From positions 62,001-126,000 of the forward strand of contig NZ_DS560018.1 of the NCBI RefSeq assembly GCF_000154825.1: a stretch of DNA of 64,000 bases, given 5' to 3'. Each line of letters begins with the position of its first letter. Position 1 is the first letter of the stretch. This document shows positions 1-64,000 of the stretch, piece after piece. This DNA is from Anaerofustis stercorihominis DSM 17244. Lineage in GTDB: Bacteria; Bacillota; Clostridia; Eubacteriales; Anaerofustaceae. A program made the translations under genes and the position numbers. A model generated the notes under the pieces. The model saw only the letters and a list, made by a program, of their open reading frames with translations, was not told the origin of the DNA and searched no databases.

Positions 1-561
1 GTCCGCCAAAGGTACATCCTTATCTTCTATCAAAGCACTGTCTTTATCCACAGATACGCTTTCTCCCGTCAGAGAGGACTCGTCCACCTGAAGATTTGAA
101 CACTCTATTATCCTTCCGTCTGCGGCAATCAAATCCCCGCTCTCCGCAAAGACTATATCCCCCACAACGATTTCTGGAAAGGGAACTTTTATTATCCGAC
201 CGTCACGGTATACCTTCGCTTCATTGACGCTCAGTTCCTTTAAAGCTTCCAGCTCGTTATCCGCACGATACTCCTGAAAAGATGCTATTAACGCATTAAG
301 AGTAACGACAAATAATATCATTATGGCATCACTTGCCTGTCCGATAAAAAAGGATACGGCACTGGCAACAAGAAGGACAAGTATCAAAAAATCCTGAAAC
401 TGAGTTAAAAATATTTCAAAGAAAGTATGTCTTTTTTCCTCCGCCAAAACATTTTTCCCGTACATTTCAAGACGTTTTTTTGCTTCTTCACCGGTAAGTC
501 CGTTTTTTTCATCACTATGTAACATTCTTATGATTTCATCGACTTTTATATTAAAAAACAT
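1..561 (-). CDS. Cation-transporting P-type ATPase (calcium type), N-terminal part
   Basis: Translated by hand on the minus strand: 187 codons run from ATG at 561 to the window edge, so only the N-terminus is present. Residues about 1-45 match the cation-ATPase N-terminal domain (LTGEEAKKRL). Two membrane segments follow at about 57-75 and 78-95, then the actuator domain with the TGES dephosphorylation motif at 165-168. The family pumps cations out of the cytoplasm using ATP, and the EYRADNELEALKEL stretch resembles PMCA/SERCA-like bacterial calcium pumps. The usual P-A-D-G-R of the actuator domain reads A-A-D-G-R here. A GGAGG at 568-572 lies six bases before the ATG. Metal specificity cannot be read because TM4 and TM6 are outside the window. 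Confidence 0.9.
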   Translation of the reverse strand, partial: MFFNIKVDEIIRMLHSDEKNGLTGEEAKKRLEMYGKNVLAEEKRHTFFEIFLTQFQDFLILVLLVASAVSFFIGQASDAIMILFVVTLNALIASFQEYRADNELEALKELSVNEAKVYRDGRIIKVPFPEIVVGDIVFAESGDLIAADGRIIECSNLQVDESSLTGESVSVDKDSALIEDKDVPLAD

Positions 562-845
562 AATATGCCTCCTTTATCTAAAAAAATTATAGTTAAAAGA
601 GCATGTACAATTTATCATTTTTTGTTATAAAAAAAATAATCTAAAATAAATTTTATGATTTTGATTTTATTTTTATGATAGGATTTATGAATTCAATGAT
701 TTAATTAAAGGATTTATTTACTTTAAATTATAAGGAAATATTCTTATAAACAAATAAAACATGATTTTTATTTTTATTATAAGTATGTAAAATATGATTT
801 AAGAATAAAAAATGGTAAATATCACCGCTATTTCTTATAAAAAGT

Positions 846-983
846 GTACTTTTTGTGACAAAAAAACAAATACAAAAAACTGCATTTTTATTACAGCCTT
901 AAAATACAAATGTTATACTATTATTTTGATATTCTTAAAATTTCTATATATTTTAAATATAACACTTTTGTCACAAAAAGTAC
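846..983. promoter_or_regulatory. Pair of inverted 18-bp sites upstream of the BspA-like gene
   Basis: The 18-mer at 846-863 (GTACTTTTTGTGACAAAA) recurs as its exact reverse complement at 966-983. Each copy holds a 13-bp palindrome, TTTTGT-(G/C)-ACAAAA. The sites are 120 bp apart, 56 bp or more before the BspA-like start at 1039. Such paired operators can bind a dimeric regulator, possibly with looping. The rest of 562-1038 is AT-rich with no gene I can support. The regulator is unknown. Confidence 0.55.
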
Positions 984-1038
984 GATTATTGATATTATTG
1001 TCGAAAACCTTGAAATTGTTAAAAACGGAGGATACAAA

Positions 1039-3378
1039 ATGAAGAACAAAAAATTACTGGCAGTGATATTGAGCGGATTCATGGTGTTTACCGGAATGAC
1101 ACCCATATTTGCCGAAGAACCGAAGGCAGATGAAAACACGAGCAGCAATGCTGTCGCAAGCGAAGAAAACGGGAAGTATGATGAAACTCAAAATAACAAA
1201 GAAGAAAATAACGCCGAAGAAGTAAAAAATGACGAAAAAAGCACGGAAACAAATAAAATCACAGATGAAGACAAGTCACCCGAGAAAACATCAGTAAAGG
1301 TCAAAAAATCCGACGATAACGAAAAAGACAATATAGATTTATCTAAAACCGTTAAGTCTACTTCGAAGACGGTAAAAGCCGTCGTTGAAAATAAAACGGA
1401 TACCGCGACAGGTCTTACCTTCAGTTATGACAGCGATACGAATAAAGCAACCATTACGGGCATAGGGACTTACTCCGCTTCCGCACTTACTATCCCGAGT
1501 AAAGTAAAAGCGGATGATACGGATGAAATGGACGTAGTTGGCATAGGAAACGCCGCTTTTAAAAACAACTCTTCTTTGGAATCGGTTGTTATACCAAAAG
1601 GTATCATATCCATAGATAATGATGCTTTTTACTTATGCAGTAAATTATCTTCCTGTACATTAGAAGAAGGAAGTGCTTTGAAAAGTATTGGGACTAATGC
1701 ATTTATGTACTGCGGCAAATTAACAAGTATTAAAATACCGAAATCGGTGGAAACATTGGGAATCCGTGCTTTTAATTATTGCTCTGGATTAACGTCCGTA
1801 GCTTTTGAAGAAGGCAGTACACTTAATTCTATCGGCAGTTCTTGTTTTTCAGGTACTGGACTTGAAAGTATCATAATACCAAAGAGCGTCAAAACTTTAG
1901 GCTCTTCTGCTTTCAATAGCTGTAAATCTTTAAAGTCATGTACATTTGAGCCGGGTAGTAATTTAAAAAGCATCGAAAGCAGTACATTTAGCGGTTCCGC
2001 ACTTGAAAGTATCATAATACCAAAAAGCATCGAAACCATAGCTTCTTCCGCTTTCAACAAGTGTAAATCTTTAAATTCCTGTACGTTCGAAGATGGGAGC
2101 AATTTAAAAAGTATCGGAAGCCATGCATTCACAGAATGTTCATCACTTACGGAAATCGTAATACCGAAAGGTGTTGACAAGATAGACGACTATACTTTTG
2201 CAGACTGTACATCTTTGAAATCATGTACATTTGAAAAAGGGAATGCTTTAAAAAGTATTGGAAACTACGCTTTCGACAGCGATGAGGTACTTGAAAGTAT
2301 CATAATACCGAAAAGCATCGAAACGATAGGTACCTTTTCTTTTTATGGATGTAAGGCTTTGACGTCTTTGACTTTCGAAAAGGGAAGCGTTCTTAAAAGC
2401 ATAGGAGGTTATGCCTTTAAACAAGCAGCCTTTGAAAAAATCGTGATACCGAAAAGCGTTGAAACTCTAGGAAGTTTCGCATTTAATGAATGTAAAGCGT
2501 TGAAAAGCTGTACATTTGAAGAAGGCAGTGTATTAAAGAGTATAGGAGGATCCTGTTTTAAAGAAGCAGGTATCGAAAGCATAAAGATACCAAAGGGTGT
2601 TGCTTCTATCAATGATTCTGCTTTTTACGGCTGCGATAATTTAACCTCCATAGATACCGAAGATGGAAGTATTTTAGCTACGATAGCCAATAATGCCATA
2701 TATAATGATAAAAATCTTGAGAGTATCAGGCTGACGAGCAGTGACCTTACTTCCGTGGGTAATCTCGGATTGACCGACAGTGCCCCTGTAACCTGTTTAA
2801 AGATCACAGCCCATAGGGGAAGCAAAGATGCACCGAGTGCGATATATCAGCATTATCTAACTTATAAAGACAGTGATAAATGGGAATTTTCCAGCGAAGG
2901 TATATGCCGCAGCGAAACAAAAGTTGAAGTCAAACTGACATGTGTCACTCCGGGAAGCATCACATATAAACCGGGCAAGTGTAAATGCGGTAATGTCTTG
3001 GATACTACCACTACGATAATCACCGAACCGGCAACGGGGATACATACGTTCAATAAAGTTGTAATAGACAGACAAGCGACTTATACAAAGACGGGACTTA
3101 AACATATAGAATGTTCTGTATGCGGTTTAAAACTTGAAAGCTCCGACGAAGTTATCCCAATGCTTGTAAAGGAAGATAACAAAAATAATAATAACGATAA
3201 TAACGGTAATTCAACATCAAGCGGAAGTACAGTTACAAAGACAGGCAGTGATAAGACAGCGGTAAACAATCCTCAGACTTCGGATAATATGAACATGGTT
3301 ATTTATTTATTAATGGGTCTTGTATCCTTGGGAGCAGTAGGTACCATAGGATATAAAATTAAAAAGAAAAATATTTAA
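1039..3378 (+). CDS. BspA-like leucine-rich-repeat surface protein with sorting-signal end
   Basis: A 779-residue exported protein. The start at 1039 follows GGAGG and opens a signal peptide (MKNKKLLAVIL, cleaved near FAEE); the open frame extends upstream but lacks these features. A Glu/Lys/Asn-rich low-complexity linker covers about residues 25-110. About eight tandem 47-48-residue TpLRR/LRR_5 units follow (SIG..F...LESIIIPKS and AFN.CKSLKSCTFE.GS). Two Cys pairs follow (CKCG, CSVCG). The end is a Ser/Thr/Asn-rich spacer, NPQTSDN, a hydrophobic helix and a KIKKKN tail, a sortase-type arrangement with a non-LPXTG motif. BspA family proteins bind host matrix or other bacteria. The gene is monocistronic with its own terminator. 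Attachment by sortase is inferred. Confidence 0.88.
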   Translation: MKNKKLLAVILSGFMVFTGMTPIFAEEPKADENTSSNAVASEENGKYDETQNNKEENNAEEVKNDEKSTETNKITDEDKSPEKTSVKVKKSDDNEKDNIDLSKTVKSTSKTVKAVVENKTDTATGLTFSYDSDTNKATITGIGTYSASALTIPSKVKADDTDEMDVVGIGNAAFKNNSSLESVVIPKGIISIDNDAFYLCSKLSSCTLEEGSALKSIGTNAFMYCGKLTSIKIPKSVETLGIRAFNYCSGLTSVAFEEGSTLNSIGSSCFSGTGLESIIIPKSVKTLGSSAFNSCKSLKSCTFEPGSNLKSIESSTFSGSALESIIIPKSIETIASSAFNKCKSLNSCTFEDGSNLKSIGSHAFTECSSLTEIVIPKGVDKIDDYTFADCTSLKSCTFEKGNALKSIGNYAFDSDEVLESIIIPKSIETIGTFSFYGCKALTSLTFEKGSVLKSIGGYAFKQAAFEKIVIPKSVETLGSFAFNECKALKSCTFEEGSVLKSIGGSCFKEAGIESIKIPKGVASINDSAFYGCDNLTSIDTEDGSILATIANNAIYNDKNLESIRLTSSDLTSVGNLGLTDSAPVTCLKITAHRGSKDAPSAIYQHYLTYKDSDKWEFSSEGICRSETKVEVKLTCVTPGSITYKPGKCKCGNVLDTTTTIITEPATGIHTFNKVVIDRQATYTKTGLKHIECSVCGLKLESSDEVIPMLVKEDNKNNNNDNNGNSTSSGSTVTKTGSDKTAVNNPQTSDNMNMVIYLLMGLVSLGAVGTIGYKIKKKNI
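1549..2745 (+). repeat. Tandem ~143-bp LRR-coding repeats
   Basis: Within the surface gene about eight in-frame units of 47-48 codons repeat the pattern SIG--F---LESI-IPKS-ETLG--AFN-CKSLKSCTFE-GS. Some units are nearly identical at protein level, so recombination between units could change the copy number. Confidence 0.8.
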
Positions 3379-3538
3379 TTAATTAAGATATAAGTAAAAG
3401 AAATATCCTATAAACTGAGATATAAAAAATATATAAAAATAAATATTTAAAGTAATATATAAGAAATTTAATTGACAAAGTTATCCTGATAATTCCACTC
3501 GGCGGGATTTGTTTAAAAATGAATTAAAAAAAACTTAT

Positions 3539-3574
3539 AATCAAAAAGCCCCAATACTTTGGGGCTTTTTGATT
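3539..3574. terminator. Bidirectional terminator hairpin
   Basis: A perfect inverted repeat with the GC core GCCCCAA / TTTGGGGC is flanked by A and T runs, so it can end transcription on either strand. It lies about 160 bp after the BspA-like gene. Confidence 0.8.
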
Positions 3575-3786
3575 GGGAAGATTTTATTCATTTGATTAAT
3601 GTGATTATTTATTTAAAAAATATATATAATTAAAATTATAACTTCATTTGATGATTTTATGAAATGTGTAAATATATTAATAATATAAATAAATTCTTTG
3701 GTTATAGAATCAGTTTGTGTATTTAATTTGTTTAACAGCTCAGTCATTAAGGGATTTTTAGCAAAATCTTTTGTAGGTAGTATTTA

Positions 3787-3823
3787 GGGGCGCGGAATCT
3801 GCCGAAGGCAGGCGTAGTGCCCC
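3787..3823. repeat. Dispersed hairpin repeat, copy 1 (37 bp)
   Basis: Reads GGGGC-GCGGAAT-CTGCC-GAA-GGCAG-GCGTAGT-GCCCC. The outer GGGGC/GCCCC and inner CTGCC/GGCAG stems flank a symmetric 7x7 internal loop and a GAA loop. This copy has one more inner base pair than the others. It lies between convergent genes and is followed 14 bp later by a terminator. Confidence 0.8.
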
Positions 3824-3837
3824 GATATATTGATAAC

Positions 3838-3865
3838 AAAAAAGACGGCATATAGTCGTCTTTTT
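3838..3865. terminator. Terminator for the MerR-family gene
   Basis: AAAAAAGACG and CGTCTTTTT form a stem around a short loop. On the minus strand the T tract follows the stem, downstream of the regulator stop at 3908. Nearly the same hairpin follows repeat copy 3 at 13343. Confidence 0.7.
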
Positions 3866-3907
3866 CTTTATCATATAAGATTGTTATGACATCATTAAAA
3901 TATGAAT

Positions 3908-4765
3908 TTATTTGTTTTCAGAATTATTATCAAAATAATATCTGTAAGCCTCTCCCATAAATTTAGAAGCTCCCGCACCGTATTTTTTATCCACCGCATC
4001 TATGATACTTTCATTATTCAAATATCCGTCTATCATTATATCAAAGTAATTTTCTCCCATATCCATATCCGGCATAAGGTTTAAAATATCTTTGATGATA
4101 TTTTGAACTTCATTTAATTTTACATCCAAAGTCAAATCGCTTAAGAGTAAATTCATAAGGCGTTCGTTTTCCTCTACATAACCCTTATCCTTTATCATTT
4201 TCATATTCTCGGTAAAATTATCCAGGTTTTTCTTTATAGCCTCGGTATACTTTTTAGTACTCCCGTAATATTTAACGGCATTTTGTGCTACATTTATTTC
4301 ATCTTCCCTGACCTTTTCGATAAATTTATCGAAATTTTCTATACTTCCCCAATTTTTGATTACCTCATCGGTATTTTCACTTTTGAATTTCTCCAAAACC
4401 GATATATATTCGCTCAAATCAAATTCTTTGAAACTCATATCCTTTTCTCCTTTTTCAAGCCTTTCCAGTAAACCGAGAAGTCTGTTTAACCTGTTTCGCT
4501 TAATTTTAATAAGCTCCTTTTGTTTTTTGAAGATTTCTAATTTATCAAAATCCTTATTTCCCATTATAAATTTAATATCTTTTAGGGAAAAATCCAGTTC
4601 TTTGAAAAACAAAATCTGCTGAAGGGTACTCAATGCTTCATCGTCGTATAGTCTGTATCCCACTTCTGTGACTTTTGTCGGTTTGAATACCCCTATTTCA
4701 TCGTAATACTGAAGCGTCCTTACGCTTACTCCCGTAAGCTCGGCGACTTCTTTCACTGTCATCAT
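3908..4765 (-). CDS. MerR-family regulator, TipA/TipAS type
   Basis: A 285-residue regulator. Residues 1-70 form the MerR winged helix (VKEVAELTGVSVRTLQYYDEIG with the following GYRLYDDE). A coiled coil lies at about 75-110. The C-terminal about 150 residues resemble the TipAS antibiotic-binding domain (NAVKYYGSTKKYTEAIKK). Family members sense drugs and twist an over-long promoter spacer to activate transcription. AAAGGAGGG precedes the first of two adjacent ATGs. A MerR-type promoter with dyad lies directly upstream, so self-regulation is likely. No efflux gene is adjacent, so other targets would be elsewhere. Confidence 0.88.
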   Translation of the reverse strand: MMTVKEVAELTGVSVRTLQYYDEIGVFKPTKVTEVGYRLYDDEALSTLQQILFFKELDFSLKDIKFIMGNKDFDKLEIFKKQKELIKIKRNRLNRLLGLLERLEKGEKDMSFKEFDLSEYISVLEKFKSENTDEVIKNWGSIENFDKFIEKVREDEINVAQNAVKYYGSTKKYTEAIKKNLDNFTENMKMIKDKGYVEENERLMNLLLSDLTLDVKLNEVQNIIKDILNLMPDMDMGENYFDIMIDGYLNNESIIDAVDKKYGAGASKFMGEAYRYYFDNNSENK

Positions 4766-4836
4766 ATAAGACTTCCCTCCTTTTACTTAATTAAGATAGA
4801 ATATTTTCTGTCGACATATATATCATCTTTAGATAT

Positions 4837-4867
4837 ATAATACATTATCACGCAGCGTGAGAGTCAA
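4837..4867 (-). promoter_or_regulatory. MerR-type promoter with 19-bp spacer and operator dyad
   Basis: On the minus strand TTGACT (4862-4867) and TATTAT (4837-4842) are separated by exactly 19 bp. The spacer holds a perfect dyad, TCACGC-A-GCGTGA (4848-4860). A 19-bp spacer with a central dyad is the known arrangement for MerR/TipA promoters. Confidence 0.85.
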
Positions 4868-4908
4868 TACCTTTTTATAATTATTTACAATAAATCAAAT
4901 CATATATA

Positions 4909-4932
4909 AAAAACTCCCAAAAGGGAGTTTTA
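4909..4932 (-). terminator. Terminator overlapping the phosphoglucomutase stop
   Basis: Stem AAAACTCCC / GGGAGTTTT with an AAAA loop and a T-rich tail on the minus strand, overlapping the stop codon at 4930. Confidence 0.75.
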
Positions 4933-6653
4933 AATCAATGCTTTTATTGCCTTTATATATTTCTCTGATTTTTCTTTTGCTTCTTTTATATCTTTTCCCT
5001 TGGATAAGATATAAAGCTTCACCTTAGGTTCGGTTCCGCTTGGACGATAAATAACGTCACATCCGTCTTCAAGCTCATAAAATAACACATCAGAACTAAC
5101 TTCATCGAGCTTAGTCACTTCTCCTGTGGTCAAATCTCTTACAGAGTGGTTCAAATAGTCTCTTACCTTTACGACTTTTGTCCCCGCAAAATCGTAAGGC
5201 GGTTCTTCTCTTAAACGTTCCCCTGTCTCTTTCATCCTCTGAGCTCCGTCAAGCCCCTGCATATAAACGCTTTCCGTAAGTTCGTCGTAGTATCCGTACT
5301 CTTTATACATATCCTCTAAAGCATCGAACAAGTCCATTCCTTTATCTAAATAGTAACAAGACATTTCAGCGATTATCATTGAAGTTACTACCCCGTCTTT
5401 ATCTCTGGCATAGCTGCCTTTAAGATACCCTATGCTTTCTTCAAAGCCGTATATAAATTTATATTTGTTTTCCTGTTCTATCTCTTTTATCTTCTTACCG
5501 ACGAACTTAAATCCGGTAAGGACATCATATAATTTCACATTATTTTTTTACATATCTCATCTACGATATTCGTCGTTACTATACTCTTGGTAACCGCAAA
5601 GTTCTCTTCAAACTCTCCTTTTCCCTTTTTGGATTTTATTATATAATTGAGTATCAATGCCCCTATCTGATTTCCGGTAATGGTTTCATATTCACCGTTT
5701 TTATTCTTAGCCATTACCCCTACCCTGTCACAGTCGGGATCAGTACCGATTATCAAATCAGCATGGTTTTTCTTAGCTGCTTTTATCGCTTCACAAAAGC
5801 CCTCCGCATTTTCGGGGTTGGGAGATTTTACCGTCGGAAAATTTCCGTCAAGGAGCATTTGACTTTCCACCAAAATAAGATTTTTAAGTCCTATCTTTCT
5901 AAGTACCAAAGGTACGAGCTTATACCCGCAACCGTGGAACGGAGTATATACGAGTTTGAAATCATCACAGTATTTTTTTGTATACTTTTTATATTCACTT
6001 TCATTCAATACTCTTTCAACATAAGCATTATCTATGTTTTCTCCGATTATATTAAGTAATCCCTTATTTAAGGCTATATCCTTATCCATGGTATCAATAT
6101 CGCTTAAAACATCCGTATCCTTCATATTCTCATGCACTTTATCCGCCATATCGGGAGGCATTTGTGCTCCGTCTTCCCAGTACACCTTATAACCGTTGTA
6201 TTCCTTCGTATTATGGGATGCAGTGATATTTATACCCGATATGGCTTTTAATTCCCTTATGGCGAATGAAAGCTCTGGAGTTGGTCTAATATCATCAAAG
6301 AGATAAGTCCTTATACCCAAGGCACATAATATAAGTGCGGCGGTAAGAGCAAATTCCCTCGAATGATTTCTTGGGTCAAAACTTATGACAACACCTTTAC
6401 TCTTGGCATCATCTCCAAGATCCAAAATCACTTTACCGAGGGAGTATGTGGTGTGCTTTATGGTATAAACGTTCATCATATTTATACCTGCCCCCATTAT
6501 TCCCCTAAGCCCCGCCGTTCCGAAATCCATCAGCGTGGAAAACCTATATTCTTTTTCCTCTTCGTCATCTTTTATATTTAAAAGCTCCTCTTTTGAAGCT
6601 TCATCCAATACACTGCTTTCTAACCATTTTTCGTATTCTTTTTTATAATCCAT
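4930..6653 (-). CDS. pgcA: Alpha-phosphoglucomutase (phospho-sugar mutase), split by a frameshift
   Basis: Interconverts glucose-1-P and glucose-6-P, feeding cell-wall and glycolipid sugar nucleotides. ATG at 6653 follows AGGGAGG. Seen in order: the active-site serine loop TASHN, the metal loop GTDPDCDR, the sugar loop GFEES and the phosphate loop RPSGTEPK. All catalytic parts are present but lie in two frames. The first runs 6653-5535 and ends ..EICKKIM; the second resumes with VKLYDVLTGFKFVG and ends at 4930. One extra A in the A7 run (5543-5549 on the plus strand) joins them into about 574 residues, the normal family length. Sequence error, slippage or true inactivation are all possible. 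It probably shares an operon with the two upstream genes. Confidence 0.88.
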
Positions 6654-6687
6654 TAAATCCTCCCTGTGTGACCGTACTAAAGTTAGT

Positions 6688-7158
6688 TTACTTATGTTCT
6701 TTGCAGGATAGTTCTTCAACGCTTATCTTAATGACAGATACCGCATCTATCATTTTTTTATCAAAGTCCCAATCCTCTTTTTTAGAATTATGTTTCATTA
6801 TCATTTTCAGTCCATGTATTTTTTTTTCATCACTTTCAAGAATAAATATCTTTCCCGTACCTATTATGCTTTGAAATCCGAAAGAATATCCGCAGGGGAA
6901 ATCACTTTCATGAAGTTTATGATTTGTATCCAGCTCAAAAGCCGCATATACATTTTCTTTTATCAAATCTATTTTCCTGCCCTCTTTTGATCCGTGACAG
7001 TAAAAATATCTTTTACCTTTAACTATCTCATACCCGAAGTTCAGAGGAACTATATAAGGTTTATCTTTATCTATCATAGCTATCCTTATACAGTCACATT
7101 TACCTATTATTTTATCTATGTAATTCATATCGGTTATTTCATTATCTTTTCTTCTCAT
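6688..7158 (-). CDS. Pyridoxamine-phosphate-oxidase-like flavoprotein (NimA-like)
   Basis: A 156-residue split-barrel FMN-binding protein. The opening MRRKDNEITD and the segment GYSFGFQSIIGTGKIFIL match the Pyridox_ox_2 / nitroimidazole-reductase-like family. Members reduce nitro-compounds or bind heme or FMN, but the substrate cannot be predicted here. It starts four bases after the GNAT gene ends and stops 34 bp before pgcA, so the three are likely co-transcribed. Confidence 0.8.
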   Translation of the reverse strand: MRRKDNEITDMNYIDKIIGKCDCIRIAMIDKDKPYIVPLNFGYEIVKGKRYFYCHGSKEGRKIDLIKENVYAAFELDTNHKLHESDFPCGYSFGFQSIIGTGKIFILESDEKKIHGLKMIMKHNSKKEDWDFDKKMIDAVSVIKISVEELSCKEHK

Positions 7159-7161
7159 ATT

Positions 7162-7620
7162 TCAGCTCCTTTCAAGCTCCATTTCGCTGTAACATAAATA
7201 ATCCCCGTTATCGGTCTTTAATTTATGATAAGATGTATACTTATATTCCCTTTTTAAGTAAAGACTCACAGCGGGGAAAGAAGCGTCGATACTCACCGTT
7301 TCAAATTTATCCAATATCTTTTTTTCGATTATGTCTAAAATCCTACTCCCGTAACCCATTCCTTGAAAATGAGGAAGGACAAAAAATCTGTTTATTGCGT
7401 TATCATTTATTGTAACGGTAGCGATATATTCATCATTTTCTTTTATGAGATATACCCTATTATTATGCAGATCCTCCTTTATATTATTTACGCTGTGATG
7501 AGAAAGAAAAAAATCCACTGCACCTTTGGAATAATATCTGGGATAAACTTCCCTAATGGTATCATGAGTTATATTTTTAACTATTTCAAAATCATTTATA
7601 TCCGCTTTTACTATCTCCAT
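7162..7620 (-). CDS. GNAT-family N-acetyltransferase
   Basis: A 152-residue acetyl-CoA-dependent acetyltransferase. Motif A is visible as INRFFVLPHFQGMGYGSRILDIIEKK, with Q/R-x-x-G-x-G/A represented by QGMGYG. The C-terminal beta region (FPAVSLYLKREYK) is also typical. The acceptor is unknown. It is first in a likely operon with the NimA-like gene. Confidence 0.8.
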   Translation of the reverse strand: MEIVKADINDFEIVKNITHDTIREVYPRYYSKGAVDFFLSHHSVNNIKEDLHNNRVYLIKENDEYIATVTINDNAINRFFVLPHFQGMGYGSRILDIIEKKILDKFETVSIDASFPAVSLYLKREYKYTSYHKLKTDNGDYLCYSEMELERS

Positions 7621-8061
7621 TATTTACCTCTTGTTATACTTAAATTAATTGATTTATTATGTTTTTTTAATTATTACATCGTAAATTGATCCGTATTTTA
7701 CTTTATTATACTTTCAATAAAACACCTATAAAATTTAACTGATTAAGTTATTATTTATCGCTTTGTAACGATTTATTTACACTATTCAAATGAAAATTAT
7801 TTATAAGATATATAAAGTTTACAATAAAGCTTTCAAATAAACTATAAAAAAATGAGCAGTATATTTTATCATAATCAAATCATTTATAGTTTATTTATGA
7901 TATTGATTTTTCAAACCGTAATTCATTTTATCATTGGTATGGCAGAGAAAGTGTACTGCCGTTATTTTATAGTATACCTGATATATTTTCATACAATTAT
8001 TAAATATGTTGATAAATATTTTTAACACTTTACATATGTTTTATTATATTTAAACGGATAT
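7621..8061. other. AT-rich intergenic region
   Basis: About 440 bp between two minus-strand genes. I see no supported gene, repeat copy or clear terminator. Part of it must hold the promoter for the GNAT-NimA operon. Confidence 0.5.
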
Positions 8062-8706
8062 CTAAACCTCTATAGCGTAAGCTCTTATAGGGGAACCGTC
8101 GCCGTTCTTTATTTTTAAAGGAACAAAATGGAATATATAATTTTTATATAAATCCAGTTTATCCAGATTTGAAAGGTTTTCCGCAATCAGGATATCGTTG
8201 CTTAATAATATATCATGTGCATCGAAATTATCGTTATTATAAGTAGAGTCCACACTGTAAGCATCTATACCAACAAGTCTTATCCCCATATCTTTTAAAT
8301 ATATAGAAGCTTCTTTTGACAAATAAGGATGAGATATGTATTCTTCATTGTTAATATATTTATCATAACCTGTCCTTATCACAGCAAAGTCGCTCTTTAA
8401 AATAGCTTCCCCGAACGGCTCCAAGTCGTCTATGAATATCACTTCGTTATTCTTTTTATAGCTTACATCTATTACTGCTCCCCTGCCTATAAATCTGTCT
8501 ACACCATAATCGGATACGTTATTTCCGCTCTTAGAAAAATGGAAAGGAGCGTCTATATGAGTTCCCGTATGTGTCCCCATTATTAACTTATCCACATGAC
8601 AATGGTCTTTACTGTGGATAAGTGCGTTTTCCACTTTTACCTCAGGGTCGCCCGGATAAACCCTCATATCAGTTTCGATAGCATGAGTTAAATCTATTAT
8701 ATTCAT
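8062..8706 (-). CDS. Cyclase/arylformamidase-family metal hydrolase
   Basis: A 214-residue protein of the kynurenine-formamidase/cyclase fold. The diagnostic metal motif H-x-G-T-H-x-D-x-P-x-H is intact (HTGTHIDAPFHF, about residues 45-56). A second conserved segment, GIDAYSVDS, lies at about 148-156. Members hydrolyse N-formylkynurenine or similar amides. No tryptophan catabolism genes are adjacent, so the substrate is open. Confidence 0.85.
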   Translation of the reverse strand: MNIIDLTHAIETDMRVYPGDPEVKVENALIHSKDHCHVDKLIMGTHTGTHIDAPFHFSKSGNNVSDYGVDRFIGRGAVIDVSYKKNNEVIFIDDLEPFGEAILKSDFAVIRTGYDKYINNEEYISHPYLSKEASIYLKDMGIRLVGIDAYSVDSTYNNDNFDAHDILLSNDILIAENLSNLDKLDLYKNYIFHFVPLKIKNGDGSPIRAYAIEV

Positions 8707-8839
8707 ATTCTCACTTCCTTTATATAATATTCTATCACAAAATTATAGAATACAATCCTTTAGTTAAACTTTACAATAACCCACTTGTAAAAAGGATTTA
8801 AATAATATAAAATAAATAAAACATAAAAAATACAGATAT

Positions 8840-9214
8840 ATGAACATGATGAATAAAAGAATAAAATATTTGATTTCAGCAATAATTATAATTGTAACGG
8901 AAGTATTTATTGCATTTTATGTACACGATAATTTCATAAGACCCTACGCTGGAGATATTTTGGTAGTATTCGTTTTATACTTTTTATATAAAACATTATT
9001 TCCAAAGAAAAATAAAAATCTTCCTATTTATATATTCATATTCTCTGTAATCGTAGAAATACTTCAGGGAATAAATATTATAGATATATTGGGGCTTGGT
9101 GATATAACTTTTTTCAGGATATTATTAGGAACAAATTTTGATATAAAAGATATATTATGTTACCTGGTAGGTTGTGTGATACTTTATTATATCGAAAATA
9201 AAAACATAAAATAA
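8840..9214 (+). CDS. DUF2809 small membrane protein
   Basis: A 124-residue protein with about four hydrophobic helices. The segment SVIVEILQGINI and the C-terminal DIKDILCYLVGCVILY match the DUF2809 family, whose function is unknown. No clear Shine-Dalgarno is seen; ATGs at 8840 and 8849 are both possible. The HAD gene follows after 19 bp, so it may be the first gene of the HAD-hprK operon. Confidence 0.7.
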   Translation: MNMMNKRIKYLISAIIIIVTEVFIAFYVHDNFIRPYAGDILVVFVLYFLYKTLFPKKNKNLPIYIFIFSVIVEILQGINIIDILGLGDITFFRILLGTNFDIKDILCYLVGCVILYYIENKNIK

Positions 9215-9233
9215 ATATAGAAAGAGAGAACAT

Positions 9234-10055
9234 ATGTATAAATTACTTGCTACAGATATCGACGGAACACTTATCAATTCAAAGAGAGAACTGACTGACA
9301 CCACAAAAAAAGCTATTTACGAAGCTTATGACAAAGGCTGCGTGATACTTCCATGTTCGGGAAGAGGACCTCTTCCTCTGCAGGATATTACAGATGAGAT
9401 AGATTTGGATCTGCCTCTTGCATGTTTTAACGGCGCACTCGTAATAAAAGGAAAAAGCGGAGAGATACTATACGAAAAGGCAATAGATAAACAAGACGCT
9501 ATCCTTGCATATAACGAAGGTGTAAAGAGAAATGTGGGAGTTATAGCATGGACATTCGATAATAAACTTGCATTCAATGAATTCAACAAATTCACCAAAC
9601 ACTACTTATCAATGGCAAATGTAAAAAGAGAAGACGTCATAATCATCCCCGAACACATGGAAATATTCGACGAGAGGATAACTAAAGTGTTATGGCAGGA
9701 TGAAGTGGAAAATATGGATGAACATGTGGCTTATGCCAGGAATTTATTAAAAAACGTGGATAACAACGCAATGTGCGCAACAAGCCAGCCTTTCCTTCTT
9801 GAATTCACACACAAAGACGCTAATAAGGCGGAAGCTATAAAACATGTTGCAGACGCATTCGGTATAGAACATAAGGATACGATAGGTATAGGTGACGGAC
9901 TCAATGATATACCTATGATAGAATATGCGGCTCTTGGAGTTGCGATGAAAAATTCACACAGAGAAACTTTGGATGCGGCAGACTACATAGCTCCAAGCAA
10001 TGACGAAGACGGAGTGGCATATGTAATAAATAAATTTATGTTAGGTAAGGAATAA
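9234..10055 (+). CDS. Cof-type HAD-superfamily phosphatase
   Basis: A 273-residue sugar-phosphatase-like protein. HAD motif I is ATDIDGTL near the N-terminus and motif IV is IGIGDGLNDIPMIEYA near residue 220. A large C2-type cap lies between. Family members dephosphorylate sugar phosphates, FMN or PLP in the cytoplasm. Its stop overlaps the hprK start by one base (TAATG), so translation is probably coupled. Confidence 0.88.
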   Translation: MYKLLATDIDGTLINSKRELTDTTKKAIYEAYDKGCVILPCSGRGPLPLQDITDEIDLDLPLACFNGALVIKGKSGEILYEKAIDKQDAILAYNEGVKRNVGVIAWTFDNKLAFNEFNKFTKHYLSMANVKREDVIIIPEHMEIFDERITKVLWQDEVENMDEHVAYARNLLKNVDNNAMCATSQPFLLEFTHKDANKAEAIKHVADAFGIEHKDTIGIGDGLNDIPMIEYAALGVAMKNSHRETLDAADYIAPSNDEDGVAYVINKFMLGKE

Positions 10056-10990
10056 TGAAAAGAGCATCATTAGAAGAATTCAGTCAATATCTGGAAGGAG
10101 AGATCCTCTACAGCGATTTCAGAAAAAACATAAGGCTCAATACCCCTTATGTAACACGTCCGGGGATACAGCTTACAGGATTTTTCGAATACTTCGACAA
10201 CGACAGAGTACAGATAATAGGTAATACGGAAAGCGCTTATTTAAAGCACCTTACGCCTCAGGTAAGGGAAAACAGGATAAGAGCGCTTTTTAAACACGAC
10301 ATACCATGCGTAGTACTCACCAACGGAGTAAAAGAAGAGGAAGACTTTGTAAAAGTAGCGAGAGAAGAACACGTTATACTTATAAAAAGTAAATTCAATA
10401 CAAACCTAACCATCAACAAAAGCGTGGCATTTTTGGAAGAACTGTTTGCTCCCAAAATGCAGCTTCACGGAGTACTTGTTGAAGTACTGGGTGTAGGTAT
10501 ACTCCTTGAAGGCGACAGCGGGATAGGTAAAAGCGAGATAGCCCTTGAACTTGTGCAAAGAGGTCACAGACTTGTAAGCGACGATTTGGTGGAAGTAAAG
10601 AAGATAAACGATACTACTTTGGAAGGCTCATGTCCTGAAGTACTTCAGTATTTCATGGAAATAAGAGGGGTCGGTATAATCGATGTAAAGGCTTTGTTCG
10701 GAATGGGTGCGGTAAAGGACAACGTAGATGTAGAACTTGTCGTAAGGCTTGTTCACTGGAACGACAAAGAACACTACGAAAGACTCGGTACAGAATATCA
10801 AAAAGAAGAAATATTGGGAACTACACTCGATAAATTGACAGTTCCGGTAAGACCGGGAAGAAATATGGCGGTAATAATAGAAACTATCGCAAGGAACTAC
10901 AGAGTAAACGAAATGAACTATAATGCGGGAAAAGAATTCTGCGACAGAATAGAAAAATATAATAATGAAAATGCAAAGAAACTAAAATAA
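10055..10990 (+). CDS. hprK: HPr kinase/phosphorylase
   Basis: A 311-residue bifunctional enzyme that phosphorylates Ser46 of HPr with ATP or pyrophosphate and removes the phosphate again. It is the sensor of carbon catabolite control in Firmicutes. Walker A is GDSGIGKS (153-160), the catalytic His is in LHGV (about 138), the DLVEVKK segment follows at about 177, and the family signature EIRGVGIIDVKALFG is present. The length is normal. Its output presumably affects PTS systems such as the glucitol operon at 48-53 kb. Confidence 0.96.
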   Translation: MKRASLEEFSQYLEGEILYSDFRKNIRLNTPYVTRPGIQLTGFFEYFDNDRVQIIGNTESAYLKHLTPQVRENRIRALFKHDIPCVVLTNGVKEEEDFVKVAREEHVILIKSKFNTNLTINKSVAFLEELFAPKMQLHGVLVEVLGVGILLEGDSGIGKSEIALELVQRGHRLVSDDLVEVKKINDTTLEGSCPEVLQYFMEIRGVGIIDVKALFGMGAVKDNVDVELVVRLVHWNDKEHYERLGTEYQKEEILGTTLDKLTVPVRPGRNMAVIIETIARNYRVNEMNYNAGKEFCDRIEKYNNENAKKLK

Positions 10991-10998
10991 TAACTATT

Positions 10999-11026
10999 AA
11001 AGACACTTAAGAGAGTGTCTTTTTTA
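10999..11026 (+). terminator. Terminator after hprK
   Basis: AAGACAC and GTGTCTT form a stem around a short loop, followed by a T6 run, directly after the hprK stop. Confidence 0.8.
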
Positions 11027-11037
11027 TTTCATAATTA

Positions 11038-11072
11038 TTGACACCATAGTCTATAATTACTATAATAGACTA
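11038..11072 (+). promoter_or_regulatory. TetR-family gene promoter with overlapping operator
   Basis: TTGACA (11038-11043), a 17-bp spacer and a perfect TATAAT (11061-11066). A dyad TAGTCTAT ... ATAGACTA (11047-11054 / 11065-11072) covers the spacer and -10, and a further GGTCTATA lies at 11077. This is the geometry of a self-repressing TetR operator. Confidence 0.8.
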
Positions 11073-11103
11073 CAAGGTCTATAAATAGCGGAGAGTGATA
11101 ATA

Positions 11104-11709
11104 TTGAAAAAAGAAGAAAAGACGAAACTAACAAAAGAAAAAATAATAAATGCTGCCGTAACGGAGTTCGGTACAAATGGGTATGGAAAAGCTTCGATAA
11201 ATAATATCTGTAATGAGAATAAAATTGCAAAGGGGCTTATATATCATAACTTTAAAAATAAGGATGAAATATATCTGACCTGTGTAAAAATGGTTTTCTC
11301 TAAAATCAAAAGTTTTATAAAAGAAAAATATACAAAAACAAACCTAAATGATTACTTTGATATAAGGATAAAGTTTTTTAAAAATAATCCAATGTATTCT
11401 TACATTTTTTTCGATGTGATATTAAATCCTCCAAATCATTTAATTAAAGAAATAACAAACATAAAAAAAGATTTTGATGATATGAATAAAGAAATATATA
11501 AAAAATGTATTTTTGAATTAAAACTAAGGGACAGTGTCAATATTGATGAGGCTCTTGAATATTACGATATTATAGGAAATACTTTTAACATTTATTTTCA
11601 AAAAAAGACTTCAATGAATTCTAATTTTAAAGAACTCATTAACGAACATGAACTAAAACTGTCTAAAATAATAGATCTAATGCTTTACGGGATTGCGGAT
11701 AAGGAATAA
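11104..11709 (+). CDS. TetR/AcrR-family transcriptional regulator
   Basis: About 201 residues. The N-terminal helix-turn-helix is clear (KIINAAVTEFGTNGY, then SINNICNENKIAKGLIYHNFKNKDEIY). The C-terminal ligand domain is not assignable. I choose TTG at 11104 because GGAGAG at 11090-11095 sits eight bases before it; the upstream GTG at 11095 overlaps that site. The antiporter starts six bases after the stop, and the promoter carries a dyad, so the pair is probably repressed until an inducer binds. Confidence 0.85.
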   Translation: MKKEEKTKLTKEKIINAAVTEFGTNGYGKASINNICNENKIAKGLIYHNFKNKDEIYLTCVKMVFSKIKSFIKEKYTKTNLNDYFDIRIKFFKNNPMYSYIFFDVILNPPNHLIKEITNIKKDFDDMNKEIYKKCIFELKLRDSVNIDEALEYYDIIGNTFNIYFQKKTSMNSNFKELINEHELKLSKIIDLMLYGIADKE

Positions 11710-11715
11710 AAAACT

Positions 11716-12936
11716 ATGACTATATTGATTATAAGACTGATAATGACCATAATAGCGGGATACTTTGCGGGAGAACTTATCAGCAAGATAAAACTTCCCA
11801 AAATTCTTGGGTGGCTAATTGCAGGAATGATACTGGGACCTCACGCATTATCACTGACAAACCATGAGATTTTAAATGCAAAATGGTATAATGATATAAT
11901 TCACATAATGGAATGTGCGGTCGGGCTTATGATAGGAACAGAGCTTGTATGGAACAAAATAAAGAAGTCGGGCAAAGCGATAGTATTTACTACGCTTACT
12001 CAGTCTCTGGGAACATTTTTATTTGTATCCATAGTATTTTCCATCGTATTTTATATTATGAACATACCTATATATATGGCATTTATATTCGGAAGTATTG
12101 CCCTCGCAACAGCTCCCGCACCGGCACTATCCATAGTAAGAGAGTTTAAAACAAAAGGTCCGGTTACCAATACCCTTATACCTATGGCAGCACTGGATGA
12201 TATGGTGGGAGTAGTGGTATTCTTTACGACCATATCGGTGGTATCATCTAATATTTCAAAAGATGCAATGCCTATATGGCTGAGTATGATAATAGTATTT
12301 CTGCCTATTATTATAGGAGCTGTTACAAGCATGGCAGCTGGACACATTTTAAAGAGGGATATGGATAAATCAAAGACTATGATTATCCTTATATCGTTTA
12401 TCCTGTTATCATCATTTGCCGGCTTTATTTTCAATAATTACATACTTTCTTCACCGGTACTTAATTTCATGCTGATCGGAATGGCTTTTTCGGCTGCATA
12501 TTCAAATATCGTACCGAGCGAACGGCTGAAAGCCATAACAAAGGATTTTAACCCAATACTTAATTTTAGTATTTTAGCTGTAATACTAAATTTGGGATAC
12601 CCTCTGGACTATCATTTGATATTGGGAGCGGGACTATTTACCGCAGTATATATCATATCAAGAGCAATCGGAAAATACTTCGGAGCATATTTCGGTTCGT
12701 CAGTAATGAAATCGCCTATTAGCGTAAAGAAATTTTTGGGACTGACTCTGCTTCCTCATTCCGGAGTATCCCTTGTCTTTACGGGAATAGCAGCTTCCGC
12801 CCTTGCCTCTCCGGCACCAGAGTCATGCAAGATACTCCAAGGTACCATTGCCGCAGCGGCGGTAATAAATGAAGTGATAGCGGTGATAATAGCGAAAAAA
12901 GGATTTGAATGGTCGGGAGAATTAAATAAAGTATAA
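11716..12936 (+). CDS. Cation:proton antiporter (Na+/H+ exchanger family)
   Basis: A 406-residue integral membrane protein with about 12 helices. It matches the Na_H_Exchanger (CPA) family: N-terminal GWLIAGMILGPHALSL, and AALDDMVGVVVF where the DD-like acidic pair of transport helix 5 is expected. It would exchange Na+ or K+ for protons across the cytoplasmic membrane. It is controlled with the TetR gene just upstream. No soluble TrkA-type regulatory domain is present. Ion specificity is not predictable. Confidence 0.85.
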   Translation: MTILIIRLIMTIIAGYFAGELISKIKLPKILGWLIAGMILGPHALSLTNHEILNAKWYNDIIHIMECAVGLMIGTELVWNKIKKSGKAIVFTTLTQSLGTFLFVSIVFSIVFYIMNIPIYMAFIFGSIALATAPAPALSIVREFKTKGPVTNTLIPMAALDDMVGVVVFFTTISVVSSNISKDAMPIWLSMIIVFLPIIIGAVTSMAAGHILKRDMDKSKTMIILISFILLSSFAGFIFNNYILSSPVLNFMLIGMAFSAAYSNIVPSERLKAITKDFNPILNFSILAVILNLGYPLDYHLILGAGLFTAVYIISRAIGKYFGAYFGSSVMKSPISVKKFLGLTLLPHSGVSLVFTGIAASALASPAPESCKILQGTIAAAAVINEVIAVIIAKKGFEWSGELNKV

Positions 12937-12962
12937 AAATATAAATATATATCTTATTACTC

Positions 12963-12997
12963 GGGGCACTACGCCTGCTTCGCAGATTCCGCGCCCC
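12963..12997. repeat. Dispersed hairpin repeat, copy 2 (35 bp)
   Basis: Reverse orientation to copies 1 and 3: GGGGC-ACTACGC-CTGC-TTC-GCAG-ATTCCGC-GCCCC. It lies 26 bp after the antiporter stop, in a convergent intergenic region, and faces copy 3 about 300 bp away. Confidence 0.8.
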
Positions 12998-13059
12998 TTT
13001 AAAAACAAATATACAAAAAGATTTTTTATGTTATCAAAAGTATTATCATAAAAAGCTGT

Positions 13060-13105
13060 AAAACACCAAAAAAGACCCTTAAAAGAGGATCTTTCTTGGT
13101 GTTTT
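13060..13105. terminator. Long hairpin, probable terminator
   Basis: Outer stem AAAACACCAA / TTGGTGTTTT with an inner AAAGA-CC / GG-TCTTT stem. It probably ends antiporter transcription, but the T tract after the stem is short. Confidence 0.6.
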
Positions 13106-13291
13106 AATTTACCTTATAAATTAATGATAGTTCCGAAACACCGATTAAAGTATTCGGAATTATCGGGGGAACAATTTTAACAAATTAAATTGTTTAATTT
13201 ATTATATCAAATCAATACCGCTAAAAAAACACCTATTTGTTAAGGTTTGCATATAGGTTTAATATTTTTTATTTTGCAGATTTTAGAAGAC

Positions 13292-13326
13292 GGGGCGCGG
13301 AATCTGCGAAGCAGGCGTAGTACCCC
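13292..13326. repeat. Dispersed hairpin repeat, copy 3 (35 bp)
   Basis: GGGGC-GCGGAAT-CTGC-GAA-GCAG-GCGTAGT-ACCCC, same orientation as copy 1. A flanking C/G pair extends the stem. A terminator nearly identical to the one after copy 1 follows 16 bp later. Confidence 0.8.
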
Positions 13327-13342
13327 GTCATAATAAAACAAT

Positions 13343-13370
13343 AAAAAAGACGGCTTATATCCGTCTTTTT
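13343..13370. terminator. Terminator of the LemA-DUF2207 cluster
   Basis: AAAAAGACGG / CCGTCTTTTT stem just outside the stop of the last DUF2207 gene (13374, minus strand). It is almost the same hairpin as at 3838-3865. Confidence 0.75.
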
Positions 13371-13373
13371 CTT

Positions 13374-14579
13374 TTAATATGAATTAAGTATCGCATTATC
13401 GAGGATATCTATATCCCCGTTGAAATCATTGAAGGATATATTCTTCTTATTCTCCCATGTATTATAAAAATAAGGTATATCGAATTTATCATCGTTACCG
13501 TCAAACAAAACTATAGATAAATCCAAAGAATATATATAAGGAAGCATATCGTAAAAATAATCGTTATCCCTTTGATAAAGCTTGCTTATCCCCTCTTTAT
13601 CAAACTGTTCTATGGTATGCCTGAACCCCATGACTTTTCCAAGCACGGAATTCAAATAATCACTTCTTTTGAATATAAATCCGTTTACTATTACACATAA
13701 AAGGAGCAAGTTCAGCTGACACATAAACATGATGCCGACATTGCTGAAATGTATAATAAAGTAAGGGAATACGATATTTCCGCAAAGTATGAATATGGAA
13801 GCTATCAAAGCTCCGTACTTGACGGAAGTCTCTTTTCCGGTTTGAAAAGCAACTATCAAATAAGATAACAGTGCATACATAAATCCCGCAAGAGTAATGA
13901 GAAGTATTGTAAATACTACTCTGGCAGAAGCCGTATCATAAGCAAACCTTGAATAAATTATCATCGTTGCAGCCACCAAAGCGGCAAAAGCAAAAGAGGT
14001 ATATCTTCTTAGCTTTCTGGACATCTTGGTTTCGATATTCTTATCACTCAAGAACTCATTTGCTACGACTGTTTCCATTTTCCTGAAATATCTTCCGTCA
14101 CCGGAGGATATTTCCTCTGTAGTTACTTTATCTTTGTTTCCTTTGAAAAGGACTTTATACATGAGTCTTTCGTATTTTGAAAGAGAATTATCCAAATCTT
14201 TAAGCTTCGTTAAAAGTATTGTTCCATCTTCAAGTTTTTCTATTTTTATAAATCCTTTGACCGCCAAAGAAATAACAAGAGACGAAAAATGATTACTTAC
14301 GGTTTCTCCGCAGTTTAAATAACCTATCAAAAAGCTATCCATTTCGTGGGGAGGATAAGAAGTGATCTCTTTTTCAACTCTTTTATCTTTTCCCCAGATA
14401 AAGTATATGATAAGATCCAGCACCAAAAGACCTACCGTTACGAGTAACAGCAGGTTAAGTATATTTGGAGGCAGTTTTTTACTGAAAATCTTCTGAGTAA
14501 CATAAAAAACTACACCAATAACTATAAAGAGTATTAACAGTATTACGCTTTCTTGAATTTTTTCTTTTCTCTTATTCAT
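13374..14579 (-). CDS. DUF2207 membrane protein lacking the extracellular domain
   Basis: 401 residues. It matches the membrane and cytoplasmic half of its neighbour: two N-terminal helices, a YPPHEMDSFLIGYLNCG segment, a winged-helix-like cytoplasmic region (SLVISLAVKGFIKIEKL), a four-helix block and a LGKVMGFRHTIEQFDKEG segment. The N-terminal secreted DUF2207 beta domain and the Gly-rich tail are missing. DUF2207 function is unknown. It follows the longer paralogue after six bases. Confidence 0.8.
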   Translation of the reverse strand: MNKRKEKIQESVILLILFIVIGVVFYVTQKIFSKKLPPNILNLLLLVTVGLLVLDLIIYFIWGKDKRVEKEITSYPPHEMDSFLIGYLNCGETVSNHFSSLVISLAVKGFIKIEKLEDGTILLTKLKDLDNSLSKYERLMYKVLFKGNKDKVTTEEISSGDGRYFRKMETVVANEFLSDKNIETKMSRKLRRYTSFAFAALVAATMIIYSRFAYDTASARVVFTILLITLAGFMYALLSYLIVAFQTGKETSVKYGALIASIFILCGNIVFPYFIIHFSNVGIMFMCQLNLLLLCVIVNGFIFKRSDYLNSVLGKVMGFRHTIEQFDKEGISKLYQRDNDYFYDMLPYIYSLDLSIVLFDGNDDKFDIPYFYNTWENKKNISFNDFNGDIDILDNAILNSY

Positions 14580-14585
14580 CTTGCT

Positions 14586-16481
14586 CTACCAGCTTCCGCC
14601 ACCACCGCCGCCGAAGCCGCCTCCCGAAAATCCGCCCCCGCCGGAAAATCCTCCGCCGAAGCCGCCGCTGTCGTTATCAAACTCTACCGCTGAAGCGGTT
14701 TCATTCATAAAATACATATGATGATACAAATGCGTCATCATATAATAATCCCAAAATACATCATTTCCGTATGGAGTGTACCAATCAGGTGCTTCCATTT
14801 CAATGCCTTTAAATTTATCCATCCATTTATCACTTATGTTCAGTACAAAAGCATATGGCATTATATCATAAAAATACGATGGATTTTCACTTACCAAAGC
14901 TTCAAATTTTTCTTTTTCGGCTACTATAAGGAAATCTTTGAACCCTAATATCTTTCCTATAACACTATCCAAATATTTACTTCTCTTATAAGTAAGTCCC
15001 GCAAAATAAGAACCGATAAGAAGTAATATATTTGCGATAAAGAATATAAGTCCGCCGTCGGATATAGCGGATATCAAAAATGCAGCTAATGAATTCAAAA
15101 GTATAAAAATGACCGTTGCGGCTATTATACCAAGTTTTCTTCCGTTGGTAGAACCTTTATGCATACCGTCTATAGCACCTATTATCCACAAAATGAGAAG
15201 TCCGAAAATAACAAGTCCAAGTGCACCAAATATCAAACTTCCGATAATTGAATAAAGTGCCTGATATGAAAAATAAAACACATTGATAAATACCGCCAGT
15301 GATATTATTATACCAAGTATTACCTGGAACTTTGTCGCTTTTTTATCGCTTAATCTCTTTTTGCCTGAAAATTCGGAGTTTAAGTCATCACTTGCTATGG
15401 AAAGGGTTTCTGAGAACTTATATTTAAGGTTAGATAATTTTACTTTATCTTTCCCTCCTTTAAATAAACCGTTGAATATCCTTCTTTCAAAAGGCTTAGC
15501 ATCTTTCGACAAATTTTTCACCTTGATAAATTCAAGCTCATCTTCACCTAATTCTTTGATTTTCAAATAACCTTTGGAAGCAAAGTAAACTATCAAAGAA
15601 GTAAGATTTTTTTTGCTAAGTGAATTCCCTGCGATATATCCCACTTCAGCCGGAGTCATATTATCCGGAGGATAAAATTCAACAGTTTTTATTATTTTTT
15701 CATCTCTGCCGAATTTCAGAGATATAAAAACAGATAGTAATAAGATAACACCTGCTATACCTAAGAAAACAAAATCAAAGAACTTATTGTTCGAAGCTAC
15801 ATCAGTGAAGTAGCCTTCTGGGAGTTCTATCCTCACTGTAAGACTTTCGTTGTTATATAACCTTGAAGTCGTATATCCGCTTACTACATTGCCTTCTATG
15901 TTATACTTGACATTGTTTCCTTTATTTCCGTATTTACCGGATGTAAAATTCACAAGTTTCGTATCAAAATCCTTAGGCATATGTATTTTGAATGTCACCT
16001 TATCTATTGTGGTATCCCATTCATTACCTATAAGGTTATAATATACATCATCAAAATCCTTTATCCCGTCATTTCCAACGACATAAGTATACTTGATTAC
16101 ATAAGTCTGTTTCCCGGTAACATATTCATCTTCATTACCTATTTGAAGAGATATGTCTCCAAGACCGTTTTCCTTGGTATAATCGCTGTTTACGCTTATA
16201 TCTTTTACTTTTATCACGTGAGTCTTTTTTACTTCTTTACCGTCTATCGTTCTCGTAGCGGAAGAAATCGTAGGTATGGTCCTAAACAGACCATGCCTTT
16301 CATTTTCTCCGAAATCCGCATTTATCGTTTCTTTCACAGTATAGCTGTTATCTGAGTTTACCTTCATATCGATATCATAATTATCGATAGTAAAATATTC
16401 TCTTGCAGATACATTGCCGAAAGGAACAAATAAGAACAATGAAAGTATCAAAGCAAATACAAGTTTGCTGATTTTTTTCAT
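14586..16481 (-). CDS. DUF2207 membrane protein with Gly-rich tail
   Basis: A 631-residue full-length member. A signal peptide (FALILSLFLFVPFGNVSA) is followed by an extracellular beta domain (about 28-225; DNYDIDMKVNSDNSYTVKE and NEWDTTIDKVTF). A membrane helix lies at about 235, then the YPPDNMTPAEVGYIAG segment and a cytoplasmic winged-helix-like part. More helices and an LGKILGFKDFL motif precede a Gly/Ser/Phe-rich tail ending GGGGSW. Such tails are typical of the family. It is the middle of three tandem paralogues behind lemA, a common pairing whose role is unknown. Confidence 0.85.
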   Translation of the reverse strand: MKKISKLVFALILSLFLFVPFGNVSAREYFTIDNYDIDMKVNSDNSYTVKETINADFGENERHGLFRTIPTISSATRTIDGKEVKKTHVIKVKDISVNSDYTKENGLGDISLQIGNEDEYVTGKQTYVIKYTYVVGNDGIKDFDDVYYNLIGNEWDTTIDKVTFKIHMPKDFDTKLVNFTSGKYGNKGNNVKYNIEGNVVSGYTTSRLYNNESLTVRIELPEGYFTDVASNNKFFDFVFLGIAGVILLLSVFISLKFGRDEKIIKTVEFYPPDNMTPAEVGYIAGNSLSKKNLTSLIVYFASKGYLKIKELGEDELEFIKVKNLSKDAKPFERRIFNGLFKGGKDKVKLSNLKYKFSETLSIASDDLNSEFSGKKRLSDKKATKFQVILGIIISLAVFINVFYFSYQALYSIIGSLIFGALGLVIFGLLILWIIGAIDGMHKGSTNGRKLGIIAATVIFILLNSLAAFLISAISDGGLIFFIANILLLIGSYFAGLTYKRSKYLDSVIGKILGFKDFLIVAEKEKFEALVSENPSYFYDIMPYAFVLNISDKWMDKFKGIEMEAPDWYTPYGNDVFWDYYMMTHLYHHMYFMNETASAVEFDNDSGGFGGGFSGGGGFSGGGFGGGGGGSW

Positions 16482-16515
16482 TTTCCCTCTTACCTTTATT
16501 AGATATTATTTAATA

Positions 16516-18364
16516 CTAAAATTTTCGTTGTAATTCATTTGCCAGCTGTTCTTTTAAAACTTCATAAGAATTCAACATTAAACTTAGATTTTTACAAATA
16601 TTGCATATACTTTCATTTTCATATTCTTCTTCATTTAAAGGTATATACCAATCCTGTCTTAATTTATTTTCACCTGCCAAAAATTCAATAGAATAATCAT
16701 TTACATTCAATACATAAGCATAAGGCAGTATTTCATAAAAATATATAGGATTTTCTCTAATTATATTTTTTAATTCCCTTTTATTACAATCATCTAAAAA
16801 TTGTTTTAACCCTAAAATCCTACTTAAATTATAAAAACCATAGTCACTGATCTTTATTACAAGTCCGATAAAAACCGCAGATATAAATAAGCTTAAACAC
16901 GTTAAAAGGAATAAAGGTATATTTATAAAATAAACAAATTTATAAGTAAAATATATAATAAATAACCAATATACCAATATAGGGACTCCTACAATTTTTA
17001 TCCTATCCTGCAAGTCAACCTTATTTACAAAATAAATTATAAATAAAAATATTACCATACAAGCTATGCTTAGTAGTATTCCAATAAAAACAGATGCTTT
17101 CATATCCCTGTTTATATAAAAAACATAAGAAAAAATATTAATTATAGAAAGGATAAATAATACTAAAGATAAATATAATCTTTTCCTTCTACCTGTCATC
17201 AAATTTTTACTAGTCTTTTTACCAAACTCTTTATCCATTGAAAATTTTACTTTATTATATACATTATCAATATTTGTACCTTGCAGTTCTATTGCAGTAA
17301 CATATTCTCTGTTATTAAACAATCCATCAAACATAATTTTTTGGTGTTCGGGAGAATTATCAGGCAATTCTTTTACCTTAGAAAAACAATAATCCTCGTA
17401 GTAATTATACATCCTGTTATTATTTAATACTTTTTTGATTTTCAAATAACCATGTACAGCAAAATAAACTATTAATGATACAAAATCTTTCTCAACAAAA
17501 TCAGTATTATATATATACCCTACTTCCAAAGGATCAAGATCACACGGAGGATAAAAGCTTTTAACAGGATTAATATCTTTATCTCTTCCATACTTTAAAA
17601 ATATAAAATAAGTAAATAATAAGAATAAAATACTAAGAACAAGTATTACATAAAACGAATCATTACTCTTAATCTCAGGCATATTTCTGTAATAGCCCTC
17701 GGGTAGGGTGATTGATACATTAAGTATTTCATTATTTTTTAATGGTTTCTTGATATTACCATATATTATATTATTTTTTACTTTATATTCGACATTATTA
17801 TTTCTATGCTCGGACGATGTAATATAAATTTTATTACTGCCAAAGCTCTTGGGCATTTTAATTTTGAAACTTAAATTTTTGATAGAAGTATCCCATTCGC
17901 CGGAGCTTAAATCATAACTGAAGAAATCGAAATCATCAGTTCTATCATTCCTGTTTTTATATTTATAGCTTATCTCATAATTTTCTATACCGCTCTTAAC
18001 GTTTCTGTCATCAGCCAATATAAAGTATAATTTGCTGATAGTTTCATTATAGTCCAAATTTATTTTTGGACCAAATATCAGAAACATCATTGTAATATTT
18101 CTTTTTTATCGTTTTACCGTTCTTTTGAATATTTACCTTCGGATTTAAATTTATATTTCTATAAGAATTAATTATTTTTTCTTTTCCGAAATCTAAGGAA
18201 AATCTTTCGGATACATCATAGCTGAAATCTTCATTAACAACTACATCAATAATATAATCATTAACTAAGAAATAATCATCATTTTCATTGTCATTGCCTG
18301 CATAAACGCAAAAGCACAAGGATAAGCACATAAGTAAGACAAATGAAAATATTACTTTTCTCAT
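16516..18364 (-). CDS. DUF2207 membrane protein, split by a frameshift
   Basis: Third paralogue, about 615 residues when joined. The first part (18364-18047) holds a signal peptide (FSFVLLMCLSLCFCVYA) and the start of the extracellular domain. The second part continues in another frame (LDYNETISKLYFILADD...) through EWDTSIKNLSF, the YPPCDLDPLEVGYIYN segment, the membrane helices and LSRILGLKQFLDDC. Removing one A from the A5 run at 18063-18067 restores a single frame. It lacks the Gly-rich tail and is more AT-rich and more diverged than its neighbour, which fits relaxed selection. Confidence 0.75.
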
Positions 18365-18403
18365 TTTAATTTCCCCTTGGAAAATAATAATTAAAAATAA
18401 TAA

Positions 18404-18961
18404 TTAAAATTCTACTTTTACGTTTTGTCTTTCATTTTCGTTTTCAACTTCAAATAGCGGTTTTACACTGAAGCCGAACATATTTGCTATCAAGTTGCTT
18501 GGGAATACTTCCGTTTTTGTATTAAAAGTATTTACGATGGCATTATAATATTTTCTTGAAGAAGCGATTTCTTCTTCCATCCTGTTAAGGTCTGACTGAA
18601 GAGAAACAAAGTTCTCGTTTGCTTTCAAATCAGGATAACTTTCAGATAAAGCAAACAATGATTTAAGCGTACCGCTTAAGATATTTTCACCCTCTACCCT
18701 TTCATCTACGCTTCCCGCATTCATAGCCATGTTCCTAGCTTGAATAACTTTTTCCAAAGTGCCCTGTTCATGTTTTGCATAACCTTTTACGGTTTCAACA
18801 AGGTTTGGGATAAGGTCATATCTCTTCTTAAGATACACATCCATAGTCGCATAAGCTTCCTTGATTTTATTGTTAAGTTTTACGAATGAGTTATAGCATG
18901 TTATCAAATAAATAACAAGTAAAGCCACAACCACTAAAATTATTATTAACACTGTACTCAT
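18404..18961 (-). CDS. lemA: LemA-family protein
   Basis: 185 residues. One N-terminal helix (VLIIILVVVALLVIYLITCYNSFV) is followed by a cytoplasmic or extracytoplasmic all-alpha domain. Family signatures include LKKRYDLIPNLVETVKGYAKHE, YPDLKANENF and ARKYYN-like SRKYYNAIVNTFNT. It is the first gene of a four-gene minus-strand cluster with three DUF2207 genes. The function is unknown; it is usually linked to envelope or stress roles. Confidence 0.9.
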   Translation of the reverse strand: MSTVLIIILVVVALLVIYLITCYNSFVKLNNKIKEAYATMDVYLKKRYDLIPNLVETVKGYAKHEQGTLEKVIQARNMAMNAGSVDERVEGENILSGTLKSLFALSESYPDLKANENFVSLQSDLNRMEEEIASSRKYYNAIVNTFNTKTEVFPSNLIANMFGFSVKPLFEVENENERQNVKVEF

Positions 18962-19091
18962 ATTCTGTCTCCTTTTATACTTGAGTTTTAGTTATTTATT
19001 ATATTTTATCATATAAACTTAAAAGTAATTAGTGTTTTTGCAATTTTAATGAAAATAATTGAAATATAGATGAATACTTAATAAAATTTTA

Positions 19092-19120
19092 TTTACAAAA
19101 TAAATAAAAGGGTATAAAAT
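19092..19120 (+). promoter_or_regulatory. Probable ackA promoter
   Basis: TTTACA (19092-19097), a 17-bp spacer and TAAAAT (19115-19120), 73 bp before the ackA start. Confidence 0.45.
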
Positions 19121-19193
19121 AAGGTGTAATACTTTAAAATGAAATGAGTATTTACAACCATCTACAACAAAATTTCAGGAGGAAATAATATAT

Positions 19194-20390
19194 ATGAAAG
19201 TTCTTGTAATCAACTGCGGAAGCTCGTCACTCAAATATCAGCTTATAGATATGGAAAACGAAAATGTTTTGGCAAACGGCGTTGCCGAAAGGATAGGTAT
19301 GAGTGAAGGAGTCTTGACCCATAAACAACCGGGAAAAGATAACGTAGTATTCAACGAAGATATGCCTACGCATAAAGAAGCTTTACAGATACTTGTAAAA
19401 GCATTGATAGATGAAAATTACGGAGTAATCAAAAGCCTTGATGAAATCTCTTCTATAGGTCACAGGATAACTACAGGAGGAGAAAAATACAACACTTCCA
19501 TAAAAGCAGACGATGAAATTATAAAAGGGCTTGAATCTTGTGCGGAACTTGCTCCTCTTCATATACCGGGTCAGGTAATGGGACTTCTCGGATGTAAGGA
19601 AGTATTCCCAGGTAAAGAAATGGTTTGTGTATTCGATACATCATTCCACAGAACTATCCCAAAAGAAGCTTACATGTACCCTATCCCATATGAATATTAT
19701 GAAAAGTACGGGATAAGAAAATACGGTTTCCACGGTATCTCGCATCAGTATGTTTCAGCCAAAGCGGCAAAAATGCTCGGTAAAGATATCGAAGATTTAA
19801 AGATAATCGTTTGTCACCTTGGAAACGGAGCAAGCGTATCGGCTGTTAAAAACGGCAGATGTATAGAAAATTCTATGGGCTTCACACCTCTCGACGGACT
19901 TGAAATGGGAACGAGAAGCGGTTCAATCGACCCTTCTATCATACCTTTCCTTTGCGAAAAAGAAAACAAGTCTCCAAAAGAAGTTGAAGATATCTTAAAT
20001 AAAGAATCCGGACTACTCGGTGTATCGGGAGTATCTTCGGACTGCAGAGATATAACATCAGCAAAAAATGAAGGAAATGAAAGAGCAAAACTTGCCTATG
20101 ATATTTTCGTATACAGAGTAAAAACCACTATCGGTGCCTATACAGCGGCGATGAACGGCGTAGATGCTATAGCATTTACCGGCGGGATCGGTGAAAACGC
20201 ATGTGATATAAGAGAAGCAATACTTACCGATATGGAATTTTTCGGTGTCGATTTCGACGAAAAAGCAAACGATGTAAGAGGCAAGGATACTATTATCACA
20301 AAAGAAGGTTCAAAGACCACTTGCATGGTAATACCTACAAACGAAGAACTCATGATAGCTAAAGAAACCATGGAGATTTTAAATAGCTAA
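19194..20390 (+). CDS. ackA: Acetate kinase
   Basis: 398 residues, normal family length. It converts acetyl-phosphate and ADP to acetate and ATP, the substrate-level ATP step of fermentation. Signatures are VINCGSSSLKYQL at the start, the FDTSFHRTIP and KYGFHGISHQYVS segments, the HLGNGAS phosphate loop and FTGGIGENA near the C-terminus. ATG follows AGGAGG. pta is not adjacent. The product also links to the acetate-dependent CoA-transferases at 46 and 63 kb. Confidence 0.97.
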   Translation: MKVLVINCGSSSLKYQLIDMENENVLANGVAERIGMSEGVLTHKQPGKDNVVFNEDMPTHKEALQILVKALIDENYGVIKSLDEISSIGHRITTGGEKYNTSIKADDEIIKGLESCAELAPLHIPGQVMGLLGCKEVFPGKEMVCVFDTSFHRTIPKEAYMYPIPYEYYEKYGIRKYGFHGISHQYVSAKAAKMLGKDIEDLKIIVCHLGNGASVSAVKNGRCIENSMGFTPLDGLEMGTRSGSIDPSIIPFLCEKENKSPKEVEDILNKESGLLGVSGVSSDCRDITSAKNEGNERAKLAYDIFVYRVKTTIGAYTAAMNGVDAIAFTGGIGENACDIREAILTDMEFFGVDFDEKANDVRGKDTIITKEGSKTTCMVIPTNEELMIAKETMEILNS

Positions 20391-20417
20391 ATTTAGATAT
20401 GAATTAAAGATAAAATC

Positions 20418-20446
20418 TTGACAAATTTTATTTAAACAAGTATAAT
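20418..20446 (+). promoter_or_regulatory. Consensus promoter of the yceD-rpmF operon
   Basis: TTGACA (20418-20423), exactly 17 bp, TATAAT (20441-20446). Both boxes are perfect consensus. Confidence 0.85.
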
Positions 20447-20477
20447 AATTCTTACTGTGACGCTAGGAGGTATCAAG

Positions 20478-20948
20478 TTGATTATAAGGCTTAAGAAAAT
20501 CTTAGAAGATAGAAGTATTATAATTGATGAAACTCTTGACGGATTTGATTATAATGACTTTACATTCTCCCCCATCAAAATAACGGGAAACGTGCTAATC
20601 GATTTAGACATGCTAAAACTTACTGCCGATGTAAATTACAGTTACGGCGGTCAGTGCGACAGATGTCTGGATGATGTAAAAAAAGAAGAAGAGTTTACTT
20701 TAGTTAAGCAGTATGATATCAAAGAAATCGAGAGCAGTGACAAAGAAGGGATCGACCTGGAAGAAACTGTTAAAGAACAAATTTTATTAAATATGCCAAG
20801 TAAAGTTTTATGTAAAGATGATTGTTTAGGCCTTTGTCCAGAATGTGGTATAAACCTAAACAAAGAAAGCTGCAATTGTAAGGACAATCAGATAAACCCT
20901 AAATTTGCGGCACTGGAAAAACTATTAAAGGGCGAAGGTGAAAACTAG
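20478..20948 (+). CDS. YceD/DUF177-family protein
   Basis: About 156 residues. The family lies before rpmF in most bacteria and is linked to 23S rRNA/ribosome assembly. Four cysteines form a zinc-like knot near the C-terminus (CKDDCLGLCPECG), with CDRCL upstream. TTG at 20478 is chosen because AGGAGG at 20465-20470 sits seven bases before it; an upstream GTG lacks a site. rpmF follows after 13 bases. Confidence 0.87.
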   Translation: MIIRLKKILEDRSIIIDETLDGFDYNDFTFSPIKITGNVLIDLDMLKLTADVNYSYGGQCDRCLDDVKKEEEFTLVKQYDIKEIESSDKEGIDLEETVKEQILLNMPSKVLCKDDCLGLCPECGINLNKESCNCKDNQINPKFAALEKLLKGEGEN

Positions 20949-20961
20949 GAGGTGAATAATC

Positions 20962-21144
20962 ATGGCAGTACCAAAGAGAAAAATTTCAAAAGCAAGAAGA
21001 GATAAAAAAAGAGCTAACAGTTATAAACTTGAAATGCCTACAGCAAGCGTATGTCCTAAATGCGGAGAAGTAAAGGCTCCACATAGAGTATGTAAAGCAT
21101 GCGGAACATATAAAGACGTAACTGTTGTAGATGTAGCTGAATAA
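20962..21144 (+). CDS. rpmF: 50S ribosomal protein L32
   Basis: 60 residues. MAVPKRKISKARRDKKRA is the L32 start. Two Cys pairs (CPKCG and CKACG) form the zinc-binding version of L32. AGGAGGTGA precedes the ATG. Confidence 0.97.
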   Translation: MAVPKRKISKARRDKKRANSYKLEMPTASVCPKCGEVKAPHRVCKACGTYKDVTVVDVAE

Positions 21145-21156
21145 TTTAGAATATAT

Positions 21157-21184
21157 TTAAGACACCTTTAGGGTGTCTTTTTTA
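21157..21184 (+). terminator. Terminator after rpmF
   Basis: AAGACACC / GGGTGTCTT stem with a short loop and a T run. Confidence 0.85.
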
Positions 21185-21602
21185 TTTATAATCAAACATA
21201 TTTTTAACTCACAAGTATTAACTTCCCGCCCTTTACAATTAAAATCAATTTTTATAAGGCGTTTAAATCAATACTTATCAAAAAAAGTAAAATTAATGTC
21301 AGGTTTGATTTGATATATTTTTTCAAGTATCAATCGTATTCAGATTTATATTTTATTTTGATAAAATTTTTAATCAAATAAAAGCACTATTCAGTCATAG
21401 CAACGATTTGGTTGATCAAACATTTATCTAATAATCAATCATAAATGTTATAAACATCTATTTTAAAATGAAAATATCATAGTGTAAAAAAGTACATAAA
21501 TTATAATAAATATATATTTTTATTTTTCACATGATTTTAATCTATTTTTTTCGACATTTTTCTCTGTTTGTGACTAAAAAGTGACCACTTTCGACCAAAC
21601 CC
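21185..21602. other. AT-rich intergenic region before comM
   Basis: About 420 bp without a supported gene. Near its end, 21578-21591 contains the palindrome AAAGTG-AC-CACTTT, just upstream of the comM promoter, which may be an additional regulator site. Confidence 0.4.
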
Positions 21603-21631
21603 TTGACTGAGAACGAATGTTCTATTATTAT
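21603..21631 (+). promoter_or_regulatory. comM promoter with LexA-type box
   Basis: TTGACT (21603-21608), a 17-bp spacer and TATTAT (21626-21631). The spacer holds AGAACGAATGTTCT (21610-21623), matching the Gram-positive LexA/DinR core GAAC-N4-GTTC as a perfect dyad. A repressor bound here would cover the promoter. Confidence 0.7.
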
Positions 21632-21661
21632 ATAAAAAAAGGACAAACAGAGGTCAATATA

Positions 21662-23188
21662 ATGTTCAGCAAATTATTTTCGGGAAGTATCGTAGGCATT
21701 GACGGTATAATAGTAAGCGTGGAAATAGATATATTAAATAAAGCACTTCCGTCGATCTCGGTCGTGGGGCTTGGAGATATAGCGGTCAAGGAATCGAAAG
21801 AGAGAGTATTTTCCGCAATAAAAAACAATTCTTTTCAAATCCCTATGGGAAAGATAACAGTAAATCTTGCCCCGGCAGGAATAAGAAAGGAAGGGACTTA
21901 CTACGACCTGCCTATGGCGGTGGGGATACTTATGTCATCTACTCAGATATTTTCAAAGATAGATTTAAATAAATATCTGTTCCTCGGAGAACTTTCTTTG
22001 GACGGTACACTTCGGGGAGTGGACGGAGTACTCCCTATGGTAATGGAAGCAAAGAAAAACGGCATGACCAATATAATACTTCCTAAAGAAAATGCAAAAG
22101 AAGCCTCTATTATCGACGGTATAAAAATATATTCCGCCGAGAACTTAATGGAAGTGATAAACCATGTAAACGGCAGGAAGGCACTGGAATATATAACGAC
22201 AGATAAAGACGACTTTTTAAAAAACAATGATATGGAAAGTGACTTGGATTTTTCAGATGTAAAAGGACAGGAAAGCGTAAAAAGAGCAATGGAAATAGCG
22301 GCGGCTGGAGCACACAATATGCTTATGGCCGGTCCTCCGGGAAGCGGTAAGACAATGCTTGCAAAAAGATTTGCGACTATCCTTCCAAAAATGACACTGG
22401 AAGAAAGTCTGGAAGTTACGAAAGTGTATTCGGTATCCGGACTTTTAAAGAAAGATACTCCGCTTATAGTTTCAAGACCATTCAGAAGCCCGCACCACAC
22501 GATTTCCGACGTATCCTTAATAGGAGGCGGAAGGATACCAAACCCGGGAGAAGTCAGCCTTGCTCACTTGGGAGTATTGTTTCTCGATGAATTTCCGGAG
22601 TTTCAAAAAAAAGCCTTGGAAGTCCTTCGCCAGCCTCTTGAAGACGGGATAGTGAATATATCCAGGGTATATGCTTCCCTTACCTACCCTGCCGATTTTA
22701 TGCTTCTCGCAAGCATGAACCCATGTCCGTGCGGATATCTCGGAGACAGCAAGGTGGAATGTACTTGTTCGGATTTTCAAAAAGAAAAGTATAAAAACAA
22801 AATTTCGGGACCGCTGCTGGATAGGATAGATATACAAGTAAAAGTACCAAGACAGGATTATGAAAAGCTGAGGATAAACAGCAAAAAATCCGAAAGCAGC
22901 AAAGAAATAAGAAAAAGAGTGAATAAAGCAAGAGAGATACAGCTTGAAAGATATAAAGGAACAAAGGTACTCTTCAACTCCATGCTTACACCCGCAATGA
23001 TTGAAAAATGGTGTAAAATCGGAGAAGAAGAGGAAAGACTGATGAAAATGGCCTTCGATAATTTAAATTTATCGGCGAGAGGATATCATAGGATACTCAA
23101 GCTCGCAAGAACGATTGCGGATTTGGATGGATGTGAAAATATAAGTTCTTCACATATAAGTGAAGCTTTACAGTATAGAGGCATGTAA
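21662..23188 (+). CDS. comM: YifB/ComM-family Mg-chelatase-like AAA+ ATPase
   Basis: 508 residues. An N-terminal Lon-protease-like ChlI domain (LPSISVVGLGDIAVKESKERV, NLAPAGIRKEG) is followed by an AAA+ core. Walker A is GPPGSGKT, the Walker B segment is LFLDEFPEF, and a Cys cluster (NPCPCG with later CTCS) is typical. In naturally competent bacteria ComM is a hexameric branch-migration helicase that extends recombination of incoming DNA. ATG at 21662 follows AGAGGT and begins the conserved MFSKLFSGS. The LexA-type box upstream suggests SOS control. Confidence 0.93.
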   Translation: MFSKLFSGSIVGIDGIIVSVEIDILNKALPSISVVGLGDIAVKESKERVFSAIKNNSFQIPMGKITVNLAPAGIRKEGTYYDLPMAVGILMSSTQIFSKIDLNKYLFLGELSLDGTLRGVDGVLPMVMEAKKNGMTNIILPKENAKEASIIDGIKIYSAENLMEVINHVNGRKALEYITTDKDDFLKNNDMESDLDFSDVKGQESVKRAMEIAAAGAHNMLMAGPPGSGKTMLAKRFATILPKMTLEESLEVTKVYSVSGLLKKDTPLIVSRPFRSPHHTISDVSLIGGGRIPNPGEVSLAHLGVLFLDEFPEFQKKALEVLRQPLEDGIVNISRVYASLTYPADFMLLASMNPCPCGYLGDSKVECTCSDFQKEKYKNKISGPLLDRIDIQVKVPRQDYEKLRINSKKSESSKEIRKRVNKAREIQLERYKGTKVLFNSMLTPAMIEKWCKIGEEEERLMKMAFDNLNLSARGYHRILKLARTIADLDGCENISSSHISEALQYRGM

Positions 23189-23242
23189 CTTAGCATATAA
23201 TATACTTGTAAATATTATATTTTGTTTATTTTAATTTTACTG

Positions 23243-23267
23243 AAAGCACCTTTTACGAGGTGTTTTT
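23243..23267 (+). terminator. Terminator after comM
   Basis: GCACCT / AGGTGT stem followed by T5. Confidence 0.65.
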
Positions 23268-23274
23268 AGTATAT

Positions 23275-23298
23275 AAAAAGAGCTCTGAGGCTCTTTTT
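23275..23298. terminator. Bidirectional hairpin between convergent genes
   Basis: AAAAAGAG / CTCTTTTT stem touching the stop of the minus-strand gene at 23297; it can serve both strands. Confidence 0.7.
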
Positions 23299-23832
23299 AT
23301 ATTGGGATATTTTGAAACTTATAATCATTTCCCGCATAATTAAAAGTAACGGTTATACTTTTAACGTTATCGTTGAAAGGCAGGAATTTGACGTTCAACG
23401 TCTCCTTATACTTCAAAGGTTCGTCTACGGGATAATCATCGAAGAAAAATGCGGTTGGTTTATACTCCATACCCATATTGTCAATGACCTTTAAATTATT
23501 GACCTTGTGGTTGCTTATAGGGTTTTTATTTTCGTTCTCAACAAGGAATACAATATAAAACGAACTTTGATTTCCGTTCATCCAAGAGTATGTTATGAAA
23601 TACTTTTCATTCAAGACCCTTTCTATATCGATACTTACTCCCCCTTTCGAAAGGCAGTATTTACTCTTACCATAGTCCTTTTTTAACAGCTCGTTGATAT
23701 TCGGCGGAAGATTATCGCTTATATTGGCTACATTAAAAGTATCCGTGTCGAAAACAAATGTAAATATAATTAGCCCCATAAAAATAATACTTAATATTAT
23801 AATAATGATTTTAAGAGATTTATTTTTTTCAT
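23297..23832 (-). CDS. Unknown anchored extracytoplasmic protein, probably frameshifted near its start
   Basis: I do not recognise the family. The uninterrupted frame starts at 23779 (160 residues). Adding one A to the A7 run at 23823-23829 joins it to an ATG at 23832 and yields MKKNKSLK followed by about 20 hydrophobic residues, a normal membrane anchor or signal peptide. The rest is beta-rich (YFITYSWMNGNQSSFYIVFLVENE), suggesting an Ig-like exported domain. No clear Shine-Dalgarno is seen at either start. Confidence 0.5.
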
Positions 23833-23979
23833 AATAAATATTATGAGAATAAAAGTTTAATATGAAGATAAAATCAAATTAAAATGAAATGGATCTATGT
23901 TGAGTTATATACGATAAAAAATGATATGTAACATGTATTTCAAGAAAACACCCCCCCAAAAAAGGCGTTATTAAGAATT

Positions 23980-24214
23980 GATGTTATCCACACCCCCTCT
24001 GCGGGGTGCGACCACAAAGTTCGGAGTATGGTAATTGATAACTAATCGTTTCAATCCACGCACCCCTATGCGGGGTGCGACATCTCTTTATCTCCTTAAA
24101 ATTTGCTATCCCCTGTTTCAATCCACGCACCCCGTGTGGGATGCGACCAACCTTTACTTTCGTAAAAATCATAAAACCTTAGTTTCAATCCACGCATCCC
24201 GTGTGGGATGCGAC
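23980..24214 (-). CRISPR. Orphan CRISPR array 1 (four repeats, type I-C-like)
   Basis: Repeats at 23980-24012 (degenerate), 24048-24081, 24115-24147 and 24182-24214; core GTTTCAATCCACGCA and ATGCGAC on the plus strand. They are 33-34 bp, with spacers of 35, 33 and 34 bp. The minus-strand form GTCGC...GTGGATTGAAAC matches type I-C repeats. The most degenerate repeat is at the low-coordinate end, so the leader should lie right of 24214. Repeats differ by several bases and by a 1-bp indel, implying an old, inactive array. No cas genes are in the window. Confidence 0.85.
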
Positions 24215-24514
24215 TCTACAAATCCTTATAAATAGCCTATTACAGACACTTTATAAAATATAATATTTAAAATTACTTTTTTTAACCCCGCTATTTAAAA
24301 GGATTTAAAATTTATTAAAAAATGTGAGCTTGAGGTTAGCAGGTCCACTTCTTTAAGTATTATAACTTAATTATATTATACATTATTTTCCATATTTCGA
24401 CAATGTAAATAATCATAACTATAAAAAAATTTAAGATTTATAAGCAGGGATTTTAAATATGTAAGCTTTTCTTAAAAGTATGGTAGAATAATAGAAAACG
24501 AAAGAAGAAATTAT

Positions 24515-24853
24515 ATGAATATACTTTTTAATCTAAGTTTGGCGATTTCCGTTGGGATAATAATAGGCTTTATAGGAGGAGGAATAAAATCTATAATAAA
24601 AAAGTCTTATACAAAGGAAAAGATAGACGCAACAAAAAGACTTTTAGACAAAATCTCAAATATACTTAAATACATCGTTTTGTTTTTATTGGCTCAAGGA
24701 CTCATATGGTGCACATATTTTTTGATTTTGAGTATCATCGACCCGTCAAGTTCTGAATACGCAAATAACGTCTCGGAATTGATAGTTGCGGTACTTACGG
24801 TAATTTCCATTATATTTGCATTCTTTGAATTTTTGAGAAGAACGGATAAGTAA
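24515..24853 (+). CDS. Small membrane protein between two CRISPR arrays
   Basis: 112 residues, family not recognised. A first helix (LSLAISVGIIIGFIGGG) is followed by a Lys-rich amphipathic stretch (about 29-45), a second helix (YIVLFLLAQGLIWCTYFLIL) and a third (LIVAVLTVISIIFAFFEFL) ending in a basic tail. It lies between the presumed leader ends of two divergent arrays. It resembles no Cas protein I know. The upstream site GAAAGAAGAA is a weak ribosome site. Confidence 0.6.
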   Translation: MNILFNLSLAISVGIIIGFIGGGIKSIIKKSYTKEKIDATKRLLDKISNILKYIVLFLLAQGLIWCTYFLILSIIDPSSSEYANNVSELIVAVLTVISIIFAFFEFLRRTDK

Positions 24854-24936
24854 AATCAGTACATACCCTTTTTAAACAATCTTAACTCAATAAAATTGCT
24901 GTCGCAATGTCATTATTACCTAATGAATCGATTTAC

Positions 24937-25036
24937 GTCGCCCACCTTCGGGGGGTGAGTGGATTGAAACTCACATCACCATTAATAGCTTTTAATATCA
25001 ATTGTCGCACCCCGCGTAGAGGTGCGTGGATTAAAT
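24937..25036 (+). CRISPR. Orphan CRISPR array 2 (two repeats)
   Basis: A repeat at 24937-24970 begins GTCGCCCACC and ends GTGGATTGAAAC-like; after a 33-bp spacer a second at 25004-25036 begins GTCGCACCCCGCG and ends GTGCGTGGATTAAAT, a decayed terminal repeat. Orientation is opposite to array 1, so the two point away from each other. A further possible relic starts at 25314 (GTCGCACATCGCAT). Confidence 0.75.
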
Positions 25037-25571
25037 AATGAAACGTACTTTTTGAAAACAGAAAGTACCAAAAATTTTCGCTGGAGCCGCGGCGGCTGAA
25101 GCAGTTGCTAAAAGGGACAGAAAACCTACTTTGCAATTCATATTTGCGGCATGTTATTTAGGGGTGAATAGTTATATATTTAATTGATATTGTTTGTATT
25201 TTATTTTTAACGGTAAGATAAAATTCTAAATTTATAATTAATAAGAAAAAATCTAATTAATATATTGAAGATTAAAACGTACAAACTAAATGGTCGAATT
25301 ACATTAAGAAAATGTCGCACATCGCATAAGGAAGATTAAAAAAATATCTTAAAAAAAGATAAAACTTCGAAATTTAAAATATGATATTTAAATAAAAAAC
25401 TTATATTTTTACATGGTTTTTAAATAAAAAGTAAATTACAGGATATATTAGAAGTTGCAACTAATTTAAAAAATAATAAAAACAAAAAACACGACTGAGA
25501 TAAATATAAGCCAAAACATATGAAAACCTTGATAAATAAAGGATTTTTATATAAAAAATATTAAAAATTCC
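25037..25571. other. Non-coding stretch with a GC-rich patch
   Basis: No supported gene. At about 25077-25140 a GC-rich patch (GCCGCGGCGGCTGAAGC) stands out in very AT-rich DNA and short open frames cross it on both strands. A CRISPR-repeat relic may sit at 25314-25343. The remainder is A/T-rich. Confidence 0.4.
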
Positions 25572-25600
25572 TTGAATATAAAATTTTCTTATGCTATTAT
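25572..25600 (+). promoter_or_regulatory. rpsB promoter
   Basis: TTGAAT (25572-25577), a 17-bp spacer and TATTAT (25595-25600). Confidence 0.6.
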
Positions 25601-25624
25601 ATACAAGGTTAACAAAAAAACACA

Positions 25625-25672
25625 GATGTGCCTGAAATTCTTTGGTGCCGAAAGGTGAGAATAAAGCACATC
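25625..25672 (+). ncRNA. Probable S2-binding 5' leader of rpsB
   Basis: GATGTGC and GCACATC close a stem around a conserved-looking interior (CTTTGGTGCCGAAAGGTGAGAA), ending about 10 bp before the rpsB ribosome site. Ribosomal protein S2 leaders in Firmicutes act as autoregulatory elements; the assignment here is from position and fold. Confidence 0.6.
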
Positions 25673-25697
25673 AAGGAAAAACCAAGGAGGAAAAAGA

Positions 25698-26429
25698 ATG
25701 AGTTACATTCAAATGAAACAATTATTAGAAGCAGGTGTTCAATTCGGACATCAAACAAGAAGATGGAATCCAAAGATGAAAAAATTCATCTTCACAGAAA
25801 GAAACGGTATCTACATCATCGACTTACAGCAAACAGTAGGTTTAGTGGATGACGCTTGTAAATTCGTAAGAGGTATCGCTGAAGAAGGCGGAGAAATCCT
25901 ATTCATCGGAACAAAGAAACAAGCTCAGGATGCTGTTAAAACAGAAGCTATAAAGAGCGGAAGTCACTTCATCAACCAAAGATGGTTAGGTGGTACACTA
26001 ACAAACTTCCAAACTATTTCAAAAAGAATAAAAAGACTTCATGAATTAAACGAAATGGAACAAGACGGAACATTTGATGTCCTTCCTAAAAAAGAAGTTA
26101 TTTTACTTAAAAACCAAAGAGATAAACTTGAAAAATTCTTAGGCGGTATCAAACACATGGAAAAACTTCCATCAGCTTTATTCGTAATCGACCCTAAGAA
26201 AGAAAGAATTGCTATAGCTGAAGCAAAAAAACTTAATATTCCTATCGTTGCTATCGTTGATACAAACTGCGACCCTGACGAAATCGACTACCCGATCCCG
26301 GGAAATGACGATGCTATCAGAGCCGTATCATTGATCGCTTCAACAATGGCTAACGCTATTTTGGAAGGAAAACAAGGCGAACAAATGGAAGAAGCTTCAG
26401 CAGAAGCCGATACAGAAGCTAACGAATAA
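25698..26429 (+). CDS. rpsB: 30S ribosomal protein S2
   Basis: 243 residues. Family signatures: [22 protein letters not shown] at the start, [24 protein letters not shown] and [23 protein letters not shown]. An acidic Glu/Ala tail closes the protein. AGGAGG lies eight bases before the ATG. It is co-transcribed with tsf. Confidence 0.97.
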
Positions 26430-26449
26430 AAATATAAGGGGATATAATT

Positions 26450-27373
26450 ATGGCAATTACAACTAAACTTATTAAAGAACTTAGAGAAAAAACAGGTGTT
26501 GGCATGATGGACTGCAAAAAAGCATTGGTTGAAACCGCAGGAGATATCGAAAAAGCCATCGTATATTTAAGAGAAAAAGGACTTGCTGCAGCAAGCAAAA
26601 AAGCAGGTAGGATAGCGGCTGAAGGTGCTGTTAAAATCAGCGTAAAAGAAGACGGAAAAACTGCAAGTATCGTAGAAGTAAACTCGGAAACAGACTTCGT
26701 TGCCAAAAACGACGATTTCCAAAACTTCGTTAAAGACGTTGCAGACCAAGCAATGGAAACAGAAACCGATGATGTAGAAAAATTCTTATCAGAAGGCTGG
26801 TTAAAAGAAGCAGGAAAATCAGTAAAAGAAGCATTGAATGAAAAAATCGCCGTTATCGGTGAAAACTTAAACATCAGAAGATTTAAAAAAGTAGTATCTG
26901 ACGGATGTATCGCTTCATATATCCACGGAAACGGAAAAATCGGTGCTTTGGTTGAAGCAAGCTGTGATAAAGTAGATGACGAAGTAAAAGCTTGCCTTAG
27001 AAACGTAGCTATGCAAGTAGCGGCTATGAACCCTAAATACGTTTCGAAAGACGAAGTTCCGGAAGATTATATTAATTCGGAAAAAGAAATCTTACTTCAC
27101 CAAGCTAAGACAGAAAACCCTGAAAAGCCTGATAACATCATTGAAAAAATGATCATCGGAAGACTTAACAAAGAACTTAAAGAAGTTTGTTTATTAGACC
27201 AAGGTTACGTTCAGGATTCTGATTTAACGGTTGAAAAATATATCGAAAAAGTTAACAAAGAAACAGGAGCTAACATCAAAATAAACAAATTCGTACGCTA
27301 TGAAACAGGCGAAGGCTTAGAAAAGAAAGAAGAAAACTTCGCAGAAGAAATCCAAAAACAATTAGGTGAATAA
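26450..27373 (+). CDS. tsf: Translation elongation factor Ts
   Basis: 307 residues; the GDP/GTP exchange factor of EF-Tu. The N-terminal LREKTGVGMMDCKKAL and the core TDFVAKNDDF (EF-Tu contact) are present. A terminator follows, ending the rpsB-tsf unit. Confidence 0.97.
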   Translation: MAITTKLIKELREKTGVGMMDCKKALVETAGDIEKAIVYLREKGLAAASKKAGRIAAEGAVKISVKEDGKTASIVEVNSETDFVAKNDDFQNFVKDVADQAMETETDDVEKFLSEGWLKEAGKSVKEALNEKIAVIGENLNIRRFKKVVSDGCIASYIHGNGKIGALVEASCDKVDDEVKACLRNVAMQVAAMNPKYVSKDEVPEDYINSEKEILLHQAKTENPEKPDNIIEKMIIGRLNKELKEVCLLDQGYVQDSDLTVEKYIEKVNKETGANIKINKFVRYETGEGLEKKEENFAEEIQKQLGE

Positions 27374-27381
27374 CAAGACCG

Positions 27382-27420
27382 TAAAGAACACAATTAAACT
27401 TTAGTTGTGTTCTTTTTTTG
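27382..27420 (+). terminator. Terminator after tsf
   Basis: AAAGAACACAA / TTGTGTTCTTT stem with a T7 tail. Confidence 0.85.
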
Positions 27421-27485
27421 TTGTTTTATTTGAGTATTTATTGTATTATATATAAAGAATAACTTAATATAGATAGGAGTATTTT

Positions 27486-28190
27486 ATGGAACCAAAGTAC
27501 AAGAGGATTATATTAAAAGTAAGCGGCGAAGCTCTTGCCGGAGATAACAAATTCGGACTTAACACACAGGTTATAAATAACATAAGCAAACACATAAAAA
27601 AATGTCACGATATGGGCGTTGAAATAGCTATCGTAGTAGGCGGAGGAAACTTCTGGAGAGGAAGAACCGGAGAAGGCATGGACAGAGCAACAGCCGATTA
27701 CATCGGTATGCTCGCAACGGTAATGAACGCTCTTGCACTTCAGGACAGCCTTGAACAGTTGGACCTTCAAGTAAGGGTACAAAGCGCCATAGAAATGAGA
27801 CAGATATCAGAAAGCTACATCAGAAGAAGAGCGATAAGACATCTTGAAAAAGGAAGGATCGTTATATTTGCTTCCGGTACGGGAAATCCGTTCTTCTCTA
27901 CGGATACTGCGGCTTCTCTAAGAGCGGCTGAAATAGAAGCGGAAGCTATATTATCCGCAAAGAACATCGACGGAGTATACAACAAAGACCCTAACGAACA
28001 CGACGACGCGATAAAATACGACGAACTTACTTATCTTGATATTTTAGACCAAGGACTTAAAGTAATAGACTCTACAGCGGCTTCACTTTGTATGGACAAT
28101 GACATACCGCTATTGATATTTGCGATAGATCCGCCTGAAAATATCGAAAAAGTCGTATGCGGAGAAAAAATAGGAACAATAATAAAATAA
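27486..28190 (+). CDS. pyrH: UMP kinase
   Basis: 234 residues; ATP-dependent UMP to UDP, hexameric amino-acid-kinase fold. Visible motifs: [40 protein letters not shown] and the DGVYNKDP nucleotide segment. AGGAG precedes the ATG. It starts the operon that continues with frr, uppS, cdsA, rseP and ispG. Confidence 0.97.
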
Positions 28191-28203
28191 AGGAGAAGAT
28201 GAT

Positions 28204-28761
28204 ATGAGTAAAGAAGTACAAAATCAAGCTAAAGAAAAAATGATAAAAGCAGTTGAAAACCTTCAATCTAATTTAAATGCTCTAAGAGCCGGAAGAGCAA
28301 ACCCAAAAATGTTAGACAGGATAATGGTAGATTATTACGGGACCCCTACCCCTGTGAACCAAATGGCAAGCATATCCGCTCCCGAACCAAGGACACTTAC
28401 GGTTCAGCCTTGGGATCAATCGGCTCTAGGACTTATAGAAAAAGCTATAATGAGTTCTGACCTCGGACTTAACCCTTCAAACGACGGAAAAGTCATAAGA
28501 CTCGTTATCCCTCAGTTAACGGAAGAAAGAAGAAAAGAACTAGTTAAACTTGCACAAAAAGAAGGGGAAAACGCAAAAGTAGCGGTAAGGAATATAAGAA
28601 GACACACCATTCAGACATTAAAAGACGAACAAAAAAAGGGTGAACTTACAGAAGACAGCCTTAAAGATGCAGAAGATGAAATGCAAAAATTGACTAATGA
28701 CTATATCAAAGAAGTAGATAAAAAAATCAAAGACAAAGAAAAAGAAATCACAACTATTTAA
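28204..28761 (+). CDS. frr: Ribosome recycling factor
   Basis: 185 residues. [14 protein letters not shown] and [18 protein letters not shown] are diagnostic. With EF-G it splits post-termination ribosomes. It lies 13 bp after pyrH. Confidence 0.97.
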
Positions 28762-28801
28762 TAAATTTATTCTCTTAATATAGTTATAAGGATAAAAAAA
28801 T

Positions 28802-29518
28802 ATGAATAACATAAAACTAGATAAAGACAATATGCCCGAACATCTTGCCATTATCATGGACGGTAACGGCAGATGGGCAAAACAAAAGGGCAAAATAAGG
28901 AGCTTCGGACATAAATTCGGAGCAAAGACGGTCAAGGACATAATAAGAGCAGTAAATGATTTAAATATAAAGCACCTCACACTGTACGCCTTTTCCACCG
29001 AAAACTGGAAAAGACCAAAAGACGAGGTGACGACTATCATGAATTTGGTAGTGGAATATTTGAATAAAGAAACCGACGATCTCATAAAAGAAAATGTCAA
29101 AATGGACTTTATCGGAGACATCGGTTCCATGCCGGAAAAGACAAGAATAAGCATGAATGACACTATCGAGAGGACTAAAAACGGCAGCGGGCTCAACGTT
29201 CATATTGCCCTTAATTATGGTGGAAGAAAAGAAATCGTAAATGCAGCAAAAGAAATTATAAAAGAGGGAATTGACGCTTGCGATTTAGACGAAGAATTAT
29301 TTAGTAAATATTTATATAACAGTGATAACACGGAAGTGGATTTACTCATAAGAACGGGCGGAGATATAAGGATAAGCAATTTCTTATTATGGCAGGTCGC
29401 TTACAGCGAACTTTATTTCTGCGATACTCTATGGCCTGACTTTACTAAAGAAGAATTACATAAAGCCATTTACTCTTTCCAGCATAAAGAAAGAAGATTT
29501 GGAGGATTGGTGAAATAA
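28802..29518 (+). CDS. uppS: Isoprenyl transferase (undecaprenyl diphosphate synthase)
   Basis: 238 residues. It condenses isopentenyl diphosphate on farnesyl diphosphate, giving the cell-wall lipid carrier. The active-site segment is IMDGNGRWA, with TLYAFSTENWKRP and a C-terminal IRTGGDIRISNFLLWQ. Only LxRTGGExRxSxF-type residues vary (GGD for GGE). Confidence 0.95.
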   Translation: MNNIKLDKDNMPEHLAIIMDGNGRWAKQKGKIRSFGHKFGAKTVKDIIRAVNDLNIKHLTLYAFSTENWKRPKDEVTTIMNLVVEYLNKETDDLIKENVKMDFIGDIGSMPEKTRISMNDTIERTKNGSGLNVHIALNYGGRKEIVNAAKEIIKEGIDACDLDEELFSKYLYNSDNTEVDLLIRTGGDIRISNFLLWQVAYSELYFCDTLWPDFTKEELHKAIYSFQHKERRFGGLVK

Positions 29519-29519
29519 A

Positions 29520-30341
29520 TTGGCAAAAAGATTAATAAGTTCCCTTATAATGATTTTACTTTTGATCATAGCTATAATAATAGGTAACAAGGCGTTTTTC
29601 GCATTGGCATTCTTTTTGAATATAATGTCACTGTACGAATATATAAACGTTATAGACGATAACGGTAAAAACCTTGATTTATCCAAGATAATATATATAT
29701 TATCGGGTACACTGCTTTTGATATTCTCTTTTGTGAATTTCAATTTGGTAATACCTTCCATACCTATAATGATCATACTAATATCGATGATCAACATTTT
29801 GGATAAGAAATTTGACGCGGATACGACGATATACTCTATATTCGGACTTATATACATTTCTCTTATCCTTTCATTTATGGTACTGATGTTAAGTAAAATG
29901 AACAATGCAGAGGGACTTGCACTTATTATTTTTGCAGAAGTCATAACCATTGCCACCGATTCCGCAGCATACCTGTTCGGTATAAAATTCGGTAAACATA
30001 AATTATGTCCCAAGATAAGCCCCAAGAAAAGCATAGAAGGAAGTATTGCCGGGCTTGTTTTTGGTATTTTATCGGGGATAATATTACATTTTATATTTAT
30101 AAATTATAATATTATTGACATTTCTTTAATAGACTGTATAATAATGGCAACAATAAACAGTATACTGAGCCAGTTCGGAGACCTTACGGCTTCCATGGTA
30201 AAAAGAAAATTCGATGTCAAAGACTACGGCTGGATAATCCCCGGTCACGGAGGAGTTCTGGACAGAATAGACGGCACACTATTTTCTTTGGCGGGAACAT
30301 TTTTCTATGTATACATTGTGCTAAATATGTTTACTTTTTAG
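29520..30341 (+). CDS. cdsA: Phosphatidate cytidylyltransferase
   Basis: 273 residues, about eight membrane helices. It makes CDP-diacylglycerol for phospholipids. The family signature near the C-terminus is present (KRKFDVKDYGWIIPGHGG, then DRIDG). TTG at 29520 is the start, preceded by GGTGA, one base after the uppS stop. Confidence 0.94.
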   Translation: MAKRLISSLIMILLLIIAIIIGNKAFFALAFFLNIMSLYEYINVIDDNGKNLDLSKIIYILSGTLLLIFSFVNFNLVIPSIPIMIILISMINILDKKFDADTTIYSIFGLIYISLILSFMVLMLSKMNNAEGLALIIFAEVITIATDSAAYLFGIKFGKHKLCPKISPKKSIEGSIAGLVFGILSGIILHFIFINYNIIDISLIDCIIMATINSILSQFGDLTASMVKRKFDVKDYGWIIPGHGGVLDRIDGTLFSLAGTFFYVYIVLNMFTF

Positions 30342-30353
30342 GAGACGATCAAT

Positions 30354-31376
30354 TTGAGCTTATCAACTATAATATACACTCTGCTGATATTCGGAGTATT
30401 AATATCAACTCATGAATTCGGTCACTTTATCGTGGCAAAGAAATGTGGTGTCATCGTGGAAGAATTTTCTATCGGGATGGGACCACTTATTTTTAAGAAA
30501 AAAGGAAAAGATGAAACCCTTTATTCCATTAGGCTTCTGCCTATCGGCGGATACTGCAAGATGTACGGCGAAGATGAAGACGAAGAAGAAACGGGAGAAG
30601 GAAGCCTGAATTCTATCTCCCCTTTTAAAAGGATACTCGTTTTTGCGGCAGGTGCGGGAATGAACCTTTTATCCGCTATCATAATATTGATGGCAGTATA
30701 CGGGATAATGGGGACGGAACCCACCACGACAATAGGAAGGGTACTTGAAAATAATCCCGCATATAGCGCGGGGCTTAGAGAAGGCGACACTTTCGTAAAG
30801 ATAAACGATACCCAAATAACAAAATGGGAAGATATATCGAACACCATAAACTCTTCAAAGGGAAAAGAATTAAAGGTCACTTATAAGACAGAAAACGGAG
30901 AATTAAAGGATACTACGGTAACACCCAAGCTGGACAGTGCATCTAATTCATACAAAGTAGGTATAAACCCTACCTATTCAAAGAGCTTTATAGGCACTGT
31001 AAAGAGTTCCGTTAAAGCCTTCGGGACTTATATATATGTTACGTTCAAAGCCTTAATAGACCTGATCAGAGGCGCCATAGGCATAAATCAGCTGTCGGGT
31101 CCCATAGGAGTTGCGGGAGTAATAAACGAAGCTGTGGGTGCAGGGTTCAGTATTTTACTGAACATAACCGCTCTGCTTGCAATAAACATAGGTATATTCA
31201 ATTTACTTCCCATACCCGCTTTGGACGGGAGCAGGATATTGTTCTGCTTTATAGAAATGATAAAAGGCTCCCCTATCAACAGAGAAAAAGAAGGCATGAT
31301 ACACTTCGTGGGATTTGTATTATTGATGGCATTCGCGGTATTCGTTGCGGTACAGGATGTAATAAAACTTTTCTAG
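30354..31376 (+). CDS. rseP: Site-2 intramembrane metalloprotease
   Basis: 340 residues. The HEFGH zinc motif lies in the first helix, a PDZ domain is at about 110-190 (VLENNPAYSAGLREGD), and NLLPIPALDGSRI supplies the third metal ligand. It cleaves membrane anchors of anti-sigma factors or signal-peptide remnants. TTG at 30354 follows GGAG. dxr, which usually lies just before rseP, is not here. Confidence 0.94.
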   Translation: MSLSTIIYTLLIFGVLISTHEFGHFIVAKKCGVIVEEFSIGMGPLIFKKKGKDETLYSIRLLPIGGYCKMYGEDEDEEETGEGSLNSISPFKRILVFAAGAGMNLLSAIIILMAVYGIMGTEPTTTIGRVLENNPAYSAGLREGDTFVKINDTQITKWEDISNTINSSKGKELKVTYKTENGELKDTTVTPKLDSASNSYKVGINPTYSKSFIGTVKSSVKAFGTYIYVTFKALIDLIRGAIGINQLSGPIGVAGVINEAVGAGFSILLNITALLAINIGIFNLLPIPALDGSRILFCFIEMIKGSPINREKEGMIHFVGFVLLMAFAVFVAVQDVIKLF

Positions 31377-31386
31377 GAGTTATAAA

Positions 31387-32439
31387 ATGAAAAAAACAAA
31401 CGTAGTAAAAATCGGTAACAAGGTTATCGGAGGCGGAAACCCTATAATGGTGCAGTCGATGCTCAAGCTTCCTCCGACGGATCATAAAGCTATAATAGAT
31501 GAAATAAACGAACTGGAAATGCTGGGATGTGACATAATAAGGGGCACCATACCTAATATGGAAGCCGCAAAAGTCATACCGAAGATAGTAAAAAATACAA
31601 ACATACCTTTTGTAGCGGATATCCATTTCGACTACAAAGTAGCTATAGAAGCGATAAAAAACGGTGTTCATAAGGTCAGGATAAACCCCGGGAATATCGG
31701 AGGCAAAGAAAGAGTAAGGGAAGTCGTAAAATGCCTTAAAGACTACGACATACCCGTTAGGATAGGTGTAAACTCGGGCAGTCTCGAAAAAGATCTGCTT
31801 GAAAAGTATGGTCACCCTACCCCGGAAGCCTTGGTTGAAAGTGCCTACAGGAGCATTTCTTACTTCAACGAATTCGGATACGACAATATCGTATTGTCTA
31901 TTAAATCAAGCGATGTAGTAACTACAATAGACGCAAATAGGCTCTTCAGAGAAAAATACTCTTATCCCCTTCATTTGGGAGTTACGGAGGCTGGTGCGGA
32001 GCTTGGAGGCATAGTCCGTTCGAGCATTGGGCTGGGAAGTCTTTTAAAAGACGGTATCGGAGATACAATAAGAGTTTCCTTAACGGGAGACAGCAGAGAC
32101 GAAGTCATAGTCGGCAGAGAGATACTAATAAGCCTGGGGCTTTTAGATGAAGGCGTAAGGGTGGTATCATGCCCTACATGCGGAAGATGTAAAACAGATA
32201 CGCTGTCTATAGTAAAAGAGATAAAGGAAAAAACAAGACACATAAAGGAACCTATTACCGTAGCGGTCATGGGCTGTGCGGTAAACGGTCCGGGAGAAGC
32301 AAAAGAAGCGGACATGGGAGTTGCCTGCGGAGACGGAAATGCGGTCTTTTTTGAAAAGGGAGAAAAAGTAAAAAGCGTTAAAAGCGAAGAAATTGCTTCT
32401 TTCATATTGGAAAGGATCGAAGAAAGAATATCTAAATGA
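31387..32439 (+). CDS. ispG: 4-hydroxy-3-methylbut-2-enyl-diphosphate synthase (GcpE)
   Basis: 350 residues; the [4Fe-4S] enzyme of the MEP isoprenoid pathway. N-terminal TIM-barrel (NPIMVQSMLK, RINPGNIGG) and C-terminal iron-sulfur cysteines (CPTCGRCKTD and MGCAVNGPGEA). The stop overlaps the next start (ATGA). Confidence 0.96.
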   Translation: MKKTNVVKIGNKVIGGGNPIMVQSMLKLPPTDHKAIIDEINELEMLGCDIIRGTIPNMEAAKVIPKIVKNTNIPFVADIHFDYKVAIEAIKNGVHKVRINPGNIGGKERVREVVKCLKDYDIPVRIGVNSGSLEKDLLEKYGHPTPEALVESAYRSISYFNEFGYDNIVLSIKSSDVVTTIDANRLFREKYSYPLHLGVTEAGAELGGIVRSSIGLGSLLKDGIGDTIRVSLTGDSRDEVIVGREILISLGLLDEGVRVVSCPTCGRCKTDTLSIVKEIKEKTRHIKEPITVAVMGCAVNGPGEAKEADMGVACGDGNAVFFEKGEKVKSVKSEEIASFILERIEERISK

Positions 32440-33176
32440 AACTAACAGCAGAAATACACTGTCATACCATTTATTCTCACGGGACGGGGACAATAGAAGA
32501 TAACGTCATCGCAGCAAGAGAAAAAGGTATGAATAAAATCATCATCAGCGAACACGGACCGGGACATATGGTAGCTAGGAAAAATACGAACGCTACTTAT
32601 ATGGATATGAAAAAAGAAATAATGGAACTAAGAAAAAAATATCCTGATATGGAAATTTTAATGGGTTTGGAAGCAAACGTGATTTCCATGAACGGAGATT
32701 TGGACGTGGACGAGGAACTTCTGGAAATCGTGGAAGTTTTGTACTGCGGTATCCATTTGATGTCCATACCAAAGAATATAAGTACATTTTTCAATATGCA
32801 GATAATGAATACATTAAGCTCAAAGTTCGGCTGGTTCAGAAACAGACAGACGAGGATAAACACAAATGCACTTATAAAAGCCATAGAAAAGTATCCTTTA
32901 AGAATGATAACACACCCGGACACGAGAGGACCCGTAGACATCATAGAGCTTGCAAAAGCCACTGAAAATCACGGTGTGATACTTGAAATAAACGACACAC
33001 AAAGTAAGCTCAACGAAGACGATATAAGGCTTATAGAAAAAAGCGGGATAAACATAACCTATGCTGTGGGAAGCGACGCGCATTCAAAGAAAGACATAGG
33101 AAAATGGGAAAATGCAAGGAATATACTTAAGAAGAGCGGGATAAGCTTGGATAAGGTTTGGAATGTGGAAGAATAA
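32436..33176 (+). CDS. PHP-domain phosphoesterase (YcdX/PolX-C type)
   Basis: 246 residues. Metal ligands: HCHTIYSHGTG at the start, EHGPGH, GLEANV, HPDTRGP and GSDAHSKKD at the end. YcdX-type PHP proteins are trinuclear-zinc phosphatases. It overlaps ispG by four bases, so it is translationally coupled. The specific substrate is unknown. Confidence 0.87.
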   Translation: MKLTAEIHCHTIYSHGTGTIEDNVIAAREKGMNKIIISEHGPGHMVARKNTNATYMDMKKEIMELRKKYPDMEILMGLEANVISMNGDLDVDEELLEIVEVLYCGIHLMSIPKNISTFFNMQIMNTLSSKFGWFRNRQTRINTNALIKAIEKYPLRMITHPDTRGPVDIIELAKATENHGVILEINDTQSKLNEDDIRLIEKSGINITYAVGSDAHSKKDIGKWENARNILKKSGISLDKVWNVEE

Positions 33177-33189
33177 AGGTAGTGTGACC

Positions 33190-33675
33190 ATGGAATTGAC
33201 ATTAAACGAATTAAAAGAAGAAGATTTAGATACCGCACTTAAAATTTGGAATGAAGTTGTAAGAGAAGCCAACGCTTTTCCTCAAACAGAAGAAATGAAA
33301 CGAGATGAAGCTCTTGAGTTCTTCTCTTCTCAAAGCTTTACGGGTACGGCAAAAATCGATGATAAATTAGCGGGGATATATATACTTCACCCCAACAACG
33401 TGGGAAGATGTTCTCATATCGCAAACGCAAGTTATGCTGTGGATAAAGAAATAAGAGGAAAGCATATAGGAAAAGAGCTGGTGAAACATTCCCTTAAAAA
33501 AGCAAGAGAGCTGAATTTTAAAATACTTCAGTTCAATGCGGTGGTAAAATCCAATAAAGGTGCTATACATCTTTATGAAAGCCTCGGCTTTAAAAAGCTC
33601 GGAGTTATCCCCGGAGGGTACTTGAAAAAAGACGGGACATATGAAGATATAATCTCGTACATATATAAACTGTAA
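33190..33675 (+). CDS. GNAT-family N-acetyltransferase
   Basis: About 161 residues. Acetyl-CoA loop: VDKEIRGKHIGKELVKHSLKKA; C-terminal NAVVKSNKGAIHLYESLGFKKLG. The ATG at 33190 (MELTLNEL) is chosen over an in-frame upstream start that overlaps the preceding gene. It is the last gene of the pyrH operon. Substrate unknown. Confidence 0.83.
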   Translation: MELTLNELKEEDLDTALKIWNEVVREANAFPQTEEMKRDEALEFFSSQSFTGTAKIDDKLAGIYILHPNNVGRCSHIANASYAVDKEIRGKHIGKELVKHSLKKARELNFKILQFNAVVKSNKGAIHLYESLGFKKLGVIPGGYLKKDGTYEDIISYIYKL

Positions 33676-33677
33676 GA

Positions 33678-33708
33678 AAAAGATATAACATTTTGTTATA
33701 TCTTTTTT
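33678..33708 (+). terminator. Terminator of the pyrH-to-GNAT operon
   Basis: AAAGATATAACA / TGTTATATCTTT stem with TTTT tail, directly after the GNAT stop. Confidence 0.8.
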
Positions 33709-33821
33709 GTTATATCAAATATAAATATTTTTTAAAAGTTTTCTTGAATATGATTTTTAATCATGTTAAGTTGTTTATATGGTACCATGAAATTCAAAAA
33801 ATTAAAAGGACGACAGATAAA

Positions 33822-34826
33822 ATGAATAATGATAAAGTTAAGACTGTATCCCCCGAAAATTCAGGGGATATTTCCCATAGACTTTCCCAAATAGAAAGCA
33901 TAATAAAAGAAGGATATGACAATATGGAAGGGATCATAATAACGAAAGACGGATATAAGGTATATGAAAAATACTTAAACGGGAGCGATGAAAACAAAAA
34001 GACGCATATAGCCTCGGTAACAAAGAGCATACTGTCTATTCTTATGGGGATAGCCATAGATAAGGGTATCATAAAAGACGAAAGTCAAAGAGTAATGGAT
34101 TTTTTCAAAGAATATGACTTCAAAGATAAAAATGAAATCAGAGATAAAATCACGATAAAAGACCTACTTACGATGAGGGTTCCTTACACCTTTGAAGACT
34201 ACATGGAACCTCTTGAGGACTTTACAAAAAGCAAAGACTGGATAAGATATGCCCTTGAAAGCATAGATAAAAAGGGAGAATTGGGGAAATTCAAGTATTC
34301 CACCATGGGTGCTCATCTCCTTTCCGCCATTTTAACTAAAACTTCGGGAATGTCGGCTAAAGGATTTGCCAATCAATACTTATTTGATCCTCTTGAAATA
34401 GAAGAAATCGATTATAACGACACCAAAGAATTCAATTTTGATACACTGTTCGGTGAAAAAATAGAAGGATGGGCAAATGACCCCATGGGGATTTCGGCGG
34501 GAGGTTTCGGACTTAAACTGAGTACAAGGGATATGACAAAAATCGGAGAGCTTTATTTAAACAAAGGTGAATACAAAGGAATAAGGGTAGTATCCGAAGA
34601 ATGGATAAATAAAACATTGGAAGAAAACGGGAACGGCTACGGATATCTATGGTATCTGATATATGATATACCCGTAAAAATGTATGCAGCTCTCGGGGAC
34701 GGAGGGAATATGATTTGTGTCATACCGAACCTAAAGGCTGTCATAGCAATAACTTCCTCTTTTATGATGAATGCCAAGGACAGGATAGGATTTGTAATAG
34801 AACATATACTCCCTGCCCTATCATAA
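33822..34826 (+). CDS. Beta-lactamase-fold serine hydrolase
   Basis: About 334 residues of the class-C/PBP4*/esterase family. Motif 1 is S-V-T-K (HIASVTKSILSIL). Motif 2 is Y-S-T (FKYSTMGAHLLSAIL), and a Gly-rich strand near the end (LGDGGNMICVIP) replaces KTG. ATG at 33822 follows AAAGGA; the longer upstream frame has no ribosome site and is unlikely coding. No signal peptide is seen, so it may be a cytoplasmic esterase or peptidase rather than a resistance enzyme. Confidence 0.85.
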   Translation: MNNDKVKTVSPENSGDISHRLSQIESIIKEGYDNMEGIIITKDGYKVYEKYLNGSDENKKTHIASVTKSILSILMGIAIDKGIIKDESQRVMDFFKEYDFKDKNEIRDKITIKDLLTMRVPYTFEDYMEPLEDFTKSKDWIRYALESIDKKGELGKFKYSTMGAHLLSAILTKTSGMSAKGFANQYLFDPLEIEEIDYNDTKEFNFDTLFGEKIEGWANDPMGISAGGFGLKLSTRDMTKIGELYLNKGEYKGIRVVSEEWINKTLEENGNGYGYLWYLIYDIPVKMYAALGDGGNMICVIPNLKAVIAITSSFMMNAKDRIGFVIEHILPALS

Positions 34827-34877
34827 ATGAAGAGATAAATATTAATCAAAAAACACGAATAAGATATATACGAAAAG

Positions 34878-34917
34878 AAAAAAGACACCTTTACATTTAA
34901 TAAGAGTGTCTTTTTTA
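34878..34917. terminator. Hairpin between convergent genes
   Basis: AAAAAGACAC / AGTGTCTTTTT stem with a longer loop, T-rich on both strands. Confidence 0.75.
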
Positions 34918-34935
34918 TCAGTGATTTATTTAAAT

Positions 34936-35772
34936 TTAAAAAGTGATCAGTACATGATATATAATAAGCGCCAAACCTACTATCCAGCAGTAAATCGAGA
35001 AATAGTAAAGCTTGCCTTTCTTAACTATGTTGTTAAGGAGTACTATCGAGAAGTACCCTATTACAAGAGAGCAGAAGAACCCTATTATAAGAGGTACGAA
35101 CGACGTGGTCGCGCCTATTGCGATGATATCTTTTATCTTAAGTAACAGTGAACCGAGTACTGCGGGGATAGACATAAGGAATGAGAACTCAACGGCTTCT
35201 TCCTTTTTAAGTCCCGATAAAAGCCCGCCGACTATCGTAGAACCCGACCTTGAAATACCGGGAGTTATGGCGAACATTTGGAAAACACCTATAAGGAAAG
35301 CTTTTCCCGCTCCCACGTTTTCTATATGTCCTCTGTTGTTCTTACCCAAAGCATCGCCTAAAACCAAAAGCACACCGGTTATTAAAAGGGTAAACCCTAC
35401 TATGATGATGGAACCGAACTTCTCGCTTATAAAATCTTCGAATAAAACTCCGACTATACCTGCGGGTATCGATGCCATAAGGATATATACTATGTATTTT
35501 CTGTATTTACTCTTTTCAAAACAAGGTCCTTTTAAAGTTATCAAATCCGCAAGCATCAAGAAAAATTGCTTAAACATATTCCATATGGATTCATAATATG
35601 CGATAACTACCGCAAGCAATGTTCCCAGATGAAGAACGATAGCAAATTCGAGAGAGCCTTCGCTGATACCCATAAAGTTTTGGAGTATTACCAAATGTCC
35701 GGAACTGCTTACGGGAAGAAATTCCGTAAGACCTTGGACTATACCTAAGATTATGGCTTGTATTGTAGTCAT
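34936..35772 (-). CDS. uppP: Undecaprenyl-diphosphatase
   Basis: 278 residues, about eight helices. It dephosphorylates undecaprenyl diphosphate to recycle the cell-wall carrier and can raise bacitracin tolerance. Motifs: GLTEFLPVSSSGHLVI and PGISRSGSTIVGGL. It links functionally to uppS at 29 kb. Confidence 0.96.
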   Translation of the reverse strand: MTTIQAIILGIVQGLTEFLPVSSSGHLVILQNFMGISEGSLEFAIVLHLGTLLAVVIAYYESIWNMFKQFFLMLADLITLKGPCFEKSKYRKYIVYILMASIPAGIVGVLFEDFISEKFGSIIIVGFTLLITGVLLVLGDALGKNNRGHIENVGAGKAFLIGVFQMFAITPGISRSGSTIVGGLLSGLKKEEAVEFSFLMSIPAVLGSLLLKIKDIIAIGATTSFVPLIIGFFCSLVIGYFSIVLLNNIVKKGKLYYFSIYCWIVGLALIIYHVLITF

Positions 35773-35816
35773 AATATCCTCCGTTATTTATTAGTTTAAT
35801 ACTATATATATGTTTT

Positions 35817-35842
35817 AAAAGCGAAGTTTAACCCTCGCTTTC
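35817..35842 (-). terminator. Terminator after pnp
   Basis: AAAGCGA / TCGCTTT stem just past the pnp stop on the minus strand. Confidence 0.7.
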
Positions 35843-35848
35843 AGTTAT

Positions 35849-37984
35849 TTATTCATTTACTTTTTCTTCTTTTTTGTCTTCTTTATTTTCTTTGACTTCT
35901 TTTTTAGGTTTTGGAAGAAGTGCTTTTCTTGAAAGGTTTATCCTTCCTTGTTTATCTATTTCGATAACTTTTACGTTTACTTCATCCCCTACATTTAGAA
36001 CGTCAGTGACTTTATTTACTCTTTCGTGTGCGATTTTAGAAATATGAACGAGACCTTCTTTTCCGCCCGGTATCTCCACGAAGGCACCAAAGTCCATTAC
36101 TCTTGCGACTTTACCTACATAAGTATCTCCTTCTTCCACTTCTCTTGTTATATCTTCGATTATTTGAACTGCTTTTTTAGCGTCATCCAAATCAACAGCA
36201 CTAACGAAAGTTTGTCCATCGTCTAAGATGTCGATTTTAACTCCTGTTTCATCAATGATTTTATTAATCATCTTTCCGCCCGGTCCGATGACATCTTTGA
36301 TTTTATCTTCGGCTATTTTCATAGTCATGATTTTAGGAGCGTATTTGCTTACGTCTTCTCTAGGAGCTGTGATGGCTTCTTCCATTTTGCCTAAGATATG
36401 GAATCTGCCTTTTTTAGCTCTTGCCAAAGCTTCCGTAAGTATAGCTTTATCTATACCTTTGATTTTGATATCCATTTGGATAGCAGTGATACCTTCGCTG
36501 GTTCCCGCAACTTTAAAGTCCATATCACCGTAGAAATCTTCCACGCCCTGAATATCCGATAAAACGGATACTTTGTTTTCTTCTTTTATAAGTCCCATTG
36601 CGATACCTGCTACGGGAGCTTTTATAGGAACACCTGCGTCCATTAGAGATAATGTTGAACCGCATACACTTGCCTGTGATGTGGAACCGTTTGAAGCAAG
36701 TACTTCAGAAACCACTCTTATGGTATAAGGGAAGTCTTTTTGGTCAGGTATTACGGGAAGCAGAGCTCTTTCAGCCAAAGCACCGTGTCCTATTTCTCTT
36801 CTTCCCGGACCTCTCATAGGACCTGTTTCCCCTACGGAATAAGCAGGGAAGTTATAATGGTGGATATATTTTTTGCTTGTTTCTTCTCCGATACCATCGA
36901 TTATCTGTTCATCTCTTATGGCACCGAGAGTAGCCATAGACATTACCTGAGTTTGTCCTCTTGTGAAAAGTCCGGAGCCGTGAGCTCTTCTGATTTTTCC
37001 TACTTCGCAGGTTATAGGTCTGATTTCATCGACTTTTCTTCCGTCAGGTCTGATACCTTCGTTTGTTATCATGCCCCTAACGATTTCTTTCAATAATTTA
37101 GCGAATATTTCTTCAAAGTCAAGTTTGTTGTCGGGATATTCTTCCAAATATTTATCCAAAATTTCAGCCTTGACTTCTTCAACTCTGTCTTCTCTGGCTT
37201 GTTTTTCATGGATATCATAAGCTTCTCTGAAGCCTTTTTTAGCTTCTTCGTAAATCTTTTCTTTGATTTCTTCGCTTGTTCTGTAGTATGTGATATCAGC
37301 TTTTTCCACGCCGACTTCTTTGATGATTTCTTCCTGGAACTTGATGATTTCTTTGATATGTTCATGAGCACCCATGATAGCATCGATCATGATTTCTTCG
37401 CTTACTTCGTTGGCACCCGCTTCAACCATAAGTACAGCTTCGCTGGTTCCAGCAACGGTAAGACTTAAATCACTGATGTCTCTTTGGTCGCTTGTAGGAT
37501 TATAAACAAGTTCACCGTCTATAAGACCCACGTTAACGGCACCTACGGGACCGTCAAACGGTATATCGGAAATACCGAGGGCAAGAGATGCACCTAGGAT
37601 ACTTGTGATTTCAGGAGAGTTATCCTGATCCACACCCATGACCGTAGCCACGATTTGAACATCGTTTCTGAAACCTTTATCGAATAAAGGTCTTAAAGGT
37701 CTGTCGATAAGTCTGCAAGTAAGAGTAGCCTTTTCGCTTGCTCTTCCTTCTCTTTTTAAAAATCCCCCCGGAATTTTTCCAACGGAATACATTTTTTCTT
37801 CGTAAAATACGCTTAGCGGGAAAAAGTCGATTCCCTCTTTTGCTTCTTTAGACATACATGCGTTGACTAATATCTGAGTATCTCCATATGAAATGAAAAC
37901 ACTGCCGTTAGCCATTTGTGCCAATTCTCCAACTTCAACACAAAGCTCTCTGCCTAAAAAATCAGTTTTAAACACTTTCTTCAT
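35849..37984 (-). CDS. pnp: Polyribonucleotide nucleotidyltransferase (PNPase)
   Basis: 711 residues. Two RNase PH domains ([53 protein letters not shown]), a KH domain ([17 protein letters not shown]) and an S1 domain ([25 protein letters not shown]). It degrades RNA 3'-5' with phosphate. A Lys/Glu-rich tail ends the protein. It lies after rpsO, the universal order, separated by a hairpin. Confidence 0.97.
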
Positions 37985-38008
37985 CTAATTTTTTTCCTCC
38001 ATATTATA

Positions 38009-38032
38009 AAAAGGCGAAAAAATCCGCCTTTT
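38009..38032 (-). terminator. Hairpin between rpsO and pnp
   Basis: AAAAGGCG / CGCCTTTT stem followed by T's on the minus strand. It may partly terminate or be an RNA processing site; in E. coli the rpsO-pnp spacer is cut by RNase III. Confidence 0.7.
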
Positions 38033-38042
38033 AAATGCTTAA

Positions 38043-38312
38043 TTATTTTCTTAAGTTAAGTTCTTTAACTATTTCTCTGTATTTATTGATATCTTTCTTA
38101 GCAACATAATCTAAAAGTCTTCTTCTCTTACCTACCATCATAAGAAGTCCTCTTCTTGAGTGATGGTCTTTAGGATTATTTTTGAAGTGTTCGTTTAAAG
38201 TATTAATTCTGCTTGTTAAGATAGCGATTTGGATTTCAGGTGAACCTGTATCCTTTTCGTGTTTTTGATACTTGCTGATTACTTCTTGTTTTTTTTCTTT
38301 TGTTATTGACAT
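38043..38312 (-). CDS. rpsO: 30S ribosomal protein S15
   Basis: 89 residues, normal length. Signatures: [20 protein letters not shown] and [28 protein letters not shown] precedes the ATG. Confidence 0.97.
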
Positions 38313-38339
38313 TTTAATTCTCCTTAATATTTTTATTCG

Positions 38340-38387
38340 CCTAAAACCTTAGCAGTAAGCCGGAGATGCTTATAACTAAGTCTTAGG
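38340..38387 (-). ncRNA. Probable S15-binding leader of rpsO
   Basis: On the minus strand CCTAAGAC pairs with GTTTTAGG, enclosing CTTAG/CTAAG and an inner TAAGC-ATCTCCG-GCTTA hairpin. It ends about 27 bp before the rpsO start. S15 autoregulation through such leaders is known in several lineages; the assignment is from place and fold. Confidence 0.6.
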
Positions 38388-38471
38388 TACATAGCTTTAA
38401 AATTATATCACAAAAGGATATTTTTGTAAACATATTTCAGCGGGATTTATAAATGTTTTTAACCCTTTTGA

Positions 38472-38500
38472 TTGATAAAACTTTTAATTTTAACTATAAT
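38472..38500 (+). promoter_or_regulatory. dut promoter
   Basis: TTGATA (38472-38477), 17 bp, TATAAT (38495-38500). Confidence 0.6.
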
Positions 38501-38531
38501 GTTATTATAGTATATTTTAAGGAGAAAAAGA

Positions 38532-38972
38532 ATGAAAAATGTAAAAGTCGAAATAATAAATAAATCTAAGTATCCCCTGCCCGAATATGCGACAATAGGT
38601 AGTGCGGGAGCCGATTTATATGCAAATATAGATGAAGATATGATACTCAGACAAGGAGAAATATCTTTGATACCCACGGGGATATATATAAAGCTTCCCG
38701 TAGGTTACGAAGCGCAGATAAGAGCGAGGAGCGGACTGAGTTTGAAGCACGGTGTCACTCTGGTAAACGGAATAGGGACAATAGACAGCGACTACAGAGG
38801 AGAGATCGGGATAATAATAACTACGCTTAAAAATGAGCCTTTTAGAGTCACACCGGGCATGAAGATAGCTCAGATGGTCATATCGAAGCACGAAATCGCA
38901 GAATTCACCGAAGTCGAAAACCTTGATGAGACCGACAGAGGTAAGGGAGGCTTCGGTCACAGCGGCGTTTAA
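38532..38972 (+). CDS. dut: dUTP diphosphatase
   Basis: 146 residues, trimeric dUTPase. All five motifs are present: GSAGADLYA, RARSGLSLKHG, GTIDSDYRGEIG, KIAQMVI and the P-loop-like GKGGFGHSGV at the C-terminus. It removes dUTP and supplies dUMP. AAGGAG precedes the ATG. Confidence 0.97.
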   Translation: MKNVKVEIINKSKYPLPEYATIGSAGADLYANIDEDMILRQGEISLIPTGIYIKLPVGYEAQIRARSGLSLKHGVTLVNGIGTIDSDYRGEIGIIITTLKNEPFRVTPGMKIAQMVISKHEIAEFTEVENLDETDRGKGGFGHSGV

Positions 38973-39088
38973 GATAATATTTCGTTAAATATTAATAATT
39001 TATTAATTTAAAAATATTTTGCTTTTATTATTTTAAGTTTTGATATATAGTTAAATCAGAAAGAGTGTTTGTATAAGGTAGAAATTAA

Positions 39089-39152
39089 GGTGTATTCGGA
39101 CGAGCGGAGTCTGAAAGGTGAAGTGCGCCCGAGAAGCCGTCGCTAAAACACC
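39089..39152 (+). promoter_or_regulatory. Compact structured 5' leader, pseudoknot possible
   Basis: GGTGT (39089-39093) pairs with ACACC (39148-39152). Inside are a 7-bp hairpin TTCGGAC-[GAGCGGA]-GTCTGAA and a small GGTG/CGCC hairpin. The first loop (AGCGG) can pair with TCGCT on the 3' side, forming a pseudoknot. The element ends about eight bases before the AAAAGGAG of the DUF3788 gene. I match it to no riboswitch class I know; a cis-regulatory role is inferred. Confidence 0.5.
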
Positions 39153-39175
39153 AAATAAAAGGAGACTGATAAAAA

Positions 39176-39604
39176 ATGGAATGGAAAGAAATGTACCCTA
39201 TCGACAAAATGCCTACGGATGAAGAACTATCGACTTATATCACAAGCCCCCTTTACGAAGATTTATGCAAATATTTAAGCGTAGAGTTCAATGCAAAGAG
39301 AAGCGTAGAGTACAGCAAGTGTGCCGCTATACCCGGATGGAACGTTAAATACAAAAAGGGAATCAAATCACTTTGCGTGGTATACCCCGAAAAAGATATA
39401 CCTAAAGTAATGGTGGTCATCGGCAATAAACTTGAAAACGAAGCGGAAGCTATAATATATACATCAAGCGATTATGTCATGAGCAGATATAAAGAAAGCA
39501 AATCCAACAGCGGACTAGGGACATGGCTGGTTCTTGATTTATTGAATGAAGAAGTATTGAGCGACATCAAAAGGCTAATCGAACTTAAAGCAAAGGCAAA
39601 ATAA
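39176..39604 (+). CDS. DUF3788-family protein
   Basis: 142 residues, cytoplasmic. The central PGWNVKYKKGIKSLCVVYP and the C-terminal W-containing helix fit DUF3788, whose function is unknown. It is monocistronic, with a strong GGAG site and a terminator. The folded leader upstream suggests regulation at translation or transcription. Confidence 0.75.
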   Translation: MEWKEMYPIDKMPTDEELSTYITSPLYEDLCKYLSVEFNAKRSVEYSKCAAIPGWNVKYKKGIKSLCVVYPEKDIPKVMVVIGNKLENEAEAIIYTSSDYVMSRYKESKSNSGLGTWLVLDLLNEEVLSDIKRLIELKAKAK

Positions 39605-39634
39605 AAAGAAAGCAGAAATGCTTTCTTTTTTTCT
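39604..39634 (+). terminator. Terminator after the DUF3788 gene
   Basis: AAAGAAAGCA / TGCTTTCTTT stem, GAAA loop, T-rich tail. Confidence 0.8.
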
Positions 39635-39642
39635 ATACCAAT

Positions 39643-40199
39643 TTAATTTTTCTTTATACTATCTATATCGAGAGAATAGCTTAAAACTTCTCCGGCATCG
39701 GTTATTTGACATTTTACAACCACTTGCTCCCCTATAGATAATTTCTTTATATTCTTTAATTGTTTATCATCGTTGATATAACATTGAACACCGATAATAT
39801 CGTATTCTCCGGCTACGATAGAAATATAATCACCACTTCTATCAATGACATTCAAACGCCCTGTCAATGATACATATTTATCTTTATATTTTTCTTCGGC
39901 ATTTAAAGCATTTTTATTCAAATCTTTTATTATTTTGAAACGCTTAATTTAGTATATGTAATTTTTGGTATTTCTGTTTTTGTATTTGTATCCGCAGTAT
40001 TTGAACTTGTATGATCAGATTTTTCACTGTCACCTCCCCCACCGCTCATCCAAGCACCTAGAATAATAACGACTATTACCGCAATAAACCAAGGACGAAG
40101 ATATATAGACTTTTTGTTCTTTCCACCGAACTTTGCACATACTTTAGCACTCCCTGCAATCTATTCACCGCAGTGAACACAGGTTTTTAATTTCTTTTA
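39643..40199 (-). pseudogene. Decayed zinc-ribbon / membrane / OB-fold protein
   Basis: Reading the minus strand by hand gives KKLKTCVHCGE-stop-IAGSAKVCAKFGGKNKK, a zinc-ribbon start with an in-frame TAG (40161-40163) and one ribbon Cys changed to Phe. Next come a membrane helix (PWFIAVIVVIILGAW) and a Ser/Thr linker. A one-base loss in the A4 run (39933-39936) then shifts into the frame of an OB-fold (tRNA_anti-like) domain (LNKNALNAEEKYKDKYVSLTGRLNVI), ending at 39643. No intact start codon is seen behind the AAGGAG near 40215. Several independent lesions make this a genuine pseudogene. No gene product should be expected beyond perhaps the OB part. Confidence 0.75.
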
Positions 40200-40391
40200 A
40201 TAAATACAACTTCTCCTTTAAATTTAATATCCTCATTTTTTATTTACAGAGACTAAATATTACAAATACTATAAATAAAGTAACAAATGTCTAAAAATAT
40301 AACAATTTATCATTTTATTCAATATATTTAGATATTTTGTATTATAAATTAAAAAAAATAACTATATTTTCTATATATTAAATATACCATA

Positions 40392-40423
40392 AGTGTCGCA
40401 AAATGTATACATTTTGCGACACT
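40392..40423. promoter_or_regulatory. Perfect 32-bp palindrome upstream of the giant surface protein
   Basis: Half site AGTGTCGCAAAATGTA followed by its exact reverse complement, with no spacer and no mismatch. It lies 69 bp before the start at 40492, with a TATAAT at 40471-40476 between. It lacks a terminator-like T tail. A large dimeric or tetrameric regulator site, or a cruciform, is possible. Confidence 0.7.
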
Positions 40424-40491
40424 ATATTAAAGTATTGTATTTTCTATAAATCCGTTTTTAATTTACTTTTTATAATGCTAAGGGGGATAAA

Positions 40492-43400
40492 ATGAACAAA
40501 AAAATTAAAAAATCTTTTGTTGTGTTAATGATTTTATCATTATGCTTTTCTTTTAGTTTTCAAAATATTTCTGCTCAAACATTAGATGAAAACAATAATG
40601 AAAATATATCAAATAAAATAACACAAAGCGAAGACGATGCAGGGAACAACACGGTAACCGGGTTCGAAGATTTAGAGGAAAAGATAATTACTATAAATGA
40701 AAAAACGGGTATCGAGAAATTAAATTTACCCAACAAGTTATATGTTTATTTAAACAATAAAGAAGAAAAGACTTCTTTAGATGTATCATGGGAATGTCCG
40801 GATTACGATAAAAAAGAACTATCTTCATATATTTTCAAACCTCTATTTGAAGATAAATATAAAGTATCGCCGGAACTAAGTAAAGAAGATATCCCAACTA
40901 TAGAGATAAAAATAAATAAAGATATAAAAACAAAAGAAGAAAACATGACAAGAAGTACTTCTTCAAAATACAAAAAAAATGCTTGGTATATTCAATGAAT
41001 TTAAAATAGGCTCATCCGAAACATATAAAACACTTGCCGAAGTAATAACAAAAATACCAAATGATGCGGGAGATATTGTTTTCAATATATGCAGTGATTT
41101 ATACACAGATTATTATAAAGATAACTATATAGAATTACCGAAAGATAAAAATATAACTTCCCTGACAATAAAGACCGATCAACCATCCGTAACTATCGGT
41201 AATGATACATTATATAATACATATTTATTTTTAAACGGCATCAAGCTTACTGTTGACAGCGGTGTGACCATAAGAGGAGATATATACGGAGGAGATAACG
41301 GTAAAAACATAACCGCAGACACTAACATAACAATAAATGAAAATGCTGTTATTGAAAACTGTATATACGGAGGAAGTAAAAATGCAGATCTTACAGGTAA
41401 CAGTTATATAAATATAAAAGGTAAAGTTTCTCGTTACATATTCGGAGGATGTCATTCATATGCCGATAATACCACTCCAAATGCAGAAGCAAATATGTAC
41501 GGTTCGTCATATATAACCGTTGAACCTAAAGGATGCGGATATTGGATATACGGAGGTAATAAAGCCACTTCCGATTACAGTGCAACCCTTGCAACGACTA
41601 TCACCACTACAATGTCCGGTTCTGTAAATATTTCAATGAACGGTATCAATGATGAATTATACGGCGGAAGTTACTCGGGAACAGGTATATCGCCGGGACC
41701 TAAAAATGCAACATGCTCAGACACGATCGAGGGAAGTATCAAAATAATTTACGGAGCGACTTCAAGGGGATATAATGGTGATTATATGGCACTGTACGGA
41801 GGAAGTAATGTAACGGGAACAAACTCTGATACTAATCATTCTTATTCGACGATTAAGGGCAATATAGATATAGAAACCATTGAAGATGATAATGCAGCCA
41901 TAGAACAAGATGATACCCAAGCCTTCAACAGATATTTCGGAGGAGGGTATGCTCAGGGCGTCAATGCGGTAGGAAAAGTTAAAGGAAATGTTACGATAAA
42001 GAGTGCTAAACCTTGCTGGGACAGCAACTTAGGATTAACCGGCGGTGGATATGCTGCAAGCGGAGCATCTATCGATGTAGAAGGTAAAACAAAAATAGAA
42101 ATATTCAAAATAAATAATCAGGATGAGTATTACGAAAATTCTAACTTAACTATCGGCGGAGGGTTATGTCAAAATAGTGATACATCTACATCACTAAATA
42201 CGACATCAACGGTAGGAAGCAGTGAAATCATAATACATGAAGGTGCTACTCTTATTTACGGAAGTACTTGCAACATGAACATAATAGGAAGAGGATATGC
42301 TACTGGGACGAATTGCAACGTAGACGTAAAAGGAAGTACAAGTATAAAATTAGAAAGGGGTATCCAACCTGAACAAGGAATTTGCGGCGGAGGAATGTTG
42401 TATAGTAAATACTGCAAAAATTCATCCGCAAATGTTGGAAGTGTAAAAATGGATATCAGAGATGATTTTATGCTAAATACAAATATCATCGGTGGCGGAT
42501 ACATTTATTCTGCATTAAATGCAAGTGCTAAAGTAAATGACAGGATAGATATAAAATATGGTAAAAACGAGGATTGTTCCTCCGGATCTGTAATCAGCGG
42601 AGGATATATCTCCAATGGATTTGGAGATGCGAGCATCGGAAGCGATAAAAATGATGATTCAATAACAATAAATGCAGGAAACGGGTTAAACGTATATCAA
42701 TTTATCGGAGGAAGTTATGTTCAAAAGAATACTGATGAAAGCAAGATAAAGATTACCGGTAATATAAAAACCAACCTTGAAGGCGGAAGCATTGGATATT
42801 TTCTTGGAGGACATAAACTTTCAACTTCTACAACAAATGCAGAAATAGACGGAGATATTATACATAATATCAGTAACATTACCACTACAAACTTTTTTTA
42901 TCCAGGAGGAACTGTCTATTCCAATAATGCCGATAATCCGGGGAAAATTAATATATCGGGAAATGTTATGACCAAGATTGAAAATTCGACATTGACCAAA
43001 CAAGCTTATACGGGAGGCGGCACTTACACTATTATAGAGAAAAATGCATCAGTTGAATTTAAAGATTGTACGATAAACACCCTTATATGTGCAGTGGGTT
43101 CAGATTATGCATCTATAAAAGGTAGCTCTATTGTTTCATTAACAGGAGCAACGACTTCCAATAATTATATATATTCATACCAAGGAAATGCTACAGCTTC
43201 AGTAGGTAAAGTATTGGTAGAAGCAGGGAATGAAAAAGGGCTCCAAACAAAAGCAAGTATAGTTGGAATATATTCCACAGACCAATCAAATAAAACAGAT
43301 GTCAAAGTAAATAAAAATGCAGAATTAAATCTTACATATACCGGTACAACAACACCTTATCACCTTATGAACGTATATGATATAGATATAGAAAAAGACG

Positions 43401-45074
43401 GAGCTCTAATTACAAAATCAGCACAGAATGCTCCAATCAAAGGAAGTCTTAGCGGAGAAGGAACAATAACAATGCCTGTGGGCGGAAAAATTATCGGAAG
43501 CGGTACACTCGGCGGTAATTTGACGTTAAAAATAACGGGAACACTCAACAAAGACATAGAATTCTTTGAATTTGATAAATCCAGTACCGGAAAAGTAAAC
43601 TTTACAGACCCCGATTATAAATATTATCTAAAAAAAGAAATCGGGAGTGATAAAGCTATATGGGTATTAAAAGAAGGTATAATAATAAATACTACCCCCC
43701 TGATAACGGAACGATAACTCCTAGCGGAAAACAAATGATAGGTAAAGATGAACCAACAGAATTTACTTTTACTCCGGATTACGGTTATCAATTGGACGAT
43801 GTCAAAGTAAATGGTGTTAGTGTCAAAAGTGATTTAAAAAAACATGAAGATTTAAGAAGCAGTATATATACATTAACAACTGACATCAATACATCATTAG
43901 AAGTATCATTCAGACCTTTGGATAAAGACACAATGGAAGATATAATAAATAATCTTCCCAAATTAGAAGGAACGACTAATCCATCAGAGAATGAAACAAA
44001 TAAAATATTTGACGCAAAACTGGATTATGAAGCTCTCAGCGAAGATGAAAAAAATAAAATCGATGAAAAATCCTCCGATAAACTTCACGAAGACTTATTG
44101 AAAGCAACTGAAATCGAAGTGGAATTATCAATCAAAGTAAGTACAAGCGGAAACGATGCAATAAAAATAAGTGACGATCAAAAGAAACGTTTTTTATATA
44201 CATTGAACAAAGATGATATAAAGGAATTAAAAGACAACAATGCACAGTTGCTTAAAATAGTAATAGAAATAAAAGATATCGACAACCCCAAAGACGAAGA
44301 AAAAGAAAAAATCGATGGTGTGTTATCGGACTATACGATAGGAAAGCATTTTGTGGTAGAAGTGATAAAGGAAAAGTATCAAAACAAAGATGATGATACA
44401 CCTAAAACCACAGAAAAAATAACATCAATGCCAAAAGCGTGGATATAACATTTAAAGTACCAAACGAATTAAAACCAAAAGATAATACAGTCTATGCTTA
44501 TGCTATGGTACATACACATCTCGAAAACGGAAATTATACTTCTACATTATTGGAAGATAAAGATACCGTTGATGAAACTGTAACAATAAGCACAAATAAA
44601 TTCTCAACTTATACAATGGTATATAAAGTGAAAGGTACAAAGCCTATAGTATCATATACCGTAAAATTTGATACAAGGGGCGGCAGTTACGTTAAATCAC
44701 AAACAGTAGAAGAAAACGGAGTTATCACGATACCTGATGATCCAACTAAAAAGGGATATATTTTTACGGGCTGGTACACAGATGAAAAATGTACCGATTT
44801 ATGGGACTTTGAAAGAGGGAAAGTTACAAAAGACATCACATTATACGCAGGCTGGGAAAAATCAAAAGACAACGAAAATACCGCACAGTCAGATAATCCC
44901 AATAATCAAAGTTCGGGTAAATCAGACGGAAGAATTATAGAAAACAACAAAAAAAATAATACAATTACTCCAAATACAAGAGATGCAAATAATTTAGATA
45001 TATGGATAGGTTTATCAATTTTCACACTGGCAGGATGCTTAATACTATCCATAAAAGCAAAAAAATATAATTAA
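40492..45074 (+). CDS. Giant cell-surface adhesin-like protein in four frame pieces
   Basis: About 1,527 residues when joined. A signal peptide follows AGGGGG at 40492 (VLMILSLCFSFSFQNISAQ). The bulk (about 41.0-43.7 kb) is repeats of short strands ending in Y/F-G-G (DIYGGDNG, CIYGGSKN, YIFGGCHS), suggesting a beta-helix. InlB-like folds follow: TFTPDYGYQLDDVKVNG, then a Listeria-Bacteroides repeat (VKFDTRGG ... GYIFTGWYTDE ... ITLYAGWE). The tail TPNTRD-helix-KAKKYN looks like a divergent sorting signal. Pieces: 40492-40998, 40979-43717, 43660-44448, 44439-45074. Breaks lie at A8 (40972-40979), C6 (43695-43700) and A4 (44433-44436). Error, phase variation or decay are possible. Confidence 0.8.
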
Positions 45075-45076
45075 AT

Positions 45077-45107
45077 AAAAGACCTCTTTATAAGAGGTCT
45101 TTTTTTG
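45077..45107. terminator. Shared hairpin between convergent genes
   Basis: AAAAGACCTC / GAGGTCTTTT stem with T7. Confidence 0.8.
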
Positions 45108-45127
45108 ATTTAACAAATATTTCTTAA

Positions 45128-45922
45128 TTATTCACCTTTAAAATCAGCTTTTCGTTTTTCTATGAAAGCACAAACGCCTTCTTTAAAATCTTCAGATGAT
45201 ATGCATTCTCTCTGAGTAGGAACTTCGCCGTCTTTTAGATATCTTTCATAATCTGTATAGTTTGCTTCAAAAAATTGCTTCTTAAGGTTTTTATAAGCTA
45301 TGAGAGGACCTTTTGAGATTTGTCTTGCCAAAGCCATTGTAGTTTCTTCAAGCTCATCTTTGGAACATACTTTATTTACTATTCCCAACTCCATAGCCTC
45401 CACAGCTCCTAACGGTTTACCGGTAGCACACAGTTCAAAAGCTTTTGCTATGCCGATAGATTTACTCAACAAATAACTTCCTCCCGTATCAGGCACCAAA
45501 CCCAAATTAATAAAAGCCTGAATAAATTTTACATTATCCGCACAAACGACGAAATCTCCCGACAAAGCGAGATTTGCGCCCGCTCCCGCAGCAGCTCCTA
45601 TGACCGAAGTAATCACGATTTTACTCATTTTCTTTATGTTTAAAGAAACATATCCTGCGCGCTCTATCAAATCATCCATATTGATATCTCCGCCGGCTTT
45701 GATATTCTTATAAAAATATCCTATATCCCCTCCGGCAGAAAATGCTTTGCCTCCGCTTTCTAATATAACGACCTTTACATTCGAATCATTTTCACATTTA
45801 TCAAGTATATCAAGAAGTTCTTCTGCCATTGCCATATCTATGGCATTTAAATTATCGGGATAGTTCATGGTGATTTTCGCGACACAGTCTTCTACAGTGT
45901 AAATATTTTTTTTGTATTCCAT
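45128..45922 (-). CDS. Enoyl-CoA hydratase/isomerase-family protein
   Basis: About 264 residues of the crotonase superfamily. The oxyanion-hole segments are AFSAGGDIG and GAAAGAGANLALSGDF. Asp residues near LGLVPDTGGSYLL fit the family, but catalytic Glu positions do not settle hydratase versus isomerase. ATG at 45922 (MEYKKN) is chosen over a TTG 18 bases earlier. It follows a CoA-transferase on the same strand, so both probably serve CoA-thioester fermentation. Confidence 0.83.
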   Translation of the reverse strand: MEYKKNIYTVEDCVAKITMNYPDNLNAIDMAMAEELLDILDKCENDSNVKVVILESGGKAFSAGGDIGYFYKNIKAGGDINMDDLIERAGYVSLNIKKMSKIVITSVIGAAAGAGANLALSGDFVVCADNVKFIQAFINLGLVPDTGGSYLLSKSIGIAKAFELCATGKPLGAVEAMELGIVNKVCSKDELEETTMALARQISKGPLIAYKNLKKQFFEANYTDYERYLKDGEVPTQRECISSEDFKEGVCAFIEKRKADFKGE

Positions 45923-45965
45923 ACCATTTCTCACTTTCAAATCAATGAATTTTATATACTAAACA

Positions 45966-47318
45966 TTAAACACGTTTATTCGTTCTGTTCCAAATATGCA
46001 TTTTATCGGCTTCTTCGATGAGTTCATCTCTAAGGTCAGGATGACAAACGGAAATTATCTTTTCTGCCCTTTCCCAAGTAGAAGCTCCTTTGAGATTTAC
46101 CAGTCCATATTCCGTAACCAGGTACTGCGTATTAGCTCTCGTAGCAGTAATTATACCGCCTTCCGTAATACAAGGTTTGATCCTGCTCTTAAGCGAACCG
46201 TCTTTTGTTGGAACAGTGGAAGAACAGCAAATAAAACTCTTACCGCCTTTAGATTTATAAGCACCGAGTACGAAGTCAAGCTGTCCGCCCGCACCGCTTA
46301 TATGACGGGTCCCGCCTGTTTCGGAAGCTACCTGTCCGAACAAGTCAACTTCAACGGTATTATTTATGGAAATAAAATTATCTAAACTTGCAATCACATC
46401 AATATCATTAACATAATCAACGGGTGCAGCCATAATGCTTGGGTTTGCATCAACAAAATCATAAAGTTTTTGTGTTCCTGCTCCGAAAGTAAACACCTGA
46501 CGTCCTTTGTCTATACTTTTTCTCTTACCCGTTATCTTTCCTGCCATCGTTATATCCACAAAAGAATCAACATACATTTCCGTATGGACACCGAGGTCTT
46601 TCAAATCTGATTTTGCTATCAATGAACCTACGGCATTAGGCATACCTCCGATACCGAGCTGCAAGCAAGCTCCGTTAGGGATTTCGGGAACTATAAGTTT
46701 AGCAACTGCTTCATCTATTTCGCTGGTTTTACCAGAAGGCATCTCTGCCATCGGTCTGTTTGAACTTTCCACTACCATATCAACATCGTCAATATGTACC
46801 CCAACTTCAAATCCGCCTAAACAAACCGGCATATTTTCATTCACTTCAACAACAACGGTATCTGAAATTTCGCAAAGCGCAGCTAAATGTGATGATGAAA
46901 GACCGAAGTTAAAGAAACCATGTTTATCCATTGGTGCAACTTGAATAAATGCTACATCAACATGTTTTATATTTTCTCTGTAATATCTTGGAACTTCGGA
47001 ATAACGAATAGGAACATAATAGCAAATACCGGAATTAATAAGTTTTCTTTCGATCCCCGTCGTATGTATCGAATTCCAAATAAGTCTTCCTGGTGCATCT
47101 TCAAGCTTTGTTACTTCCGGCTGCCATAATGCTATCCCCCCTCTGAACTTTAAATCTTTAAGAGAAGAGTCCTCTTTCATTCTCTCAGCCAAAGCTTTAT
47201 CCAAATCAACAGGATGATTCGCACAAAAACTGTAATCTACCCAATCCCCCGACTTTACTACTTTTACCGCTTCTTTTGCAGTAGTAAGTTTTTCTTGATA
47301 TTTAGCTTGATAATCCAT
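45966..47318 (-). CDS. Acetyl-CoA hydrolase/transferase-family CoA-transferase (butyryl-CoA:acetate-like)
   Basis: 450 residues. Swaps CoA between an acyl-CoA and a carboxylate such as acetate. [15 protein letters not shown] and the catalytic Glu region [10 protein letters not shown] are visible, with [10 protein letters not shown] after it. ATG at 47318 is supported by GGAAG eight bases upstream; the first in-frame GTG (47327) is less likely. A second copy (about two-thirds similar by eye over the shared part) begins at 62892. Donor specificity (butyryl, 4-hydroxybutyryl, propionyl) cannot be read. Confidence 0.85.
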
Positions 47319-47575
47319 AATATACACTTCCTTTCATTAGTTGATTATCCGTTCAAAAAATATAATATTTATACTTATATATTACCTTGGAAAACGTTTT
47401 CTGTCAATATTAAAAGCAAGTCAAAATATCGCTTATTATTACTAAATCATTCCAAATATTTTTTACTCAAATAGATGTTTATCATATTAAATACTAAACT
47501 ATGTATTATTTATTATATCCTACTTTATATGATATAATCATATAAAGTATATAGTTTCATTTAGGAGGGAAATAT

Positions 47576-47998
47576 ATGAAATTAAAAAAAATCATATCAG
47601 TACTTTTAATTGGTCTTATGGCAGTTTCTTTTGCAGCCTGCGGAAGTAACAACTCAGATAGTGATAAGCCCAAAGAAAATCCGATTACAGCAGAGGAATT
47701 TAAGACAGAAATAGGAAATTTAGGAATTAAAGCAACAGAAGAAGAAACAATGTTTGAACTCGTAGGTGCGAAATCGGGATTTAAATTATCCGCTGACGGG
47801 AAGACACTTGAATTATATGTATTTGATAAAGACAGAGATGCATATAAAAATGCAGAAAAAGACGGAGAACTTACAATGGAATCACTCGGAAGTGATATAA
47901 CCGAAAATGTTAAGGTAGCAAACGGATATGCCATAATTTTACCTAGTGATTTCCCACAGTATGAAAAAGTTTTAGCACTTTTTGAAAGATTGGAATAA
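47576..47998 (+). CDS. Small lipoprotein of unknown function
   Basis: 140 residues. The signal peptide ends in a lipobox-like SFAACG, so Cys21 or so would be lipidated. A Ser/Asp linker leads to a mixed alpha/beta domain (EEFKTEIGNLGIKATEEETM) which I cannot assign. A TATAAT lies at 47533-47538 and AGGAGGG precedes the ATG. Monocistronic. Confidence 0.75.
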   Translation: MKLKKIISVLLIGLMAVSFAACGSNNSDSDKPKENPITAEEFKTEIGNLGIKATEEETMFELVGAKSGFKLSADGKTLELYVFDKDRDAYKNAEKDGELTMESLGSDITENVKVANGYAIILPSDFPQYEKVLALFERLE

Positions 47999-48011
47999 TA
48001 TAATTTTCATT

Positions 48012-48041
48012 TAAAAAGACCTCAGAATTGAGGTCTTTTTT
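48012..48041. terminator. Shared hairpin between the lipoprotein and the PTS operon
   Basis: AAAAAGACCTC / GAGGTCTTTTT stem with AGAAT-like loop; works on both strands. Confidence 0.8.
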
Positions 48042-48070
48042 GCAAGTTGTAACAATTTTAATTATTTATT

Positions 48071-49369
48071 TTATCCGAAAAATCTATCTTGTAATTTTCT
48101 AAGTTGAACTATCAAAGAATTATCATCCAATGCTACCATATCATATGTAATTGTCTGACCTTTTTTAACATCTTTAACGAGTTTTGTATTCTTTGTAATA
48201 ACACCTAGCGGAACAGCATTATCATTAAGCATATTCTGATGAGTATCTACAGTTCCGTAAACAGTATAACCACCGATACCGTCTAACATATCACCTGCTT
48301 TTAAATCTTTTTTAGCAACAGCAACAGTTTCACAAACAAGTCCGCCGTCCATAGGAACTAATGTAGAAATGTTGTCTAAAACAGCTTTAGCAACTGTTAA
48401 AGGAGTTTCCAACGAACATAAATGATATGGTCTGTATAATACCCAGTTAGGACCTTCGCCCATGCTTAAGTAATTCATTTCATGCTTAACGAACGGAAGA
48501 TCACTTGAAATGATTACGAACACACCCGGTGCTATTCCGTTGACCCATTCAACTTTTCCATAACCGTTTTCAAGGATACCGCCTTCACTTGTTGGTCTGA
48601 ATAAATTTGGTAAATCTTTTACTTCGGCTTCAGGACCATGTCCGCCTCTGATATCAGGGATAAATCCTGTGGAATTAGCCATAGCGGTAAGTTCTACCAT
48701 TGTCTTTGTTCCGTCTGTAAATGCAGTCTGCATCTTAGGACTAACGCCTCTCTTAGCTGCATATTCTGCTAATGAAGTAGGGTTTGCATCTAAATCTATA
48801 GCATTATTTTTACCTTTACCTATAACTCTAACATCAAAACCTGCGGCAGTTGCAAAATCATATAATTCTTTTACCGCACCCGGTTCATCCCCTGCACTTC
48901 CGGTATAAATAACGCCTGCATTATCAGCTAATTTTTTAAGCATAGGACCTATAACTACATCGGTTTCAACATTAAGCATGCAGATATGTTTGCCTTCGTT
49001 TATAGAATCGATAGCAACTTTTGCACCTACTTCAGGAACTCCCGTCGCATCTACTGCGGCCTGAATGAGATTAGCTTTTGCACCAATTTCAGAATTTTCT
49101 GTAGCAATATACTTTCCTTTTTCCAAGTAAGTATTGGCTTCACTCAATTTATTTGTTATAATATAGTCATCTTTGGTTAATCCAGAGTTTTCAAATGCGG
49201 CAATGACATTATCAATATTAATGTCAGCTACTACAGCGGGTTTCATACCTTTCATCCTGATCATTTGACTGGTCATGCCCCTGCCCATTTGTCCCGCTCC
49301 TATTATACTGGTCATAATAGGAGCATTTTTTTCTTCCAGCTCAGCTAGCTTATAATTCATTCTTAACAT
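48071..49369 (-). CDS. NAD(P)-dependent oxidoreductase with SAF domain (homoserine dehydrogenase-like)
   Basis: 432 residues. A Rossmann fold starts with IIGAGQMGRGM (about 22-32). The middle resembles homoserine-dehydrogenase-like oxidoreductases (YTGSAGDEPGAVKELYDFA). The C-terminus is an SAF domain (VAVAKKDLKAGDMLDGIGGYTVYG ... VPLGVI). It is the last gene of the glucitol-type PTS operon, two bases after the IIA gene, where a sorbitol-6-phosphate dehydrogenase would be expected. Oxidation of a phosphorylated polyol is inferred from context only. Confidence 0.75.
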   Translation of the reverse strand: MLRMNYKLAELEEKNAPIMTSIIGAGQMGRGMTSQMIRMKGMKPAVVADINIDNVIAAFENSGLTKDDYIITNKLSEANTYLEKGKYIATENSEIGAKANLIQAAVDATGVPEVGAKVAIDSINEGKHICMLNVETDVVIGPMLKKLADNAGVIYTGSAGDEPGAVKELYDFATAAGFDVRVIGKGKNNAIDLDANPTSLAEYAAKRGVSPKMQTAFTDGTKTMVELTAMANSTGFIPDIRGGHGPEAEVKDLPNLFRPTSEGGILENGYGKVEWVNGIAPGVFVIISSDLPFVKHEMNYLSMGEGPNWVLYRPYHLCSLETPLTVAKAVLDNISTLVPMDGGLVCETVAVAKKDLKAGDMLDGIGGYTVYGTVDTHQNMLNDNAVPLGVITKNTKLVKDVKKGQTITYDMVALDDNSLIVQLRKLQDRFFG

Positions 49370-49371
49370 AT

Positions 49372-49743
49372 CTATTTATGTCCTCCTAAAAATTTTATTT
49401 GAATATAATCTCCATGTTTTAACTCAGGAAGTTTTTCACCTTTTAATTGAACTTGTCCGGGAAGTTCTACCTCATCTTTACCGCCAAACACCAAACAGCA
49501 ATGCCCAAGCATTTTAAATGTATCGTTCGCTTCAGCTCCTACAGCTGTGACAACATAATCATTATCTCCCAAAGACATAAAATCCCCAACTTTTATTTCA
49601 CTGTCAAGTTCCTTTTTTTCGTGAAGAACAGATAATTCCGCAAGTTCCAATGGTGCATCTTCATTAAATAATATAAGCATTTTTTCACTTAAAAAATCTA
49701 ATGCAATATCGCCAAATCCAATTATTTTTGATTTATAATCCAT
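49372..49743 (-). CDS. srlB: PTS glucitol/sorbitol-type EIIA
   Basis: 123 residues. It accepts phosphate from HPr-P on a histidine, probably His41 (LSVLHEKKEL), after the family segment LILFNEDAPLELAE. The C-terminal GHCCLVFGGK and VQLKGEKLPELKHGD fit the family. Its order after IIBC matches srl/gut operons. Confidence 0.9.
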   Translation of the reverse strand: MDYKSKIIGFGDIALDFLSEKMLILFNEDAPLELAELSVLHEKKELDSEIKVGDFMSLGDNDYVVTAVGAEANDTFKMLGHCCLVFGGKDEVELPGQVQLKGEKLPELKHGDYIQIKFLGGHK

Positions 49744-49786
49744 ACCCTAACTTTCCTTATGTAATTTTTTTTATGATTTCAAATTA

Positions 49787-50779
49787 TTAATATAGTCCAA
49801 ATGAGAATAAATATGCAATTACTACTGCAAGCGGACCTGTAATAAGTCTTGAGAATAGCATTGCAGGTACCCCGATTTCAACTGTTGAAGGTTCTGCTTC
49901 ACCAAGAGATAAACCAACAGGTACAAAGTCTGCACCAACTTGTGCATCTATTGCAAATAATGCAGGAAGTGCATAACTTGGAGGAATATTTCCTTTTGCT
50001 ATTTCAGCACCAACCAAAACACCAACTACCTGAGCGATAACCGCACCCGGTCCGAGAACTGGTGATAAGAATGGAATTGCACAAATAACGGATAGTAAAA
50101 TCATTCCTGGTAATGAACCCGCTAGTGGACTTATTGCCTTTGCAATTACATCACCGATACCCGATGCTGTGATAATGCCAAGAAGCATACTAACGAATGC
50201 CATAAATGGTAAAATATTTCTTATTGTCGTATCAATAGCATCTCTGCCGGCAGCAAAGAATTTATTTACGACTCCGCCAACCGCTTTACCTATTTTAGAA
50301 ACTACTCCGATAAATCCTTTTTGTCCTCCTGTAGTATCTTCTTTTCCAGATGAGTCTGAACTTTCAGTTGTCACATCAGGTTCAGGAGTATCTACTTTTA
50401 CTTCTCCATCATATAATGAAACTTCTTTTTCGCTTACGTCCGAAACGTAATTGTCTTCATGTATGTACTGAGCAAGAGGTCCGGTTGCTCCTCCCGGTTC
50501 CAAATTAACAGTTAATACGCCTTTTCTAGGATATACTCCGCATCTTGCAGTACCGCCGCAGTCTACTATAACAACTGCCATTTCATCATCCGGTACCCCT
50601 GTTGAAAACGCATCTATTGCTTCCGCACCTGTCAAATCTGCTATATATTGTGCTACGGGATGTATACCACCGCCGGTAACACTGGCAATCTTATTTTTCT
50701 TTTCTGTCGGTTGTATAACTAACGGTCCACCCCAACCTTGTGATCCTTTTTCAATTATAACGGCTTTAAATTTACTCAC
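49787..50779 (-). CDS. srlE: PTS glucitol/sorbitol-type EIIBC
   Basis: 330 residues. An N-terminal IIB domain (about 1-135) carries cysteines 74 and 80 in VDCGGTARCGVYP, one of which is the likely phosphocysteine. A Ser/Thr/Asp linker (about 135-155) and a membrane part (IIC2-like, about 180-330: FLSPVLGPGAVIAQVVGVLVGAEIAKG) follow. The polyol specificity is not fixed by sequence alone. Confidence 0.92.
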   Translation of the reverse strand: MSKFKAVIIEKGSQGWGGPLVIQPTEKKNKIASVTGGGIHPVAQYIADLTGAEAIDAFSTGVPDDEMAVVIVDCGGTARCGVYPRKGVLTVNLEPGGATGPLAQYIHEDNYVSDVSEKEVSLYDGEVKVDTPEPDVTTESSDSSGKEDTTGGQKGFIGVVSKIGKAVGGVVNKFFAAGRDAIDTTIRNILPFMAFVSMLLGIITASGIGDVIAKAISPLAGSLPGMILLSVICAIPFLSPVLGPGAVIAQVVGVLVGAEIAKGNIPPSYALPALFAIDAQVGADFVPVGLSLGEAEPSTVEIGVPAMLFSRLITGPLAVVIAYLFSFGLY

Positions 50780-50794
50780 TTTTATTTCTCCTTT

Positions 50795-51319
50795 CTATGC
50801 ATTTACGCTTTTCTTATTCATGATTGCGTAAATTCTTTCTGTTACAACGCCTCTGATTAAGATTACAACGACACCAACCAAGAAATATCGGAGTGCCAAA
50901 GGTGTAGTACTAAGATTTAACTTAGTTAGACCGTTCGCAATACCCAAGAAAACGAAAAGTTCACCGGCATTTGCATGTGGGAATAATCCTGTTATCGGAT
51001 GGCAGAATGAAACTGTTGAATCATAGAATGCAACCTTATGTTCTTCTTTTAAGAAACGACCGAAAGAATATGCCATTGGGTTACATAGGAAGAACATCGC
51101 AAGCACAGGCATTAAAGTATATCTGGTAATAAAGCTTTTTGATAATATCTTCATGAATTTATCAACTCTCTCTTCACCGATTATTTTAATAAGAGCATTG
51201 ATAGCTGTTATCAAAACAATAAGTGTAGGGATGATACCGGTTACCCAGCCGATAAACTGCTCTCCTCCTGCATTAAATAATCCAATAAAACCTTCTGCAA
51301 GTTTTGTTAAGAATTCCAT
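50795..51319 (-). CDS. srlA: PTS glucitol/sorbitol-type EIIC
   Basis: 174 residues, about four helices. Family segments: FIGLFNAGGEQFIGWVTGIIP and NPMAYSFGRFLKEEHKVAFYDSTVSFCHPITGLFPHANAGELF. It forms the translocation pore with the IIBC protein. Confidence 0.92.
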   Translation of the reverse strand: MEFLTKLAEGFIGLFNAGGEQFIGWVTGIIPTLIVLITAINALIKIIGEERVDKFMKILSKSFITRYTLMPVLAMFFLCNPMAYSFGRFLKEEHKVAFYDSTVSFCHPITGLFPHANAGELFVFLGIANGLTKLNLSTTPLALRYFLVGVVVILIRGVVTERIYAIMNKKSVNA

Positions 51320-51386
51320 TAAAATTCTCCTTTCTATTATTTTTTATATTCTATGAAAGACTATCGTCTTAACATACAAAATATAT

Positions 51387-51839
51387 CTATGCATTTTCCG
51401 CTATCGTATCACCTCCGATTAATTCTTCTTCACTCATTTCTGCTGCTTTGCTTTTTTCCAAAACCCCTATAAGTCCATTCACAGCTTGAAGCAAAGCGCT
51501 TCCTTTTTCTCTTCTTTTTTTACTTCTGAATGTTTTTACCTTAAGTTCTTCTTCCGATTTGATTTCGTAAACAGATTTTCCAACCAAATCATCAAATGGT
51601 TTAAATCTGGCAAATACACTGAATCCATTTATCATTTGACCCTTAGTAACAAGTCCGTTATTATCGCATGCTAGTATAACGATGACTCCGTATACGAAAT
51701 ACTGTTTATCTTTTCCTACACTGACGTTTCCGTACTTATGTACGTCATTGAATGAAACACTGAAATTCTTAGCTTGTTTATATGTAAGCAAAGAATTAAA
51801 AATCATAAGTACAAATGCAGCTAAAAATATTTTCCACAT
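51387..51839 (-). CDS. gutM: GutM/SrlM-like glucitol operon activator
   Basis: About 150 residues: one N-terminal helix (FLAAFVLMIFNSLLTYKQAKNF) and a cytoplasmic tail (VSVGKDKQYFVYGVIVILACDNNGLV, RSKKRREKGSALLQAVNG). In E. coli GutM is an activator of the glucitol operon. ATG at 51839 (MWKIFL) is likelier than a TTG 21 bases earlier, though spacing from AAAGGA is long. Here it lies between the SorC gene and IIC. Confidence 0.85.
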   Translation of the reverse strand: MWKIFLAAFVLMIFNSLLTYKQAKNFSVSFNDVHKYGNVSVGKDKQYFVYGVIVILACDNNGLVTKGQMINGFSVFARFKPFDDLVGKSVYEIKSEEELKVKTFRSKKRREKGSALLQAVNGLIGVLEKSKAAEMSEEELIGGDTIAENA

Positions 51840-51862
51840 AATTATCCAACATCCTTTCAACT

Positions 51863-52807
51863 CTACTTATCGAGTAATAACTTCGCAGTTTCTGCATTGG
51901 TCACCAAAACATTTATAAGTTTTCCGTTTATCGCTCCGTAAATCGCATCCAATTTTTCTTTACCGGAACTTATCCCAACGACTCTTTTGATTTTTCTCAA
52001 ATTATCGATCTTAAATCCAAAGACATATTTATTATAAGAATAGTTTGTATCCCCGTTTATATCATACATTTGAAGGCATATATCCCCTACTATACCCATA
52101 TTCCTCATTTCATCGATATCTTCATTATTGTAATATCCGGTTTCCATCATAGTGGAACCTTCCACCGCAGTTCCTATACCTACGACTGCCGTAGTCATCT
52201 TATCCATTAAATCAAGGACCTGTTTGATATGTATGTCATTTTTAAGGCTATCCATTAAATTTTTATCCATTATCATTGCCGGAGCATGCAAAAGATGATA
52301 TTCACCGCCGAATGCTCTGGAAAAATCAATTACGACTTGATTACAGTGATACTCTATACCAACTTGCCCCATACCTCCAAGGAGAGGTATGAAAGAGATA
52401 TTTCTAGGTTTTTCTTGTCTAATATGAGGAGCAATTGTTTTTATCGTTTTACCCATGGAAAGTCCGACAATCTCGCCGTCCTTTAACGCTCTTTGAAGGT
52501 ATGAGGCACAAGCTTTTCCTAAATAATCCTGTTCATAAGCTACATCGACGGCATCTGAAGCTATGATGACTTCATGAAGTCCGAATTTTTCTTCCAAGGC
52601 TTTTTCCAGCTTATAGTAATTATTTTTTAGCGGATTGATAACTTCAATTTTTACAATCCCTTCATTCTTGGCATTTTTAAGAATTCTTGACACGGTAGCT
52701 CTGGAAATTTCGAGTTTTTGTGCAATTTCTTCTTGTCTCATATCGTTATTGTAATAAAGGTCACATACTTTAACCATTAGTCTAGTATCATCAAAAACTT
52801 TTTTCAT
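51863..52807 (-). CDS. SorC/DeoR-family sugar-responsive regulator
   Basis: 314 residues. The N-terminal HTH (LYYNNDMRQEEIAQKLEISRATVSRILKNAKNEGIV) precedes the sugar-phosphate-binding SorC domain (GLSMGKTIKTIA, GMGQVG, VVGIGTAVEGSTM, VVGISSGKEKLDAIYGAI). It is the first gene of the PTS operon and would sense the phosphorylated substrate. Confidence 0.92.
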   Translation of the reverse strand: MKKVFDDTRLMVKVCDLYYNNDMRQEEIAQKLEISRATVSRILKNAKNEGIVKIEVINPLKNNYYKLEKALEEKFGLHEVIIASDAVDVAYEQDYLGKACASYLQRALKDGEIVGLSMGKTIKTIAPHIRQEKPRNISFIPLLGGMGQVGIEYHCNQVVIDFSRAFGGEYHLLHAPAMIMDKNLMDSLKNDIHIKQVLDLMDKMTTAVVGIGTAVEGSTMMETGYYNNEDIDEMRNMGIVGDICLQMYDINGDTNYSYNKYVFGFKIDNLRKIKRVVGISSGKEKLDAIYGAINGKLINVLVTNAETAKLLLDK

Positions 52808-52861
52808 GAAATTTCCTCCTATTTTGCCTATTGAAATTTATTTCTATCTGTTTTATTTTTA

Positions 52862-52931
52862 CATTTGTTCAGCATTTGAAATATTGTTCTTATTACGCTT
52901 TTATAATAATCCAATAAGAGTAAAAAGTCAA
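52862..52931 (-). promoter_or_regulatory. Promoter and likely SorC site of the PTS operon
   Basis: Minus-strand TTGACT (52926-52931), 17 bp, TATTAT (52903-52908). Downstream at about 52862-52880 a direct repeat CATTTG-TTCAG-CATTTGAA resembles sites of SorC-type regulators. Confidence 0.6.
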
Positions 52932-53071
52932 CTGTTATTTTATAAATAAATCAAAAAAATTATTGCAAAAAACAAATCAAATATCTCCATTTATTTTCAA
53001 AGTAAAAGAAACAAATAGAATTATATAATTTTCTATTAATATTCTTGCTCATATTTCGCGGTAAAAAAAAT

Positions 53072-53103
53072 AAAAAAGACACTCCTTAAAGTGTCTTTCT
53101 TTT
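53072..53103 (-). terminator. Terminator after the deacetylase gene
   Basis: AAAGACACT / AGTGTCTTT stem followed by T-rich sequence on the minus strand, touching the stop at 53105. Confidence 0.75.
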
Positions 53104-53104
53104 A

Positions 53105-54529
53105 TTAATTATTTATCCCATGATGAGGAGCATAAGAATTTTCATCTATAGCTTTAAATATATATCCTCTTTTTTTGTATTTTTTAATTATTTTTGGAAG
53201 AGAGTCTACTGTCGTATTCTTCGCATCTGTATCGTGGAAAAGGATATTAATATTTTTCTCTTTACACATAGTCGCATTTTTTACTAACGTACCCACCGCA
53301 ACTTCACTTCCGGAAGCATCAGTTGAATCACAGTTCCAGTCATAATACTGGTACCCCCTGTTTAAAACTTCCTTTGTAAGTTTTGTCATCAAACCCTTTT
53401 TATAGGCTCTGCTTACGGTATTTGAAGATCCGCCGGGAAATCTGATATATTTAGGAGAATATCCGATTATACCCTTTACCATATTTTCAAGCTTGTTTAA
53501 ATCTTCAAAATAAGCTTTTTCGGATTTATAAACTTTTTCATAATCATGAGTATATGTATGAAGGGCAATGGTATGTCCTTTATCATGTGCGACTTTGATT
53601 AAATGATTATATTTTTTCCCGTTACCCGTAACAAAAAATGTCGCTTTAACATTATATTTATCTAGGATATCAAGTATTTTTTTTGTATTTGCCGAAGGTC
53701 CGTCATCAAATGTCAAATATACAATTTTCTTTTTATTTTCCTTAGTTGTACCAATAGGTTTTACTATATTTACAGTCCTCTGCAATGTTACGGTATTGCC
53801 GGATCTATCCGTAGCTGTATATGAAACCTTATAACTTCCCGGTTTATTAACATCCACGTTTGATGAATTTACCGATAATTTTGGAGAAGGGTCGTGATCG
53901 TCTTCAACCAAAACTCCCTTTTTTAAACTAAGTTTACCGCCCTCTACAATATCCAAAGGCTGCAAGTTTGAAATTTTTGGAGGTACTTCGTCTTTAACTA
54001 CCTTAACAACGACATTTTTTTCTGTCTCATTCCCACCTGCATCGGCAACTATGACCCCAACGTCATATTCTCCCTTATCGCGGAAATCATAATCTTCCTT
54101 AAATCGTACGGTAGTATTTGTAGCGTCTTTAATGTTTTTAACCAGCTTATCGGGTTTGATCTTTATTCCAGCTTCAATAGTCACAGGCACTGTATCGAAT
54201 GAAGGAGGTGTCGTGTCTTTTACATTTACTTTAATGGGGTATTCCTTGCCATGATATTTATAAATAATAGTATATGTACCGAGCTTATTTATATTTACCT
54301 TACTGTCATCAATAACTACAGCATCTTTGGAGCCGAAGAATGTATACTTTATATTATCCTTAGAATTCAATTTATTATTTATTTCCAAATCTATCGAAGA
54401 ATTTGCAAATACTATCGGTGAAATTATTATTTTAAGTAAAAAAATCAAGCATACGATAGCTATCCCAAAAGCTATAAAAACTCTTTTATCTATTTTCTTT
54501 ATATCTAAATTTTTTAAATCTATTTTCAT
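53105..54529 (-). CDS. Membrane-anchored polysaccharide deacetylase with Ig-like domains
   Basis: 474 residues. One N-terminal helix (VFIAFGIAIVCLIFLLKIIISPIVFA), then two or three DUF5011-type Ig domains (about 50-260; SYTATDRSGNTVTLQRTVNI and VGVIVADAGGNETEKNV), then a NodB domain (about 270-460). Catalytic motifs TFDDGPS, HTYTHDY and RFPGGS are intact. It likely de-N-acetylates peptidoglycan or a surface glycan outside the cell, a known lysozyme-resistance mechanism (PgdA type). Monocistronic. Confidence 0.9.
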   Translation of the reverse strand: MKIDLKNLDIKKIDKRVFIAFGIAIVCLIFLLKIIISPIVFANSSIDLEINNKLNSKDNIKYTFFGSKDAVVIDDSKVNINKLGTYTIIYKYHGKEYPIKVNVKDTTPPSFDTVPVTIEAGIKIKPDKLVKNIKDATNTTVRFKEDYDFRDKGEYDVGVIVADAGGNETEKNVVVKVVKDEVPPKISNLQPLDIVEGGKLSLKKGVLVEDDHDPSPKLSVNSSNVDVNKPGSYKVSYTATDRSGNTVTLQRTVNIVKPIGTTKENKKKIVYLTFDDGPSANTKKILDILDKYNVKATFFVTGNGKKYNHLIKVAHDKGHTIALHTYTHDYEKVYKSEKAYFEDLNKLENMVKGIIGYSPKYIRFPGGSSNTVSRAYKKGLMTKLTKEVLNRGYQYYDWNCDSTDASGSEVAVGTLVKNATMCKEKNINILFHDTDAKNTTVDSLPKIIKKYKKRGYIFKAIDENSYAPHHGINN

Positions 54530-54635
54530 TTACTAAGCCTCTTATATATCCATGTAATGATGAGATTATAACAAATTTCGACAAACTTAGCAATGAAGAT
54601 AAAGTAAATCAAATATTAAGTTTTTATTAAGTTAC

Positions 54636-54671
54636 AAAAAAAGCATACAGACTAATTCTATACGCTTTTTA
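54636..54671 (-). terminator. Terminator after the parB-like gene
   Basis: AAAAAGCGTATAG / CTGTATGCTTTTT stem (one G-U pair) with a T run on the minus strand. Confidence 0.7.
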
Positions 54672-54683
54672 TAACTTGTTATT

Positions 54684-55466
54684 TTATTTTTTAGGTATTG
54701 TTATTACGACTTCTATCCTGTCATCAAAGTCTTTTTCCTTATAGTCACACTCAAGTCCCGTGTTAAAAATACTCTTATATGCCTGTTTTATGGTATTCGT
54801 ATAAATTTTATAATTAAAAATATTTTTAACATTGGTTTTAGAAGAATTTATGACGATTTCCTGCTTTAATCGTTCAACCAAAAGCTCGGAATTTTTTACA
54901 TTTAAATCTTTCTTCGCAATTTCCTTTGCGGCTTTTAATCTCATATTACTGTCCGGCAGAGAGAGAAGACACCTTGCATGACGCTGAGTAAGATTGTTTT
55001 CTATGATTATATGTAAAACTTCTTCATCAAGATTTAAAAGCCTAACCAAATTAGAAATGGTAGATTGTTTTTTACCTATCCTGCTTGCAAGTTCTTCCTG
55101 ACTCATACCATATTCGCTCATTATTTTCTTATAACTTAAAGCTTCTTCATAAAAATTCAAATTTTCCCTTTGAATATTTTCTATCAGAGCTATCAAATCA
55201 TTTTCTTCACTGTTGATAGAAACGATAATACAAGGGATTTTATCTAAACCGGCAAGCTTACTTGCTCTTAATCTTCTTTCACCGCTGACTACTTCATAAG
55301 AATTATATCCTTTTTGTCTAACCGTGATGGGCTGAATTATACCAAGACTTCTTATCGATTCGGAAAGTTCTTTAATGCTTTCTTCATCAAAATATTTCCT
55401 TGGTTGATCTTTGTTTGCTGAAATCAGTGATATATCCAGTTCTTTAACTTTTTTTACGTTTGCCAC
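54684..55466 (-). CDS. ParB/Noc-family chromosome partitioning or nucleoid-occlusion protein
   Basis: About 260 residues. ParB N-terminal domain: DQPRKYFDEESIKELSESI, VVSGERRLRASKLAGL, ENIQRENLNFYEEA; central HTH MSQEELASRIGKKQSTISNLVRLL. The position directly after mnmG is that of noc or of parB in other genomes. GTG at 55466 is chosen: AGGGGGATAGAA precedes it, and the longer frame would overlap mnmG. rsmG and parA are not present here. Confidence 0.88.
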   Translation of the reverse strand: MANVKKVKELDISLISANKDQPRKYFDEESIKELSESIRSLGIIQPITVRQKGYNSYEVVSGERRLRASKLAGLDKIPCIIVSINSEENDLIALIENIQRENLNFYEEALSYKKIMSEYGMSQEELASRIGKKQSTISNLVRLLNLDEEVLHIIIENNLTQRHARCLLSLPDSNMRLKAAKEIAKKDLNVKNSELLVERLKQEIVINSSKTNVKNIFNYKIYTNTIKQAYKSIFNTGLECDYKEKDFDDRIEVVITIPKK

Positions 55467-55476
55467 TTCTATCCCC

Positions 55477-57354
55477 CTACTGTTTATTCTTTGCAAGTTC
55501 TATTAATAGTACATTAATATCCGACGGAGAGACCCCGGATATCCTTGAAGCCTGTCCTAAATTTTTTGGTCTTATATCTTCAAGTTTTTGTCTTGCTTCC
55601 AATCTCAAATTCTTTATTTCATTATAATTTATATCCTCGGGAAGTACTTTCTTCTCCATGGACTTAAATTTATCTATACTCGCCTGCTGCTTTATAATAT
55701 AATCATGATATTTTATTTGAATTTCCACTTGCTGCTTGACTCTCCTTGAAAGTTCAGGCCTGTTTTCATCAAATATTTTTGTATCATCATAACTGATTTT
55801 TGGTCTTTTTATGAGGTCATATACCGTTATTGTATTTTTAAGAGGTGTTGTCCCTATGCTTTCCAGCTTGATATTATTTTCATTGCTTGGAGTGATTTTT
55901 ATCTCTTTAAGTCTCGCCTTTTCTTTATTAACAGTTTCTTCATATCCAAGAAGACGTTCATATCTTTCTTTACTTATAAGCCCCTGCTCAAAACCGTAAG
56001 GAGTAAGCCTTAAATCCGCATTGTCCTGTCTTAAAAGAAGTCTGTATTCAACTCTGGAAGTGAACATCCTGTAAGGCTCTTTCGTGCCTTTTGTAGTAAT
56101 ATCGTCAATAAGGACACCTATATAACTGCTTGACCTGTCCAGTATCAAAGGCTCTCTGTTTTGAACGTAATTTGCGGCATTAATTCCTGCAATCAATCCC
56201 TGTGCGGCAGCTTCCTCATATCCGCTGGTGCCGTTTATCTGTCCGGCAGTAAATAATCCTTTAACTATTTTACTTTCCAAAGATAACTCTATTTGAGTCG
56301 GTTCAACTGCATCATATTCAATAGCATAAGCTACTCTCATTATTTCTACATTTTCAAGTCCCTTAATAGTCCTTAAAAATTTGACCTGAACATCTTCGGG
56401 AAGAGAAGAACTCATCCCCTGAAGGTACATCTCATTCGTATTCAGGCCTTCAGGTTCAACGAATAGCTGATGTCTTTCTTTATCGGCAAATCTGACTATT
56501 TTATCTTCTATACTCGGACAATATCTCGGACCTATACCCGTTATATTACCGCTGTATAAAGGAGAACGATGAAGATTATCGTTTATTACCTCATGAGTTT
56601 TTTCATTTGTATAAGCAAGATAACAAGGCTGTTCATCATATTCCAAATCCTTATCCTCATTTTCAAAAGAAAAAGGAGTTATTTCTTTATCTCCGAACTG
56701 AATTTCCATTTTTGAAAAATCAATACTTCTTTTATTTACCCTTGCAGGAGTTCCGGTCTTTAATCTTAGAAGCTTAAATCCAAGTTTTTTTAGGCTGTCA
56801 CTTAGCTTATTTGCCGGGAAAATCCCGTTGGGACCGCCTGAATAGCTTACATCACCTATGATTATCCTTCCTTTTAGATATGTTCCCGAGCAGATAACTA
56901 TAGCCTTAGTTTTATACATTGCTCCGGTATGAGTGATTACACCGCTAACTTTTCCGTCTTCGGTAAGTATCTCCACAGCTTCTTGCTGTTTCAAATCGAG
57001 ATTATCGGTATTTTCGATAACAAACTTCATCTCTTCCTGATACTTTTTCTTATCCGCCTGTGCTCTAAGAGACTGAACGGCAACCCCCTTTGCGGTATTC
57101 AAAGTCTTGGTTTGAATGAATGTCTTATCTATGTTTTTACCCATTTCTCCGCCAAGTGCATCTATTTCTCTTACAAGGTGCCCCTTTCCCGTTCCTCCTA
57201 TTGAAGGATTACAAGGCATCATTGCAAGAGCATCTAAATTAAGAGTTAAAAGGAGAGTACTGCTTCCTTTTCTCGCACTTGCAAGCGCAGCTTCACAGCC
57301 CGCATGTCCCGCACCTATTACTATAACATCGTATTCACCTGCTAAAAAACTCAT
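55477..57354 (-). CDS. mnmG: tRNA uridine-5-carboxymethylaminomethyl modification enzyme MnmG (GidA)
   Basis: 625 residues. N-terminal FAD fold ([21 protein letters not shown]), [14 protein letters not shown], and C-terminal [21 protein letters not shown]; with MnmE it modifies U34 of several tRNAs. It lies nine bases after mnmE. Confidence 0.97.
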
Positions 57355-57362
57355 TATTTCCT

Positions 57363-58739
57363 CTACTTTCCTAAACAGAAATTCTTAAATATTTCATCTA
57401 TTATATCTTCGCTTGTAGTTTCTCCCGTTATGCCTCCAAGTTTATATAAAGCGGCATTTATATCTATTTCAACAAGATCTACCTCAAGTCCTTCATTTAT
57501 CATTTTTATTGCATTATCAAAATCATCTCTTGCACCAATTAAAAGATTTTTATGTCTTATATTACTTACCAAAGTATTTCCTACGCCATCATCTTCACTT
57601 AACCCGGCAAGCTCATATATCTTATTTTCTATTTTCTCTATACCCTCTTTTTTAAGAGCGGAAATTTCAACTGTTTTATAATTATCGAATGCTTTTACTG
57701 TATCTACATTTGTATTTAGATCCATCTTATTAAGTACAACCAACACTTCTTTATTATCCGGAAGCATTTTTATTATATCCATATCCTCAGTGTCAAGAGC
57801 TCTTGATGTATCTATACAAAATAATATGATATTACTTTCTTCAAGCATTTCAATTGATTTATCTATACCTATCTTTTCGACTTTACTGTCTGCATTTCTA
57901 ATTCCCGCAGTGTCTATAAATTTGACAGGAACACCTTTTATGTTCACCACTTCGTCTACAATGTCTCTCGTAGTACCGGCTTCTTCTGTTACGATAGCCT
58001 TATTTTCATTTATAAGTGCATTTAAAAGCTGGGACTTCCCAACATTGGGCTTACCTATAATGGCAACTTTTATCCCGTCTTTTAAAATCTCTCCTTTTTC
58101 AAAGGTAGAAATAATTTTATTAAGCTTATATTTCATGGAATTTATTAATTCCACTATTTCATTATTTGTTAAATCTTCTTCATCATATTCCGGATACTGA
58201 ATAGTAACTTCAAGCCTTGCGAGCATGTTGGTAATATCAGCTTTTATTTCATCTATCTTACTTGACAAATCGCCTTTTAGAGAACTCATAGCACTCTTTG
58301 CAAAATTGGATGTTTTTGCTGTGATGATATCGCTGATAGCCTCAGCCTGAACCAAGTCTATCCTGCCGTTTAAAAAAGCTCTTTTTGTAAATTCTCCCGC
58401 TTCGGCAAGTCTCGCTCCGTTTTTAAGCACCAATGTAAGTACATCCTTTGTGACACTCATACCTCCATGGCAGTTGATTTCAATGACATCTTCAGCAGTA
58501 AAAGAATGTGGTTCGCACATCTTGGAAACAAGAACTTCATCTATTATCTCATTTGTATCTTTATTTACAATATGACCGTAGTTTATGGTATTTTTAGGAA
58601 CATCAAAAATAGAACCTTTTTTCATCTTAAAGACTCTATCACATACTTCAAATGCTTCACTTCCGCTGATCCTAATAATAGAAATACCACCATACCCCGA
58701 TGGTGTTGCTATTGCAGCGATTGTATCTTCTTTAAACAT
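57363..58739 (-). CDS. mnmE: tRNA modification GTPase MnmE (TrmE)
   Basis: 458 residues. N-terminal folate-binding domain ([22 protein letters not shown]), helical part, Ras-like G domain ([24 protein letters not shown]) and the C-terminal C-L-G-K needed for catalysis. AGGAG precedes the ATG. Confidence 0.97.
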
Positions 58740-59177
58740 TTTTTACTCCTAAAACAAATATTTCCTGAAATTTATAAATATTTCCCGATTAACTTTTAAA
58801 TTATATCATAATGAATATTAAATTGCTATATTCTATTTAAAGAAAATGATTGTCAATATTTATAAAAGTTTGATATGCCTATACAATATTTTGAATATAA
58901 CTATTCTATATATATTTTTAGGGCACTACGCCTACTTCGCAGATTCCGCGCCCTAAATTTCTTATAAAAATTATTACTTATTTTTATAATGTACTTTTAT
59001 ATAAATAAGAAGAATAAAGACATATTATATTATTATTAAATTGAGCATATAAAAAATAAAGTAAAGCTTAATGTAGTATATAAAAAACTTTAATTTAATC
59101 CAAAGTTCTTTAAAGTATAAAATTGTTTATTTTATGTGAAATCTCCTTACAAAAGGTATAATACCCGTTAAACAAAT
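58740..59177. other. AT-rich intergenic region holding repeat copy 4
   Basis: About 440 bp upstream of mnmE and downstream of the membrane-protein gene. Apart from the hairpin repeat I see no gene or known RNA; it must contain the mnmE promoter. Confidence 0.5.
58921..58953. repeat. Dispersed hairpin repeat, copy 4
   Basis: GGGC-ACTACGC-CTAC-TTC-GCAG-ATTCCGC-GCCC, orientation as copy 2. Outer G-C of the other copies is A-T here (58920/58954), a paired change that keeps the stem. Confidence 0.8.
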
Positions 59178-59208
59178 AAAAAAGACTGCCTAGCAGTCTT
59201 TATTTTTT
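59178..59208 (-). terminator. Terminator overlapping the stop of the membrane-protein gene
   Basis: AAAGACTGC / GCAGTCTTT stem with A/T tracts on both sides. Confidence 0.75.
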
Positions 59209-59793
59209 ACGTTTTCCTCTTTTTTTCTTGTTAGGCTTTGGTGCATACGCATATGCGGATTTACCTTTTTCTTTTCCTACATTGAGTCTTGATATCCTGT
59301 TTATTTCATCATTATCTTCATAATCTATAAACATAATCTGAGTTGCATTTAAAAATCCAGATTTAGGTTTATATTTTACACTAAGACCCTTTTGTTTTTT
59401 TCTTTGTTCTATTTCATAAGATTCCATTTTATCATATGTTAAAGCACCGGTCATCGTACGAACTCCCCATTCGTACATTCCTCTTCCGCCTAAGACACAC
59501 ATGAACAGCGAATATGTAGCAAAACCAAAATATACTCCAATCAAACCTATTAAATAGAAAAATATTGTTTCATTTAAAAAATGCATAAAATCCAAAATCA
59601 ATATACCAGCAATTATCAAACCCAAATATAATAATTGCCATGCGAAATCGGTATTTTGAAGTCCTTTCGGTGCCGCATAAATCATTTCTCCGAGTTTTTT
59701 ATTATTTTTAACAAACCCTCCGAGTTTAATCGCAAGCATTCCGAAATATCCAATCATGAATACTATCAAAAGTGCGGTCATTTGTACAGTCAT
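59200..59793 (-). CDS. Unknown multi-helix membrane protein with basic tail
   Basis: 197 residues, family not recognised. Helices lie at about 6-25, 52-68, 72-92 and 93-112. A charged cytoplasmic tail follows and ends in a very basic stretch (PNKKKRGKRKK), which may touch nucleic acid or lipid head groups. The start overlaps the end of yhaM's stop region (TAATAATG), so the two are coupled. Confidence 0.7.
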   Translation of the reverse strand: MTVQMTALLIVFMIGYFGMLAIKLGGFVKNNKKLGEMIYAAPKGLQNTDFAWQLLYLGLIIAGILILDFMHFLNETIFFYLIGLIGVYFGFATYSLFMCVLGGRGMYEWGVRTMTGALTYDKMESYEIEQRKKQKGLSVKYKPKSGFLNATQIMFIDYEDNDEINRISRLNVGKEKGKSAYAYAPKPNKKKRGKRKK

Positions 59794-59795
59794 TA

Positions 59796-60749
59796 TTAAT
59801 CTTCCTCCTTATTATCAAGTGTATAGTGATAAATATTTCTATTATCGAGCATTCTTACTCTGTTTGAAAATTCATTTTCATTTGTATTGTTAAACGCAGT
59901 CTCCATTTGATTCATTCTCGAATCCAAAATATCCAAGTAATGAAGTATTTCAGCTTCGGGTATCATAGGATATTTGGGAGAACCGAATTCCGGATGATAG
60001 TGATGTGACAGTATCATGTGCTTTAGAAGTGAAGGAACTTCACTATTTATACCAAGAGTTCTGCTTACATTGTCTATTTCGCATACACACTGAATTATAT
60101 GTCCAAGTAACTGTCCGTCAGTACTATATGATTCAACAACGCCTATATCATTACACTGCATCTCTTCAGTTTTGCATATATCGTGTAATATCACCCCCGC
60201 AAATACCAAGTCCTTATTTAAAAACTTATATGTATCCGTCAGCTTCTTTGCATTTGTAAGCATTGTATATGTATGATACATAAGTCCGCTTTTCATTGCA
60301 TGATGAAAAGATTTTGCGGCAGGATAGTTTTTGAATTTATCTTTGTACTTTTCCACCAATGTTTTAGTGATTATCTTTATATCTTCGTTTTTAATATTTT
60401 CTATCGTATCGATAATATCATCGTACATTTTATCTGAATTCAAAGGAGCTGTTTCAACAAGTTTAGACATATCTTCATCATTGAGATTTACTTTTTCTAT
60501 ACTCTCTATCTTTACCTGAGGATTTGAACCGAAACTGTCTACTTCCCCGCCAACTTTCACCGTATCGCCTGCTGAAAAAGCATCTTTCATAGTAGTATCC
60601 ACATTCCATAATTTTGCCGGGATTTCTCCGCTTTTATCTTTAAGTATTATATCCAAATAATCTTTTCCCGTTCTTGTCTTCCTAAGCGTCACACTTTTTA
60701 ATAGGAAATTATCTAAGACTTTATCGGAAACTTTAAGTTCATTAATCAT
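59796..60749 (-). CDS. yhaM: YhaM-family 3'-5' exoribonuclease
   Basis: 317 residues. An N-terminal OB fold (about 10-90, LRKTRTGKDYLDIILKDKSGEIPAKLW) and an HD domain with metal ligands in FHHAMKSGLMYHTYTM, ILHDICKTEEM and MILSHHYHPEFGSP. YhaM is a Mn-dependent RNA exonuclease in Firmicutes. Upstream of the unknown membrane gene, probably one operon. Confidence 0.9.
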   Translation of the reverse strand: MINELKVSDKVLDNFLLKSVTLRKTRTGKDYLDIILKDKSGEIPAKLWNVDTTMKDAFSAGDTVKVGGEVDSFGSNPQVKIESIEKVNLNDEDMSKLVETAPLNSDKMYDDIIDTIENIKNEDIKIITKTLVEKYKDKFKNYPAAKSFHHAMKSGLMYHTYTMLTNAKKLTDTYKFLNKDLVFAGVILHDICKTEEMQCNDIGVVESYSTDGQLLGHIIQCVCEIDNVSRTLGINSEVPSLLKHMILSHHYHPEFGSPKYPMIPEAEILHYLDILDSRMNQMETAFNNTNENEFSNRVRMLDNRNIYHYTLDNKEED

Positions 60750-60848
60750 TTTCTACCTCATAAAAATAAAATACAATAACAATATATATTCTACACTAAA
60801 GTTACAAAATATGCTATAATTGTTTTACTTTATTTTGGAGAAATTTTA

Positions 60849-61850
60849 ATGAATAGATTTGAACTTGTAAATAACAACGATGATATCGGAGTAACAATAG
60901 TAGAGAATATGTTTATCAATCACTTCATGCCAATGGCAAGAGGTGATTATGTTAAAGTATACCTTTACGGACTTAAATGTACTCAAAACTCTATCGAAGA
61001 TATGCCTTCAAACAGAAAAATAGCCAATACTTTGGGAATGAGTGAAGCCGATGTGGTAAAAGCATTTAGATACTGGCACGAAAAACAAGTGATTACATTT
61101 ATGCATACGGATAAGAGAAATTATGTAATACAATACAAAAATATTTCCACAATGATATTTACTCCCGAAAAATTCAAAAAGAATGGTTCATACTCCGAAA
61201 CCATAGAATATAATGCTAAAAAGCAAAATCTATTCGAAGACTTAAGTCAGGAATTTGAAGCTCCGATGGACGAAGGAGGGCTTGGAAGACCCATTTCTCA
61301 TCAGGAGATGGAGATGTTTTCCGATTGGATGGAAGAATATTCTTTCAGTGCGGAAACTGTTAAATTAATAGTAAATACATGTCTTGTCAAAAGAAAAATA
61401 AAGCAAAGAAAGTACTGGAACGCAATCGCTATGGATTTTCATTCAAAGGGAATAAAAACATTTGATGAAGCTGCAATGGAATTTAACAAAAGTGATAAAA
61501 GGTATCAGGAATATCAGCAAATATTCAAATATCTGGGTCTTAATACAAGAGGTTCTTTTATTACAAAGCCGGAAGAAGCTTTGGTGGACAAATGGTTGGA
61601 CGAGTACAAATTAAGTATGGAACAAATTTTAAAAGCCTGCGACGAAACGATCTCCACAAATCGTCCAAGCTTTAAATATGTGGATAAAATAATCTATAAT
61701 ATGTACATAAATACCGATAAAGATACAAAACCTAAACAAGATAAATACACAAAAATACAAAATAATACTAAAAAAGAAACTATTCAAAGTGACCTTGATT
61801 ATGAATATTACAGCGAAGAAGATATTGAAAGAATGATGAGCGGAGAATGA
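60849..61850 (+). CDS. DnaD-domain replication initiation protein
   Basis: 333 residues. An N-terminal winged helix (GLKCTQNSIEDMPSNRKIANTLGMSEADVVKAFRYW) and one or two DnaD-like DDBH2 domains (about 150-285, ISHQEMEMFSDWMEEYSFSAETVKLIVNTC). DnaD starts primosome assembly. It overlaps the helicase-loader gene by four bases (ATGA). Confidence 0.85.
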   Translation: MNRFELVNNNDDIGVTIVENMFINHFMPMARGDYVKVYLYGLKCTQNSIEDMPSNRKIANTLGMSEADVVKAFRYWHEKQVITFMHTDKRNYVIQYKNISTMIFTPEKFKKNGSYSETIEYNAKKQNLFEDLSQEFEAPMDEGGLGRPISHQEMEMFSDWMEEYSFSAETVKLIVNTCLVKRKIKQRKYWNAIAMDFHSKGIKTFDEAAMEFNKSDKRYQEYQQIFKYLGLNTRGSFITKPEEALVDKWLDEYKLSMEQILKACDETISTNRPSFKYVDKIIYNMYINTDKDTKPKQDKYTKIQNNTKKETIQSDLDYEYYSEEDIERMMSGE

Positions 61851-62798
61851 TCATGGAAGATAAAGAAACCAGTTTAAGTAATTTTAATAAAAAAAGAAAA
61901 TCAAAAGAAAAAGAATTAAGTAATAAAATAGATAAAATGTGTAAAGATTATCCGTCGATAAAAGATATTATTGATGAAATAAACACTTATGGAATTTATG
62001 CATGTATGAATAATGTATCAAGTGAGATTTTTGAAAGAAAAAAATAAAAAGTTAAATAATAAACTAAAAAGGGAACTTAAAACATTAGGATTTAATGAAG
62101 ATTATTTAAGCATTAAATACGACTGCGATAAATGTAAAGACAGCGGTTATGTAAATAATGAAATGTGTACATGCTTAAAAGGATATCTCAAAAAAAGAAA
62201 AAATAAAAACAGCATTTTATTCAGAGACGGAAATTTCGATAATTTTGATGAAAACTTATTTGACAATGACAAAAGCAAATATAAAATTACACCAAGAGAA
62301 AATATAATAAAAAACAAGGAACAATCTCTTAAATTTATTAATACATTCAAAGATGAAGAAAACACTCTAGGATTATTGATGTCGGGTAAAGCAGGCAGCG
62401 GAAAAACCTTTTTGGCAGCAGCTACGGGAAAAATACTGTTAAATAAAGGTTATAGTGTAATTTGCCTTACCGCAAAGGAATTCGAAGATATAATTAAAAG
62501 CTTTAACGATCCCGATTTGGAAAAAAAGAAAAAAGAAATATTGGATGTGGATCTTCTTATTTTAGATGACCTTGGAATCGAAACGCAAAGTGATTATGTA
62601 AATAACGAAATACTTAAATTAGTCGATTATAAAATGACTTACAATAAAAAAATGATAATCACAACCAATTTAACTTTAAATGAAATAAGAGAAAAATATA
62701 AATCAAGAATATATTCAAGAATAATCAGTAATTTTAATTTATTGAAATTTTTTGGTCCGGATTTAAGAGTTACTATCAAAATGATAAAAAATCAGTAA
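61847..62798 (+). CDS. DnaC/DnaI-like helicase loader, split by a frameshift
   Basis: About 317 residues when joined. Zinc-ribbon CDKCKDSGYVNNEMCTC, Walker A SGKAGSGKTF, Walker B LLILDDLGIET and sensor TTNLT. The family loads replicative helicase DnaB onto DNA. First piece 61847-62047 ends ..FERKK; the second resumes as EKNKKLNNKLKREL. Removing one A from A7 at 62038-62044 makes one frame. Because this step is normally essential, a sequence error or slippage is likelier than loss. Confidence 0.87.
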
Positions 62799-62814
62799 AA
62801 TTTTACTGATTTTC
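62787..62814 (+). terminator. Terminator overlapping the dnaC stop
   Basis: AAAATCAGTAAAA / TTTTACTGATTTT perfect inverted repeat spanning the TAA. Confidence 0.7.
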
Positions 62815-62827
62815 CACCATTAAACTA

Positions 62828-62857
62828 TTGACCGAAAATGCTTATAAATGATAAAAT
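62828..62857 (+). promoter_or_regulatory. Promoter of the second CoA-transferase
   Basis: TTGACC (62828-62833), 18 bp, TAAAAT (62852-62857). Confidence 0.5.
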
Positions 62858-62891
62858 ATATTTACATTTTAATAATTGAAAGGATGTTAGT

Positions 62892-64000
62892 ATGGATTTT
62901 AAACAAGAATACGGACAAAAATCAGTTACCGCAGCAGAGGCGGTAAAAGCAGTAAAATCTGGAGATTGGATTGACTACGGATGGACAACTACCACTCCCG
63001 TAGCATTTGATAAGGAACTTGCAAAAATCATGCCAAACCTAAAAGACTTAAACATTAGGGGCGGTATTTTAATGTGGGAACCTGAAATTTTTAAATTAGA
63101 AAACGCAAAAGACCACTTTACTTGGAACTCATGGCACATGGGAGGCATAGAAAGAAAAGCTATAGCCAAAGGATTTGCATTTTATGCACCTATCCGTTAC
63201 TCAGAACTTCCAAGATATTACAGAGACGGAAACACACCGGGAGCAGATATTGCGGTTATGCAAGTTGCACCGATGGATAATCATGGATATTTCAGTTTCG
63301 GTCCAAGTGCTTCACATTTAATGGCAGCATGTGAAAATGCAAAAAAAGTTATTGTTGAAGTGAATGAAAACGTACCTAGATGTCTCGGCGGTTATGAAGA
63401 AGCAATTCATATTTCAAAAGTCGACATGATAATTGAAGGAGATAATCCCCCAATGGCAGAAATGGGCGGCGGCGGAGCTGCAACGGAAGTTGATAAAACA
63501 GTTGCTGAACTGATCGTTGAAGAAATACCAAACGGAGCTTGTTTACAGCTTGGTATTGGCGGTATGCCGAATGCGGTAGGTTCTTTGATTGCTGAATCTG
63601 ATTTAAAAGATTTAGGTGTTCATACGGAAATGTTTGTAGACGGTTTTGTTGACATAGCCAATGCAGGTAAAATCAACGGCTCTAAGAAAAATTTAAACAG
63701 ATTCCGTCAAACATATGCTTTCGGTGCGGGAACTAAAAAATTATATGATTACTTAGACAACAACCCTGAATGTATGTCTGCGCCTGTTGATTATACGAAC
63801 GATGTAAGAATTATCTCCGCACATGATAATTTCATATCTATAAATAACGCTGTAGATATCGATTTATTCGGACAGGTTAGCTCAGAAACATCAGGAACAA
63901 AACAAATAAGCGGTGCGGGCGGACAGCTTGACTTCGTTCTCGGTGCTTATCTGTCAAAAGGCGGAAAGAGCTTTATCTGTTTATCTTCAACATTTAAAAA
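62892..64000 (+). CDS. CoA-transferase (butyryl-CoA:acetate-like), cut by window edge
   Basis: 369 complete codons, no stop. [10 protein letters not shown] carries the catalytic Glu, in the form typical of butyryl/4-hydroxybutyryl-CoA transferases; [17 protein letters not shown] and [16 protein letters not shown] match the paralogue at 45966. AAAGGA precedes the ATG. Differences around 183-190 ([15 protein letters not shown] versus a PSGK version) may alter specificity. Confidence 0.87.

Follow-up and report, generated by a model that had tools for sequence, protein, structure and literature searches.

The palindrome and its neighbouring genes

The stretch of DNA analysed here (the window) comprises 64,000 nt of the genome of Anaerofustis stercorihominis DSM 17244 (G000). 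A perfect palindrome lies ahead of a long surface-protein gene, and the features of this locus are as follows.

nt 40258–40285, no strand: candidate distal partner site, degenerate; 136 bp from the palindrome, centre AT
nt 40381–40409, minus strand: predicted leftward promoter; -35 TATACA (40409–40404) on the palindrome centre, 17-nt spacer, TGG, -10 TATATT (40386–40381)
nt 40392–40423, no strand: perfect 32-bp palindrome, putative gene-proximal site of crossover type; 28-bp core 40394–40421, central AT 40407–40408, matrix score 19.1
nt 40492–45074, plus strand: surface-protein gene; signal peptide at the start, List_Bact_rpt domain near the end, four reading-frame pieces

As read, the surface gene is not an intact giant gene, being frame-broken both here and in the congener G002, where the ortholog has one break at another place. 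Two of the three breaks in the window sit at runs of A8 and C6, so that sequencing error may be involved; decay, slippage and sequencing error are all candidates. A small leftward ORF within the conserved block described below was judged by eye and is unsupported. Further to the left, nt 39643–40200 (minus strand) carry what appears to be a pseudogene, a tRNA_anti-like (OB-fold) gene interrupted by stops and a frame change.

The palindrome consists of the half site AGTGTCGCAAAATGTA and its exact reverse complement, which abut with zero spacer, as an earlier note on this DNA had described. It is the longest such palindrome in the window, the runner-up being one of 26 bp (nt 62788–62813), where an IstB/DnaA-like ATPase gene ends. 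The note's view that chance palindromes of this length are very rare is borne out by the expectation from base composition (6.7e-5 per window, 2.4e-3 per genome) and by simulated windows (order-2, n=30), in which none exceeded 26 bp. A longer perfect palindrome, of 40 bp, occurs on the same contig (C4:126412), where A- and T-rich ends make it look like a bidirectional terminator. The 32-bp palindrome was correctly placed outside known terminator form: its stem is not followed by the T-run of an intrinsic terminator, and terminator calling was negative. A search of Rfam with nt 39600–41000 gave no match at E up to 1.

The earlier note had also pointed to a TATAAT downstream. The hexamer is present at nt 40471–40476, but with the AGGGGG ribosome site following after only about 5 nt it stands too near to be a likely promoter of the surface gene. 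The best conserved promoter is instead the leftward TATACA-17-TGG-TATATT that overlaps the palindrome, the -35 of which matches TTGACA at 4/6 positions. Judged from its sequence, it is directed away from the surface gene, the predicted OFF state, in both G000 and G002.

Conservation in congeners

The identical 28-mer occurs once in G002, ahead of the orthologous surface gene. The congener G001 gave no match to the 28-mer at up to 3 mismatches and none to the surface protein at E up to 1e-3. Between G000 and G002 identity is 100% over the 28-mer, 83% over the 137 bp on its left and 72% over the 54 bp on its right, where a gap of about 40 nt breaks the alignment. Two other intergenic stretches compared between these genomes showed 54–55% identity, and a third 40%, the alignment there being unreliable. 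The longest wholly intergenic identical run between the two genomes is nt 40381–40421 (41 nt), bounded on one side by the end of the leftward -10 and on the other by that of the 28-mer. The palindrome has stayed identical although the gene that follows has broken frames in both genomes.

Synteny with G002 is lost between about nt 39770 and 40261. At this break, upstream of the locus in G002, are four tRNA genes with a perfect TTGACA-17-TATAAT promoter (L005:4647–5053).

The palindrome might instead act in RNA, folding in the 5' leader of the surface-protein mRNA into a hairpin with an effect on stability or translation. The predicted hairpin is strong (z -4.2), and the single G000/G002 change in the outer stem retains a G-U pair on this strand. 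Nevertheless, no clearly conserved rightward promoter lies upstream, and related sites (see below) share the dyad as DNA, at varying distance from the gene and with both orientations of the intervening segment, so that this explanation is very improbable.

A family of related dyad sites

Allowing up to 3 mismatches, the 28-bp core has no second copy in G000. No copy was found in a plasmid search with nt 39600–41000 or in a search of viral contigs with a 24-bp core, and inverted repeats with TGTCGC arms, sought in 41 genomes, gave mostly unrelated matches. On these searches the palindrome could have been the lone operator of a single gene; this was rejected, as searches with a shorter 18-mer and with a dyad pattern revealed a family of sites. 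When the inner 18-mer was relaxed to 2 mismatches, two more sites appeared in G000, 137 bp apart and ahead of another signal-peptide protein. At up to 3 mismatches there was no excess over the backwards control (8/6/7 matches in G000/G001/G002 vs 10/10/12), but many of these matches sat ahead of signal-peptide genes.

The palindrome core fits a dyad of the form CAAAANGT-NN-ACNTTTTG. The pattern CAAAANGTNNACNTTTTG was searched with at most 1 mismatch, the same pattern backwards serving as control; having been drawn from the first 18-mer matches, it is post hoc for those. It gave 19 matches in G000 (control 3), 11 in G002 (control 0) and 1 in G001 (control 4), with 0–3 in each of 10 other genomes (controls 0–4). 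In G001 there is also a solitary perfect 28-bp palindrome, TGTCATAAAAAGTATACTTTTTATGACA (L125:2523–2550), which is related to the dyad family and has no clear partner.

Signal-peptide-like ORFs lie downstream of 16 of the 19 G000 sites (11 of 14 loci), at 53–323 bp from dyad centre to start, and of 7 of the 11 G002 sites (6 of 10 loci), two of the other four being inside ORFs; several of the target genes are paralogs, so that neither loci nor counts are independent. By comparison, in 376 kb the same crude rule for signal peptides picks out 64 of the 292 ORFs that are 120 aa or longer. The three remaining G000 sites are C1:505919 (no ORF near), C2:29221 (next to a 123-aa protein) and C5:942818, which adjoins a protein that by eye has the look of a bactofilin.

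A scoring matrix was built from 21 training sites, with the palindrome locus and its G002 ortholog left out. The palindrome scores 19.1, toward the lower limit of the training sites (15.1–32.9); on its 176-kb contig it takes third place, tied with the fourth. Its arms are TGTCGC, as against the GTTAC usual for the family.

Pairing, spacing and central bases

Most of the sites occur in pairs. Scanning 21 loci with the matrix gave at least one pair of hits at 17, one locus having three sites, and none at four (L134, L146, L149, L150). Pair spacings are 116, 126, 135–137 and 144–148 bp, close to 11–14 helical turns. Two spacings of 21 bp, from matrix hits that overlap (L147, L152), were dropped and those of paralogs and orthologs merged, which left 18; at 10.5 bp per turn these give R 0.83 with a mean phase near zero (Rayleigh p ~4e-6), a value reached in 0 of 100,000 draws from 110–160 bp. 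R is equally high at 10 and 10.25 bp per turn because the spacings are clustered, and the 144-bp spacing deviates by 0.29 turn; whole-turn spacing is therefore a good reading of these data and not a proof.

The central two bases are reverse-complementary (GT/AC, AC/GT, TT/AA or AT/AT) in 24 of the 25 tabulated pairs, the window pair included. Only the G002 ortholog of the window element departs from this, its partner having AA and the palindrome AT. In a scan of 756 kb of G000 six dyad pairs were detected, the window's own pair not among them, and all six had matching centres. A set of 60 column-permuted dyads yielded a mean of 0.55 pairs (maximum 4), and of 0.05 when the centres also had to match (maximum 1). 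C4:160753/160888, one of the six, was absent from the pattern list and also lies ahead of a signal-peptide protein.

Promoter-like sequences are found at a fixed place within the pairs. At a distance of exactly 24 nt inside the GTNNAC core, a -10 hexamer stands at 19 of the 50 inner ends, 15 of these having TG as well; the corresponding figures for the 50 outer ends are 6 and 0. In 7 of the 25 pairs there is no -10 at this place. A 17-nt spacer puts the -35 position on the dyad core, where the match to TTGACA is fair at best. Reading the direction of these predicted promoters gives four pairs as ON (L138, L144, L148, L151), 13 as OFF (L145:4074 among them) and seven as neither.

The window harbors a second pair, ahead of a leucine-rich-repeat surface protein.

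nt 833–860, no strand: distal dyad; score 30.3, centre GT
nt 969–996, no strand: proximal dyad; score 12.6, centre AC; 136 bp from the distal dyad
nt 1039–3378, plus strand: BspA-type LRR_5 surface protein; likely start 1039 within ORF 910–3378

The proximal dyad has TGT-TATATT at 24 nt, directed away from the gene. From this arrangement we read nt 833–996 as a second invertible-promoter element, better preserved than that of the palindrome and likewise in the OFF direction.

In the pair at the palindrome, a -10 hexamer is found at both ends, with TG only on the one facing outward, away from the gene. The candidate partner at nt 40258–40285 has a score of 2.0 without the core, a value reached by 1.8e-3 of positions in AT-rich DNA; over the 14 allowed spacings, score and spacing together would be expected by chance at about 0.025. 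The matching cores of this pair are no more than suggestive for the locus. With so degenerate a partner, continued flipping of the window element is doubtful, and its switch may be decayed or locked OFF, which agrees with the broken gene frames in both species.

On a rival reading, the palindrome is a member of the family whose element no longer flips and is locked OFF, the leftward promoter and any factor that binds the palindrome having been kept. The mismatched centres of the pair in G002, the same orientation in both species and the broken surface gene are consistent with such a relic, as is the poor partner in the window. Set against these are the 41 nt of perfect identity amid a region of 83%, which ask for a present function, and a leftward promoter that has no consistent downstream gene in the two species. 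A relic is a serious possibility, to which we give somewhat less than even weight.

Opposite orientations of the segments

Among paralogous loci of G000, the segment between the dyads at L138 and L144 (C5, about 161.6 kb and 1199 kb) is opposite to that at L139 and L143 (195 kb and 1038 kb), with 88–92% identity when inverted and 51–55% in the forward direction. The gene-side flanks are 83–96% identical in the three of four comparisons made. The orthologous loci L141 (G000) and L151 (G002) show the same relationship, with 83% identity inverted and 46% forward. Other elements lie the same way, such as L135 and L145 (90% forward) and the window element and its G002 ortholog (85% forward). The earlier note was right to suggest that orientation variants be looked for; the window element itself showed none in the comparison with G002.

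Serine recombinase genes next to dyad pairs

Genes for Resolvase-family proteins of 204–215 aa (PF00239, E 3e-26 to 5e-28) lie next to dyad pairs in three genera (G000, at C5:36.3 kb; G005; G003), in each case 0–10 bp from one dyad of the pair. In G005 and G003 the pairs are spaced at 137 and 157 bp, respectively, with no evident surface gene beside the dyads and no -10 at the fixed place. The nearest solved relatives of the G000 protein are Sin/Tn552 Bin3, the gamma-delta and Tn3 resolvases, and DNA-invertases. None of the three recombinases passes the NCBIfam model of Mpi (NF009949), to which they score 42.7, 38.6 and 39.7 bits against a cut-off of 272.

The G000 gene adjoins a MobQ relaxase gene, and its sites have TCAAAA arms vs ACAAAA, so that the chromosomal set may depend on another enzyme. 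No other candidate for the GTTAC-type sites emerged from a crude motif search of 756 kb, about a third of G000. The surrounding region (L137; G000:C5, about 33.8–38.9 kb) combines a signal-peptide protein, a dyad pair, the serine recombinase and the adjoining MobQ relaxase, and is a mobile element that may have a surface-protein switch of its own.

Pairs of operators for a transcription factor that loops the DNA ahead of surface-protein genes would, with no recombination, account for dyads in front of many such genes and for spacings near whole helical turns. They would not account for segments that are oppositely oriented in paralogs and in an ortholog pair, for matching centres, or for recombinase genes abutting pairs, and no regulator gene adjoins the palindrome. 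We consider operator pairs of this kind improbable.

A proposed invertible promoter ahead of surface-protein genes

Taken together, these comparisons make it highly probable that the palindrome is one of a family of sites at which a DNA invertase, most likely a serine enzyme, carries out crossover, and that the dyad pairs of this family bracket invertible promoters of surface genes. Several observations count against this reading: the palindrome has unusual arms and a low score, its partner is weak and in G002 lacks a matching centre, some elements lie the same way round in the loci compared, the palindrome is unchanged ahead of a broken gene, seven pairs lack the -10, the dyads of G005 and G003 have no evident surface gene beside them, and the one invertase gene encountered in G000 belongs to a mobile element. 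The earlier note was right to see a regulatory site for the surface protein, but its strong operator or cruciform is probably wrong, the evidence favoring a crossover site. In the proposed mechanism, dyad pairs would bracket short promoter segments upstream of surface-protein genes, and recombination at the central two bases, presumably catalyzed by a serine invertase, would flip the segment. The promoter would stay whole on flipping and change in direction only, because its -35 position lies on the crossover centre. A promoter pointing toward the gene would be ON and one pointing away OFF, direction setting expression. The palindrome at nt 40392–40423 would be the gene-proximal site of its element, which would itself have flipped at some time in the past.

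A more specific proposal, for which we see about an even chance, is a phase-variation system in part of the genus Anaerofustis, with a single serine invertase inverting at least a dozen promoter segments that are unusually short, their whole-turn lengths allowing a stiff short loop to synapse and the -35 being split across the crossover point. If true, the set of surface proteins of each cell would be chosen by chance, with most genes OFF at any time, and Clostridia would possess what is known from Bacteroides, a surface switch of the serine-invertase kind that acts on many promoters. The ON and OFF states could then be read from any assembly by a sequence code (site, core, phase and promoter direction), and the near-whole-turn spacing would open the mechanics of recombinase synapsis on very short DNA to testing.

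Sites of the hix type have two arms of roughly 12 bp around a 2-bp core, and the dyads share this anatomy with the sites of Hin/Gin-type invertases; the enzymes, too, are of the Resolvase family, with Sin, gamma-delta resolvase and DNA-invertases as solved relatives. The classic Hin segment is single and about 1 kb long, whereas the segments found here measure 116–148 bp and occur at many loci. A parallel in organization is Mpi of Bacteroides fragilis, a single serine recombinase that acts on many scattered invertible regions, including those of surface molecules (PMC5903667). The present system would differ from Mpi in its clostridial host, the -35 on the crossover centre, the near-whole-turn spacings and the low scores of its recombinases (38.6–42.7 bits vs 272). 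In Clostridioides difficile, inversion by RecV likewise controls a surface gene, cwpV, in a clostridium, but RecV is a tyrosine recombinase (PMC5903667), whereas a serine-type enzyme is proposed here.

A survey of a defined gut community, in which Clostridia-like genomes have a median of 3 invertons, groups invertible elements by shared repeat motif, some groups being mostly from Clostridia (PMC11892184). The shared motif is a likeness to the present family; group 139 of that survey (33 invertons, 32 of them from Clostridia) differs in being linked to a tyrosine-type recombinase. The main text of that paper contains no mention of Anaerofustis, and its supplements may list these elements; a literature search for Anaerofustis with phase variation returned no paper.

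Dif-like palindromes of the genus

Palindromes of similar layout lie beside Xer genes in related families, which raised the question of whether the window palindrome is a dif-like site of Xer recombinases. GC skew in G000 switches on contig C1, beside an XerS-like gene and another inverted repeat, and not at the palindrome, and the dif-like arms of the genus read CTWCACNAAA; by skew position and arm sequence this candidate was rejected, and we hold it to be the least credible of the explanations considered. The dif-like palindrome L074:23–48 (G000:C1:438538) lies at the skew switch, and in related families such a palindrome is often just beside the Xer gene. Further dif-like palindromes near Xer genes of the genus are at L106:1554 and 12226 and at L107:7849 and 13345.
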